A stretch of DNA of 64,000 nucleotides from Moniliella sp. 'wahieum' (Eukaryota; Basidiomycota; Moniliellomycetes; Moniliellales; Moniliellaceae): the NCBI GenBank assembly GCA_003971905.1, contig RSEE01000023.1:124001-188000 (forward strand), read 5' to 3'. Position numbers and translations under genes: made by a program. Below the pieces are notes generated by a model. That model saw nothing but the letters and a program-made list of their open reading frames with translations, had not been told where the DNA came from and searched no databases. Shown here in pieces: positions 1-64,000 of the stretch. The number at the start of each line of letters is the position of its first letter. Positions within the stretch are counted from its first letter, which is position 1.

Positions 1-385
1 GATGCGGCTTGTTTTGCAGAACAAAGTAGTGAGGCTGGAATGTGTGGCTGGTGGTCGTGGCCTACCTTGTCTGTCCTGGCAGGCTGCCCCTTTGGCTCGG
101 TTCCAGGTGTGCGGAACAGAGGTAGAATATGCTGAGTACTTCAAACGTGTTCCTGCTGGAGATGGTGCATGAGCATGATGCATGAGCGCTGCGCAGGTGG
201 CGAGGATGCTCAGCACGGGAGCAGTAGAAATTAGGTGTGACCGCGTGACCGGTGAGCTCGCCGGTAATGGGTTCTGTTTTGTCACATGTCACAGACCGCC
301 ACCCAAAGCACCAGCCGAGTCGTCATGATGATGACCTACTTGCCATGTGGGTGATCTTGACGTCGATCCTGTAATGTCGCAGTCG

Positions 386-463
386 CAGGACCCAGTCAAG
401 TGAGCTCTCCTCTCTCAGTGCACGCAGGACCCAGTCAAGTGAGTCTCCTCTCTCAGTGCACAC
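386..463. repeat. Two-copy tandem repeat, unit about 39 bp
   Basis: Bases 386-424 and 425-463 are near-identical copies starting CAGGACCCAGTCAAGTGAG and ending in CTCTCAGTGCAC. They differ only by a CT or T step and the last base. Function unknown. Confidence 0.85.
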
Positions 464-1068
464 AGGCCTCCGTCCTGGTTCTGTGCTCGTCTACGGGCCA
501 CCATTTCCGTTACCTACCCCAGCCCCGGAACCGCGAGGACTGAGACTTGGCTGCAGGCCTTGTGCCAACGCTGCGGTGGGGCGAACAACTCCATAAGATC
601 AAGATCGCACATGTGCATGAACGTTGAACGTTGAAAACGTAGTACGACCGTGGGCGCCAGTGGCCCGCGTGGTTCTTAGCTTGGATCTTATCCACGCTTA
701 GGCTAGTTACCAGTTGCTAATAGCTTTACTGCATGCTAGTTATCTTATCGACTACAGGGTTATTAGTCACATATTAGCCACATGCACCGCTGCTGCCACG
801 CCAGAGACCACGCCCCATGTCACCCCTGCGCTGCAAGCCATGCCGCACCAATATTGTCCCTATGACAAACTAAGGTCCCACAAGCCCTAAGATCCTAGGA
901 CCTAAAACCTTAAGGTTTAAGACTAAAGCGAAGCTTCAACTTCCCACAGGTCTTACTTCAAGCTTCAAGCCTCACAGGCCCCAGATCTCGGAGGGCCCCA
1001 AGGCAGGCCCAAGCGACGGACGGCAGTAGTGAAGACGTGACAAGAGGTGTGGTTGCGGCCGAGTTTCC

Positions 1069-1290
1069 GTGACGCGTGACGCGTGACAAGCGAGATGTGG
1101 CACGCGACACTGCGCGCACACTGTTGAAATTGTTGAACGATAATCGATAATCGATGATCTCGAGTTTATATATATCGAAGCCATGAAAGTTGGTGCGGCC
1201 TGGTGTGGCTGGTGGGGTTGGCTTGAGTGAGTAGAGACAGTTAAACATCAGTGCATTGTGCTGAGGCTCAGCGCTCAGTCTGAGCGCTGA
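1069..1290. repeat. Cluster of short palindromic motifs
   Basis: The cluster holds a GTGACGCGTGACGCGTGAC run (1069-1087), repeated AATCGAT steps (about 1140-1160) and the inverted motif GCTCAGCGCTCAG / CTGAGCGCTGA (about 1267-1290). The same motif families recur in other gene-free parts of the window. Confidence 0.6.
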
Positions 1291-4200
1291 ACCTCCGCAG
1301 CCTTGCTAATTTGATTAGCACCTCAGCTAGGCGCGCTGAGCCTCAGCGCCCAGGTTATAATAAGCGGTTGAGAGCAACTCTGAAAGCGCAGCGAAGCAGG
1401 TGGATTGGAACTCATAGCAGTACGTACAAAGTTTATTGGGTATCACCTGCTACACCGTTGCCCCCCTGGTCCCTGCGCGGTCGAAGGAGATTCTATCGCT
1501 TGAAAGGTATATTTCAATTTGGAACCGAAGACCGTGGCGTTGCGAGTCGATGACACATTAAATAGAGAGTTCGTCTGAGGAAAAACTCTCGGGAACTCAA
1601 CGTTCGACGATAATTGTGTTGGTAGTGGTGACGTGGATATGATTGCTTTTCGAGGTCCCCTGTAGCACGCCTAACCCTTACGCCCGCTGCCTCCTTTGTG
1701 CTTCTCCCTGTCAGTTTCTCTCTCTTTAATACAACAGTAGACCGAGTAGACCGACACCGCTTCCACATCTTTAGTGTGTATAAGACCGGAGGAACAGAAG
1801 GGGTTGGGTGATGAATCTCTGGAAATGTATTAGGGCAATGCAATCGCGGTGGTGGTGTGACATGTAACAGGAGATGGAGGTGAAGTCATACGCCGGGGCA
1901 GCAGGCCCCTTGGTAAGGATGTCACGAGCGCTGAGGTGGATTGTGGCGATAGCATACTCAGTACGCGGGAGCCAGTCGCGGGTCTCCCATTTGTCGGCTT
2001 TGCGGGACGTTGTTTGTTGCCTCGGATGCGACAGGGGCGATCGATGGCAGAGTGGATGTCCGGAGACACGGGATCCGAGAGGGCGGGTGTGGCGGTAGGT
2101 GCGGGCGCGGGCGGGGCGCGAGCGTGGGAGTTGTGGTTGATGAATGTGATTGAGGTGCGGCAAAAGAGCCTGGATGGTGTCCGCGACAATAGCATGACTG
2201 TAGGCGGAGCGGGGGGGGGCGAAGCGAAGTGACCAGGGGGGGGGGGAGGCGATCCTGGGGCACCGTGGTTGGTGGGCACGGGGAGCAAGGGAGAGTCGTC
2301 GGCGTCGTCCATCTCGGGTGGTCGCGTGGGACGCAATAGCGCGGCGGCAAGAACATAGTGTAGGGAAGGGGAATGGTGGAGAGATGTGTCCCGCGGGAGT
2401 GGGGTGGGTGATTGGGCTGAAAGCCGGAAGGCTGAGTGAGATCAAACCTAACAGGAGATGGAGATGGGGGAAAGGATGAGGATTATCTTCATCGAGTGGA
2501 AAGAGAGCGAGGTATATATGCCGCGGAGAAGAAGAGAACATGCGAGCTAAGGCACCGAAGGAGGGAGCACAATCCAAAGGGGGGAAACAGCCAGGGTCTA
2601 GAACAAATCAAAGGGGCCAGACAATTTGGTGACAAAAGATGATCAAGTGAGTCTGATTCCGACATGGTGGTTAAGTCTAAGCCTTATGCCACACCTAAAG
2701 GACATAGAGGTTCAAACAAGCCTGAGTATACACGTGGAGGCTTCGAAGGTCAACAAGGGGAAAAGGGTGATAAAGGCACCTTGGCCTATATACAGGACCA
2801 CGGGTCGCAATATATATTACTCGTTTGAGAACCAGGGGAATCGCCAGGAGATCAACAGGAACCTTGGTGCCGTCATCCGTTCCCATACCCGAGTGCGGTA
2901 GCGTGTGGATACGGATGAACGTGGTAGACATCTGAGGGCGGTGAACCATCTCCATTATAACTGAGTAGTTAATTTCTTTCAAACAGTTATTGCCAAGCAC
3001 CTTGTCCGCTGTCTTGGTGGCATAGTATCTCATGTCGACAAAATCAAAGGGAAAACTGTTATTGGGTGCTTCTCTGGTACTTATTGGCATCTTGTCGCAT
3101 TTTGCTTGTTCTAGAAGCCAAAGCAGTTCCTCTTCTGGCGTTCCAAAGGCGTCGCGGTCCTCTCATGTACCACCCTCCAGTACGCGGCGCTGCACCTTCT
3201 GCGTTCCCAAGTCGCGCAACGTGTGGTCATCTCCATTCCTGATCCTTCGATTGCTCCAGGTCCCATCAGGCTGTAGGCCCGGTGGTCCCCTAGTTCTATA
3301 TACTTTGTGCACCTGTTTGTGCTCGCCATCGACGTGACAATGTTATCCCTTACTTATAGTCGGTGTAAACTGAGTACTGAGTTGGGTACTGATTGCTGTC
3401 ACCTGTGGACTCGGCGCAAACAGCGTCCGCATCTATTCAACGACGGTTCAAATAAAAGGTCCGATCAGCGATTCACATAGCCTGCGGCTCAGCTTCAAAT
3501 CGTCAATATACTAACCGAACCGCCCCAAAGCGACGTCTTTTATGGCCGCATTTCTTCGTCTGGGACTGATCCAACATCCAATAATCAATCAATTGATCAC
3601 CCAATGTAAAGTACCAAAGTGTGTCAACGTAGCGCCTAAAGATGTCAAGGCCTATGAACGTGTTATGAACCCACAGGTGAGTCGCGTTGTTACCGTGTGT
3701 TCTTCTTCTCTGGTATACAAGGCGCCATTCCATGCAGCATAAAGGAATACCAAAGCGGTATCCAAAGCAATTTCCCTTAAGTCACAGATGGAGTGCACAC
3801 ATGGTTGAAGGGGCGGGCTCCCTCACTCAATTTATTGCGGGCCCCAAGCTTGTATTGGGCTCGTGGGCAGGCCATGTTGTGCCACAACTCTGACATCAGT
3901 TCTCACTTTTGCACTTGTAAAGAACAGCTCGTAGGGGCGGTGCTGGAGATCAATCTGGATGTTCCTGTTCGAGTTTGAGCTCCAGGCACTTATACCTGCG
4001 GGTATCAAAGAAAGAGAAAAAATGGATATAGCTGATGAGAGAACTCAGTGTTGTGCTCAACCACGTTGCCAATACATCCGCCTCCTTGAGAGGCTGTTGA
4101 ATATCCCTATCGATGCATAATCTATCTGCTGTATTTCCTTAATAGTTGTTGCTTCTTCTTACACTCCCGCGTGCGGTGCAATCTAGACCAGTCGTGTGGC

Positions 4201-5047
4201 CAGCTGCATCTTCCCAAACAACCGAAGGGATCCGCTGATGGCTCATGCGCGCTCATGATTTCATGCCAAAAAAAGGTGATCGGATTCCTTCCGTGGAGGG
4301 GAGGTGCTCTCATCCATGGCTACAGAAACGTCCGTCTAAGCTTGTCCACAGAAAAGCCACGTCCTCTGCGGACTCCTCATATCCCACCATGCAAGGTCCC
4401 TGGAGGCCCTCGAGCCCTCTTCTTGAGTACTTGACTGGGTATCGCGTGTCGAACGTTGAACGTCGCGAGTGGGAGTAGTAGTAGTGTACATTGGAGCAAT
4501 TCCGCGAGTTGAGTAGCAACGTTGCGATTCGAGCATGGTGTCGGTGCAAGGCTAGCAAATGCGTGGCAAGCAATTTCATAATTGTAACCCCCGGATTTTT
4601 CAGCCCGGAGAAACGGCGGCGAAGAACCCGAAGGAAGCAGGCACGACGTCAGTGGGCGGGGTGGCGTCATCGCGTCATCCTCCATAACTGGGTAAGAAAG
4701 ACTGGTACTGATAAATGACTGCGATCAATAAAAAAACTCCGTCGGACTCCTCTCACGCAAAGGGGCAGTGTCGCGTCGGTCACCAGAGCCACCAGTCACG
4801 CTTCCGGGTGACCCAAGCGCTGCAACCGCCGCAGGCAGGCGGCACGCGGGCAGTTTTGCTGCCTGGTTTTCACCTGGTCAATCCAAACGGAGTGTAATGC
4901 GGGGGCTGTGGTCCCACTGCGCGACACCCTCGGTGCATTTGCACACTTCCCCCTGTCTGCTTCCACCACCATCTCCAGCCCTTCCAACCTGACGACCCAC
5001 TACCACCATCGCCCTCATCGTTACCAGTGTCATTCAACCGGTTGACG

Positions 5048-6468
5048 ATGGCCTACCGTGAGACCGGCCCTTCGTTCCTCTGGGGCCTCAATCAATTCAT
5101 CTCCCCCGAATCCAGTTCGAACGGAGCTCCCACCTCAGCTTCAGCGCAAGCTCCCGATGCTTTCCCACCGATGGACTCATCCTTGACCGTCTCGCCTGAT
5201 GACCAGTTTGCCGACCAATTGGCTCTGGACCACTGCTTCCTTCTCGTTTGACGGGCCTACAGGACACGCACTCATCGCTGACGACGAAAAAGACTGCCCC
5301 AAAGACGAATTCAGTCGTGAGAACGATGAGCGGCAACTCGATCGTGAACGGGTTCGCGCCTTTGAATCCCACCAAGAGCAAGAGCAGCCAGCGCAAGCAA
5401 CTCCCTCCAATGGTGCTCCTACCCCTTCCCCCCAGGCAGACTACCCTTTGTTGCAGATGTTGGCGTTGAGTTCGATGACCCCGAGTCCAGCGCTTTCGTC
5501 ACCAGTTCTGCTCCAGCGCCTCCTCAACCACAAGCCCATCCCCAACAACAGCAACGCAACCGCAACCGCAACCGCAGCTCCTCTCGCTTCTTGGTCCTCA
5601 ACCTTTATTGCTTCTGCAGTTGAATCAACTCCTTTCTTCCGCGGGCACTCTGGGTTGTCTAATGCTCTCCCAGCGGCTTTGGCGCAGTTGAACGGTTTGA
5701 CCTCAGGTCAGGTGGGTGCGCACCTTTCGAATCCTGCAGCGCTGCATGCCCTCGCACCGCTTCTGCAGTCGTTGACGAACCAAGCCCCGTCTTTCGCTCC
5801 GGCCCCGACCGCACCTGCAACGAGCAACCTCTTTCGCAACTTTTGCGCAATTAGGCCAGGCTCTACCCCCCTCGCACCTCAGCCCCAACCTCAGGCGGCG
5901 AGTCAACCTGCGGAACAACCTGTCTTTCAACAAGCGCCTCCGCCGTGGGTCCGGTTCATCAAGATTCTCTTCCTCGTCCCGCGCCCCCTCCTTCCAAGGC
6001 AGCCACATCCCCATCTCCAAGCCCCTCGAGCACCCTAGAAAAGCCGCCCTCCGCCGTGGAGCCCAAGGCGCGCCCTGCAAAGAAGCGTCGCACGGAGACA
6101 AAGGAAGAGAGAAGGACCTCCGTGCCGACCTTGATCACGCCAACTCCTCCATTTCTCGTTGACACGGGTAATCCGAAGCGGATGCCGAGGCCAATCGCCT
6201 GGCCATCGAGGAAGACAAGCGGAGGCGCAACACTGCAGCCAGCGCCCGGTTTCCGCTTTAAGAAGAAGCAGCGCGAGGCTGCGATGGAAGCGAGCCACAA
6301 CGAGCTGCGTGAGCGCGTCGAGGCTCTGGAAAAGGAGAACAAGACACTGCACGCAGAGAATGACTGGTTGCGTCCTTCTTCTCAGCTGGCTCAGAGGGCC
6401 GTGTTCTACCCTTCCCTAGCGCGACACCGTCAATGCACGAGCCCACCTCCCTTTCGGGCGCTAAGTGA
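5048..6468 (+). CDS. bZIP transcription factor, Cys3/MetR-like
   Basis: Probable DNA-binding activator of the fungal Cys-3/MetR group, which controls sulfur assimilation genes; the assignment rests on the bZIP region alone. The C-terminal part holds a basic region with RRRNTAASARF followed by KKKQRE (about 6208-6285), then a leucine zipper with RVEALEKENKTLHAENDWL (about 6310-6372). The long N-terminal half is rich in Pro, Ala, Gln and Ser, as in an activation domain. The start at 5048 is the first ATG of this frame and follows a pyrimidine-rich leader. The reading frame must change near 5235, 5940, 6190, 6251 and 6375. The 6251 change sits on a TTT run inside the basic region: removing one T restores the conserved reading. 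The stop at 6468 is the end of the frame that best continues the zipper. Its 3' end faces the PHYHD1-like gene. Confidence 0.75.
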
Positions 6469-6741
6469 GACGCTTAAAACTGATCCTCCAACGGGATTGC
6501 TCCTCAAGTTTCCAAGTACCAACTGCTCTACTTCCTTTACGAGAGGGAAAAAAAAAGCACACGACCTACCCAATGACCAATGCCCTCAGTCTCTATATTG
6601 TTATCCTCCAACGGAGACAACTGTATCCATACCCACCTTCCAACAGGCGGGCTTTGTACTTGACCCACATGTGTTAATCGATGCCTTTGCTTTCGCCAGC
6701 AATAATTGCTCCATCTTAGTTGAGTCCGGCAATCAGCTTCT

Positions 6742-7795
6742 TTACACTCGGGGGAGGATCGTATAGTTGGTAAAGGGCAACGCGTCGGTGGGCTGCAACC
6801 AGTTCTTCTCGTCGTACTGTCCTCACCCTCGATCATGTGGAAAGTGAGATGTATCGTGTACGTGGGGTCAGCACTCGATTCTGACAAAAACATACTGGCA
6901 AGGGGGGGAATATCGTACAGATCGGGCTCAAGTCTTTTCGCTCTTGTGCAGCACGTGCCATGGATCAATACGAGTGTACCGGCCTTGACCTCTTCAAGCT
7001 TGGCATGTTCCGCATCCACAGTCAGCTCTTCCTTAGTGGAAATTGTTTCAAAGGTGGTACCAGAGTGCGTATCACCTGGGTTGGCACGGACAAAGCGTTT
7101 GTTCATCCTCGTGCCGGTCCGAGTCCCAGTTCCTCAGTATTGGGCGCTATCCTTCGGGCGTGCACATTGGGGTCCAACGTGGTCCCCTTTTCCCAACGAT
7201 GTGAACCAGGGAGGAAAGAGAGCGTCCCGTTCTTCGCTGTGCAGTCTTCAAGCGCGAACCAAAAGCCAATAGCAGATGGGGTCGTGTGAAGAGGAAAGTC
7301 GAGTCATTGTGCACGGGCACTGTCCCTCCAATCGAAGGCTGCTTGGCAATAATCATATCTGCAACACGCGAGGGTCGGTATGCACGCTCAACGAGCGAGC
7401 AACGGCCTGCAACTCGTTGGAAAAACTGAACCGGGCGAGATGGGGTCCAGGGCATGAAGCGCATGCCCACATTTGTTTACGGCCAGCCGGGGGCCCGGTT
7501 GAGCTTTCCGTTCTGATCCAGAGCATCCTCCTCCAAAATACCGCACCTTGTCTCCCGACTCGAGAAAGTACTTGTCCCCCACATGTTTCTCGCTTTCTTG
7601 CCGTCATCACCGCCGGTGCTGAACTTGGTTCAGGGTGGCCCGCGGGTCAAACGCGGCCACTACCTCTTTGGTGTGGGCGAGGATCGGAGCCGGGTCAAGA
7701 AGTTGGGGACGGCCAGGTACCCGTCCTTGTGGAACTGCTCCACTTGGGCACGGGTGAGGGAGCCAGCGTTGGGCGTGTTCTGCAAAGACCGACAT
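6742..7795 (-). CDS. Phytanoyl-CoA dioxygenase family protein (PHYHD1-like)
   Basis: Member of the Fe(II)/2-oxoglutarate-dependent PhyH family, closest in pattern to PHYHD1; substrate unknown. The N-terminal part reads LTRAQVEQFHKDGYLAVPNF, the typical PhyH opening (about 7765-7710). NKCGHALHALDP (about 7480) and KQPSIGG with VHNDSTFL (about 7350-7300) follow; the H-x-D pair supplies two iron ligands. LVLIHG and FHMIEGE (about 6975-6830) carry the C-terminal jelly-roll part. The frame ending in NYTILPRV reaches a stop at 6742-6744. The start at 7795 (MSVFAE) is the nearest ATG ahead of the domain but needs a one-base frame change to join it. At least four more frame changes are needed, so exact length (about 350 residues) is uncertain. 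It converges on the bZIP gene with about 270 bp between the stops. Confidence 0.75.
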
Positions 7796-9181
7796 GGAGA
7801 TGATGGAGCGTCGATTGGATATGAGGTGAGACGGGGCGGGGTAGTGACTGGCTGGAAGCATCCGCGCTCTCGATAACACGGTCCACATGATCCGACATGA
7901 GAGGGAGGGGGTTGCACCGACTAGGGTTGACTGCTCGATAATCGATAAGCACGGAAAAGCACCACAAGCGTTAGCTAAGCTGCGCTATGACGCAGGAGAA
8001 TGGGGACAGCATCACGCATCGGATCAGCCACTAGTCGCCTGACCCGTAACTTAACCTACACGCGTAACCCTATGCGGGCCTGCCGCAGTGCACAGTGGTC
8101 GTGCTGGGGGCTGGTACTTTTCGCTATGGTAATAGCTGCTTTTTACCGGCTTTTCAACGCCCAGGCTGAGACCGAGCGCTAAGCCCCAGCGCCGATCGAT
8201 CTTCAAGCTCCAGCCAGCGCTGCCCTTTGGCCAGCAAATGCGCTCGCGCCACTCCTTACCCTACTGCGTTTGGTGCGTTTGGTGCACCTCCCAAATCGAC
8301 CACCGTCTCGGCTACCGGTTCCCCTGTGTCCGCCATATGCGGTCATCAAAAATCGACCATTTTGTTGCTCACATACACGTATATTACACGCGGTGTCCCA
8401 CACGTTTTTGTATACATCAAGCCACTTGATAACAGGCCCCCAATGTGACGAAAACAGACAAGGAATGTGCTTGGCGTACTTGAGTTTTGGCGAGAACACA
8501 CACACCAGGGGTCCATGGATTCAGTGTGTGTGGTGGTATTGTTGTGGCCTTTCTCTCTGGGTTATATATGCGCGAAAGCGCACTATAGTGGTGTGGTGGT
8601 GGTTTACATGCTATATGATGAGAATACAACAGAGTGCGGCGGAGAGACCATTCATCTAAAAAGTGCGGCAATAGCTCTTGCCCGACGTGTGCATATGCTG
8701 TTTTTGAAGGGGGGTGTGGGGTCTATAACATCAGCATGGTCGCGTGAGATGTATATACACAACGGCGACAGGGGGGCGGGCAGACTGCCTGCGTAACGCA
8801 GGGGCCAAACTGTTCTGGCTGCATTCCCGTCCACATTAGGAAGGGTGGAGGCGTGCTGAGAATCATTCATCAACGTTCAGCCAATAAGAAATGGCCGCAA
8901 ATATTGCAGGCCCAATCGAGAGAGACGAGAGACACACGGAATCCGGAGTTGGCGTCGGTGGCGTGTGGTGTGGTGCCCGCCGCGTCGCTGCAGGCTCGGG
9001 GGCTGTCCCCTGCTGGGCGGGTGGTGGGGTGGTGGTGGAGGCACAGGGCGGTTCGCGGGACGTGTGCCCGGCTGGCTGAGCACGGGGCGAGTGTCGAGCG
9101 CCCTCCCCGATTGCTTAAATTCTGGCCTGCCTGGCGCTGGCCTCGGCTCGGCTGCTGCCACCATCGGGAGGCTGGGGTGCG
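7796..9181. other. Intergenic region, no gene seen
   Basis: Spacer between the 5' end of the PHYHD1-like gene and the cyclin gene. It contains a GCTGAG/GAGCGC-type motif near 8163-8195 and a TATA-like GTTATATATGCG near 8561. ORFs here are short or overlap on both strands. I see no domain and no RNA gene. Confidence 0.5.
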
Positions 9182-10594
9182 ATGCGGTCACTTGCGCCCA
9201 TGCCGCTGCTGGGCCTGCCACTCGGCGGGCCGATGGCCCCCATGGCCCAGGCGCTGTGCTGGCGTCGGCGGGCTCGCCAATGCGGCGGCTGCACTGCCGC
9301 TCCGCGCTTCGTCGGCCAACGCCGACACCGAGGACACCGACCCGACCCAGGCGCAGGCGCAGGTCGTGGGCACCAAGCGTTCGCTTGCCGCTCGCTCCAT
9401 CCGCCCCTCCAAGCGGGCTCGGCACTCTGCCCCTGCCCCTGCCCTGCCTCCACTGCCCACCCTGCCCCTCTGTGGCCAAGCCAACGCAGCTCCCTGGCTG
9501 GCCAAGGACGACGGATGGACCGATCTGGACTGGGAGGACAGGGGGGACCCAATGATGGAATCGAGTATGTCAATGACATCTTTGTCTACTTGCGTAGACT
9601 CGAGGTTACGTGCGCCGTCTGTGGGTTGGAATTGTATGGCTGTGATACCGTGCTTGAGGGCCAGTGACTGACGCAGGCCTGTCCAGCTCCAGACCTTGCC
9701 CAACCCGAACTACATTAACCAGCAGGTGGATATGACATGGACGCACCGCTGCCAGGCCATAAACTGGCTTATTCGTGTTCACCACAAATTCCGTCTCGTG
9801 CCCGAGACGCTTTCTTGGCGGTTAACGTGGTGGACCGCCTGCTCAGCGTCCGTTCTGTGTCCCTTAGTCGCCCCAGCTGCTTACTACCGCTGCCCTCTTC
9901 CTTGCGGCCAAGTACGAGGAGGTGATCTGCCCTCGGTCGAAACTTTGCATACATAGCCACCGTCTCTGAACACGACATTCTTAACGCTGAGAGCTATATC
10001 CTCCGACCCTCAAATTTGACCTTTCCTACCCCAATCCCATGAACTTCCTTCGTCGCATTTCCAAAGCAGACGAGTACGATCTCCAAACCCGCACCATTGC
10101 CAAATACTTGTTCGTACCTCTGCCTCTCTCCTCTGCTCTCTTCGTCCACAGCCAGGCATCTTCGCTAACACGATGTAGGCTTGAGATTAGCACACTGGAC
10201 ATACGTCTGCTGGGCCATCCTCCTTCACTCCTTGCTGCTGCTGCGTTCTGGTTGGCCAGAGAAGTGGTGGAGAGCAGCCCGACGTGGCACCCCAACATGG
10301 TGCACTACTCGGGTTACTCTGAGCCGAGCTGCTCAGCACGGCCAACATCTTGTTGGACTTCATCTTGCGACCGACGGAGCGCGTACAGCGCGCTTGTTTA
10401 CCAAGTACGCCTCAGAGGCCTTTCTAAAAGTCTCCATCTCTGTGTGCAAGTGGGGCAAGAACAGATTTCCTCGCGAACGACGCAGTACGAACATTGGCTC
10501 TCGAAGCCCTAACAAAGTCTTATTTTCCGTCGCACTCTCATCCTCGATCTCTTTCATACTTACTGCATCCCTCGCCCTTCTGCCGGGGAGATGA
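9182..10594 (+). CDS. B-type mitotic cyclin
   Basis: Cyclin B activates Cdk1 for entry into mitosis. EYVNDIFVYLRRLE (about 9560-9604) is the pre-box helix. LPNPNYINQQ then precedes the cyclin N-box, with INWLIRVHHKFRLVPETL, AVNVVDRLLSVR and FLAAKYEEV (about 9698-9920). The C-box follows: PMNFLRRISKADEYDLQTRT, HPPSLLAAAAFWLAREV, NMVHYSGYSE and KYASEAFLKVSI (about 10036-10440). Intron 1 is 9605-9686; intron 2 is 10110-10178, with a GCTAAC branch motif. Frame changes are needed near 9551 (GACCCA where GACCCCA restores the frame), 9812, 9868, 9960, 10020 and 10330. The start is unresolved: the N-terminal region around 9250-9540 is Ala/Thr/Arg-rich and its first ATG is a guess. The destruction box could not be placed. 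The last codon is also uncertain (10512 or 10594). Confidence 0.85.
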
Positions 10595-11037
10595 AACTCT
10601 GATTGGTGGCCTCTTTTCTTCCTCTCCCTCCCTCTCTCCCTGACTCGCCTTACTTCCAACCTCACGGCGACCACCGTGTGGTGCTCTGCCCTAACCCAAT
10701 GAAGCGGTAGGGGCTCAAAGAGGTACTCAGAGCAGGTTCTGTGGGAGCAAATATGTACCGTACTGCATTTGGTTTCTCTTCGACACCCAAGCTTTCAGCC
10801 TGCGTTTCAGCTGGTCGGTCCCCACCCCGAGCTTGGGGTTCTCTTCATGCCTTCTTCCTTTGAGTTTCGGCCTCCCTCACTAGCCCTTTGCACTGGCACT
10901 GCCCATTGCTTTGTCATTAAAACCATTGCTCTGAACCCGCATGCCCCAACTCCCCTCTTCACTTGCAAGTCCCCCCTACTAAATAAGACGTGGAATGTCG
11001 TGTCTACTTTGGGTGTGATATGAAGAGAAGATATAGC
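10595..11037. other. Intergenic region between cyclin and NST1 3' ends
   Basis: Convergent spacer of about 440 bp, pyrimidine-rich after the cyclin. No ORF with a recognisable domain and no clear polyadenylation consensus. Confidence 0.5.
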
Positions 11038-13738
11038 TTAACGCGGCGCCCACGGATCCACTTTGAGTGGTGGGAACACTCCGCCCAGTGGGACGCCCAA
11101 GGGCGAAAGGCCAGGTGACAGGCCCGAAAGGTCAGAGAAACTGTTTCTCAACTCGGGTAGACTGGGGTTGAGAGGGGTACCGAGGTGCGGGAGAGCAAGT
11201 CCTCCCCCCAACCCGCTCGGCACCCCATTGCTCACCAAACCGGCAGTGGCCAACGCATTGTGGCCCGAAGGGAGGGGCGGGGTTAGGTTGTGGCCTAGGC
11301 CAGGCGGCGGCCTGAGCGGGACAAAGGGAGCTTCCGGCACCGCCTCAAACGCGCGCGGGTAGAGTCCCACCCCCAATCATGCTCCACTTGGCGCCCAATC
11401 GGACCAGGAGGTAGCAGCGAAGATGCGGGCGGGTGAGTGGAGTAGCGGACAGGTGTCCCGGGAGGACCCCATGGGGACCCTCCCATACTCCTTCTCGGAG
11501 GCTCTACTGGCTCATCTGCTGTGGAGAGAAGCGCGCTCGAACCTAGGACCTGTTCTGGCTCCGTTTTGGGGGCAGGTCGGGTTGGGTGAATGGGACCAAC
11601 AGGGCCGGGCGGTTGTGTGCGGCGGCGGGCCACAGGGTCGAGGTCAAAGTCGAATAGATCAGGGTAGGCGAGATGCGACGGGGCCGATGGAATGGAGGAA
11701 AAAGAGGTGCTACGTGACACAAACGCGGGTGAGGGTGTGCCGATGGGAGGCAAACTGGGCGCCAAGGGTGCAGAGGGCGGAGAGATGGGCGAAGGCATCG
11801 CACTTAGACCCATCAGGGCCGCGGGTGAGTCAAGCAGCGGGTTTGGTGGTCCCACACTCCCCAGGGAGGGGGGGTAGGGCACACCCCGCCTTGGCTCGGC
11901 ACGTCTTTGCGAGCAGCCATGGCCTTCTCCATCTCCTCCCGCAACTCCCTCTCCTCTTTTTCCTTCTCTTCCTTTTCCTGCCCGCTTCTCTTCCTTGAGG
12001 CGCTCCTTCTTCTCTCGCAAAGCCTCACGTTGTCGCCGAGCCTCCTCCTCCTTCTCCTTCCGGGCCCTCTCGCGTTCCGCATCCCGCGCCGATCCTCCTC
12101 CACTCGGCGGCGCCGCTCCTCTTCCTTTCGGGCCCGTTCGGCCTCTCGAGCCTTCCGCTCAGCTTCCCGTCGCTCCCGAAGTTCCTGCTGCTTCTTCATC
12201 TCAGCCGCGGCTTGGCCTTTGCCTCCGCTTCAGCTTCTTGGCGTTGACGTTCCGCGGCTTCGCGCTGCTGCTGCTCCGCTTCCCGCTTCTCCCGCTGCAA
12301 TCTGGGTCACCGCGCATGGTTAGTACACTGCTCTGGAAGCTGAAGTAGAGGAGTACATACCGTTTTTTTCTTTCTTCTTTTGAAGCTCCCGCTCTCGCTT
12401 CGCTGCTTTGTCCCTTGTCTCCGCCTTGGACGCTTCCAATTCTTTCAGCAGTTCCCGTTGTCGGTCTTGGGCCACATGCTCCTTGAGGGCCTGGTGTACC
12501 GCTGTCAAATAGCCGGGCAGCGACCACTTGGAATATCCGCTCCCCTTCCTCACCTTGTGCTCCGTATCCTCTTCTCCATCACCGCGAAGGTTGGCCATGT
12601 GTTCCAGCATCTCGAACTTGTGGCCATCGTTTTGAGAGGTCGTCCGCAACCGTAAGCACGCCTACAACAAGGAAAGGGAGGAAGGATTAGTCTCATTCAT
12701 CACGCAAAACAGCACGGGAGGAGCAAGGGAGCGCACCTCGTACAGTCACTGGGGATCCGAACCAGTCCAACTTCCCCGGCGACTTGGTGGGTTCCTCCTC
12801 CTCTTCATCTTCGAATTCGTCGTCCTCGAATTCGTCTCGTCATACTCATCCTCCCGCTCCCGCCGGAGCGGGTCTGGGCCTACCACTGCCCCGGTCGAGT
12901 CCAGGACGACTGCTCCCGGAAAGACATCTTTGCGATCCAGAGCCCGCTCCAGCTCATCGTAATACGCTTGGTACAGCCTGTCTACTTCTGTTCGAGCGCC
13001 GTCCGTTTGCGCGCACAAATCGACAGGTGCAGCCGGCCTTTTGGCCCTCCTTGACCCGCCGCTACAAAGTCCTTCTCGATCATCACCAAGTCTTTCCGTT
13101 CTGCCTTGTCCAAGCGACCCAAAAGGCCTTGATCTTTTCCCGCTCTTGCTGGCTCTGCACGGCCCACGCCCGTGCCCGCGCCAACACTTCTGGTGGCCGC
13201 ACGGCTTGGATCGGAATTTCTCGCCGGACCGGCCGTTTGCCCGTTTTCGGCTTGGCGGATTGAGCATGGGCTGCTTCCCGGCGGCACGGGACGAGGGCTT
13301 GGGCGTGGCGGGCGCGGTGGCCGGGGGCGCAGACATGGGCACGACGGGCGCCGGAGGGAGGGGGACGAAGCGGCGAAAGGGGCGGCGCCACGGGCAGGCT
13401 GGCCGGCGAATCGGTCGGCACAGAGGCAGCACCGGGCGGGGTGGGGGGGCGGCGATGCGGGGGGGCGAGAGAGGCGGTGCGTCAGGGGCGGCGAGGCCGA
13501 CGCCCTGTGGGAAGGCACCAGGAGGGAGGCGTGGGTCGGCGGGATGCGCAGCAGGCGCCAGCGCGTGGCTCGGGTGGCCCGCCGACGACGCGTCCTGGTC
13601 CGGGGTGAAGAGGGGCATGGGCAAGGTGCTGCGGATGAGGGAGCGTATGTGCGGCGAGAAGGGCATCCAGTAGTCCCCGTCGGACTGCGCCGCGTCGGGG
13701 GTACTGGACATGGTAGTGGTGGGGGCGGGCGGAGCCAT
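11038..13738 (-). CDS. Stress response protein Nst1-like
   Basis: Nst1 family proteins are long, charged coiled-coil proteins; in yeast Nst1 was linked to salt tolerance and its biochemical role is unclear. From the N terminus: a Pro/Ala-rich region (13738-13000), YQAYYDELERALDRKDVFPG (about 12975-12915), an acidic EDDEFEDEEEEE stretch (about 12830-12790), then the Nst1 signature GVLTVADDLSK with NDGHKFEMLEHM (about 12660-12600). It continues as a Lys/Glu/Arg-rich coiled coil (12500-11900) and a Pro/Gly/Leu-rich tail ending at 11038-11040. Introns fit at 12662-12736, which joins VTVR to GVLTVADD, and at 12302-12360. The start at 13738 (MAPPAP) is chosen over upstream in-frame codons because those lack domain-like sequence; MSSTPD at 13711 is an alternative. 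Several frame changes occur, including near 12830, 12620 and 11380. Confidence 0.75.
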
Positions 13739-14441
13739 GGGAGGTGGGGGCTGGGCGGAAGTAGGGTTGGTTTGCCACCCCAAAGAATAATTCCATTCCG
13801 CCCCCTTCGGGCGAGGATGGGCGGCGTGCCGTGCCGCGGCCAGCGCGCCGGCCGATCCTCTCTGTCTGATCCTGGAAACGAGCGCGACGAGCCGGGCACA
13901 ATTCCAAGGCTGAATGGCCGTAGCGGTCAAGGTCGTCGAGCAGGGCTCCTTGTTGCGTGACGGATTGGGACGACCCACTTTTTGGGCGGCCTCTCGTACC
14001 GCCCGTGGTGTTGCGATTGAAGAGTGAGGAAATGACAGCGCTGAGCATCAGTGGACCTCCCAGACAGGCATATTGGTTGCCATACTATAGTTACAGGCGG
14101 GTAGGGAGGGGGAAGGTTGGAAAAGGAAAAGAGGGATGCAGAGAGGAGAGGTATAAGGGAAAAGTGCGCCAGCAATCGTTGATACGACCGATCCGATGCA
14201 AGCGAAACAATAATCAAGAGCAAGAGGTCCGAAGACGATAGGGATTGAATATTGATTGCTGGTGAGAAAGCAGACAGGACCGGATAGGGTGGAGGAGGAA
14301 GGTGGGAGAGAAGAGAGGAAAGACGAAGGATGCGATGACAGCCGTGGGTTGTAGAAGAAGGAGCGCAGCTTCCAGATCTTCGCCCAGGCGGAATCAGCGC
14401 GCTAGCTGCTGGGTGGGAGCCGTGGTAACGCCATAATGAGG
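13739..14441. other. NST1 upstream region
   Basis: This spacer of about 700 bp lies 5' of the minus-strand NST1 gene. On that strand it is pyrimidine-rich, as a promoter or 5' leader would be. An open minus frame (13927-14472) has leader-like composition (Ser, Leu, Pro) and no domain. Confidence 0.4.
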
Positions 14442-14862
14442 CTATGCTCTTGACAGACCACACTTGTTCCAATACACGGCCAGGTCCCGGTTGTTGGTCA
14501 AGAAGTCGAGCTTCATCAGCTTCACCAGCTCCAAAAAGGGGTTGGGATGATCATCTCGATCACCGATCATCCGTCCATCGATCATCCGTTCATCCACCTC
14601 TGAGCCACCATCTATCATTAGTCTCCGCAGATGGGCGCCTACTGACATGGTCACTGGTTACCTCCACGTCGGGGTGCTCTCTGGTCCAGCTTACCGGCCC
14701 CAGCCGCGCCCCGGTTCTGCCGCCAATGGCGACGAATACCAGGCCCACTCGTGTCCAAGGGCGCGGCAACCAACTGCGTCCTAAACGCACCACCTGCTGA
14801 CGTAATGGCAGCCCCCCTCCAGGTGTAGGTGCTGTTACAGTGTGTGGGTCCCACCTCCGCAT
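14442..14862 (-). CDS. Possible small protein, function unknown
   Basis: Two minus-strand fragments look protein-like. One, about 14840-14690, holds RLGRSWLPRPWTRVGLVFVA, a basic start followed by a short hydrophobic stretch. The other, about 14550-14445, ends NPFLELVKLMKLDFL then TNNRDLAVYWNKCGLSRA before the stop. They lie in different frames and are separated by sequence with in-frame donor-like GTAAGC (about 14690) and repeated GATCATC/GATCGAT steps. A two- or three-exon small membrane or mitochondrial protein is possible. It would start within 35 bp of the COG7 start on the other strand, so the two would share a very compact promoter. I do not recognise the family. Confidence 0.3.
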
Positions 14863-14896
14863 TGGATCCTACCAGCTCCCATTCATTGCTTCGAGT

Positions 14897-17290
14897 ATGC
14901 TCGCCATGCTCGCTGCCCTCGACGAAACGGAGGATGTGGCGGGCTGGCTCAACACGCTGCTCTCCGTTGATTCGATGGGCACCGACACGTCTGTGCCAAC
15001 GCTTGAACGCAAGGTTCAGCGCCAGCTCGGCGCCGTGGGCGATCTCCTGCTCGATGCCCAGACGCAGACCGACGCTGCCCTGCGGCGCCTTCGTACCGCC
15101 GTTCCTCAAATCCAGTACGACATCCGCCTCTTCCAGGACACCACCGCTCGCCTTTCCGCCCAAGCCGCACCACTTACCGCGCCTGTTGCCTCTGGGGGAG
15201 GGGTGCTGGACCGCCTTCACCGCCTCGCCTTGCTTGAGGAGCGGGTCAGTGCTTCCCGCGATATCCTCCGCGATGCCGAATCTTGGTCGAGCCTCGAGGG
15301 TGACCTGGACACGTATCTTCCCAAGGGAATTTCGAGGATGCCGCTCTGCGCCTGGCTGAGGCTACTGGCTCGCTCGGTGTTTTGCGCAGACCAGTGCGTA
15401 TGCCCAAAGGGGCAGCTTGTTGCCCAGCTTAAGCAACGCTTGGTCCAGGCCCTCCATCCAGCTGTAGATCGTGCTGTTGCCCACGCTGACGTGGCCGCCG
15501 CATCCGAAACGTTGCGTACCCTCGCTCTTGTGGGGGAGGAGGCTGAGTTCCAGCGGCTCTGGCTCGAAGCCCGCGTCGCGCCCCTGCAGGCTGAGTGGGA
15601 GAGCGCAGCCCAGGACCCATTGCCGTCAGCCTTGGCGCGGCTGTGCAATTCCTGTCTAGCCCGTGTAGAGGAGGAGCGGGTGTACGCAGACACCCTCTTT
15701 TCTACATATGCACGCACCCACCTGGCCCAGTTCATTGTCACCCTCTGGGATACCTTGCGGCCTTCGGTCTCCAGCCGCCTTGCTCACCTCGTGGAAGACG
15801 AGCGAGCCCTCCCGTTGCTTTTGCAGTGCTGGCACACAACCCAGAATGTCATTCGAAGCATCGGTGCGGTCCTCGCCCGTACTGAGAACAAGGACAAGGA
15901 TCCGGGCCAGGGTGGAGGGGAAGATGGGATTCAGTCCTCTACACTCCTTTCCTTCTACCAGGGCCGTTTCTCCCTGCTTGCTCGCCTCTATTGAGGCCAT
16001 GTGGTCTGCGCCAGCGGAGTTGGACCCTACTACGCTCCAACAAGCGGGGAGACGGCTCTCAACCTTGTCTCAGACACATGCAAAAAGACAATACGGCGTT
16101 TACACTTGGCTTTGCGACCCATGCTCTGCTCGAGGCTAGCGACAGCTTCCTTGGCGCGTGTCTGGACACGCTTGAGGCCCAGCTGAAGCGCGTCTACTTT
16201 TTTGTCGTCGTCGATCCCTCATCATCCGATGGCTTGGTGCGCACCGCCGCTCGCACGCTTGCTGCCACCAAAGCCCTCTTCACCCGTCTCCTCGCGCTGA
16301 GGAGGAATTTGCCTCCTCCACCAAAAAGACCCAAGCCTACTTTCAACAGCCCGAGGGGGAGGCAGCCCCTGATGGAGACGGAACCAGCCCTGCTGAGCCA
16401 GCTGCGCTCGACTGGGTTAGCCACGCCTGCGCTTGAGACCACCTGGAGACGCTCCGCCAGATCCAGACGTTTGGTGCCAATCCGCGCCTGTACCTCCTGC
16501 GGAACGAAAGCGTGACGGCTCCACCCCCCTCCTTCCTGTTGCGCGGGCCAGCCTGCTCCACTTGGTGCAAAGTGCACAGAGCGTACTTCTCAAGGCGGTT
16601 CAGGAACCACTGGCGACGCCACTCTTGGTCTATGCCAGCCTACCCGTCTGGACCAGCACCGAACCGCAGCAGACCGACGGCGTGGCTATCCCTACCTTTA
16701 GTCTCAGCCCCACAGAGACCGTTGCCGGCCTGGGCGAAGCATTGTTGGACTTGCCACGGGCGTGGAGGTGTACACCCAGGACGCGGCGGTGGGCTTTGGA
16801 TCCACGCGCTTCCGCTGCTGGATCTGCTGTCGAATGAGCCTGCTGCCTCCTCCTCGCCGTCGCTTGCGCGACCCGCACGGCCCGAGCGGCACGAGCGGCG
16901 CATGAGTTTGCTTCCCGATGCACCGCCGCCGCTTTCCTCTGGGGAGGTCCTGTCGCTTTACCTCCTCTCCATCTTACGCACCTTTCTCTCCCGCCTTACG
17001 GGCGAAATCTTACCGGGCCGCGTCTGTCCCACTACGGCGCACGCCAACTGAGCACCGACCTGGAATACCTCGAGTCGATCCTGGCCGTGTTGAACTACGT
17101 TGAGCCGACGCAGGCGCTTGCTTCGTGGCGCCGCCTCGTCTCGCTCGACTGGGACGGCCAAGACGCTCGTTTCGGACCCGAGCAAGCTGGAGCCCACGCT
17201 GCGCGACAGCTGTTGCCCTTGCGCTCCACGGCCGCATTTACCGCGGTCGCGCGGCTCCGGGGACTGGGGCGCATTGGTTCGCTGCCGTGA
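14897..17290 (+). CDS. Conserved oligomeric Golgi complex subunit 7
   Basis: COG7 is a lobe B subunit of the COG tethering complex for retrograde traffic within the Golgi. The N-terminal 370 codons are one open frame: MLAMLAALDETEDVAGWLNT leads into heptad-rich helices (ALRRLRTAVPQIQYDIRLFQ), matching the family N terminus. Further on, FSLSPTETVAGLGEALLDLP (about 16700-16760) and HQLSTDLEYLESILAVLNYV with EPTQALASW (about 17040-17130) match the conserved C-terminal region. The start at 14897 is preferred over the in-frame ATG at 14840 because homology-like sequence begins there. After 15994 the frame changes at least six times (near 15990, 16100, 16310, 16430, 16770 and 17050). That is too often for introns without splice sites, so sequence error or decay is likely. 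Cog7 of other fungi is of comparable length, about 800 residues. Confidence 0.75.
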
Positions 17291-18012
17291 CGGAGGTGGT
17301 GAGGCGGGGCCTGCGCAGCTCGCGCCCCCCACGCCTAGGCTATCTCGGGGCCACCCGTTGCATGTAAGCTACTGGCCAACGGCTCGTGATAGACACGACT
17401 CAGTGTACTCAATATGCATGCAGGCGTCTCTGTACTTGGTTCGCAGGGCAAAGCTTACGAGGAGCAAGCAGCACATCCCCTCCTCCCCGCACCCAGGCAC
17501 AGCCCGGGGGGCGCAGCCGGGGGGGTTAAGTAGGGGATCCATACTCCTATTGGCTCGCACAATGCTCAGCAGGTCGCAGGTTGCTGTGACGGTGACACTT
17601 GAAACTTACAAGGGAGACAGTGTGGGGTGATATTTGCCACCTGCAAGATGCCTATAGTAGACCCGTCTAGTAGCAGTGCAAGCGAGACTGCGGTTGTAAG
17701 CGTGGTGCCTTTGGGCGCCTGGCTGCCCTGCCACAATGAAACGTCTGGCTCACGTTTGCATTCGCCACCATGTGCTGCTCATCCACATCGCTTCGTCACG
17801 CGTACGCCCACGCGGCCCGACAGCCCCACACGCACAGCACATGCATCAGTCTGCAAAAGCACAAAAACGGTCCAAGTCCGATCGAGCCTCCGGACCATCA
17901 GCGACCGTAGCATACCGGAGCGGAGTGACAGCGCCCTCCTCCCTCCCACGCGGGGCTTATATCCCCCCGTAGCACACACCCTGGCATGCCCCGCCCTCCC
18001 CCCACCATCAGC
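17291..18012. other. Intergenic region between COG7 and the GNAT gene
   Basis: About 720 bp. A TATA-like TTATAT at 17957-17962 lies about 50 bp before the GNAT ATG. An open frame at 17627-18046 has no domain and runs into the GNAT leader, so I do not call it a gene. Confidence 0.45.
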
Positions 18013-18865
18013 ATGTCCGCCACCGTTCGCACCGAGTACTGTCTAGCTACCCAAAGGATATCCCTGGCCTGGGCCGGATCTGGTCCGAGGGTCCGTCGCT
18101 GTCACCACTTGCTTTGGGCGGCCAAGGACACGAACTGACATCAAGCTTGACCACAGACTTAATCCTACGGTGCCGGCGCTGATGTCGCCATGGGCGTCAA
18201 CACGTTGGAGGAGCGTTGTGCATTTTGGACGAGCCAGATCCAACGATTCCATGTGGCCAGCACGGATCCGACCCAGCGCGCACTCCGCGGTCACTTCCCC
18301 ACCTCCCTGTGGTGCGCCAAGCAAATCGCCCCGGATGGCACGGCAAAGGTGGTGGGCATGATGGCGGTTGAGATCGTTCCGCGCGCAGAAGATAAAGCAT
18401 CCCACAAACAGCTCCACCACGCCAACTCGCTTCTCCCCTCTCCGGGCACACCTCCCAATGGGTTCAATCAACGTGCATTGGACGATATCTTTTCCTGCAG
18501 TGAGGCTTGGACCCAGGAACAGTTCCCCACCCATAGCGTGCTGAGTACGTACGCGCCCCCAAAAACATCTGGATGAGATCTGATGACAAGGACGGTGCCT
18601 GGGTTTGTACAGTTGTGGTCCTGTTCGCTGTGGACAAGCAGACGCAGAACAAGGGTGTGGGCACGGCGTTGCTGGCCAAGGCCAAGGAAATGGCAGCAAC
18701 CATGTCCCCGCAGCAGAGGATGTGCCATCTGGGTTGACCCAGCCTGGCCATGCAGGGATCCCCCTCGCCTTGCATGCGGTGCAATCGGCGGTAGGGTTCT
18801 ATGAGAAGCAGGCTCTCCGCCGGTCAATCCGATTGACCTTGGCAGCTGCAACCAACAGTTCATAG
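18013..18865 (+). CDS. GNAT family N-acetyltransferase
   Basis: Predicted acetyl-CoA-dependent acetyltransferase; substrate unknown. The N-terminal piece has PKDIPGLGRIWSEG (about 18050-18095), the usual first strand and helix of GNAT proteins. The core motif A region reads VLFAVDKQTQNKGVG then TALLAKAKE (about 18618-18690), containing the Q-x-x-G-x-G acetyl-CoA loop as QNKGVG. LHAVQSAVGFYEKQ (about 18772-18815) is the typical motif B ending with Phe-Tyr. The protein is about 280 residues. The ATG at 18013 is used because it precedes the first conserved strand. Frame changes are required near 18050, 18165, 18570 and 18735, so the exact protein is uncertain. Confidence 0.65.
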
Positions 18866-20940
18866 GAATGGTATGGCAGGCTCCTGCCTAGCATTCCGAT
18901 CCTGAATCGTTCTGGATAATCTCGACGGTGACGGCCAAGGGTGGATGCTGGGGAGGGAATGACACTGCATGCCAGCTGCTGTTCCCCCTTTTGGTTTTGT
19001 CCCACCTACCTTTCTTTAGCGTGAACCCCCGCCCACGTGCCATTTGATGGCATCGGCTTCTCTTGTTTCCTTCACGTTTCGCGGTCAGAAACCCATGACA
19101 CGCATTACCAACTGAGTGCGGCTGGGAAAACAGTATGATGAGACCTGGGAGAGAGGGATGTAATCGCACCAAGTGGTGGCGGTTGTGGTGGCCTAAACCA
19201 ATGAGCAACGCTGACATGGTACAGAGGAACATCAATAATTCCAACAGCAGTCGCCACCAAGGGCTAGACTCCGGAACAAGGAAAACAGAGACAAGAAAAC
19301 AACGCAACTCCTGGGCCTGAAGAGGGACCGGGGGGACGTTTTGGCCAAAAAAACGAGCCACCCGGTGGCTCAACGCATAAGTACAGATGGCAACTGGAGC
19401 CTTAGGTTCTCTCCCAAAGCACTGCTGTCATTCCTTTGCATTCTCATGCATCACGTGGTAGATATGGAGAGTACCTGAGTACTGACTGAGTACCTTCCCG
19501 ACGCGTTTGGTCATGAGGGAGGAGAGCGACAAAGCGAGACCGGGGTTGAAGATGGACAGAGAACATGGGATTTGCATGGGATCCCACGGCGGAGAAGGGA
19601 GATGGAAGACGGAAGACGGGAATCGGGAGGTGCGAGATGCGAGACGGGACGTTGGTTGGCCAGATGACCAAAAGAGTAAGGCCAAGCCACGAGCACAGCA
19701 GCGACCGGATGATCATCGACCCCCCGTACACCTACCAGGGCTGGCTGCCAAGCGCCAAGTGGCAAGGGCCACGTGACTCGTTCCCATGTTTGCAGACAGC
19801 CAAGCGCTCCTGCGCACTGTCGCACCAGCTCGCACCTGGCATGTCGGAGGATGCCGGGCATCGATCATCGATCATTGATAGACCGACCATCGATCACCGG
19901 AGTCCCCGATCATCGATCATCGACATCGATCATGAATATTGAATCATCGATCATCATGCATCAATCGGCGACCTCCTGCTGATCACCGATGACACACTCA
20001 TGATAGTCCTGGGTCTGATTAATGATTGGGGCGGGAAGAGTCGCCGGCGGGGGGCCCCGACGCGCAGCCGCAGGCAGCGGCCTGGAGGAGGTTAGAGCGG
20101 CCAGGTGCGATTGACGGAGCCGACAATGGTCGGGTGCTGGAATCCACTCACCGACTGGTTAGTCGCTCGCTACTTGAAGCGTGGCGCATGATGCATGATG
20201 CATGACGCGTGACGTGTGACGCGTCACGCGTGAAGCTAAAGTGCACAACCCGCCGGACCGCGACAGCTCGCCCTCGGCCTCACATGTCAGTCACATTTGG
20301 CGCTTTGAAATTGAAGCTTGAAGCTGCGCTGAGCGCGCTGAGCTCTGCGTCCGGTTAGGCTAGTGCAGTGCGTCCACGGCGCTCGGTGGACGTTGAAGGC
20401 ATTGGATTCCATTATTTGCAGTGGGCAAGGCAGGCCAGGGCCCGCAGGGGGGCAGCGGACTCAATCTGGACCGAGTTTTTGTTTACCGTGCCGATCTCGG
20501 TCATCGATCATCGATCACTAGATCACTGACATTGTCGCTGGCAGCTTGAGGCGATGCATGGGACAGCCATTGTGTTGTACGCACCAGCGCGCAGCTGGGC
20601 AGACGAGGCCCACGCTTGGGCACAGTCGCCCCGTGGCGCCCGATGGCCGGGCGGGGGAGCAGGGGGGCAGCCAGGGCGCCGGCTGCAGGCGGGGCCTTGC
20701 AGAGGCGGAGCATGGCGTCTGCTGCTGGGCACTGCACTGGCCCTCGCCTCGCGCGCCCAGTGATATTGGTCGCAGATCGCACGCCTAGCGCAGTCCTATC
20801 GTCCTAGGCCCGCGGCGTGCTTTGTGCGTTTCCACCGAGTGCTTGCCACTTGGCTTCCCTTCGTTCCGTCCCTGTCATTCCGTCCCTCTCCCTTCCTTTC
20901 CTTCCCACCCCCAACCCCCATCCCCCCCACGGCCGCCGCC
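18866..20940. other. Intergenic region rich in short palindromes
   Basis: About 2.1 kb with no supported gene. A minus-strand frame (18888-19373) and a plus frame (20554-20763) are open but featureless. The region carries a perfect hairpin (19355-19371), dense GATC/ATCGAT repeats (19858-19960), a TGACGCGT cluster (20187-20233) and TTGAAGCTTGAAG (about 20310). The last 120 bp before the kinase ATG are pyrimidine-rich, as a promoter or 5' leader would be. Confidence 0.5.
19858..20233. repeat. ATCGATCATCGAT and TGACGCGTGACG repeat clusters
   Basis: 19858-19960 contains about ten GATC or ATCGAT steps. 20187-20233 contains ATGATGCATGATGCATGACG followed by GTGACGTGTGACGCGTCACG. Both are self-complementary over many short registers. 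The ACGCGT core equals the MCB element bound by MBF-type cell-cycle factors in yeasts, but the spacing and the distance to genes do not prove that role. Confidence 0.6.
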
Positions 20941-23900
20941 ATGGCCCACTCCTTGTCCACGCCCGTGCCGGCGTCCATGGCCACCGCCATGGCTGCCTCC
21001 GCCCCAGCCCTGGTCCACCCCCCGCCGCCCCACCCCACCCCGGCGTCTGCATCCCCGCCTGCATCGGTCCCTGATCCCGCGTCCGTGTCGGCACCCGCAT
21101 TCGAGCAGCCCCTCCCCCCCTCTCCCCCCACCGCCACCGCCGCCTCTCGCCCGCATCGTGCCACCGCACAGCCCGTGCTCGTCTCGCCTCCGACCGCATC
21201 CGCATCGCCCCTCCCGCATTCGCCCCGCAACTTGATTGCCGCCGCCGTCGCTTCCCTTGGTGCCCAAGGCATCGATCCTCGCACTGCCACTGCCTTGATC
21301 CAAAGCGGCATCCCCATCACCAGCTCTGCGGCCATGCAATACTTTGGAGCGGCGCCCACCCGCCCCAGGTTCTGTTTGGCAACTACCTTCTTCTCCAGAC
21401 CCTGGGCGAGGGCGAGTTCGGCAAGGTCAAGCTGGGTGTCCACAAGACTTTCGGGGAAGAGGTCGCCGTCAAACTGATTCGCCGTGACCGCGTGCCAAGC
21501 ATTGCAGCCAGCCGCTCTCTCAACTCGGAGCACGGATCCCAGCGTCCGTCCAAGATCGATCGTGAGATCCAGGTGCTGCGCTCTGTCCGACACCCCAACA
21601 TTGTCCGTCTCTATGAGGTCGTCGAGTCGGACCGCTACATAGGCATTGTCCTTGAGTATGCCTCGGGTACGTATTTCCCCCTTGGGGGTTCCTGTTACGG
21701 TCGAGGTGAATGCGATGGCTGACGTGTGTGCCAGGCGGCGAGCTCTTCGATCACATTCTCGCCCACAAGTACCTCCGTGAGAAGGATGCCTGCCGTATGT
21801 TTGCTCAGCTTCTGAGCGGTGTTCACTACCTGCATCAAAAGCGCATCGTGCATCGCGATCTAAAGCTTGAAAACTTGCTGCTCGACCGCAATCGCAACGT
21901 CATCATCACCGACTTTGGGTTTGCCAACAACTTTGGCGATCAGGTTGATGATCTGATGAACACTTCTTGCGGCTCCCCCTGCTATGCTGCCCCCGAGCTC
22001 GTCGTGCAAGATGGGATGTACAACGGCGAAGCTGCTGACATTTGGTCGTGTGGTGTAATTCTGTATGCGATGCTTGCTGGCTATCTTCCCTTTGACGACG
22101 ACCCCGCCAACCCTGATTCGAACAACATCAACCAGCTCTACCACTACATTCTTTCCACCCCTCTTACCTTTCCGGACTACGTTGCCCGTCTCCCCCGCGA
22201 TCTGCTCCGTCGCATGCTCGTCCCCGATCCTTTGCGTCGGGCAGATATGAAGGACGTGATGAACCACCCTTGGCTCGCCGACTACCGCGATCTCTTTGCG
22301 TTTAGCCTTGAGGATCTGGAACGTGCCGCGTCGGAACAGCAGGCACGCAAACGGCAACTCTACCGGCACCAGATGATCCTCCAACAACAACTTCAAGCTC
22401 AGACTCAGCTCCCCCTCCCCTCTCCAATGGCCAGGCAAGCCAGCCCCCGCGTCACGCAGCAAAGCCACTGGGGACGTCCAAGAGCCGGACATGAGCAACC
22501 GCCACACTGTTCGCCCTCACGTTGAGGCACCCATGGCGCCAGCTGACTTCGCATCCAAGGACAGAGGCGCTTCCGCTCGCGCTAACCAACCGTCACACCG
22601 TCCAAGCAGAGTACATCAAGACGCCTGCCGATCCCGCACCGCTTCCTTCGTTCCCGTCTCTTCCTCAGGCATCTGCTATCCCTGAGACTTCCAACCAGCC
22701 TGCAACTTCCGCGCCGGCCTTGTTGGAGCCCGACACCAAGGATGTGGCCATGAACCCTGAGATGGGAACCGCGCCCGCCAAGCCCCGCCCTGCCCCGCAG
22801 GTGGCTGACTTTAGCCCTATTTCCGTGTCCGACCTGCCACTGCCGAACCCGGCCGAGGTGATGGAAAACCGGTCGGTTCACTTTTCGCCTCTTTCGTCGC
22901 CGCGCTCTTTATCCCAACAGACAAGTCACCCCTCGCTTCCCCCGGACGGACACGACCTCACGCCCAAGGCCACTGCGGCGCCCGTTGCCGGGCCCGAGGC
23001 TCCCAAGCAGACTGGGTCGCACCGTCCATCCGCATCGGGGTCCACTGGCCTCTCTACCTCAGCCCTTCTCACCCACGAAGAGGCGCCCCAGTCCCCCCCT
23101 ATGGTCGCGCCCGAAACACAGAAGAGTACCCCGCGTGTGCGGCCAGCCACGGTCCAGCCTAGTAGCAGCCCTGTTGCGCCCCGGCGGGAACGTTCGAGCT
23201 CATTGGACGCGAAAGCGAGCCATGCTGCTGCACCAGTCACTGGACCCGGGCAGGCCAAACCGCAGATCTCGTTGCGTGCGTCCAAAAAGGACTCGGGCCG
23301 AGGCAGCCGGCGCGACTCGGTCTTTACTCGCTTCCTTTCTCCCCGAGCCTCCCCGCAGCCTAGTGGACTTGCCCCGCCCGAAGCGCAGGCGCAAGCGCAA
23401 GCACAAGCGCCGCCGTCCCAACGGCGCAGGAAGACCCTTTCCATCCTCCCCAGTCGCAAGGCGGAGAAGGAGCGTCGGGCGGCGGTCGTGTCCGCGCAAC
23501 CTATGTCTACGACCATGGCCACTTCCTCGTCCACGCCTCCCTCGACCTCGGCCCCCGACGCCTGCCCCAATTGGATCGAAGGATTCTACCTCGGGCACGA
23601 AGCGGGTCATGGACTGGTTCCGCACCCGCTCGCTCCGGCCCGAGGTGCCTTCGGAGCCGACGGAATCGGGTTCGGACAAGTGGTCTGGTGCGCAGGAGGA
23701 GCGCACTGGATGGGCGCAACCTTCGAGTCGGGCGACAAGTGGGACGCACTCGGAGGTCAGTCGGGACACTGGTCTTACTGCACCCGACGATGCGCCAGTG
23801 GAGAAGCCGTTGGTGCCCAAGGTGGCACCGGCTGCCGAGCTGACCAAGCCCAGCAAACCATTTAGCGATGCCATGTTGCGCTACCACCATGGCGCGGTGG

Positions 23901-24382
23901 ACCACCGTGCGCTGTCTACCCTCGCGCCGCAGGAGATGCTGGTGCGGGTGCGGGCGGCGCTGGCCAGCATGGGCATCGATTTCGGTTTGTCGACCGAGGA
24001 AGAATTCAAGTTGGACTGTCTTCGGCCCCGTCGGGGCGGGCGGGGCGGGCTGGGTGCATGGGGGACTACGTTGCGCACCAGTGTCTTCCCTCCGAGCCAA
24101 GCCGATTTGGAACGCGCGTCGCGTGCGTCGCGGGCGAATGGACGGGTCATGCCATCTGCCACACTGGGCAAGAAGGAGGAGCGGCCTGGCCCGGTCTATG
24201 GCCAGGCCAGCGTCGACAATGGCCAAGAAGTTCGCTTCTCGGTCGAGATTACCCGGCTGGAAAACTTGCCTGGCTTGTATTCGTTGGACATTCGCCGCAT
24301 GCGGGGCAATGCGTGGGCATACAAGTTCTGCTACACTGCCCTGTTGCATCGCTGCGATCTGAGCCCCACCCCGATCCCGTAA
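20941..24382 (+). CDS. Serine/threonine kinase, Kin4-like, with KA1 domain
   Basis: CAMK-like kinase of the Kin4 group; yeast Kin4 holds back mitotic exit when the spindle is misplaced. A Pro/Ala/Ser-rich N terminus precedes the kinase domain. That domain has the glycine loop GEGEFGKV (about 21402), the lysine in [18 protein letters not shown] (about 21853-21876), DFG in ITDFGFAN (about 21907), the activation-loop end [12 protein letters not shown] and [20 protein letters not shown]. Intron 21667-21734 splits the G-G in front of ELFDHI. A long Ser/Pro-rich linker follows (22400-23800). The C-terminal KA1 domain has VMDWFRTRS (about 23605), [20 protein letters not shown] and [20 protein letters not shown] with YKFCYTALL (about 23955-24350). 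Frame changes are needed near 21366 (a C run before GTTCTGTTTGG), 22500 and 23610. The start at 20941 is the first ATG after a pyrimidine-rich leader; total about 1140 residues. Confidence 0.9.
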
Positions 24383-25208
24383 AAGAGGAAAGCAAACGGC
24401 CGCTTATCCTCCCCCTCTCTCATCGCACTTTTCTTTGATTTTGGGCTATATCACTAGAGCATCTTCCCTTGCGCTCTTCCTACGACTGTCTTACCCGCCC
24501 TTGCTCTTTTTTCACCATCGTTGCGTGCTACTTTTTTTGGTTTTGGCGGCTCTCTGAGCATCGCCATTCCGTATGATTTCCCCCCCCTGATTTGTTTTTA
24601 CCCAACCCAGGGCCCGATCGCGGGCCCTTTCTCACCGCTTGCTCCGTATTCCCACGCCTATGGATTCCCCACCCCGTATCTCTCTGCCATTGATCCCTGT
24701 CTTCCCGTCTTCGGGCCCGTACCTTGCCTTTTGTCCTTCGATGATCCTCAGCCCTGGTCTTCGTTCGCACCGCGCTCCCCCACACCCCTTGTCGGGCGTC
24801 CTATATCCCTGTTTCTCACCTCTTCACGTTCTCGTGGTTTCACAGATGTCTACGGGAAAAAATGTCTGTAGCGCTCCCGCTCAGGTCCGAAGTGCCGCCA
24901 TAACAGTAGAAATCCATCCATCGTTCCCGGAACGGGATAGAATGGGATGCCGAGTACAGGAGAGCGGTATAGGTTGGATGCGTTGAAGCTTGAAGGAATG
25001 ATTTTGGGGATGGTGTGGCCTGCACCACCCGTCCCCCTTGCATATATGCAGCAACAACACTCTGCCCTCGGAGAGAGAAAGAACCAGAGAACCAGAGCGC
25101 ACACATATATAAGCTGCCGGCGTACAACCACTAAGAGAAAGCGCCCAGATATCTCGTCTCCGCCATCGTCCTCCCCATCTCTCCTCTCCGCCACATTACG
25201 GTTACAAG
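24383..25208. other. KIN4 downstream region and next promoter
   Basis: About 825 bp without a supported gene. The first half is T/C-rich 3' flank. TTGAAGCTTGAAGG lies near 24985, and a TATA box at 25106-25113 serves the next ORF. Confidence 0.5.
25106..25113 (+). promoter_or_regulatory. TATA box before the 25209 ORF
   Basis: TATATAAG sits 96 bp upstream of the ATG at 25209, a plausible core-promoter distance. Confidence 0.45.
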
Positions 25209-25497
25209 ATGATCAGCAGCCTTGCCATGTTGAGCCAGTACACCGGCCGTGCCACGCTCCGTGCGCCGGTGGCCACTGCTGTGGCTCGGACTGTCACCCC
25301 TCGTCAGCAGGTCTGCGCCTCCGGCCCCTTCCCCCCGCTCAGGCAACGGCCCAGACCCCGACGCCGACCCATGCCCGCCGCCGCCGACCAACACACCGCC
25401 CGATGCCAAACTCTCTACCCCTTTTGATGTGGGATCAGTCAAGAGCTTTACGTCTCGCAAGGTCGTTACTCTTTCCACACTTGAGGAAGAGGCGTGA
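25209..25497 (+). CDS. Small, possibly mitochondrial protein, unknown
   Basis: The first 39 codons (MISSLAMLSQYTGRATLRAP, then VATAVARTV) are rich in Arg, Ala, Ser and Thr with no acidic residues. That is the composition of a mitochondrial targeting peptide. The rest is best read in the next frame: a Pro-rich linker and then FDVGSVKSFTSRKVVTLST before a LEEEA end at 25497. The frame change lies within a C-rich tract near 25330, so a single indel or a small intron could explain it. A TATA box precedes it. I do not recognise the family. Confidence 0.35.
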
Positions 25498-25611
25498 GTG
25501 GCACAGATGTGCCCCACCCAGGTCCTCCTTTGGGTGTCTCTTCGGCCTTTTGATGGCTCATTGCCTTATGGGGGCGGGAGTTTGAGAGAGAGGGGTGCAC
25601 TTTCCGCGCAC

Positions 25612-25619
25612 TATATATA
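25612..25619 (+). promoter_or_regulatory. TATA box before the 25692 ORF
   Basis: TATATATA lies 80 bp before the ATG at 25692. Confidence 0.4.
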
Positions 25620-25691
25620 CAAGACATACATTGGCTCTCCTCCTTACTGCGTCCGCGTCCATACACACCGTCAAAAGCGTGTAGTGTTATC

Positions 25692-26105
25692 ATGGTGCGC
25701 TCGATAATTGGGTTTTTGGTTTCCACCACCCCTTTGCTGCTCTTCTTCTTCGTGTCTCTTTTGCCACTATGGATCCCTTTTTTTGTCCATCACACTTACT
25801 GTTACCTTGATCTTGTGAAAAGCCTTCATCGACTTATCTGTGAAAAGCCTTCATCGACTTCATCTGTGAAAAGCCTTCATCGACTTCATCAGGTTCATCT
25901 TCACCCCCACTCCCACCCTTTCTCCCCCCCCGGGCAAAGGACTCCGCATAGCGAACGCTCCTGCTTGAGATCTGTTGGAGGTCTGGTATGCGGTAGCGCT
26001 GATGCTGAAGGAGTGGAATGGAGGATATGTGGTGTCACGGGCTGCGGCGGACTTGAGATGGTCCGACCAAAGCTAAGGCCCGCCCGCTCCGCACATGCCC
26101 AGTAG
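25692..26105 (+). CDS. Uncertain ORF with hydrophobic N terminus
   Basis: The ORF of 137 codons opens with a strongly hydrophobic stretch (FLVSTTPLLLFFFVSLLPLW, residues 8-27) that could be a signal anchor. Three near-identical 24-26 bp repeats follow (25812-25890). Because the repeat length is not a constant multiple of three, each copy reads in a different frame, which argues against selection on the protein. The remainder has no recognisable domain. It may be a short secreted or membrane protein, or noncoding DNA behind a chance TATA box. Confidence 0.25.
   Translation: MVRSIIGFLVSTTPLLLFFFVSLLPLWIPFFVHHTYCYLDLVKSLHRLICEKPSSTSSVKSLHRLHQVHLHPHSHPFSPPGQRTPHSERSCLRSVGGLVCGSADAEGVEWRICGVTGCGGLEMVRPKLRPARSAHAQ
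25812..25890. repeat. Three-copy 24-26 bp tandem repeat
   Basis: The unit TGTGAAAAGCCTTCATCGAC is repeated at about 25814, 25839 and 25864, joined by TT, TTATC or TTCATC. Confidence 0.9.
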
Positions 26106-27441
26106 AGCGTGCTCCGCAGGCCAACCAAGGCACGAAGGGTCATGCTCCGCGCGGCAATAGTCGCCCCCCGTCCAAGTCCAAGTCGGCCGGCCTAAATAAG
26201 GCCACCGAGCTTCCAGCGCCGTGGCGACGCCTGTCGCCCCGTCCCCGTTTCCTTTTCCTTTCTCGGTCGCGCCTGCGGCGACCAACCCCGCTTTTGACAT
26301 GTCTTCCTTTCTACGCCCCCTCTTGTATCCGTTTCCCTTTGATCCTGCCTGTACCCCTGGTTGATGGGATCTTTTCCCTCACCTTCCATTCTCGTCTCCA
26401 CTCTCGTCCCCATTCTCGTCTCAACCTCCTCGTCTATCCTCTCGCATATCCCAGTGTCCGACTCCTGCCCGTTTTCCAGCCAATTGATCCAGTACAGGCA
26501 GCCTACTTTGTTAGCGTCCGACATCTCCTCCGATCTCGTCCTCCAGCCATTCGTCAGTCCAGTCGCGCGAGCCCTCCTTTGGTCGCGTCGATTCCAGTCT
26601 GAGTTGAGGCAGTGTTTGTCCCCCTCTGCCTCCTCCCGTCCCTAAGTCCCGGAGGCTTCAGACACGTTACTACGGCCCAAAAGCCGGTGCAGACGCATCC
26701 TTGCCACACGTGCAGCCGCCCCACCAAAGGCCTCTCCTCGTCCCTAACTCCGCTCGGACACACCAACCAGCCTAAGCCCGAAACTATCGTGAGTCGACCT
26801 ACCGTCGCCCAAGGGATTGTACCCCCAAAACCCCAGGGCGGGCCCCCTCGCGGCGCCCGCCCGTGACATGTGGTTCTGAGGAGGGTGCAGGAGGCGATGA
26901 GATGGATAAGGCCTTACATAGCCGAATGTACCGCGGAGCTGAGGGAGCATCCGGGCGGATAAGAGGGGATGCCTATCGCGCAGGAAGGCGTCATTGGGGC
27001 ATCGCCCCAACAGCGGATGCAATGGATCGCTTGATCGCTTGATATTGATATTGAGCGGGCGCCAAGGGAAAACTTATTGATCGCAATCGTCGGCAAGTCG
27101 ATAGAGGTGATATAGACGACAGCTGTGACCATGTGACATGGGACCATGAGACATGTGACCATGTGACATGTGATCTGGATAGCATGCAGGGGACCAGGGT
27201 TGTCGTCCATGCACCGTCGTGCACCCCCAATCCCCGCACTGGTCCTAGGCCTCCTCCCGCCGGCGTTGCCCGTCAGTACTCAGTACCCAGTGCGTGTGCC
27301 TGACATCTCATCGATCTCATCTGACCGCTGAGGCCCGGCGCTACCATCGGCAGCGTATATATTGGCGGCCTAGGTAGTGCAGCCTCCGTTCTCGCCATCC
27401 CCCGTCCTCTCCATCCCCCCTCCGCCTCCTCCGTCCCTACG
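26106..27441. other. Intergenic region, no supported gene
   Basis: About 1.3 kb. Weak open frames (26294-26645, 26612-26866) are Pro/Leu/Ser/Arg-rich without domains; one contains CHTCSRPT, too little to call. GACCATGTGACATG-type short repeats lie at 27127-27175. The carboxypeptidase promoter occupies the 3' end. Confidence 0.45.
27356..27363 (+). promoter_or_regulatory. TATA box of the carboxypeptidase gene
   Basis: TATATATT lies 86 bp before the ATG at 27442, with a pyrimidine-rich tract between. Confidence 0.5.
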
Positions 27442-29346
27442 ATGCTCGCGTCTCAGCTCGTCGTGCTCGCCTGTGCGGCCCTGGTTTCTGCGTCGCCCCT
27501 GCACAACCCCCAGATCGAACTCGATGCGCTGGGCAACATGGTCTGGGACCTGGACGCCACCCCGTTGGCTCCTCTGCCTCTCAGTCCGGGTTCGCCACCG
27601 CCTCCCAGTCTTGGCCGGCCCGACTTTTCCCGCCCGGCTCAGCAGGCAGAAGAGTTCGCGGAGATGATGGCTCGGATTGGGCAGATGCACGCTCCCACGA
27701 TGCAGTCCGCCTCGGCCAAGAAGAACTGGCTCACGATGGCCTCGAAGCTGGGCCAGGCCCAGCGTGTCGCTTCGGGTTCATTGTCCAGGGCCAGACGCAG
27801 GTGAGAAACGTAGTGTACAACCAAATCCTCCACCCGCTCTTCCCAGACTACGCTTTGCGCATCACGACCGACTCGAACGGCATCAACAACCTCCCCGACG
27901 CGACCAAGGAGGCCGTGCTGCACGCAAGGGGCAGTGGCGCCTTTTGTGACCCCAACGTCAAGTCCGTCTCGGGCTACCTTGATGTATCGGAGAATCGTCA
28001 TCTCTGGTTTATTTTTTTCGAGTCGCGTGGAAAGCCTGGATCGGACCCGCTGGTGGTGCGTCTACTTAGGTCTGCGTTGTTGTACAGATGAGAGAACATC
28101 AAGCTAACTCATACTCTACTCTCCTTCCCAGCTATGGCTAAACGGGGGTCCTGGCTGTTCCAGTTCGACCGGACTGTTATTTGAATTGGGCCCTTGCCGG
28201 ATTGCTAACGAGACAGGGGTGGAGGACAACCCCCACTCCTGGACCAATGTGGCCAACATGATCTTCCTCGACCAACCGCAACGAGTGTGGGCTATTCGTA
28301 CAGTGACGAGCCGGGTGTGATCAACAATACTCCCGAGGCGGCAGTGGACGTGTACGCGTTCCTCCAGCTCTTCTTTGCTAAGTTCCCTCAATACGCCATG
28401 CTGGACTTTAGTATCGCCGCCGAATCGTACGGCGGGATCTACGCCCCCCACTTCAGCAACTACATTTGGAAAAAGAACCAAGAGTTGCATGCGGCCACTT
28501 CGGTGACTACGACTACGCCCCAGCCGCTGCTGATCAAGCTCGAGAGCGTAATCATTGGTAACGGGCTGACGGCACCGGCGATTCAGTTTCCTGCGGTGGT
28601 GAACTTTGCCTGTGGAGCGGAAAACAAGTACCGCATGTTTGATCCCGACAGCCAGACCTGTTCGGACTTGGCCTCCAAGGCGGACCTTTGCGCTACGCTG
28701 ATCCAAGAGTGCTCCAAGTACGACTCGCCGTTGATTTGCACGCCAGCGGCGCTGGTCTGTTGGGCCGGGCTCTACTGGCCTCTGCAGCAGACAGGACTGA
28801 ACATATACGATGTCCGGCGCTCGTGCGACCGCTCACCCGAAAAGGATGGCCCACTGTGTTACAAGGAATTGGAGTACGTGCAATCCTACCTCCCGGGCGT
28901 CAAGGCATCGCTCGGCGTGCCGGACTCGGTCGAGTTCCAGAGCTGCAACATGAAGGTCAATGGCGCGTTCCTCCTGCACGGGGACAATATGCACGATGCG
29001 TCGGAACTGCTGCTGCCATTGGTGGAGGATGGGGTGCGGGTGTTGATCTATGCTGGCGTGACCGACGCGATGTGCCCGGCAATTGGGATCGAGTGGTGGG
29101 TAGCAAACTTTCCCTCGGTGCTGCAGGAAGAGTATGGCCCGCAACGACGAGAAGGAGTGGCAAGTGGGAGGAAAGTCAGTGGGCACGGTACGCGCTGCAA
29201 GCCACAAGAGGGGGTCCAAGTCGTTTGGCGATTTGGCCTATGTCAGTGTATGGAACGCAGGTCACATGGTCCCATTTGATGCGCCCCAAGCCGCGCTGGA
29301 CCTCTTCTCCCACTGGCTCCGTAACAAGCCGCTTTCCACTGCCTGA
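27442..29346 (+). CDS. Secreted or vacuolar serine carboxypeptidase (S10)
   Basis: Peptidase family S10 enzyme that removes C-terminal residues. It opens with a signal peptide ([19 protein letters not shown]) and a propeptide-like region. The oxyanion motif [11 protein letters not shown] (28132-28164) follows intron 28056-28131, which has GTGCGT, a GCTAACT branch site and [12 protein letters not shown] is near 28290. The nucleophile Ser lies in [13 protein letters not shown] (about 28420-28455), where CPY-type enzymes usually have GESYAG. The catalytic Asp is expected in [11 protein letters not shown] (about 29050). The catalytic His is in [12 protein letters not shown] (about 29250-29285). 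The ORF ends at 29346, about 530 residues after splicing, a normal size. Three single-base frame changes are needed, near 27770, 28280 and 29128. All conserved catalytic segments are present, so the gene is probably intact in the organism. Vacuolar against secreted location cannot be decided. Confidence 0.88.
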
Positions 29347-29502
29347 GCGCGGCCGACGGGGGGCAGCGGTTCGGCCTGCACATAATGCTCACACCGCCTG
29401 TGCGCGGGCGTTGAGGTGCGCAATGCCGATGGTGGCAGTGCGTGGGGACACGTATGGATGCGAGGCTGGAGGTGGTGGTTGGTCTGGCGATGATCGATGA
29501 AG

Positions 29503-30240
29503 CTCACTGAGCCGAGAATCCATGTATTCCGCGGTGATTCTGTGCCCCCTCCGTGGTATGCCGTAGCTTGGATTCCGTGGCATACCGTGTTCATACCGTG
29601 TCTATACCGTGCCCATACCGTGCCCATACCGTGTTCATACCGTGCTCGTACCGTGTTCATACCGTGCTCGTACCGTGTTCATGCCGTGCTGGTACCGTGC
29701 TGGTACCGTACCTACTATACCGTGCTCGTACCATGCTCGTACCGTGCTCGTACCGTACCTATATCGTGTCCATACCGGGCCAATACCGTGCCTATACCGT
29801 GTTCATACCGTGTTGACTTCAAGGCGAAGGAATTGATTATGACGCTGAGCTTGTACAAAGGCAACGGAGCTACCGACGGTGGCACCGTCTTCAAGCGCGT
29901 TGAGGTCAAGGCCAACAAAACTCATCAGAGTTATCGGATGGACCGCTGGGAAGTGCAGGGGGTGCCAGCTCTACTCAATCCCGAGTTTGAAAAAGCCGTC
30001 CCGCGTAACCCCCGGTGCCAACTACTTGGCAGATGCCGATGACGGTGATGGTGGAGGGATACAAGTACTACTGGCACATGGTCAGTGAGAGCTACTGCTC
30101 AAAGTGCTTGGACACGGGGCACTCTGCTGCCAAAGGAGGATGTCCTTGGTCAAACGAAGCTGAGGTGGTGGTTAAAGCGACATCGCCCCCGGCTCCGAAG
30201 CCCGCAGTCAAAAAGAAGCCTGCGAAAAAAGGCCCGTAAA
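29503..30240 (+). mobile_element. Diverged transposon end plus zinc-knuckle-like ORF remnant
   Basis: Bases 29503-29562 are a clear relative of the 59-bp terminal repeat at 30552 (CTCACTGAGCCGAG, then GTATTCCGCGGTGATTC). They are followed by the same kind of 12-bp tandem array. Downstream, 29840-30239 encodes broken protein-like sequence: LYKGNGATDGGTVFKRVEVK, then EGYKYYWHMVSESYCSKCLD continuing TGHSAAKGGCPW. The C-x2-C-x4-H-x6-C spacing resembles, but does not equal, a CCHC knuckle. A Lys/Pro-rich tail (KPAVKKKPAKKGP) ends it. No matching right end was found before 30545, and the bases before 29503 do not match the GATCATG duplication. It is probably a truncated older copy. Confidence 0.5.
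29579..29812. repeat. 12-bp tandem array, CATACCGTGTTC type
   Basis: About 19 imperfect copies of a 12-bp unit built on CATACCGTGTTC / CGTACCGTGCTC. Because 12 is a multiple of three, all frames stay open, which creates long false ORFs. Confidence 0.9.
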
Positions 30241-30544
30241 AGGAGGGGCGAAAGGACCCGTGCGGTGGCTGCGTGAACAATGAGCAATATGTCGCTTAAC
30301 TGGTTTTGTGCGAGGGAAGACGGGAGGGCCCACGACCCTACCAGACGCCCAACCGAGCAGACTCCAGATGAAGGAGAACACGAGGGCTGAGGGAGGCCCT
30401 CAGGATGGGCACTGTTGAAGGCTACAGGGAGCGGCTGCGTGGTGCACAATCGCGCTGACCTGCGAGCATACTGTCCCTTAGACGTTAAACACTTACAAAT
30501 ACCCTATCTTACTATACTACAAAAATATGGATAATGGTCATGCA

Positions 30545-30551
30545 GATCATG
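30545..30551. repeat. Left target-site duplication GATCATG
   Basis: GATCATG directly precedes the left inverted terminus at 30552 and matches 35520-35526 exactly. Confidence 0.75.
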
Positions 30552-30610
30552 CTCACTGATCCGAGGCTCCAGGTATTCCGCGGTGATTCCGTACCCCTCC
30601 CGTGGTATTC
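30552..30610 (+). repeat. Left terminal inverted repeat
   Basis: It starts CTCACTGATCCGAGGCTCC and ends CGTGGTATTC. It differs from the reverse complement of 35461-35519 at positions 9, 34 and 48 only. Confidence 0.85.
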
Positions 30611-30647
30611 AGTAGTATTCCGTAGTTTGGATTCCGTGGCATACCGT

Positions 30648-31005
30648 GCCCGTTCCGTACTTCTCCCGTACCACTTCCGTACCTCTTCCGTACCTCTTCC
30701 GTACCACTTCCGTGCCCGTTCCGTACCACTTCCGTACTTCTTCCGTACCACTTCCGTACCACTTCCGTGCCCATTTCGTACCACTTCCGTACTTCTTCCG
30801 TACCACTTCCGCACCACTTCCGTGCCCATTTCGTACCACTTCCGTACCACTTCCGTACCACTTCCGTACCCATTTCGTACCACTTCCGTACCACTTCCGT
30901 ACCCGTTCCGTGCGCGTTCCGTACCCGTTCCGTACCCGTTCCGTACCTCTTCCGTACCTCTTCCGTACCTCTTCCGTACCTCTTCCGTGCCCGTTCCGTG
31001 TTCAT
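30648..31005. repeat. 12-bp tandem array, TTCCGTACCACT type
   Basis: About 30 imperfect copies of TTCCGTACCACT, with CCTCT, CTTCT, CCCGT and CCCAT variants in the second half of the unit. It lies just inside the left terminus of the transposon and keeps long false ORFs open on both strands. Confidence 0.92.
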
Positions 31006-33541
31006 ACTGTTGTATTCTATGGGATAAGTGCGCCCCTCCATCTTGAAAAAAAAGTGAGAACGAAATCCATAGACACACCACACAGGTTAGAATTTTTTTC
31101 AACCACGGAAACACCACAGAACTCCACGGGTTACCAAGGGTTACCACGGGTTACCACGGAATGGAAATGGCGTCCTAGGGTTACACTAGGGTTAGCTTAT
31201 AAGCCTTAGGGTTAGCTTATAATGCAATGTATCGGTACAGGGTTACATTGCTCAATACTTTGGGGGCCTATATGCGGCCCTCACTAGCCTCATTGGCAGT
31301 TGTGTTACTTTAGATCCTTTAGATATATGGGACATCTCTGTTGGGCTAATAGTGATTGTATTACTAAGGGTGCTACGGGAGGCAAGCAAGGCAAGGCAAT
31401 ACTGGTGGAGAAGATGCATCAGGCCTCAGGCCGTTAATCAGGGAAACGCAGCGTGAAGGCGCAACAGGAAGGGGCAGAACAGGCAGAATGGGGCCGCCTC
31501 GCGCGCAAGTTCCATCCACAGCAATCGATCGTACCGTTGCTTGATATCACAAATGGTGGCATGCTCCCTTTGACATGCTATCGGTAATTCTCACTGCGGA
31601 AGTACGGGTTAACATACCAAGCACATCAGAGGTTGATATATGATACCAACATGCATACCATGTAAGTCAGTGCCCAAGCATGTAAGTACCCACTTGTAGG
31701 AAGAGGTTAGTACCCAAGAAGCAGATCAGTACTCCCAGCAGGTCAGTACCAGCAGCAGGTCAGTATACCCAGCAGGTCAGTACACCCAACAGCAGGTCAG
31801 TACACCCAGCAGGTCAGTACACCTAGCAAAGACAGTACGGGGACGATTGGTTGGTCGCCACAGGACAGCAGGCATCAGTTGTTGAGATGCCGACAGATCT
31901 TTGGTTAGCACCTTACCCCAGTTTTGGTCTTCGGTTGGTCTGCAGGAAAGTGTGGAAATATTAGTGATAGGCATGTCGGGAAGGCGGTTGTTAGGGAAGA
32001 GGAGACCGGTGTGGAGGGGGGGAGGGGGGGGGGGGTATATATATCATTCAACTGTGAAAGGGGCGGTAAGAGGAGGACTGATGCAACAAGAGCAAAAGCA
32101 GTGTGGTTCTGGTGGGAAGGTGCACAGACCAGTAACGCCGACGCACGGACCCCCCACAGCTCAGCATATTAGCCCTGCGCTGTGCGTGTGGGAACAGCCC
32201 CTGGCAACCTCCGCAGCATACCCACACGCCACCGAGCTCCGAGAGCTCCTGGCGCCTCAAAGAGCTCTAAACGTACCATTTATTACGTCCCAACAGTCCT
32301 GCTGAGCCACCGGGTGGCCCGTGCTTTTGCCAACGTCCCTTCAGGTCCTCCTCAAGCCGGCCTAGGAGTTCCGTTTTGTTTCCTCCCTCCTGGTTGTCCT
32401 TGGTCCGCAGTTTTGCCCCTGGTGGCGACTCGCTGTCTGAAGCTTGATGCTCCTCTGTAGGGGTTGCTGGTTGACTTAGACCACCATCACCACCACCACC
32501 ATCAGTGCGATTGTATCACCCTCGAGGACCATCCAGACTCCAGGTTTCATCAAAAGTCCACCCATCCGAGGGCCGGCACATGTACGCTCCTGTGGAGTAT
32601 ATACTAGCCGTGTGCGATGCGGCAAAATGAGGCCCCGGGAACGTCCGCGGAGCTCCAAAGGAGTACATATCACCCTCTGGCCCTCATGATGGTCCACTCT
32701 CCACGTCTTCGCCAGGTTTTCCCCTCGGTCCTCTCCATCATCATGTCCGCCTCCTGGTCCGCCCCCTGGTCCGCCCCCTGGAGTCGTTTACTCTCTTCAG
32801 ACCACGGTAATGTACAACATCGCTGACGCTAAAGCACAGCAAGCACATCTATGGCAAGTGTGTCCGGCGAGCGAGCGTGCCGCCCTTGCGATATTGTTGG
32901 GCGCAAGAGGCATGGGGTGGGGTATATTGGCCAACGACACAATCCCTCTGAAATTTGCCCGCTGCTGGGCGACGGAAGCGATGATATTGATACCATCCAT
33001 TCTCCGTTGCGCATACCCGAAGACTGGGTCAACTGCAGAGTACACACGCACAAGAGCTTGAAGACCATGGGTCAGTCGCAAGCCAGAATTTTTTCAAGGC
33101 AGATACAGGATGGCCGACATTACCTCAACCTGAAAGCGCCTCTCATCATCATATGTGCCCTTCCTTTCATCCTGTTGAGCCCATGCACACCACCTTTCTC
33201 AATCTGAGAAGAACGGTCTACGTGATCCAAGATTGCCCATACATTTGGGTGCCGCCCATGTTGACCTTTTTAACGAGTTTCAGATGAAGTGTGCGTCCTC
33301 ATTCCCGAAACAGTTGTGTTTCTTATACTGATTGAATGAGCTAACCTTGAAACACAGGTCGATTAGGTTTCTTCCTTCTTCGTTTTGTAGTGGAGTGCCT
33401 CGTTCGATTGGTTCTGCTTGTAACAGCGGCATGCGCATGTTTGAGATTGCAGTCATATGAGTTGCATGCTTTATCCGTTCGTCAAGTTGCATTATCTGCC
33501 TCAGCAGATACTCGATCTGGGGAGCGTGATGCTTAGGCTGT
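31006..33541. other. Left interior of the transposon, no intact gene
   Basis: It contains telomere-like TAGGGTTA words (31173-31223), a minisatellite (31721-31830), a long G run followed by TATATATATC (32010-32045), an ACCACCATC microsatellite (about 32480-32505) and repeated CTGGTCCGCCCC (32753-32780). Protein-like stretches occur on the plus strand at 32810-33060 and on the minus strand at 33280-33600, the latter Gln/Arg-rich. No transposase motif is evident. Confidence 0.45.
31721..31830. repeat. Minisatellite CAGCAGGTCAGTACACCCA
   Basis: About six imperfect copies of a 16-22 bp unit with the core GCAGGTCAGTACACCCA. Confidence 0.85.
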
Positions 33542-34700
33542 TTGTCAACGGAAAATGTATGCTGCCGACGTCGAACGTCTCCGAACAACGGCCCTGCCAT
33601 TTTGTCAACGGTTTCACGACTTCACTGTTCCAAACGGTCTGAACGAAGAGATCAACCACATTCGATCTCGGTGCACAACACTCTTCATTGGGCTGACAAC
33701 ATGTGGAGATACGGCAATTGGCAGGCGATATGGACCGCCCCGGCAGAATGGGAACAGGGATGGTTGGGCCGCCATATCCGTTCGTTTACCAAACCGTATC
33801 CTGTCCTTGCTAACGAGGCGAGCAGGAGGAACCAGGATAACTTGGTTGGCATTCGCATGGATTCCATGCTCCCCCAAGCTATGACCACACTTTCGGTTGG
33901 GTTGAATCACAAACGAGAAGCTATTATTGATGGGCTCGATGGTGCAAGGGGGGATGCGGCGTTGCTGTGCTCGTTCAACATTGACCCTACCGCCCATTTA
34001 TCGATCTGGGCAGTAGCCGAGTGGGGGCCAAAAATGAGAACAGGCAACGTGTTCGAGGGCAACAGGGTCAGAATGCCTCGTCCCGTCTAGGACACTGTGT
34101 GCAACTACTCACAACAAATGCAGGCATTGTATAGCAATTGGCGCACGATGGGCACTTTTTCATGTTGATTGACTACTACATTGGGGTGGAGACCGATGAA
34201 GCGGGCTCCGAATACTACATTGTTGGTAGAACTCATCCGATTGATGCTGAAGGTAATGCGTCTCTACCACGCGATGAACAAGGCTTTCACAGAGCGACGT
34301 TCGCATCAGTAAACAACATTGTCGTCCCACTTGCCGACATTGGGTGGGTCATGGGACACATACCCTTGAGAAGGAAGTTCTGAGTTCGGATGCATTAGCA
34401 CGAATTGCAGCGGATGACGACGTTTCTGACGAGGAGGTTTGGATTTACCCTCACCCATTGGGTGCCGAACTTGGTGTCTGACAAAAAACACTATAAGTGT
34501 TGCGTGTGCCAAGGTACATTTTATTCCCGAGGAAAAGAGAAGGGAAAACAATATGCGTGCTGCCTTTGTTGGGTACTGTTTTGTTGGTGAAACGAAACGG
34601 AAATCAAATGGAGATCGGCATCAGAAATGCACAGTGGAACTGGAAGCTATCAAGCACTGGGATCGATCGAAGACGAAGGCTCACGAGCAGAAGCTGTTGG
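33542..34700 (+). pseudogene. Fragmented protein-coding remnant inside the transposon
   Basis: Four successive plus-strand pieces look protein-like but fall in different frames with stops between them. 33542-34090 is Trp-rich (MWRYGNWQAIWTAPAEWEQG). 34138-34383 has HFFMLIDYYIGVETDEAGSE and NNIVVPLADIGWVMGHIPL. 34405-34590 has YKCCVCQGTFYSRGKEKGKQ then YACCLCWVLFC, two Cys pairs resembling a zinc ribbon. 34590-34705 is Lys/Glu/Arg-rich. A C-terminal Cys-pair module after a beta-rich segment would suit a transposase tail, but I cannot match it to a family. Since other genes here also carry frame changes, this may be an intact gene seen through sequence errors. Confidence 0.35.
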
Positions 34701-34936
34701 CATAGGTGCAAAAGAGACACGCAGAAGACTGCTATTGTAGGTGTATAAGGTGCTAAGCGCTCTTAGCCTTGAAAAGGATTGAGTGAGAGTGCTGCTGCCC
34801 TTTTGCACTCTACCATTTTTTCTCCAAGCCCAACGCCGGGCTAACGATTCTTCTTCCGAGTGTGCTCCCAAGTCGCACGCTCGCAAGTGTCAGTGTTGGC
34901 GAAGGGGGAACGGTGGCTAAGGTGGCGAAGGTTCCA

Positions 34937-35239
34937 CGGTGGCTACGGTGGCGACCAAGCACCAGCTGGGGCTTCGCGTCGGCCCGGTGGTCTCCTTGTG
35001 GGTGATAAAATCCTCCAGCGTGGAACGGTGGGCCGGTGGCTACGGTGGCGAGCAAGCACCAAGCACCAAGCTGGGGCGAAGCCCCAGCTGGCCGGGCCGT
35101 AGGCCCGGTGGTCTTCTAGTGAAATTTCATTACTTGATTGCCAGGTCGAAATTTTTGCACGCTCGCAAGTGTTGCTCTTTCTCAACATTTCATTGCAGTA
35201 ATGAAATTTGATTACCGATTGCCAGGTCGAGATTTTTGA
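34937..35239. repeat. Direct repeats and strong hairpins near the right end
   Basis: CGGTGGCTACGGTGGCGA, followed by AAGCACC, an AGCTGGGGC block and GGCCCGGTGGTCT, occurs at 34937-34994 and again, expanded, at 35034-35114. The second copy holds a perfect 9-bp hairpin with GAA loop (35069-35089). A second pair, GATTGCCAGGTCGAAATTTTT and its relative, lies at 35121-35157 and 35203-35239. ACGCTCGCAAGTGT also occurs twice. Confidence 0.75.
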
Positions 35240-35460
35240 GCCTGACTCTTTCCTTGAATTTCTAGCCGCCTCGCAAAACCCACCACGGAACACTCCGACA
35301 TACCGCGACATGGCACGACATGTCGCGGACTACCACCACATGTCGCGGAATACCACGGAACACCACAACATACCACGGAACGAAAAAAAGATCAAGACCC
35401 GATGGCCACGAAATGACACGGATTCACCACGACATACACGACATACCACGACATACTACG

Positions 35461-35519
35461 GAATACCACGGAAGGGGTACGGAATTACCGCGGAATACCT
35501 GGAGCCTCGGCTCAGTGAG
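35461..35519 (-). repeat. Right terminal inverted repeat
   Basis: It ends CTCAGTGAG at 35519. Reverse-complemented, it matches 30552-30610 with three mismatches. ACCACGGAATAC-type repeats lie just inside (35280-35475). Confidence 0.85.
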
Positions 35520-35526
35520 GATCATG
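35520..35526. repeat. Right target-site duplication GATCATG
   Basis: It directly follows the right inverted terminus and is identical to 30545-30551. Confidence 0.75.
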
Positions 35527-35888
35527 TTCTCTGGATATACGGGGCCATCAAAATAGTGTAAAAGAGCCCTGCATAGTAGTAAGTCCATCTAATCCACGGC
35601 ACAACAACTGTAACAGAGAAAAAGGAGTAGCCTGATCTGTGGCTGTTTCCACTACTAAGATCATGTTCTCTGCATATACTCGGGACCATCGAAAATAGTG
35701 TAAAAGAGCCCTGCATACTAGTATACAAGTGAGCCAATAGGTTCAACTTCATCAACCACATCAAGATGCATTGTATTATTATCGTGGTTCTCAAAGCTAA
35801 TGACCGTGCATGCCTCAGTGCGGACTGGTATATACAGAGTAACTACAATCCCAGTGTGGCGTCCTTCTTTCTCGTCCGACCTCGACAA
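35527..35888. other. Spacer between transposon and transporter 3' end
   Basis: It contains two similar 45-bp pieces, GATCATGTTCTCTGGATATAC.. (35520-35577) and GATCATGTTCTCTGCATATAC.. (35659-35718). Both run on to AAATAGTGTAAAAGAGCCCTGCATA, a direct repeat about 139 bp apart. No gene seen. Confidence 0.6.
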
Positions 35889-37961
35889 TCACAAAGAGGC
35901 GGAGAGGAGAAATACTTGTTCAATGGACAAATCGGAAGTCCAGACGCTCGTTGCCCTGTCCTCTGGGTCTTGATTAGTGCGCCTTGTCGGTGGCCGACAT
36001 GCGGCCCCAGACCTTGTCCCTCTTCTTGTTGAGCAAGCGTAGAAGAGCTTCGTGCCGCCATAGAGGAAGAAGTTGATGGTGCAGACTGCCAACAAGCCGG
36101 CATTGGCGTGCCGGTAGCCATCTTCTCATCCGAGGGGCGGTACACTTGACTCCCGATGATGGACGTGATCTGGACAGAGATGTTGTACAAGCTGGTGGCC
36201 ACCGTGCGTGTGGCTACATCACCAGAGTTGGCGCTGACCCAGGACGCTTGGATCGCATGCACATACGGTGCCGACAGCGCCGTGGTCACCACCGCATAGT
36301 ACTTCCATGCGTATCTTTTGTCCCCAGTCGCTCCCGACGGCATGGCCAAGAGCGCCACCAGGCACGGCCACGCCCACATATCCTCTGTCATGCACAGCAG
36401 GGTTCGTTGATTGAACTGTTCCGCCAGGATGGCGACCGTCAAGCCAGTAAAGACCTGGACAAGGTTGTTGACGCTAGACAAGGTCTGGGTGACAACCGTA
36501 GAGAAGCCCAACTTCTTCAGGTTGATGGTCAAATACGCGTTGATGGGTGAGGTGGGAAGGCCAAAACTGACCCCGATCACATACATGGGCCACATGCGGT
36601 AGTTGCTGACGGCGCGCCACAAGCTCTTGCGGTCCAAGCCTTGTCGGTTGTGCATCGACGACTTTTGCGGCTCATCGCGCAGGATGCGCGCAACGGCAAT
36701 CTTAGCTTCCCGGTCGTTCAGGAACCCGTACGACTTGCCCGGACGAGCAGTTTGAGAGGGGGAGGCAGGCATCACGTAAAACGCCACAAACGAGACCAAG
36801 ATGGTCAGGAGCCCCCCGAGCAAAAAGACCCAGTAGGGTGCCGGGTAGCCGGGCACCGACTTGATTTGCAAAAAGCCCAGATTGATGTAGTTGGCCAAGA
36901 ACAAAGTAAAGTTGAGAACACACCAAAAGAGACCAAGCCGGGTAGTAAGTTCCGAGCCACGGTAGAAGAAACTGAGCAGCAGCACTTGAAAAGCGAGAGA
37001 AGCACAGGTTAGGGCGATGTAGACATGGTTATTGTCAACGGGGGCAGGTTTAGAGACGTACAAATGTCAGGGATGAAGGAACCTTGGCACAATCCCAACG
37101 CGGCACGCAAAACAAAGAAACTCTTTCGACCTTTGATGAAGAACTGGCAGGCCGTTACTACGCCCCAGGCAAACATTTGGAAGGGGATAAAGCGATCGGG
37201 GCCGACACGCTTCGACAACAGCTGTCCGGGCAACTCGGCGCTCAAGAAAGCCAGGTAAAAGATGGTTTGGCCGTTGTTGAAGTCTTTCTTGGAGAGATTG
37301 CTGTGTTCGAGAAATCCAGCCGAATTGGCACTGGAAATATTGGAACGGTCTGAAGAAGCCGCGAGTTAGGCAACTGGTTTCGTACACGACAAGGGATGGT
37401 GCACTTACCGAGATTGAGCAGGGCAAAAAAGAGAGCACACCATGCAAAGACGTTCAAATCAATCTTGCGAATCACTTGGGCCTCTTCCCTCCAGGTCCAG
37501 CGAAGGCTTGGGTCCCAGTTCTTCTTGTTCCCCAACTGTCAGGAGGTTCATACACAGAGCATAGCTCCGGAATGTCAAACACACTCGGTTGGGTGGCAGT
37601 GCTGTCCAAGTCCCGGGGTGCCGGGCGGTTTTTGCGAGGTCGGAGATAGTCCAAGATCTTGCTCGCCACAGGCGGGTCTGGCGACAAGGTGGGATCGATT
37701 TTGAGAAGTTCTTGCGCCTCTGCTTCGGTCAGACCACCCACCCGTGTCGTTGTCACCACCTCATTAACTCCTTCTGAGAGGGAGGGAGAGAGAAGCGCCG
37801 TCGGAGTAGGCATCGGTGCCTTTGGTCGAGATGGCATCCTTGTTAATGATGCTCTCCTGGTCGAAGTCCTCCCTTTGCGTATGACCTAGCTGAGGCGTGA
37901 TGTCCTCCGACTCGGCTGGGTTGACGTCGCGGACGTCGATGGTGGCCTTACCCCCAGACAT
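35889..37961 (-). CDS. MFS transporter, Dal5/ACS (allantoate permease-like) type
   Basis: Plasma-membrane major facilitator of the anion:cation symporter group, which moves small organic anions such as allantoate, pantothenate or nicotinate; substrate not predictable. After a hydrophilic N terminus (MSGGKATIDVRDV), RKIDLNVFAWCALFFALLNL is TM1 and leads into DRSNISSANSAGF across intron 37350-37408. LGLCQGSFIPD lies before intron 36985-37061. LLLLSFFYRGSELTTRLGLF and the TMs to YWVFLLGGLL follow, then YVIGVSFGLPTSPINAYLTI and the C-terminal TMs. The tail LYGGTKLFYA leads to a stop at 35889-35891. Length is about 630 residues. Frame changes are needed near 37830, 37520 and 36120. A TATA-like GTATATAA (38069-38076) lies about 110 bp upstream of the ATG at 37961. 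Confidence 0.85.
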
Positions 37962-38068
37962 GATGAAGTATGAGGAGTAAACCTTAAGAGTGGGGGTGGG
38001 TTGAGTGCGAGAAAAGGGGGGTGTGGAAGCGTTGGAAGTGATGGAAAAGGAGCTTGCTCCGCCGTAGG

Positions 38069-38076
38069 TTATATAC
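38069..38076 (-). promoter_or_regulatory. TATA box of the Dal5-type transporter gene
   Basis: Reads GTATATAA on the minus strand, about 110 bp before the ATG at 37961. Confidence 0.45.
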
Positions 38077-39651
38077 AGCAGAATTTACAGGAGAGAGCAG
38101 CTGTATCCTTTTGCGTCAAGCTCGCCATTGAACCGTGTGGCGAGCGCTACGGGCGCGACTTGTCCTGCGTCCTCTCAGTGTGACCGTTTTCAGATGCGGC
38201 TGAGCTCTTCGGTGCCTGGATGGTGTAGGAGATAGAGTTGCGGACCTAACTCGTTGCCTCTACCTGGTACCAACACCCATATTGGTGCCAGGTAACGTGC
38301 AGTCCCGGACATTTTTTGGGGCTTTTCCTCCAAAAGTCGCTTTGTATCATAAGGCTGCTGTGCTCATGGTGCTCCCCACAGCACCCTGGGGCAGGCAGCA
38401 AGAGCGCCTCAGGGGGTAACCAAAAACACGTAAGGGAAAACTGAACAACGACGGCAACAGATGACTGCCATTACCGCTTAACCACTATTCCACTGTTGCA
38501 TGTTACACTGTTATCGACAGCAACAGGACCACACACGCACGCCATCTGTACACGATACATGGAATACAGCGGTAGCTCCGGTAGCTGTGTGGTGCTTGGC
38601 CAATTTTTATCTCGTTCCCCACAGCAGGACTTGTTCCGGACGCACGCCGTCTCGTATTTCCGCCTGATGGGCCCTTTGGGCTGGCCCATCGGGAGGCTTC
38701 ACTTGACTGATCTAGCCCCACCACTGCTGGGTCATCCATCTCACCGGTCTCCCTGCTCAGGATGACGATCTTTGCGACCTCCCTCCCAGCGGGAGAGCAC
38801 GCTAGCGAGCAGGTGCAATCATTAATCAACGCGCTCACGGTGAGCACTACGCCAGACTGCGCTCGAGGGGAGTGTCCTTGGTGCCGGTGATCGCACAATC
38901 GGTGCGCATGATGCATTGCAAACGTTTGGCGCTTAATGTTTAACCGCGGTGTCCGTCATCGGTTTCCATCAGGCAGTTGCTCAGTACTGCCGCGCTCGAT
39001 GCGCCGCTCTGGCTTGTGGTGGCGAATGTGCTGGCCACCTTGCTTGTGGGCGCGAGCAGGGGCCCAATGTGCCCCCTGAAGCTGGGAAGCGTCAGCGCTC
39101 AGCCTCAGCGCAGGGCGCCATGTGGGGGGTGCGTGCTTCCCCCAGACGATTCAACCGCACAGCAGAGACGACGCCGCAGACAAAGGAGCACGACATCGCG
39201 TCTGGGTTCTGGGCAATGCGTACGCTGCTTGTTTCAACATTTCATCCTCCTCTCCGTCTCCCGGCCGCACCAGTGCCACCTACCCTGCCGCCCCACACGA
39301 GCGAGTTGCTCAAACAGCGTACCCGAATTAAACGCCTCCGCCGGCGCCACCGCCTTGCCCAAGACGCAATTTCCTCCGGGCGAACGTTGAAGCTTGAAGC
39401 TTGAAGCAGCAAGAATGGCCAATGTCCGGATGGCCGCAATCCTCTCTTGAAGCTTGACTTCATCCGAAGACAGGCATGGACGCGTGAGTGACGCGAGACG
39501 CATGACGCGGCGCTAGTCGTGATAGTCGTGGCGTTACTCTGTGCGCGTTTTACGGCCAGCTAGAGCTACAGAGCAGCCTGCAGACGACCCCATATAGTTT
39601 CGGTCTGCCACCCGGAACTCATCACTCTCCAATCTCTAGTCTGCAGGGCTC

Positions 39652-39680
39652 TGGTAACCGGTTACCGGTAACCGGTAACC
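39652..39680. repeat. GGTAACCGGTTACC palindrome cluster
   Basis: Overlapping GGTAACC / GGTTACC words form a nearly self-complementary 29-bp block. Confidence 0.85.
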
Positions 39681-39966
39681 ATCCTTCTGTTCTGGGTGAC
39701 CAGGAGCGACATCATGCATCCCAGTTCATCAATATGAATGTGTGGAGTAGGAGGGTAAAGGCGTGGAATAAAAAGTTAGGTTGGTGTGAAAAACGAGAAA
39801 CATACATATGGGACGAGGCTGGCTCCAGTTCTCCATCTCAACTTCATCGAGATGGACTTGATCGACTTGATCGATCATCGGCACCACCGCCAGACCTGAT
39901 AGATATCAAGCATGGGCCCTTGACAAGCGCGCGCATGCAGCATAGGCCTTTCACACGGAGGGGTCA

Positions 39967-42900
39967 TTAGCGATCCACAATCTGGAACGAAATGGTGGCA
40001 AAGGTAATATCTTCGTTGGTTGCGTGTCGAAGGGTGTAGCGTAGCGGCATTTCCTAAAAGCACAGTAAAAGGTCAGCAATCGCACCCTTCACCCCAACCG
40101 AACAAGAGGCACGCACCGTGAACCAACGCTGGATGTTGAGCCGCACAGGGCCAATGTGGAGGTCAAATGTGTTCATATCAAACATGTTGGTAAAGAAAGT
40201 GGTGCAATAAACAATGTCTGGATCGAATGTGTCAGTGACCGCTCTTTCCCTCTCCCCTCTCCTCCTCTCCCTCCCCCAGCTGTGCCTGTCTAAGGAACGT
40301 ACCAGGGTCAAAAACCAAGTTCTCTCGATGCTTGGCATCGGAAAAATACTTGCGCCGGTGCGCTGTAGTCATGGATTTGGACAGCTTGATAAACGCATTG
40401 TCCTCCATCACATCCGTGCCAGGCTGGGCAAACCGCCACGGGCCCAGCACGCCATCCAACCGGGATATGTAGGGCGCAGTCCCTACGGACAGGGAAGTAG
40501 CCTGGCTTGTCGCTCGGGGCAGCGTTGGGGTGTCGTCCCCGTCGTTTGGTCCACTACTGGAGCTGGCCGGGCGGAGGGAGCTGGCGGTCGTGCCAGTCAG
40601 AGGGCGCTCGAGCGATGCAGCTGCAGCTTCAGATGCTGCTGCTGCTTCCAGTACATCGAGGTCCGGTACTTGGGGCAGGGGTGTTGCTGTTGCGTCCAGC
40701 AACGGCAAGCGTGTCGGCTGTGGTAAAGTCAGTGGGGCGGAGCCCATCGCCAGCGGTTTCGGCTTGCATTTCGGCCACCAGCTCCTGCGAGCGGGCTCAA
40801 GGATGGATACCGTGTCGTCTGCATTTCATCGGAAGGGACAGACAGCTCGAGCGGCCGCTCCGCACTGCTGATGGGACTGATCGTGGATCCAGAGTGCGAG
40901 GGGGGATGGGGGGTAAGTGACTTGGTTGGGTCGGGTACTGAGGGCACTGCAGGTGCCAGTGCGTTCGCCCCCACTGTCCCCATAGCAATTGCCGCATCCC
41001 CTGTCTGGGCCCGATCTTTGGTCCCGAGCAGCACCACCTCTGACGCCTCGTCGTCCAAGTCATCCCCACCGAACGAGAGGGGCACCGGGGTGCCCATATG
41101 GGGCTTGGGGCGCACCAGCGCCGGCGACTTAACAGACGCTACCCCCTTATTTAAAGCCTTCACCGGGCTAGCTTGGTCGAATCGAGCGCAGCAGCACCTT
41201 GTGCCTTTCCCGCCGAGACCGAGGGTTCGCTGGCACCCCCATCCCGAAGCGAGCCTACCGCGCTCGAGGTGCGGAAGTGGTGCATATGTTCATCCCTCGC
41301 AAACGAAGTAGTGGGAGCAGCCGTACTGCTGCGCTTGCCTGCACGGCTAAGGGGCCGCAGCGCTGATAACCCAAACTTGTGATGGTGAGCTGGACTGGCA
41401 GGGGTCGCTTGGCCGTCCTCAAACGGCATGGAAGAATGTATGGTCGATAGCTCGTCCAGGCTCGGACGCTTATTGTCATCTCCGAGACTGAGTCGAGTCA
41501 GTGCGCTCAACGGCGTACCCACGCGAGAAAGACGAAGAGAACGGCGTTTCTTAATCTTGACCTCACCAGGCTGCTCCGGTTTGTCAATCTTATGGAGAGA
41601 CTGCACCTTGCGATGGTGATGGTCATGATGTTTGCCCGAATGCGGCAGCTTGATGCTCAACTTGGGGAGGAGGGCGTGGTGGTGGTGCGTGTGTGGCCCT
41701 CCCGGGGTTACGGTCGATGGTTGGCCCCCTGGACTGCCCACTTGTGGCGCCGACGCGGCATGGTGCAGCATCCGCCCTTCCGAGGGAACGGAACGACCTG
41801 CTTCGCCCAGAGGCGCGCGGTAGCCGAGGGAAGCGGGGCTACCACTGGACTCAACTCCGTCTCGTCAGGAATCACGCCCCAGGCGATCAGCGAGCCATCC
41901 CGTCCAGCTCCCGGCTGGCCGGGGGGGATTGGGGTCTCGTTGTCAGAGGGGATCGAGTGGAAATCATCATCGGATGAATCGCTCTCCTCGCCCGGAACGG
42001 TGCCCAGGCGCGAGGCACGAGGGGCGGTAGCCTGCTGGGTGCGCTGGCGCAAGGCGTGCAGCGTTCCCCCTGGAGTGACCGCGCGAGGTAGCAAGGGTGA
42101 ACTAGATCTGTGCTGTACTTGGACGGAGGTGGCGGCGTGCTTCCGCCCCTGCGCGGTTGAGAGGATGAGGCATCGTGGTGCCCAGGGCGCCAATCAGGCT
42201 TGCATTGATCGCATCCTCGTGAGCAATGGTGCCATGTTGCCGGCCGCCTGCTAGACAGCCTGGACTCATAGGCCGCGTGAGTGGGGTAGACGGGTAAGAG
42301 ACAGAGCCAGCAGGCGATGGGGTCTGCAGCTCCTCCTGTTCGGGGATTGTGGCTGTCGCAGCGCGAGACAGGTCAAGCGACCGATGCCGAATATGCTGAA
42401 TGGACTCGGCTGCGTTGTGGGCTTCCAAGAACGCACGCACACGGGTCTTGTTTGAACCCAAGGAAGCGCCAGTACTTGAGGGACTTGCGCTGCTCCTTAG
42501 GGGCGGAAGTGAGCATCCTTCCCAATAGCCCCTTCTTTTTTTGTGCCGCTCGTTCTTCTTCCAACTTGGCCATCGCCATGGGCGTCTCATCTAGCGTCTC
42601 AAGCGGTACAACATCCTCTGGGTCATCGATCATGAGGGAGCTGCCTGCAGCCCTGGCTGCATTGATTGCAGCGGCGTTGATCGCTGCACTATTGGCGGGT
42701 GTATCGCTGCGCAAAGGCGAGTCCGAGTGGCGGAGGACAACAACTGCATCATGGGCGCGCTCAGGTGAAGGCCAGGCACAGATGGTGTTCATACAGGCAC
42801 AGTAGGGACTCATGATGAACGGTCGGCCGCTGGGTGGGTGTTCTTCGTAGTACGTCGAGGGATCAATCATGCGGGCCACACGCATGCCGGCGTTGAAGGG

Positions 42901-43192
42901 CGCACGGGGAAAGTCGATCCAGCGATCAAAGTCAGTGCCAAAGATAATGTCGGAACCACGCCAGGGGTGGCGGAAGCGACCCTCGATCTGGATGGCGAAC
43001 TTGCGACTGCGGCCCTCAAAGTATTTGCGCCCGGGTTCGCCCTCGCGCGCCGGGCGCATCGAGGATGCGCACCAGCACGCGGCCGACAAAGTGCTCGGTC
43101 TCGATGTCGTGCGGGCGCTGGGCGTCGTTCAGCCGACACGGCTCCAGGTGGAAGCGGTCGGGACCAACCCAGACTTCGAGGTGGGGTGCCAT
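39967..43192 (-). CDS. DUF1769 family protein with large internal insertion
   Basis: Fungal family of unknown function. The N-terminal half-domain starts MAPHLEVWVGPDRFHLEP and has RKYFEGRSRKFAIQIEGRF (about 43030-42970), IIFGTDFDRWIDFPRAPFN and ARMIDPSTYYEE, then RPFIMSPYCACMNTICAW. The C-terminal half-domain has RRKYFSDAKHRENLVFDP (about 40360-40305), then IVYCTTFFTNMFDMNTFDLH and MPLRYTLRN, ending FQIVDR at 39967. Two introns fit: about 40220-40303 (DP to DIVYC) and about 40051-40117 (WFT to EMPLR). Between the halves lie roughly 700-800 residues rich in Ser, Pro, Ala, Asp and His, including a KLPHSGKHHDHHHRK basic tract near 41650. Frame changes near 43040, 42480, 42110, 41730, 41170 and 40780 make the linker reading approximate. 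It diverges from DAD3. Confidence 0.7.
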
Positions 43193-43688
43193 GATGGAGA
43201 GGGCAGGTGATGGTGGTGAAGGTGTGCGAAAAGAAGCAGTGCGTCATATCAGCCGATCCAACCAACCTACACCTGCCAAAATAGCTGCCCAGCAGCCATT
43301 CCACCCAATCCAGCCTGTGCAGGCCAGTGCTCGATCATCCATTGCGTCGGTATCATCCATGCTCGACGCCCGATCGCCGATTATGCAACCCGTCATATAT
43401 TCACTGCCATGGAGCGGCCAGAGGCCAGACGCTTCACTCTAAGCGTTAAGCTTCGCTTCACTCCCCCCGTGACGTGTGACATGGCACGCGTGACAGGCGA
43501 CAGTTGGCGCGCACCGTCACGTGCGGCACATTGGACTGGTTACGCGTTCCGGTCGGTCCCCCGGGTGACATAATTGGTCACGTGCCCAACAACCACCGCA
43601 GTCTCGCCCCACGCACGCGAAACCAACACTGCTGCCTTCGCGACGACACTGGCCGCCACCAGCCACAACCACACCCGTGCGTGCAGCT
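43193..43688. other. Divergent promoter region of DUF1769 gene and DAD3
   Basis: About 500 bp. A minus-strand TATA-like GAATATATG lies at 43395-43403. A GTGACGTGTGACATGG / CACGCGTGACAGGCGACAG cluster lies at 43470-43503. The part next to DAD3 stays open in one frame (from 43504), so a longer N terminus for Dad3 is possible. Confidence 0.4.
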
Positions 43689-44167
43689 ATGGCATCCTCG
43701 CTCGCGCTCGCTTCGCGCCCCCCGCGCTCGACACGCTGGCACCGTCGATTCATCTGCTGGGTCAGACAACCCGTACGCTGGCCACCGCCACTTGACCGAA
43801 GAGCAACAGACCCTCCTTTATGAGTACGCCCGCCTGGCTGCCACCCTCCAAAGCGTACGCCTCTTCCCGTGCTCACGCACGCACATCCCACGCGTTTCCA
43901 TGCCACTGCTAACATGTTTGCCCCAAGGTTTCCTCGCGCGCGACCGCCCTATCGGCGACGAACACCCACAGCGCACTTCTCTCGGAGCTGCGAATTCTGG
44001 AGCGGAAAATGGGCCTGGTGCTGACGCTGTTCAAGGCCAGTGTCTGGAGTGTCGTCACGGCCGATACGGACGCCATGGTTGAGGAGGGCATGGACCAGGA
44101 TCAGGGGGAGTACGCAGAAGGTGAGGGCCAGTATTACGACGCGGAGCACGGCTACACGTACGAGTAG
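43689..44167 (+). CDS. DASH complex subunit Dad3
   Basis: Dad3 is a small subunit of the fungal DASH/Dam1 ring that couples kinetochores to microtubules. The first helix reads NPYAGHRHLTEEQQTLLYEY followed by ARLAATLQS (about 43768-43854). Intron 43855-43927 (GTACGC, TGCTAAC branch, AAG end) joins it to ALLSELRILERKMGLVLTLF and KASVWSVV (about 43979-44050), the second conserved helix. An acidic tail ending EHGYTYE and a stop at 44165-44167 complete it. The ATG at 43689 gives a compact N terminus but needs one frame change in the CCCCCC tract near 43718; an upstream start in the helix frame is the alternative. About 130 residues, near family size. Confidence 0.85.
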
Positions 44168-44729
44168 GCGAGCCAATCACTGCTAGCCCATTTGTACCCA
44201 CCTCAGCCCCACCCCTCACCCGCCCCCCGCAAGAGGACCCTGTATGCTACACCAGGTCAGAGTGTAATTGTATCATGTTTTCCGCCTCCTCCGGTAGCTG
44301 CTTCCAAGCATCCTTTCTCCGTACTGCATGTATCTAGAAGACCTTCGCTTCTAAAGCTACCTGGTGGCGTGCATGTGAGGGAATATGGTGGATACAGTGT
44401 TCCGAGGAGAGGTACAGGAGACTGAGGCATAGCGCCTTATATGCAACCGAGGATCCGGGGGCACGGGTGCACCCACATGGACCGGAGGGGTATTTCCTAT
44501 CACGCCATGTCGCGTAAAAGGGAGCACTCCAACATCCTCAACACTTCAAGAGACTCAGAGAAACTCATCGTATGTGGGGGTTTGTGTTACATAGTAGGCT
44601 CGACGAGAAGGGGGGGAGGGGATCGCAAGGGGGGGTGGGGAGGAAGCGAACGGGAGGTGGACGCAGCCAACGGGGGAAGAGAAGTTGGAAGATGCCTGGG
44701 CAAGAGGATTGAATGGCCAACTCCAAGGC
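44168..44729. other. Convergent spacer between DAD3 and the Gly/Tyr/Gln-rich gene
   Basis: About 560 bp with no domain-bearing ORF. G-rich runs lie near 44610-44640. No other feature seen. Confidence 0.5.
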
Positions 44730-45323
44730 TTACCAGCCTCCCTGGTTGCCGCCGTAACCTTGCTGGCCGTAACCGCCTTGGGGTCCACCGTAACCGCCTT
44801 GGTTGCCGCCGTAGCCGCCCTGGTTACCGCCGTAGCCACCCTGGTTGCCATTGTAGCCGCCCTGGTTGCCACCGTACTTGTTGTCGCCGCCAAATCCGCC
44901 CGAAGCGAACGATTCCTCTTCCCTCTTGGCCTTGTGCTCCTCGTAGCGGCCGTGAATGTGCTCGCCAACCTTCTTGCCTACCTCCGCAAGAATGGCACCG
45001 CCAGCAATGGAAACAAAGTTGCCATGCTGCGAGCCGGTCGCCTTGTTGGCAGCAAAGCCAGCAAGGCCACCGAGGGCCATGGTGCCGAGACCGCGGTCAC
45101 CACCCTCGCCCTGGTTGCCTTGGCCATCAAACTCGTTGCCGCCGCGGTATTCCTGGTTGGCGCCGCCTTGGTACGATTGGGACTCTCCGTAGCCCTGGTT
45201 GCCCTGGCCGTAGCCTTGGTTTTGGCCGTAGCCTTGGTCTTGGCCGTAGCCCTGGTTTTGGCCGTAGCCTTGGTTTTGGCCGTAGCCGCCAGCGCCGGGT
45301 TCAGGGAATCCACCGTAGGACAT
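44730..45323 (-). CDS. Gly/Tyr/Gln-rich low-complexity protein with glycine-zipper-like core
   Basis: The intact ORF of 197 codons starts MSYGGFPEPGAGGYGQ. Residues 13-40 are repeats of GYGQNQ. The central part (about residues 82-140) reads LGTMALGGLAGFAANKATGS and NFVSIAGGAILAEVGKKVGE, a small-residue hydrophobic core typical of glycine-zipper proteins. HIHGRYEEHKAKREEE follows. The last 50 residues are GGNQGGYG repeats. Prion-like Gly/Tyr/Gln composition suggests a condensate-forming or membrane-associated stress protein, but function is unknown. Unlike most neighbours it needs no frame correction. The stop TAA lies inside GGTAAGCC, a perfect splice-donor context, so an extended spliced form is conceivable. 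It diverges from MSH6. Confidence 0.75.
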   Translation of the reverse strand: MSYGGFPEPGAGGYGQNQGYGQNQGYGQDQGYGQNQGYGQGNQGYGESQSYQGGANQEYRGGNEFDGQGNQGEGGDRGLGTMALGGLAGFAANKATGSQHGNFVSIAGGAILAEVGKKVGEHIHGRYEEHKAKREEESFASGGFGGDNKYGGNQGGYNGNQGGYGGNQGGYGGNQGGYGGPQGGYGQQGYGGNQGGW

Positions 45324-46443
45324 TGTGGTTGAGAGGGTTGGAAGGTGAGGTGGGAGGTGAGGTGGGGGAGGAGAGAGTGGGCAGGAAGCTCGTGGGGGGG
45401 AAAACCAGAGTGGAAGGTGGGGAGGCACCTTTTAAGAAGCGTAGGGCGCTGCTCCAACCCGCGCCGCAGCGACCAGTGAGCCTGCGCCGATGGAATGGAC
45501 AGTGGAGATGTCAAGCACAGGGCGGGAGGCAAGTGTGGTGCCGCTGTGTGACACAGTGGTGCGCAACGCACAGGGGCGCTGTCGGCGTTCCTCCTGCCCA
45601 CACGGCACTGCGGCCGCCTGTCCAGGCACCTGCGTGGACCGGGCTGTGCACGGCCGTCGGGGTGTGACATGATGTGACGCATCCGCAGACTGCTGGGCTG
45701 CGGAGGGCTGCGGACTGCGTTGCATTTGCTCAGCGGGCGGCCGGCCCGACGCAACCGGACGCATCATCATTGCATCAGATCCAGATGCGACCAGATGCCG
45801 CCGATAAGCGGAACTGGCCCTGTGCTGCGGACCACCGATGTTTGCGCTCGGCTGGCTCATTAGCGCTGCGCCGCGCTGCTGCTGGCTGCTGGCTGCGTGC
45901 AACCTCGGCCCGGACACCACCTGGCACCCGAGCTGCCCCAGGCTGCCCCGTGCTGCCCCCCTTGGCAGTCCCCAAACCGCGTGAGGTTGGCGGATAGAGC
46001 ACACTGCCCCTGCGCCCGCGCGTTCCTGGGTCGTCCAGCCCCAGGGTACTCAGTCGGAGTACTCGGTCTCCAGCGCTCAGCCCCTGGCAGGCGCCGGCTG
46101 CGCGGGTCTGCGCAGGCGTCTGCACTGCCACGTACTGCGCTGCGCTGGCCACGTCACCACCTCCGTCGGACATGCGCAGACCGCCCGCGCTGAGGCTATG
46201 CTGGGCGGAAATGCAGTTCCGCCCCTCGCCACGCGAGTGGATGGCGCGTACGGAACGCAACATTTCATTCACGCGGGACGCGGGACCGCCTCGCGTCGCG
46301 TTTGGTGGTCTGGTGCTTTCTGAGCGCAGCGCCGGTGAGGCGTCCGCCCCTGAGGCCTGCGGGGCGATGCTATCCATCTCGTCCTCCCAGTCGCGTCAGC
46401 GTCCGCGCGTCCGCCTCCCCGTCTGCGCCGCCACCACCCCGCC
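45324..46443. other. Divergent promoter region upstream of MSH6
   Basis: About 1.1 kb. Open frames on both strands (for example 45432-46004 and 45775-46377 minus) are composition-driven and domain-free. GGGTACTCAGTCGGAGTACTCGG lies near 46044. No RNA gene seen. Confidence 0.45.
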
Positions 46444-49400
46444 ATGGCACCGCGAAGCCAGCAGCAGTCGCTCCTCGGCTTCTTTGGCTCCTCACGCCCA
46501 GCGCTCCCCGCCTTCCGCCGTGCCCCGCCCGTCGCAGCCCTCCCGACCCACTGTCCACGGAGCGCTGAAGCCCACTCCTGCTGCGCGCACGCCGCCCCAG
46601 CGACTGCCCCGGTCGCTTCTCCCCCGCTCTCCTCGCCCACTCGCCCCCCCGGCCTCTCCTCGTCCAGCCGCGACTCCTCCGACGAACAGTCTGTGCGTGT
46701 CTGTCTCTCTGTCCCTCGCACGCGCATGCACTGTACTAACCCGGGTGCATGCAGGAACCGAGACGCCTGAAGCGCCCTCTGGTGTCTCAAGCCGTGCATC
46801 CAAGCGCTCGAAGATTGTCATCAGCGACGACGAATCTGATACGGAGTTGCCTGAGCTGAGCCTACTCCCTCGCGTTCCCGCCCTTCCATTCCCGTCACCC
46901 CTCGTCCGCAAGCGCTACCCTTCAAGGCCCAGCTGTTCGCCTCGCAATCGAAGCCTTCGGTGCGTCATCCCCCCCTCCCCCCCCCCCATCATATCATCAT
47001 CATGCCTGGATGCGTCATGCTGATTGACTGATAGACGCCTTCGCACGTACCCCGACCAACAAGGACGCCGCCGACCAACCCTTCTCTTTCCTCGTTGATG
47101 TTCGCGACAAGGAGGGAAACCGCCCCAACGATCCCGATTACGACCCTCGTACGCTCTACATTCCTCCTCGGCGTGGAATGAGTTTTCTCCGTTTGAAAAG
47201 CAGTTTTGGGGAATCAAGCAGGAACACTACGATACCGTGCTCTTTTTCCAAAAGGGCAAGTTCTATGAGCTGTACGAGGAGGATGCCCTCATTGGCCACC
47301 GCGAGTTTGATCTCAAGCTCACCGACCGCGTCAAGATGAAGATGGTCGGCGTACCGGAAAGCTCATTTGAGTTGTTTGCTGCCAAATTCCTTGCCCTCGG
47401 CTACAAAGTGGGGCGGGTTGACCAGTGCGAGACGGCGGTGCGCGGGGCATGCGTGCGCCCAAGGACCCAAAGATGGCGGACTGGTCACCCGAGAACTGCG
47501 TCACGTATTAACTACCGGGACGATTGTGGATCCCTCGGCATTGCAAGATGAGCTCAACAGTTACTGCGTCTCGATCAAAGAACATATCGATTGGCAGGCC
47601 GATCCGCAAGCCAATCATCCTTCGTTAGGGATCTGCGCCTTGGACGCCAGCACAGCCCAGTTTGACTCATGCACATCCTCGACGATGCAACGCGACCGCA
47701 ACTGGAGACCAGGCTCCGCTCGCTTCGGATCAAGGAGCTGTTGTACGAAAAGGGTGCCCTGTCCGAGCCCACTCTTCACTAGTCCGGGTTGTCTGCCAGC
47801 CTCGTGTCGCATCACCATGCTTAAGCCCGGAAAAGAGTTTCCTTCGTCGGCACAGGCCAAGGCCAAGCTGGATCAGCTCTTCCCTGAGGGAGATTACCCC
47901 GATGCAGTTGAAGCTCTGCTGGAACAAGATGAGGCTATGGCTTCGCTGGGGCGATGCTTACTACCTTGAACGCTCAATCTTGACAAGGATCTTGTGCGGA
48001 GCAGAATTTCGACCTGTACGATCCCTTACGCCGAGGAGAGTGCATGACACTCGACGCGCAAAGCTTGACCCACCTCAACGTGCTTCAGAATGATCAAGGA
48101 GAAGCGACGGGCACACTGCATACGCTGCTCAATCGTTGCGTCCCCTTTGGAAAGAGATTGTTCAACAATGGCTCGTCTCTCCCTTGGCCAAGGCAGAGCT
48201 GATCAATGATCGGCTCGATGCAGTGGAGGACTTGCTCTCCGATGAACGCTTCCATGACGACTTTCATCGCTTTGCCCTCCGCATGCCCGACATTGAGCGT
48301 AGCCTGGCCCGGATCTTTGCAGGCAAGGTCACATCCGCGACTTTCTTGCTGTTCTCACTGCCTTGGATAAGTTTGATGCTGCGTTTGAAGCATTGCAGGC
48401 CGCCGCTCAAGGTCATGCACATGCTGTACGCAACCTCTTGGCCGACTCTCTCCCTCTCCAGGATGTGATCCGCGATGTGCAAGCCAAGTTTAGCGTGGGA
48501 AAGGACGGGACATTCGAGCCCCTACCAGGACAGGACGCGGAATACGACGCAGCGTTCGCTGCGTTGCAGGAGGTGGAGCGAGCGCTCGAGCTTGAGCGTA
48601 CGGCGATGGCCAAGCAAGTCCGTGTGCCGTTATCGCAAGCCGTGTTTAAGCACATTGGATCGAAAGACATTTACCACTTGAATTGCCTCGAACTGTCAAG
48701 GTGCCCCCCAACTGGGTCACCATGAGCTCGACTAAAGCAGTGCATCGGCACTACAGCCCTACCTTACGGGCTCTGGTGCAAAAACTCAAGGAGGCACGTG
48801 AAACGCGCCTGGCGGCCTTGAGGGAGTTTTCGATGCGCTTGTTTGATGCCTTTACGACACACGCCGACTTGTTCCGTCACAATGTTGCGCTCGTAGCCCA
48901 GATCGATTGTTTGCTGAGTCTGGCCAAAGCGAGCCAGGCCATGGGTCAGCCCCTCTGCCGCCCTACCATCATTGATGCCCCGCAAGCCTCGTTTGAGTTT
49001 GAGACGCTTCGCCACCCTTGCCTTGCCGAACTTGCCCACGGTGAGTTTATTCCCAACAATGTTGCTCTCGGGCGCGAAGGCGGACACGAAGAGTGATGGT
49101 GCTTACGGGTGGCAACATGGCTGGAAAGAGCACCACAGCTCGAACCGCTACGGTTATTCTGGCCCAGGTGGGATGTCTCCTACCGGCTAGTAAGGCGCGA
49201 TTGGCCCCCGTTGACCGCATCGCGTCGCGGATGGGGGCCAATGATCAACTCTTCCGCCAAAACTCGACGTTTATGGTCGAGATGCTGGAGACGCACGAAT
49301 CGTGGAACAGTGCACGCCGCGTTCCTTGGTAATCCTCGATGAGCTGGGACGAGGAACATCAACGTTTGATGGCCAAGGGATTGCCTATGCCGTGCTGCAT

Positions 49401-49797
49401 CACCTGGTCATGCGGACGCGCTGCATTGGTTTCTTCCTTACCCACTACACCTCGTCGCTCGGGACTTTGCCTCCTACCCGCGCATTGCCAATCGGCATAT
49501 GCAGGTCCTCGTAGACCCGGCACGGGACGACGTGACGTTTACCTACGAACTCGTCCCAGGCGTGGCGAATCTTCCTACGGAACCCAAGTCGCTGCCTTGG
49601 CGGGCTTGCCACGGGAGGTGACCGACCGCGCTGCCGTGGTGGCCTCTGAGTTTGAAGCTGCGTCAACGCGAACAGAGCGCGCGGACTGTCTCTCGCTTTG
49701 CCATGGGCGCCCTCTGACTTTGCCTACCTGGTTGGACTGGGGCAGGGCACAGCCCAAGTGGGCCCCGAGGAAGAAGGTGAAGGATCAACTTTTCTGA
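46444..49797 (+). CDS. DNA mismatch repair protein Msh6
   Basis: Msh6 pairs with Msh2 (MutS-alpha) to bind base mismatches and short loops. The N terminus carries a PCNA-interacting box, QQSLLGFF (residues 7-14). An intron near 46693-46754 (with TACTAAC) and a second near 46970-47034 flank [15 protein letters not shown]. The mismatch-binding domain has [20 protein letters not shown] (47227-47286), with the Phe-x-Glu pair in KGKFYELYE, then [18 protein letters not shown]. The ATPase part has the Walker [11 protein letters not shown] (about 49107), [14 protein letters not shown], Walker [15 protein letters not shown] (about 49335) and [23 protein letters not shown] (about 49575) is the conserved end. 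At least ten frame changes are needed between 47430 and 49580, some only tens of bases apart; conserved residues survive in every segment. Confidence 0.88.
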
Positions 49798-50273
49798 CGA
49801 GCTGCTGTTGTCTCAATTGGACGTGTTAAGTGAGACGGTCACGGCTCAGTAACCGTTTGCTACCCTTCTGATCTCGTTCTTCATCCTTCCGGTTCTTCCA
49901 TTCTTTCTTTCCACACTTCCCGTTTTAACCCTCTCCATCCTCAACCATTATCCCTGTTCCTTCTTTTCGCCCCCTGCCTCTCTTTGCCTGCCGAAAGTCA
50001 ACAGCCCGGCAAGTGCATACAATTGCTTATGCTCCCGTAAAATGTATGGCCCGTAGCATTTCAAACACTTTTCGAAGTATGATTGATCAAATACAGCAAA
50101 GGCTGCACGAAACCAAGAAAGGGTGGGGAAAAAAGATGAGTAGATTGACAGTAACATAGGTAACCGCATAACTTGAATGCACACGCAGAGACCTGAGATG
50201 ATGGATTGATGGGGGAACAGAACCTGGGGAACGCGACAGGCGTGAGGTTGGTTAAATTGGTTAAAGCGAGTCA
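49798..50273. other. Convergent spacer between MSH6 and the trehalose gene
   Basis: About 475 bp, T/C-rich at first and then A/T-richer. No gene or RNA seen. Confidence 0.5.
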
Positions 50274-53200
50274 TCAACAGCCATCCTTCAGAAGAGTAGA
50301 AAAGGGGAAGAGCAAGAAGCGCGAACCACAAAATGAATCTTCAAGGCCCACCGCAGCGAATTTAGCCAGGACATCAATAATGTTGGCTGGAAGGTCCACG
50401 TGCCAATGGGCAATCGTTTTCTTTGTGGCGGGGCCGACAGTGACCGTGTAGAGGCTGAACGGGTGTCCCGACTCGAGGAGGGCATCGGGCTAACGGTACC
50501 ACCAGGTGCGATGAGGCAGGTGCGCGAGAGTAATTTCGTGCCATCGCCGTCTCCCACGGGTGCGGGACCAAGTCGTCATCTGACGCACCAAAGTCCTCAT
50601 CCCACACAGCGGCATCGTCCTTTTGAATCTTGTTCTCAATCGCCTCTTCGCGTGGGCCAGATCGGGGGAAGTGGTGCCGTCGATCCACTCCGGATTCAAA
50701 CGGCCTCGTTCGCGTTTTCGGGTGCGCCAGCGGCTCTGCCAGACCCTCCAGCGTGGGCGAAGCAGGACTGCGGGGCCGACGGAGGAGACCGCATTTTGCC
50801 AGCTTTCCCCAGCCCGGTTGACTGCCGTCAGCGCACGGAACATGTCCTCATCCGTCTTGTCGTCCCCAGCGCATAGGACAAACTGAGCAGAGGGATGAGC
50901 AGCAAGGATGCGCTTGACAATCTCGCCCTTGTTCACCGCGAGCGGGCGAACCTCAAGGTTTTTCTTGCCGACCATGACCTCAATTGGCAAACTGTTGAAA
51001 CTCAACATGTTCTCGAGGTGTGCTTGGCATTCCTTGGCTTGGAACGAGCCAAAGTCGGGGTCGAGCCGCGGTAGTGCCACGTAATAGAGCTCTTCTTCTC
51101 CTCAATAGCGGAGCCCGCAGTGCGCTGAAAAAGGATGTTAGTATCAAGTCAAATGCGAACCAAAAAAGGAGAAGCAAAGGAAAACATACCTCAGTGTAGT
51201 ACTCAAAGATGGCTCGGATGTCTTTTTTCCAGGTCATGTCAAGGTCCTTGGTAATGTTGATCCATGGCTGGCCCGCGCCGGGCTCCTTGATGAAGGAGCC
51301 ATGCTCGGCCGAGAACCCAATGTTGTCCAGATGCCCCAAGTGTTGGCTGAGGAACTTTTGGTCGCGACCCGAGATGATAAAGATCACATTCCGTGGGTCG
51401 GCACTGAGCTGGGCCAGCGTTTTAATCAGTCGGTCGGAGGGCAAGGCCATTTCAGGCACGCGCACAATTGGCGTCAACGTCCCATCGTAGTCCAACATAA
51501 TCAACCGTTGACCCAATCCCTGGGTTGGATCCCACCGCCGCCACCCAATCCGACTGGATGGCCTTCAGGTCCAGCTCGGGGGTGAGGTGAGACGTCTCTT
51601 TTCATGCAGCAGGTGAACCATCTGACGAATCAAAGTAGCTGCCCAAGTATGCGAGGTGTGCAGGGTGACTTGGTCGTAGGCGTGACGGTGGCGCAGCCTT
51701 CTCTTCCGAGCCGATGGTGAGACCTTCATTGATCGCCTTGGCCACCCCCACGTGTTCCAGGGGTTGACTTGGATCGCAGTGCGCAGCCGACTGGCAGTGC
51801 CGGTAAACTCGGAAAGGACGAGGGGGGACTTTTTGCCGTACTGCTCTTGGCAAATGACATATTCCATCGACGTTGCGTTCATCCCGTCCCGCACCGACGT
51901 GACCAAGGCCAAGTCGGCCACACTCAACAGAGCAAAGTACTCGTCTCGGTCAATGATCTGGTGGTAGTGGTGAACCGGGGCAAACGACAAGGAACCAAAC
52001 TCCGAGTTAATCTGGGACACGAGTTCGCTCACCTCCCGCTCGAGCGCGGGCGAGTCGTGCACCGCGGGCGCAGTGACTTGGATCAAGACCACTTTGCCTC
52101 TCCACTCGGGATACTCGTCCAGCAGCTTCTTGAACGCTTGCATCTTTTGCGCCACCCCACGTACCACATCCAACTTGTCCCGACCAACAATGATCTTTTT
52201 GTCCTTGTACATCCGCTTGAACGCCTCGATCTTTGGCCCCACACCAGGCGACATGGCTTCACTCGCGATGCGCGCCGCGTCAATCCCTACCGGGTTGTAG
52301 CTGATTGAAGTGACTTGACCATTCGTCGACTCAACAGTGTTGAAAGAGGCATCGAACCCACACACGCGAATGCACGAAGACAAGAAGTGGCGCGAGTAGG
52401 AGAAGGCTTGGAAGCAGGCCAAGTCGGCGCCAAGCATTCCCTCAAGAATCTCAGTCCGCTTGGGCAGGCAACGGAACACTTCACTCGACGGGAAGGGTGC
52501 GTGCATAAAGAACGTAATGTGAGCGTCGGGAACAGCGTGCGCAGCATCTTGGGCACCAAGAGAAGGTGATAATCGTGCACAATGACCATGTCTCCGGCTG
52601 GTACTCTTGCGCTACACGCTGGGCAAACGCCTCATTCGCCTTGTAGTACGCGTCCCACGTTGAATTGTCCCAAGTCGAGTCATTGACCGGGTTGACATCC
52701 TCCCACAAAAGGTAGTGCAGGAGAGGCCAAGAACCGTTTTGCAGTACCCCTCATAGAAACCGTGGGCCACCTTGGAGTCCATCCAGACCGGAACGTACTT
52801 GATCCCATGGGCCTCGTCCCCACCAAGCTGGACTTGTTCCTCAAACTCTTCCCTCCGCTCCTCTTTGGCCGCTGATGTGGCAGTGGGGAAGAGCTTGTGC
52901 AAACGAGAGGGGGTAACGGACTCAGGCACCGTCTTGGACTTCAATAACGGGAGGACTGCTTCGGCCTGGGATTTTGGTGCAGCGGACTCGGGGCCGTCCG
53001 TGCTCTCAGCATTGAAAGAGTCAATGCCCGGGCTTTCCAGATCGCTCAGCGCCTTTTCGATCTGTTCCTTCTCCTCGTCGGTTAACTGGGCAGTCTCCGT
53101 ACGCACGTCACCCAGCGCCTTGGACGCAAAGACAATGTCGCCGGGCCAACCAATAAAAGTCTGCTTGTGGGTCATGCATAGACTGCGTACACCACTGTTA

Positions 53201-54519
53201 ATGGCCGTGTGGCCACGGCGAGGAGTGAACACCCACTTCTCCGAGGTGAACGTGCTGTCCCGTGGCTCGGACGAATACGTCGCTTCAAAGTCTTCTCCCG
53301 GAGCGGCAGAAGAAGGCTCCGTGGAGGATAAAGGGCCGGTAGAAGAGGGTTCGTCGTGGCTCTTCACTTCATTGCGCAAGCCGGTCGGCGGAGCCAGAGG
53401 ACCCTGAGCATCGTTCAAGGCACCGTTCGGTGAGTGCGGGCTGGCATAATCAGAGCTTATCGGCGGCGTATCCATCGGGGTGAACCGGTCCTTGAGATCA
53501 TCCGTCTGCAGGTGCGCATCGTTGGGATCAGCCGCATCGTGATCCACCCAGGCCCGCCGGCCCGCACGGGCCTTGGCTCGCTGTTGGTTTTCCTCAAACA
53601 AGGCGTACATGTCTTGCCCTTCGAGACCATGAAGCGCCATGTGAGAGGCCTGGTTGTCGGCGTCACCTTTCTGGGCAGGTAGGCCGTGTCCCGCTGCAGA
53701 CATCTTCATGTGCATATCCGTCAGGATCGCTTCACGGCGAGCATCCGCCGCCCGCGCTACATTCCGGGATCGGGATGCTGCAGCAATGGCAGCCATGTTC
53801 TGCCGGGCCTCTTCCTGCTCTTGCTGAAGACGTTCATATTCCACCTCGGCAGCCGCATGAACCACAAAGGGGATGGAGTGGCTCACGTGAATGATACGGC
53901 CGGAGAGCGGGGTGTGGCCCATCTGGTTCGAATAGGCCTGCTCCAACTCGGCAAGGGAGGAGCGGATTTGGCTGATAGTTTCGAACTGAGGCCACTCGTC
54001 CTTTGGGTTGAGGTGAACATCGGCAGCAGCCGCAATGTTTTCAATGCTGCTCTTGTGCGGGTGGTGGCTGCCGACGCTCGTTCGGTGGGTACTTCCGGCG
54101 GACTGTGGCAGAGCATGAGATCCAGAGGGAGAAGAAGGAAAGCTTGATGGAGTAAGCGATCCATGTTGAGGTACATTAACCTCACTTATCGTAGGCGAGG
54201 GAGGCGGGGCGAGCGTCTCCAACCCTGACAGCGAGGCAATCGTGGGGGGTAAGAGTGAGCTCTGGGGCACAGGCTGTGACTCATGACTGCGGGGTTGGCG
54301 GCGCGAGTGGAAATGCCGGCCGCCCTTGTGGTTCGGACGTCCGTCCCCGGTTATGGTGGATAGAGGGACGGGGGAGGGGGAGATCGTCGATGCTTGTTTG
54401 GCGGTGTGGGCGATGTTTCCAACGGGAGCCGGCGGTAAGAGCTGGGGCTCATCGGCGTCCACGCCTGGCGAAGGGGATGAGGTGCCGCTGTGTTTGTTCT
54501 GCCCACTCGGTGTAGACAT
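50274..54519 (-). CDS. Trehalose-6-phosphate synthase/phosphatase, Tps2/Tsl1 type
   Basis: Protein of the trehalose synthase complex with a GT20 domain and a HAD phosphatase domain. Residues 1-200 are Ser/Pro-rich. GRIIHVSHSIPF (residues 207-218) is the first GT20 strand. An insertion follows before WVFTPRRGHTAIN (429-441) and IGWPGDI (456-462). VAHGFYEGYCKTV, WEDVNPVNDSTW, VIVHDYHLLLVPKMLR, HAPFPSSEVFRCLP and SVRDGMNATSMEYV continue the GT20 fold. The phosphatase domain has LDYDGTLTPIVR (about 51490-51455), FIISGRD and GDDKTDEDMF (about 50870-50840), so the catalytic Asp pair is present. The C-terminal frame ends SRFLLFPFSTLLKDGC at a stop, 50274-50276. Intron 51125-51189 joins YYTE to RTAG. 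Frame changes occur near 52720, 52600, 52510, 51760, 51560 and 50750. At about 1,390 residues it is longer than yeast Tps2, closer to Tsl1/Tps3. An intact HAD motif favours an active phosphatase. Confidence 0.88.
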
Positions 54520-55313
54520 GTCGTGAGGGGGTGTGTAGTTGGGATATAAGGGGTAGGGTAGCGGCGATGGAGGTGGTGGGGGAGGTGGTGCAGGTGGGAG
54601 GTGGTCGGGGGGGTTGAAGAAGGGACCGAATGGGTGGAGTTGGCCAGCTCATTTGGCGTTTCAGTTCAGGCAGCATCTGAAATTATAACAATACACGTCC
54701 GCCGGCACTGCGCGAGTGCAAGTGCACGGCCGCTGATGCCGCTGCCCCCGTGCGGGTCCTCAGCACTCAGCTCAGGCTGGGGGCATTTCTACCCCCGTGC
54801 TGTGACTTGTCCTTTCCGCATTGCGCCGCTGTCACACACCGTGTCCTTCATGCCTATCACCTCTCCCGCCAGTGCACTAGACAGCAGTCCGCGCCGTGCG
54901 CATTATAACCATCCCCTTCCCCAGCTCACGCCACCCTTCCATAGCCACAGGCTGAGGCTCTTCCCCATTTGTCACATATATGCACGCTTCCTTCACCCTC
55001 TGGCGCTCAGGCGTTCAGGCGCTCGTGCCTTTTGGAGGGTGGCGGCATGTGACACCACTTGGTGTGATGGCTTGATCGAGCTGGCAACCTGAGCGCTCAG
55101 GCTGGGCTGGGTAGTACAGAGTTCCGCGTCTCGCGCGCTCCGGATTAGTTACCGTCGGGCCTCGTTCCCCCTCCTTTGTTGCATTCAAGGTCGGACTAGC
55201 GTCAGGCCCTGCTGTTTCCGCCCCGCACACCAGGTGAGCTTCCTCTGTTCTCTCTTTTTCTGTTCTCTTCGTGTTTTTCTGGCGTTTGTCCTTTTTGCCA
55301 TCGGTTACAACAG

Positions 55314-55380
55314 ACGGTTCGGTTTAGACATAGCGCTTCCCCTGTCACAGCCTTAAGCTCTGTCAATGAAATAGACGCAA
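55314..55380. repeat. Diverged repeat, copy A
   Basis: ACGGTTCGGTTTAGACATAGC, then CAGCCTTAAGCTCTGTCAATG, matches copy B at 56722-56790 over most of its length. Confidence 0.7.
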
Positions 55381-56591
55381 CAGAGGGTCGGAGGACCTTC
55401 AAGCCACGGTACAAGAATTTATCTCTGACTGATTCCTATCTTCCCTTGATGCACAGTGCAATCGTCCTTAGCTTGGTAGCGTAGCTATACTTCAATCTCA
55501 GCATGGACGTGCTGAGGGGGGACCCTCAGACCTCAGCCTCTCAGCGCCTCAGCCCCGGCCCAAGGGGCATGCACTTCTATACTCACGCGCGATATATATT
55601 CACGACACATAAATCCAGTTCAGAGCTTGACAAACTCAAGTCGACAACATGATGGCTGAGGCCCTGAGGGCAGTATCAGCCCAATCCGCCGAGGGGGCAC
55701 ACAACAGGCAGTGGAAGCCTGCCGGGATCAGAGTTTTGTGTTGCGATGTGCCAACCAGGACCATACGTCATTCCAAAGCGGGGTATATATGACTTCTAAT
55801 ACTTCTGATTGGTCGCTGTGACTGCAGAGAAATCAACCACGCCTGTAACGGTGTGGCCTCCCGGGCGATAACAACCCTGATCATATGAGGGATTGTGAAA
55901 AGGATCCAGCCCTCAGGCTCGTCGGACAAGGGAGGGGACCAGATGTATATTAGACCCGAAGCGCGAGCTTCGTACCAATTAAAGAGTCGTCGTCCCTCTG
56001 CCTTGCTAGCTGTAGCCTTCCTAAGCTGCGTCCTATAGAGGGGCCGGTGTTGAGGGAGAGGACGTACTAGGACAAGACGATTGATCGCTTGCTTCCAATG
56101 CATGCTTAGTGCAGAGCGGGTCTTATACAGGCAAAGAAAAGCGGCGAAACTGTAGTCTGTTTTTCGCGAGACCAGATGGTTCAAAGTAGATCGGGCGCGA
56201 TCGCACGCGCACGGTTCATCCGGCTCTCGTAGAAGCCGAGAGCGTGCGATAAGGAGCAGCGGCGTCAACGAAAACATAGGCTTGTGACGTCGACGGTCTT
56301 TCCCCGTGAAAAGATGGCAGAGCTATACTGCACAAAACAAGATATGCACGAGAGAAAGTGCTCTCGGATGATTTCCTATTAGCACCGCGGTGCGTCGGCG
56401 AGGGCACCCACCCCCTATTTCACTTCTGCTTAGCTCCGTCAACACACGTTTTCATAGCCGGTATAATATGGAGAGTCTGCAGTATGTATACGGAGGACAG
56501 GCGCCCGATGAGGTCCTGGCCTGCAGTTGTGGTTCCCATGGTTTCCTAAACGGGTTTGGCGCCCACAAGCGACGCACGCCCCGTATGAACA

Positions 56592-56790
56592 GGACTTGTT
56601 TAGGCGTAGCCTTTCTCTGTCGCAGCATCTACTTAAACTTTGTAAATGATATAAGTGCACGGAGGGGGAAATTCCAACCAAGAAGCCTCGGTCAGCATTC
56701 TCAACCTCTTTTGCTGTTTGAACGGTTCGGTTTAGGCGTATAGCATTTCCAAGTCCCAGCCTTAGGGTCTGTCAATGCTATGGATGCGAA
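56592..56790. repeat. Diverged repeat, copies C and B in tandem
   Basis: Copy B (56722-56790) has ACGGTTCGGTTTAGGCGTA, then CAGCCTTAGGGTCTGTCAATG. A weaker copy C (56592-56655) has GGACTTGTTTAGGCGTAGCC and TTTGTAAATGATAT. They lie about 130 bp apart and about 1.35 kb from copy A. Confidence 0.55.
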
Positions 56791-57498
56791 TAGAGAGTGG
56801 CTCATCAGTGATAGTCGGCCTGAGCCAGCGGCCGAGCAACAAGGTGACTTCACAACATTGGATCCCTCAGGGCTCTTCACAGAAGCCAGCAGGGGCCTAC
56901 GTCCCATTCTCATAGTAGTAGGTAGAGGTCCTTGCGAAGAAAGCAAGTTCCATGCTAGTAGGCCGATTCGGCTTCTTCAGTGGTAAGGCTTAAGGGCTTA
57001 GTTATTGGCGTGATGGTATAAGTAAAGAGAGCCACAGTTGCGACCATGAGCGATCTGAAGTCCACAGTAAGTTACATAGATGGTGAAGGAAGAGTTGCTT
57101 AGTCACAGGTGTGAACGATATGATGACCCCAAAAAGTAAGTACCCAAGGAGCGTAACAGAGGCATAGGGAAGCATGTCTAAGAGTATCGAAGGATAGCTG
57201 CGTGCATAATAGGGTCGTTTTGCCACCACAATGCCACCACAATTTAATGATCCACTGGTCCATAATCCCGCCCATGGTGTACAGATAGTAGGCTACCGCA
57301 TTAGTGGGGCAATGTCTTAACCGCCGCGGCCGTGTGGGGCTCGAAACTACTGAGGGCGCAGCCGCAATAACGCCTTCGACTTCAATCGGCATTAGGAGGC
57401 GGGGGTATCGGGATGATGTCGATGATGAGAATTCCTGAAGCCTGAGGGCTTCAGAGAGATGGAGAGGAAGAAAACAGGGGGCGGGGGGGGGGGGCGGG

Positions 57499-58630
57499 TA
57501 ACCGGTAACCGATGACTTGGACCATATAGCATGCGGGGAAGCGGTAGAGGAAGATATAGCTAGTGACCGGTGACGCGTTACGCGTTACGCATCATGTTAG
57601 CGCCTGTTACATGATAGCGCTTAGCGCTCAAGCGTGCTTGGTAGCGCCTAGGTGGTTACTATATCCGACGGTTACTGAGGTTTCCTCCAAATTTGCTATT
57701 TACTCTAGCCCCTAGGGCCACTAGCACCAACCGAACTAAGTGCTAAGTGCTGATCGCGCTGGTCAAGCATGCTTTCCCAACAGGGGGGTGGGGGGTACCG
57801 GGTACCGGTTACCCCGTGTTGCCAGTATGTCTGTCACATGCAGCGTCACACATGTCACACTCTCGGTATGCCCAACAACCCCGTCCGTTGGGGCTTTTTG
57901 GTCTTACAATAGGCCGAGGGAGTGGATACTAGAGAGCTCGCCCCACGGCGGTTGTTGCGCCCGCGTGGCAGGGCGTGGCAAGTGGAGGTGCTCATTAACA
58001 TTGTGGGGGCGATTCGCGTGGGAGCTGGTAACTCCGGTAACTGGTAACTGAATACTGTCTGACTGGGCCCGGTGGACGCTGCAATCCCTCTCCGCTTGCC
58101 TCATCGGTCACTCATCGATGACCATCGATTCTACCAGCAGTTGGCCAAGATGACACCGCTGCAATGGTGAGACATCTCGGCCCGCCGGCGGCCGCCGGCC
58201 CAGGGTCCAGCAAATCCCTCGCTGCGGCAGAGACCACTTTTGAAGGTAGGGTCACGGGTGATCAGTGACCATCACTGACGCGTGACGACGCTTAAAGGTT
58301 TTGAAGCTCTCCATTTCCCACATGTGCCCCTGATCGCCTGGGCGTCGGAGCTACGGTCTGCCATGGCACTGCGCCTTGCCCGGAGGAAGGCGGTTGGGGA
58401 AGCGTACGCATAGGAAAGCTGTAGCTTAACAGTCGGAAGCAGAAGCAAGTCCTGAAGGAGGCAAATGATTAGGCTGGCAGAGGAGGTAGACACGGTTTCC
58501 GAAGAAAACGAAGGAGGATTACCTGATTGCTAACAAGAGGACAGTCACAAAGCGCTACAATGCGAGACACAAGTCGGCCCGTGGGCAGAGTAAGAGATGG
58601 CGCTGACGCGTGACGAGCGACAGTGACTAG
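57499..58630. repeat. Palindromic word clusters
   Basis: GGTAACCGGTAACCG (57499-57513), GTGACGCGTTACGCGTTACGC (57571-57591), AGCGCTTAGCGCTCAAGCG (57617-57635), GGTACCGGGTACCGGTTACC (57793-57812), TGACGCGTGACGACGC (58275-58290) and TGACGCGTGACGAGCGACAG (58603-58622). These are the same word families seen near 1069, 20187, 39480, 39652 and 43470. Confidence 0.65.
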
Positions 58631-60094
58631 TGCCTAGTGACCAACTAGTGGCCTAGTGACACGCGCGCATTACCGAAGACACGCCACGGGGCCAGTGACT
58701 TTGGAATGACTAGTGACTGCCCCGGGGAGGCAGGGGCACATGCAGGGGGCATGCCGGGTGCCGTGGGGCCCCACTTCAGCACAGGCGCCGTGCTTCCTTT
58801 GCTGCTTGGCGCAGCGCGTGAGCAACTGGATCCTCGGAGTCTGTGATTGAGCCCTGATCGATGATCATCGATCATCTATCACGCAGCCATACGCCAGGCC
58901 CCAGCCCACTCAGTTACCCAATAACCAAATGCTGCGCAATGCGGCTCAGCGCCGGAGCAGTGTACCTGGCTGGGCATGGATGGAGAGTGCATCCCTGAAT
59001 CCTGGGGCAGGTGGTTCGAAGTTGGCTGAGCGCGGGCAGGGCTGAGCGGCTGAGCAGCGCTGACCAGTGACTAGTGCGGCCTAGGGCCGCGGATCGAGGC
59101 TAACTGGGTGACCGCGGTGGCTGGGAGCCAGCAACTGGTAACTGTTGCTGGCTGGGTACCTGGGTGCACAGGCTCAGCGGCCAGCACGAGAGTCGAGTAC
59201 GACCGCATACGAAGTATATTGGTACTGACCTGGTGCCGTACCTACTGAACGTTGGACGCTAGACGATGGACGTTGGACGAGCGCAGCCGACGTCTGCGCT
59301 GGGCGGCAGCAGGCGGCAGTTGAGCAGCAGCGGCGGCTAGTGGGGATGCGAAATGCGCGGCCCGCCAGCCAGCACACACACCATCATGCCATGTCGCATG
59401 TCGGCAGCAGCATCGCGTGCCAACAATACTGCCCCCGTGGCTCGGCTGGGCGGCGCAGGCACCGCTGGCACTGCTCGCGCTCCTGTCTCCACGATCCAAT
59501 CCCCCGGCTCTTCCCGCACTGTGCGCATCACACACCAGCCATCACGCATGGCATGTATCAGTGCAAGAGGCGCCAGGAGGAGCCCCAGGGAGCCCCACAC
59601 TTTCTCGCATCTGCGTGGCACTGCGCCGCAGTCTGCCGCACTGCCCGCCTGTGCGTCCCTCCTTTTTCCGTTCGATGTTCGCCGCCGCCCAGACACGCCC
59701 AGACATGGTGTTGCGATGCATGTGCCCCCCAGTGCTGCCACCCCCTGCTCCTCCCCGTGCCCGCACACGCTGCAAGCTCAGAGTGACACCCACCATCCAA
59801 GACCTCAACGTCTCAACGCCTCAACCACTCAGTCCTCCAGTCGCTCCACAGCCACCGAGCCCCCCCCCTCGGCCACCAGCTCACCGGCCACAACTCACGG
59901 GCATCACCGGTCACTCCACGCTGCTAGCCCTTGGCGCTTACTAGCCCCCCCCCCGTCACGCTAGTCGTCATACACGTCATAGCTGTGTAACCATGTAACC
60001 GGTGACCGGTGACCCAACCTGGCCACATTCCCCCGCCACACTCGGCCGGCTCCAGCCACAATCCCACCCGAACAACCCCCCCTCCCTCCCCGGG

Positions 60095-60101
60095 TATAAA
60101 A
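60095..60101 (+). promoter_or_regulatory. TATA box of the DHA1 transporter gene
   Basis: TATAAAA lies 126 bp before the ATG at 60221, followed by a pyrimidine-rich leader. Confidence 0.5.
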
Positions 60102-60220
60102 CCTGACAGTAGTCGTCCTGGTCACTCATCCTTCTCTTACCCTCTTGGCTACTCTTCCGTTCTCCCACCTCTTCCAGTACCCGCATTGTTCTCTTCCATC
60201 CACGCATCCATCACCAGCAC

Positions 60221-61920
60221 ATGACCTTCCAGCCTTTCCCCCGCTCTGGCCTTAAGAAGGCTCAGGCGCAGCCTACCAAGGTATCCACCGCCGACGTCCC
60301 CAGCGACGAAGACTCCAGCGGCGAGGTCAACCTTCCGAAGGGCGCAGTCGACGAGCAAGGCCGCCAGATCATTCACGTTGACTGGGAGCGACCATATGAC
60401 CCCGGCAACCCACAGAACTGGAACAACGGCAAGCGATGGTACCTTACTATTCTCGCCTCAATGTGGGCCTTCACTACCGCCCTTTGTGCGTCGGCGTACT
60501 CACCCCTCGCTGGCCCAATGAGCAAGAAGTACCATGTTGCCAAGGTCGTCATCCTCGTTGGCAATTGCACCCTCCAAAGTTCCAACAGTACTGCCGACAT
60601 GTTCATCACGCCACTCTCTGAGACGGTTGGTCGTGTGCCCTTGTACTGTGTATGTTACTTCCTGCTCTCTTTTTGCTTGTCAGAGACACTAATGCGTATC
60701 CCGCACAATAGGCTTCAGTCATCCTCTACGTGATCCTCTTTATCCCGCAAGCCTTGTCGTACAACGTGGAAGGCCTCCTCATTCCCCGGTTCTTCCAAGG
60801 TATTGCCTGTTCTGCCGGCAACTGCATGGTGGGTGGCTCTGTCGCCGACATGTGGGCCCAGCACGAGCGTGGCATTCCCATGAGTGTGTATCTCTGGTTC
60901 AACTTTATGGGGCAAGCTGTCGCGCCTGTCATCTCCAACGGCATTCTGTCTGCCAAGCCACACTGGGCCTGGAAGTGGACGTTCGGCTATCAAGCCATCC
61001 TCTCCGCCGTGTACGGTTTGATCATGTTCACGACAATCAAAGAAACTCGTGCCAGCGTATTGCTTCGCCGGCGGGTTAAGAAGCTCCAGGCCGAGGCAGA
61101 TGAGCAAGGTCTCGCGGTTCTATACGTTCCCCGCGGCGAGGAGTCGCGTTTGCCCCTCAAGCAAGCTATGCTGCAGTCGTGCACGCGTCCATTCCGCATG
61201 CTCATGTTTGAGCCCATCACGACCGCTTTCTCCATCTGGGCCGCGTTTGCCTGGGGCATGCTTTTCCTGACCTTCAGCTCGGTGGGTGTTGCCTATGGCG
61301 AGGCGTATGGTTGGAACGCTCTTCAGTCGTCCATCATTCTTCTCTCCATTGGCTTGGGTGCTTCCCTTGCTTGGTTGCTGCACTTGCACCAGGAGCATCT
61401 CTTCCAACGTGACCGAGCTCGCGCCAAGGATGGTCGTGTTAAGCCCGAATCGCGTCTGTACTACGGCTGTGTAGGCGGCGTGCTGTACCCGATTGGACTG
61501 TGGTGGTATGCCCGTACTTGCATCAAGACGGTCCACCCCGCCGTCAGCATTGTCGGTTTCGTCATTGCTCAGGGAGGCACGTACCTGATTTACGACTCGA
61601 CATGGGAGTACCTTTCGGACGCGTACGAAATCTACGCATCAAGTGCGCTCGCCGCCTGCTCTTTCCTTCGTAACATGTGGGCTGGTATGTTGAAGATTGC
61701 CACTTGTCCATCTTGCGTGTGTGGATCCGCTGCTAACCTTGACTTTATTCCAGGTGTTTTCCCATTATTTGGAGTGTACGCTTACGGCGGCATGAAGCCG
61801 CAGAACATGACCTCTATCCTTGCCGGTGTGGCAACACTATTGGGTGTTGTGCCCTTCGTGCTGTTCTTCAAGGGCGATGCAATCCGGGCCCGTTCGAAGA
61901 TGGCCACGTCTTGGGTATGA
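60221..61920 (+). CDS. MFS transporter, DHA1 (polyamine/drug:H+ antiporter) type
   Basis: Twelve-helix antiporter of the fungal Tpo/DHA1 group; substrate unknown. A hydrophilic N terminus of about 70 residues carries the family motif WERPYDPGNPQNW before TM1 (WYLTILASMWAFTTALCASA). Exon 1 ends at 60649; intron 60650-60711 (GTATGT, ACTAAT, TAG) joins YC to ASVILYVILF. RFFQGIACSAGNCMVGGSVA (about 60790-60850) is the conserved TM4-5 region. GWNALQSSIILLSIGLG and YLIYDSTWEYLSDAYEIYAS mark the C-terminal half. Intron 61685-61753 (GTATGT to TTCCAG) restores AGVFPLFGVYAYGGM; it is 69 nt with no stop, so an unspliced frame also stays open. The stop is at 61918-61920; about 520 residues. No frame corrections are needed, and it has a good TATA box. 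Confidence 0.92.
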
Positions 61921-62990
61921 GGCGGAGGAGGAGGCGCACGAGAACGTGATGGCTGCGCACGGCACCCCTGGTTCGCATGACGAGAGAAGATGCCCGAATC
62001 TGCACAATAATCTTCAACGTCTCATGATATGTTCCACGTTGCTCCAACTTGGACCCCTTCTACTACACTTCCCGCTGTTATTATCTCTCGTTGTGTTGAT
62101 GCATTGATGCCACGTTACGATCTGTCAACGGTATGCTACGCGCAGTACACTACTCAATACTCGCCTTTCATGGGGCCTTGGCGTTCTAACGTTTCTCGCC
62201 TCCCACCTCACTGCGGGCGATATATCCCTCCCGTCCGATGACTTAGTATCTTTTCCTGTGGCTTTCCCCCATCCCACTCTGTGCTCTCCTCGTGCGTTTT
62301 GGCAGGCTGGCTTGGGCGGTTCGACCTGTCTTGTATTCTGCTCAAAATCAACATTGATGCTCCCACATTTTCAGTCCTTCTGATGCCACATGGTGCAGGG
62401 CATGCATGTAATAGGATAGCTAAGTATACTAGCCAAGCCACCCGCGCGCGCGCGTGCGGTCCCTTTTTCCCTCTCACTCTCCCGCATGTCCTCTCCTTTT
62501 TCTTCGCCGCCACCTCACCTTCCTTCCCTCTCTCTTTCGCTCGACTCGATATTAATCGTACTCGTTGTTCGATAGAGGCTGGGTGTCTCGACGATCGTGT
62601 CCTTCTGCGTCGCTCCACTTGTTACTGCTCCTCGTGGGGTTAGTGGGAGACGATCGGCCATGGTTGGCGTTGTACTGACCACACGGTAACATATTAGTTT
62701 CAAAGATGAAATTCATTTCAAATTGCAGTGGCGCACCTTGGCTTGCCTCCACTCTGCCCCACTTGGGCTTGCCCCAGGATAGTACCAAGAGTCAGCCAAG
62801 CACATCCAACTTCTTAACGTCCCAAGTCGAACCTCCAACCTGTTGCCAGCGCCTCCCTCAGAGTGTAGCGATGACGGCTGCCACTTACAGCACTCCTACG
62901 CCCACCAACAGGCCATTGGACAACCTAGGCGTCTCGCCAAGATCCCCGTAGCCATCTCTCATTTGTTCTCAACCACCAGCGCCACACAGG
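61921..62990. other. Intergenic region before the MPDU1-like gene
   Basis: About 1.07 kb. A GCGCGCGCG run lies near 62441-62450. Open frames (62281-62643, 62706-62951) lack domains. The latter could include a 5' exon or leader of the next gene (ATG at 62872). Confidence 0.4.
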
Positions 62991-64000
62991 TTGACACGAC
63001 CACACCGGCCAATGCGACCGCTACCTCGCACGCAATCTCGACCGCCACTCCTTCGTTCTACACTGCTCCAGTGTATCTGTCACCTCGGTTGCGCCTGCTG
63101 CGTCGGCACTGAAGCCAACACCCATCGCTACCAAGCGGCCCAGGTGGCGCCGAAAGTGCTGCCAGGGTGGCAGTCCGCCCTCCAAGGGCTAACGCACCAC
63201 ATCCCTTTCTTCCTTCGATCCCCGGCCGAGGCGATCATTGGCACGGTGCGGCTTCTTTTCTGACGCTCGGATCTGTTGAGTATCGCTCTGACTGACTCGA
63301 ATGGATTTTTAGGAGTGCTATACGACGTTGATTTACGATGCCGATCTCACTTCAACGTATTGCATCCGGCTGTCGATCTCCAAAGGCCTCGGACTGGGCA
63401 TCGTCGTCTTTGGCTCCATCATGAAGATCCCTCAAATCCTCAAGATTATCAAGGGTCGTTCCGCCCGCGGGATCAGCCTCAGCATGTACGCTCTCGAAGT
63501 GCTGGCATATACCATTAGCTGGCCTACGCTGTGCGCAAGCAGATCCCCTTCAGCACGTATGGGGAAAATGCAAGCTTAACAGTTCAAAGTAAGTCATCCT
63601 CTCCTATGCCCCCCCACGTTTTCTGACAGGCGTCTTGCAGATATGGTGATCACTCTTCTGATCCTTGCCTATGCGCCCATCGCGCCCGGGTCAACGGAGC
63701 AGGCGCGTCGAACACGTGTCCTGGTCTCTGCTGCCTTAATGGCCGCCCTTGCCATCTTGTTCTCCCCCGCCCTGTGTGCGGCAGGTCTACTCTCCTTCCT
63801 TCAAGCGCTCACCATTCCCATCTCCCTCATCAGCAAGGTGCCCCAGATGGTTGAGCTGCACACGCGCAAAGCCCCGGGCCAACTGAGCGCGATCGTTGTC
63901 TTTTCTCAATTGGCCGGAACAATGGCAAGGGTGTTCACCACGGTGACTGAGACCAATGACTCGCTCCTGTTTTGGGGATTTGCGTTGGCTACTGTCTTCA
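62991..64000 (+). CDS. MPDU1/Lec35-like PQ-loop protein, 3' truncated by window
   Basis: ER membrane protein needed for use of dolichol-phosphate mannose and glucose in glycosylation. It has GTECYTTLIYDADLTSTYCI across intron 63246-63312. The first PQ-loop follows, with SISKGLGLGIVVFGSIMKIP and QILKIIKGRSARGISLSMYA (about 63370-63490). IPFSTYGENASLTVQ leads to intron 63589-63640, then NMVITLLILAY. The second PQ-loop reads LTIPISLISKVPQMVELHTR, followed by APGQLSAIVVFSQLAGTMAR and VFTTVTETNDSLLFWGFALA up to the window edge. One missing base near 63520 interrupts TISLAYAV. The N terminus is unclear: the frame containing HIPFFLRSPAEAIIG opens at 62991, but its first 60 residues are not conserved-looking. 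A start near 62872 plus a frame change or intron is possible. Confidence 0.85.

Follow-up and report, generated by a model that had tools for sequence, protein, structure and literature searches.

A recently mobile family of DNA transposons with 7-bp target-site duplications and a TGATG target preference in Moniliella sp. 'wahieum'

Introduction

What kind of transposon is the 4,968-bp element inserted in contig RSEE01000023.1 of the fungus Moniliella sp. 'wahieum', and what moves it? The element occupies positions 30552-35519 of the window, the 64,000-nucleotide stretch of this contig that was analysed. An earlier note on this DNA had read it as a cut-and-paste insertion on the strength of 59-bp inverted ends with three mismatches, abutted on both sides by GATCATG. 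The terminal inverted repeats (TIRs; 30552..30610, plus strand, and 35461..35519, minus strand) indeed differ at exactly 3 of 59 positions, and the perfect 7-bp target-site duplication (TSD) GATCATG lies at 30545..30551 and 35520..35526. Shared ends, a recurring TSD and insert-free sites elsewhere in the genome bear out the reading as well. We put the probability at roughly 0.88 that this is a family of cut-and-paste DNA transposons that moved recently and is represented in this assembly by copies that are either non-autonomous or decayed.

Results

Structure of the element

The termini of the element read CTCAC..GTGAG; it starts with CTCACTG, and CACTG sits two bases inward from either end. 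The left TIR begins CTCACTGATCCGAGGCTCC, and the same left end is present at C11, C34, C35, C29 and C149. A repeat search of the window returned the inverted match as 84 nt (88%; 30546-30629 versus 35442-35525), a length that includes 6 bases of each TSD. Four other full copies are bounded by these ends and one broken copy starts with them, which excludes chance as the source of the TIR/TSD structure.

Inward of the left TIR lies a subterminal array in which an 11-bp unit, TTCCGTACCAC, is repeated about 31 times (30653..30999, plus strand), and its counterpart on the right consists of units of about 10 bp of the ACCACGGAAT type (35286..35470, minus strand), inverted relative to the left array. 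The element also contains TAGGGTTA stretches, read by eye, that are telomere-like by sequence alone (31174..31215, plus strand) and 17-bp tandem repeats that differ among copies (31704..31828, plus strand). It carries a dispersed repeat of about 240 bp (32300..32553), which has at least 34 matches of 81-84% identity in other parts of the genome (40 scored among 852 candidates), and a short repeat module (34897..35157), parts of which are found again elsewhere in the genome (C1, C44). The interior (33325..34928, plus strand) is a 93% match to a relative on contig C66 and contains broken open stretches at 33530-34090 and 34135-34383, none of them assigned by Pfam, which look like the decayed end of a gene.

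Copies of the family in the genome

The 69.5-Mb genome holds five full copies of 4,849-4,970 bp, the window copy included. Over ungapped aligned columns they are 99.17-99.73% identical in all 10 pairs; by BLAST, with gaps and arrays counted, the window copy is 96.4-98.3% identical to the other four, the alignment to the C11 copy beginning at element base 168. A sixth copy, near a telomere, is broken. The boundaries proposed for the window copy recur at the four other full copies and at the left end of the broken one. Further pieces of the family comprise a 378-bp MITE, a 173-bp mini-copy, the 93% relative on C66 and solo left ends, and a search of the genome by element ends found no loci besides these known ones. 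Many one-base indels in the alignment of full copies are private to single copies, which suggests long-read error, and some frame breaks in the element may be artefacts of such error. The fairly recent activity claimed for the element is supported by the 99.2-99.7% identity of the full copies and by homologous loci that lack the insert.

Target-site duplications and target preference

Among the seven loci that possess both ends, five have a perfect 7-bp TSD. The duplication seen in the window was looked for at the other copies and recurs at three full copies (in the element's direction, GTTGATG twice and CATCAAC once) and at the 378-bp MITE (GATGATG). The two remaining loci, C11 (CCTGATG / TATCATC) and C38 (CATCAAC / CGTGAGC), have no TSD. 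In C54, the locus homologous to C11, the flank matches are separated by 66 extra bases.

The family prefers TGATG as its target (GTTGATG type), in either orientation. This motif stands at a fixed position in 8 of 11 insertion sites, as counted by eye with six of the 11 sites offering a single readable flank or disagreeing flanks, and in four of the five sites with a perfect TSD. Only 172 of the 63,994 7-mers in the window have TGATG so placed, and a binomial test of the excess, uncorrected and with the motif chosen after looking, gives 4e-19 for 8/11 and 2.6e-10 for 4/5. The three sites outside the target core are GATCATG, ATTGAAC and GATGAAG.

Insert-free homologous loci and an excision scar

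Empty sites, in the form of homologous loci that lack the insert, turned up for four full copies out of five and for the MITE as well. The homologs are C46 for C35, C53 for C29, C54 for C11 and C8 for C23, the window locus. C46 carries a single CATCAAC where C35 has the insert and is, to judge from its sequence, a clean pre-insertion site; its match stops about 47 bases beyond the junction. The C20 junction is crossed by at least 25 copies of a dispersed repeat without the insert, five of which were read, and about 10 flanking bases of these empty repeats are missing from the filled copy. C8 is not a clean empty site: 5,487 bases are missing, against an insert of 4,968, and 32 others stand in their place.

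At C53 the sequence reads GTTGATG CATGATG, and C29 has GTTGATG on either side of the insert. The C53 sequence can be parsed as the left TSD, three palindromic bases (CAT) and the right TSD minus three bases. A P-nucleotide form of excision footprint is reported for Ac/Ds, a hAT element, in PMC5873905, and by analogy the C53 scar fits hairpin-type excision of the Ac/Ds-like form. It is a single case, in a homolog that is 88% identical, and a local duplication with substitutions is a possible alternative.

Search for a transposase

Pfam recognised no transposase in 10 window ORFs, taken from 50 stop-to-stop stretches, in eight stretches from other copies, in 96 stretches from C34, C29 and C66 (at least 55, 75 and 50 aa, respectively) or in 10 stretches beside the C4 and C16 left ends, where ordinary genes lie (mitochondrial ribosomal protein L46 and ribosomal protein S7/S5). 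The full-length C8 and C38 loci lie outside these sets. Matches in the element were scattered and weak (best E 0.0054), and the 17 families returned by the 96-stretch scan, each in at most two of the 96, include no transposase.

Profile searches of the genome gave no match to PF18758 (KDZ; 0 of 14 control genomes positive), PF18759 (Plavaka; 0/14), DUF4218 (PF13960; 1/14, below the cut-off) or PF10551 (MULE; 4/14). The hAT dimerisation domain had two sub-threshold matches, on C69 and C13 (E 0.04 and 0.05, one stop each), with 0/14 controls positive. Given these control counts, we claim absence from the genome for the MULE transposase alone, and weakly. The hAT-like stretch on C69 (2.5 kb) has a sole 11-base match to the element's ends, with two mismatches, which does not continue as a TIR.

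Searching the genome with the broken frames recovered the family itself and C66 and nothing else, and in a viral-contig scan three stretches were matched by pattern, with zero relatives. A PDB sequence search with 43 residues from the C66 frame returned five matches (whole-sequence E 0.0002-0.45, no single stretch passing), four of them to repeats of a clostridial toxin; we attribute the outcome to chance similarity of a short YY/G-rich stretch. For two stretches of the window, folding without an alignment gave pLDDT 29 and 62, and the low-confidence model of the latter (82 residues) had a best E of 1.2 in a fold search of the PDB. Over 203 codons from three segments, with three gapped codons set aside, C66 and the long copies differ by 18 codon changes that are non-synonymous and 10 that are synonymous, and clear constraint was not seen. 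Rfam had zero matches in the whole window at gathering thresholds. We recognised no paper as describing these ends in a literature search that did not query the end sequences themselves as text.

Discussion

The members of this family share their ends, make 7-bp TSDs and have insert-free homologous sites. Could the locus nevertheless be no transposon, but a segmental duplication or a chance inverted repeat? The genome does contain homologous segments (C4/C16, 95% over an 8.5-kb alignment; C8/C23, 94-95%). However, flanks of 250 bp from the five full copies show no cross-match among the matches listed (40 scored among 712 candidates), the TSDs vary in sequence among copies, and the insert-free sequence of C46, of C53 and of the repeat copies runs unbroken across the TIR edges. 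These results on flanks, TSDs and insert-free sites refute that reading, to which we give practically no weight.

The earlier note had set the 7-bp duplication apart from those of the common fungal families. The length itself holds, but it is not foreign to fungi: PMC12730594 (Kojima 2025) gives 7 bp both for Kyakuja of Agaricomycetes and for hAT7 of Pucciniales, and by TSD length the best-fitting readings are a KDZ/Kyakuja-like and a hAT7-like one. A non-autonomous KDZ member near Kyakuja, moved by a KDZ transposase, is a tentative possibility that gains from Cryptococcus KDZ1-KDZ3, which, in PMC12810828, combine TIRs of 139-241 bp with TSDs of 4-8 bp. It has to contend with the CTCACTG start and 59-bp TIRs of our element, where Kyakuja families are described as having CA..TG ends and no TIRs (PMC12730594), and with the lack of a PF18758 match in the genome, although that search was positive in none of the 14 controls. 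We are more doubtful of a non-autonomous hAT7-type element, cut by a hAT transposase with a 7-bp stagger, for which the palindromic form of the C53 scar speaks in addition to TSD length, as do the two weak dimerisation matches. The C69 stretch is not tied to the element's ends in the 2.5 kb examined, and the element has no hAT match in the Pfam scans (genome search for hAT, 0/14 controls positive). The usual start of hAT ends is YARNG, a pattern that CTCAC does not match.

An aberrant element of the CMC group (CACTA/EnSpm/Plavaka) that duplicates 7 bp finds support in CACTG two bases inside each end, in the abundant subterminal repeats and in the broken frames at about 33560-34480, in which we see a likeness to the C-terminal portion of CMC transposases from fungi. 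We consider it unlikely: PMC12730594 gives the CMCT clade TSDs of 2-5 bp and mostly CA..TG ends, PF18759 (0/14 controls) and DUF4218 (1/14, below the cut-off) had no match, and the frames yielded no Pfam transposase match, no PDB fold match at E <1 for the 82-residue low-confidence model and no clear purifying selection. Nor do we give much credence to a Mutator/Foldback-type element with composite ends built of tandem repeats. The TIRs are long, and inverted arrays of 10-11-bp units stand at both ends, as in Tm1; however, PMC3169594 describes Foldback-like Tm1 as having TSDs mostly of 8-10 bp, with 9 a common length, and as lacking a clear target preference, unlike the 7-bp TSD and strong preference here, and the MULE profile had no match in the genome (4/14 controls positive). 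It is similarly improbable that the family represents a fungal lineage of its own, with CTCACTGA ends, an unrecognised or strongly diverged transposase that targets TGATG, 7-bp TSDs and flank-hairpin excision, of whose cognate gene the frames at about 33560-34480 would be the remains.

For a recently mobile cut-and-paste family, we hypothesize the following course. Since no transposase was found, we infer mobilisation in trans by an enzyme that is absent from the assembly or unrecognised; it would bind the CTCACTGA ends and probably also the subterminal CCGTA/CCGTG repeats, excise the element and join it, at TGATG-like sites, to a cut with a 7-bp stagger. Judging from one scar, excision may leave hairpin flanks that are then opened and rejoined with palindromic filler. 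Its insert-free sites and clear target motif make the family a good starting point for tracking down the partner transposase in related fungi. Should that partner belong to a clade not known to make 7-bp TSDs, the accepted association of transposase class with TSD length would need widening. A site-selective fungal transposon could also serve as a tool.

How does the family compare with known systems? Galileo, of the P superfamily, makes a 7-bp duplication as well; it is an animal element. Foldback and Tm1-like Mutator elements also have ends built partly of short, inverted tandem units, but in Tm1 (PMC3169594) the TSD is 8-10 bp rather than 7, and the target preference of our element is marked. 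With the CMCT clade (CACTA/EnSpm, Plavaka) it shares the CACTG core near the end and subterminal repeats, whereas its TSD is 7 bp rather than the 2-5 bp given in PMC12730594, and a transposase domain was not found in it. The hAT7 elements of Pucciniales differ in their ends and in the hAT transposase not found in ours; they have the 7-bp TSD in common with it, and the C53 scar resembles the form reported for the hAT element Ac/Ds. Kyakuja (KDZ) of Agaricomycetes departs from our element in its CA..TG ends without TIRs, against 59-bp TIRs, a CTCACTG start and no KDZ match here; both are DNA transposons of fungi with a 7-bp TSD.

RESULTS

The element at window positions 30552-35519 (4,968 bp) is bordered by 59-bp terminal inverted repeats (TIRs) with three mismatches between them, and GATCATG adjoins both outer edges, as an earlier note had claimed. 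It carries a left subterminal array (30653-30999) with an 11-bp unit present in about 31 copies, a right subterminal array of 10-bp units inside the right end and in inverse orientation relative to the left one, TAGGGTTA stretches (31174-31215), a roughly 240-bp dispersed repeat (32300-32553), and broken open stretches from about 33530 to 34480. The dispersed repeat has at least 34 further matches in the genome at 81 to 84% identity among the best 40 of 852 candidates scored; it is abundant, and the copies read mostly begin with TGTTGAGCCA and end with TCATCA.

Searching this genome with the interior and the ends, the latter proposed in the earlier note, recovered five full copies of 4,849 to 4,970 bp, on the window's contig (C23) and on contigs C11, C34, C35, and C29, and one broken copy. 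The full copies are 99.17 to 99.73% identical at ungapped aligned columns (10 pairs); by BLAST, which counts gaps and arrays, the window copy is 96.4 to 98.3% identical to the other four, its alignment with the C11 copy beginning at element base 168. Outside the arrays, many differences are one-base indels confined to one copy, which look like probable errors of long-read assembly. The broken copy, on C149, stops within the 11-bp array and is followed by other sequence with TTAGGG repeats at the contig end (fetched stretch L039, 1-779). Given this break within short repeats, the TTAGGG contig end, and the TAGGGTTA stretches inside the element, the element may have been a site of chromosome healing or exchange.

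Relatives comprise an interior on C66 (93% over 1,622 columns) with a right end, a 378-bp MITE on C20, a 173-bp mini-copy on C38, and left ends without a recognized right end on the homologous pairs C4/C16 and C8/C23 (window 29503). Next to the C4/C16 end lie ordinary genes that encode mitochondrial ribosomal protein L46 and an S7/S5 ribosomal protein. Neither the end (17 hits) nor its inner core (15 hits), used as search patterns, revealed an additional locus; both searches tolerate few changes and missed, for example, the C34 right end and the C66 end, so more diverged relatives may exist. The second, related left end in the window (29503-29812), about 1 kb upstream of the element, also occurs on the homologous C8 segment and follows an open stretch that, from its translation, we take to be serine-carboxypeptidase-like. 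Between the two elements, the open stretch at 30085-30250 has a CCHC-like zinc knuckle and is, in our reading, putatively gag-like.

Both ends are present at seven loci, and five of these have a perfect 7-bp target-site duplication: in the element's direction, GATCATG (C23), GTTGATG (C34 and C35), CATCAAC (C29), and GATGATG (the C20 MITE). The duplication length reported earlier for a single copy hence recurs with various sequences. The flanks are not duplicated at C38 (CATCAAC/CGTGAGC) or C11 (CCTGATG/TATCATC). C54, the homologous locus of C11, has 66 more bases between its two flank matches, and a flank deletion can therefore explain the missing duplication at C11. The C11 ends (fetched stretch L035; C11:228240 and 233090) adjoin target-like sites, CCTGATG and, reversed, GATGATA, which lie 66 bp apart in the homolog, as though each end had been joined to a separate site; a subsequent deletion would explain this more simply.

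TGATG at positions 3 to 7 of the 7-mer, or CATCA at positions 1 to 5, occurs at 8 of 11 insertion sites, counted by eye with C4/C16 and C8/C23b (the second left end) each taken once, and with a single readable flank or disagreeing flanks at 6 of the 11. These sites are C34, C35, C29, C20, C11 (left), C66 (right), C38 (left), and C4/C16 (left); those without the core are C23 (GATCATG), C149 (ATTGAAC), and C23b (GATGAAG). At C8, two further bases, CT, separate GATGAAG from the end. The core fits 172 of 63,994 window 7-mers, giving a binomial chance of 4e-19 for 8 of the 11 sites and 2.6e-10 for the four of five loci with perfect duplications, figures that post hoc choice of the motif weakens, by our estimate, some thousands-fold at most.

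Insert-free sites were sought with a joined-flank query and alignments (best 40 of 712 candidates scored). The C35 locus has an insert-free match on C46, which contains one CATCAAC and stops about 47 bases past the junction. At the C20 MITE, at least 25 copies of the same dispersed repeat run across the junction; among five read, GATGATG occurs once in each of four and GATGACG once in the fifth, and they carry about 10 bases beside the target that the filled copy lacks. At C53, which matches the C29 locus but has no insert, the sequence is GTTGATGCATGATGACAC; C29 itself has GTTGATG, then the element, then GTTGATGACAC. The C53 sequence corresponds to the left duplication, followed by CAT, which is palindromic to the preceding ATG, and by the right duplication minus three bases. 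A footprint of this form is described for Ac/Ds excision through hairpins (PMC5873905), and C53, a single case, may be such a scar. The C8 homolog of the window locus lacks the element together with about 520 flanking bases, has 32 others instead, and thus is not a clean empty site. No homologous site for C34 was among the matches listed (best 40 of 712).

The earlier suggestion of fairly recent activity is supported: of the five full copies, four are missing from a homologous locus. These loci are 88 to 96% identical and the copies, at ungapped columns, more than 99%, so the insertions probably postdate the divergence of the homologs. The homologous segments (C4/C16, C8/C23, C29/C53, C35/C46, and C11/C54), all at 88 to 96% identity, suggest that the assembly contains two haplotypes or duplicated regions. 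Intron-rich genes and the overall character of the genome point to a fungal host, probably a basidiomycete.

The earlier note saw no recognizable DDE/D motif in the interior, and no transposase matched among the element stretches scanned (10 of 50 from the window, 8 from other copies, and 96 from three copies). Whole-genome family searches gave no match for KDZ or Plavaka (control genomes positive in 0 of 14 each), DUF4218 (1 of 14), or MULE (4 of 14), and for the hAT dimer domain (0 of 14) there were two weak matches containing stops, one of which, read in part, has no related end. Since so few controls were positive, these searches, MULE excepted, say little about absence. Broken frames at about 33560-34480 may resemble the C-terminal region of CACTA-like transposases from fungi, a reading that gained no support from family, fold, or PDB searches. 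Compared with C66, the frames have 18 nonsynonymous and 10 synonymous codon changes, with no clear constraint.

DISCUSSION

The transposon proved genuine: it is well replicated in this genome and recent. Its preference for certain targets and a scar that may stem from hairpin excision are additions to what had been observed before. Among known families, Kojima 2025 (PMC12730594) gives duplication lengths of 7 bp (Kyakuja and hAT7), 8 bp (Zisupton and one Dileera family), 6 bp (IS3EU), and 2 to 5 bp (the CMCT clade). Cryptococcus KDZ elements have long TIRs and duplications of 4 to 8 bp (PMC12810828), and Tm1, a Mutator/Foldback family with ends of tandem units, is described (PMC3169594) as having mostly 8- to 10-bp duplications without clear target preference.

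Our family matches Kyakuja and hAT7 in its 7-bp length but does not have the ends of Kyakuja, and its length differs from those of the CMCT clade and Tm1. Neither a Kyakuja nor an hAT7 transposase was found in this genome by searches in which none of 14 controls was positive. For these reasons, we classify the family only as a cut-and-paste TIR transposon and leave its superfamily unassigned. It most likely represents a small, unnamed family of known type; the transposase that partners it is either absent here or went unrecognized.
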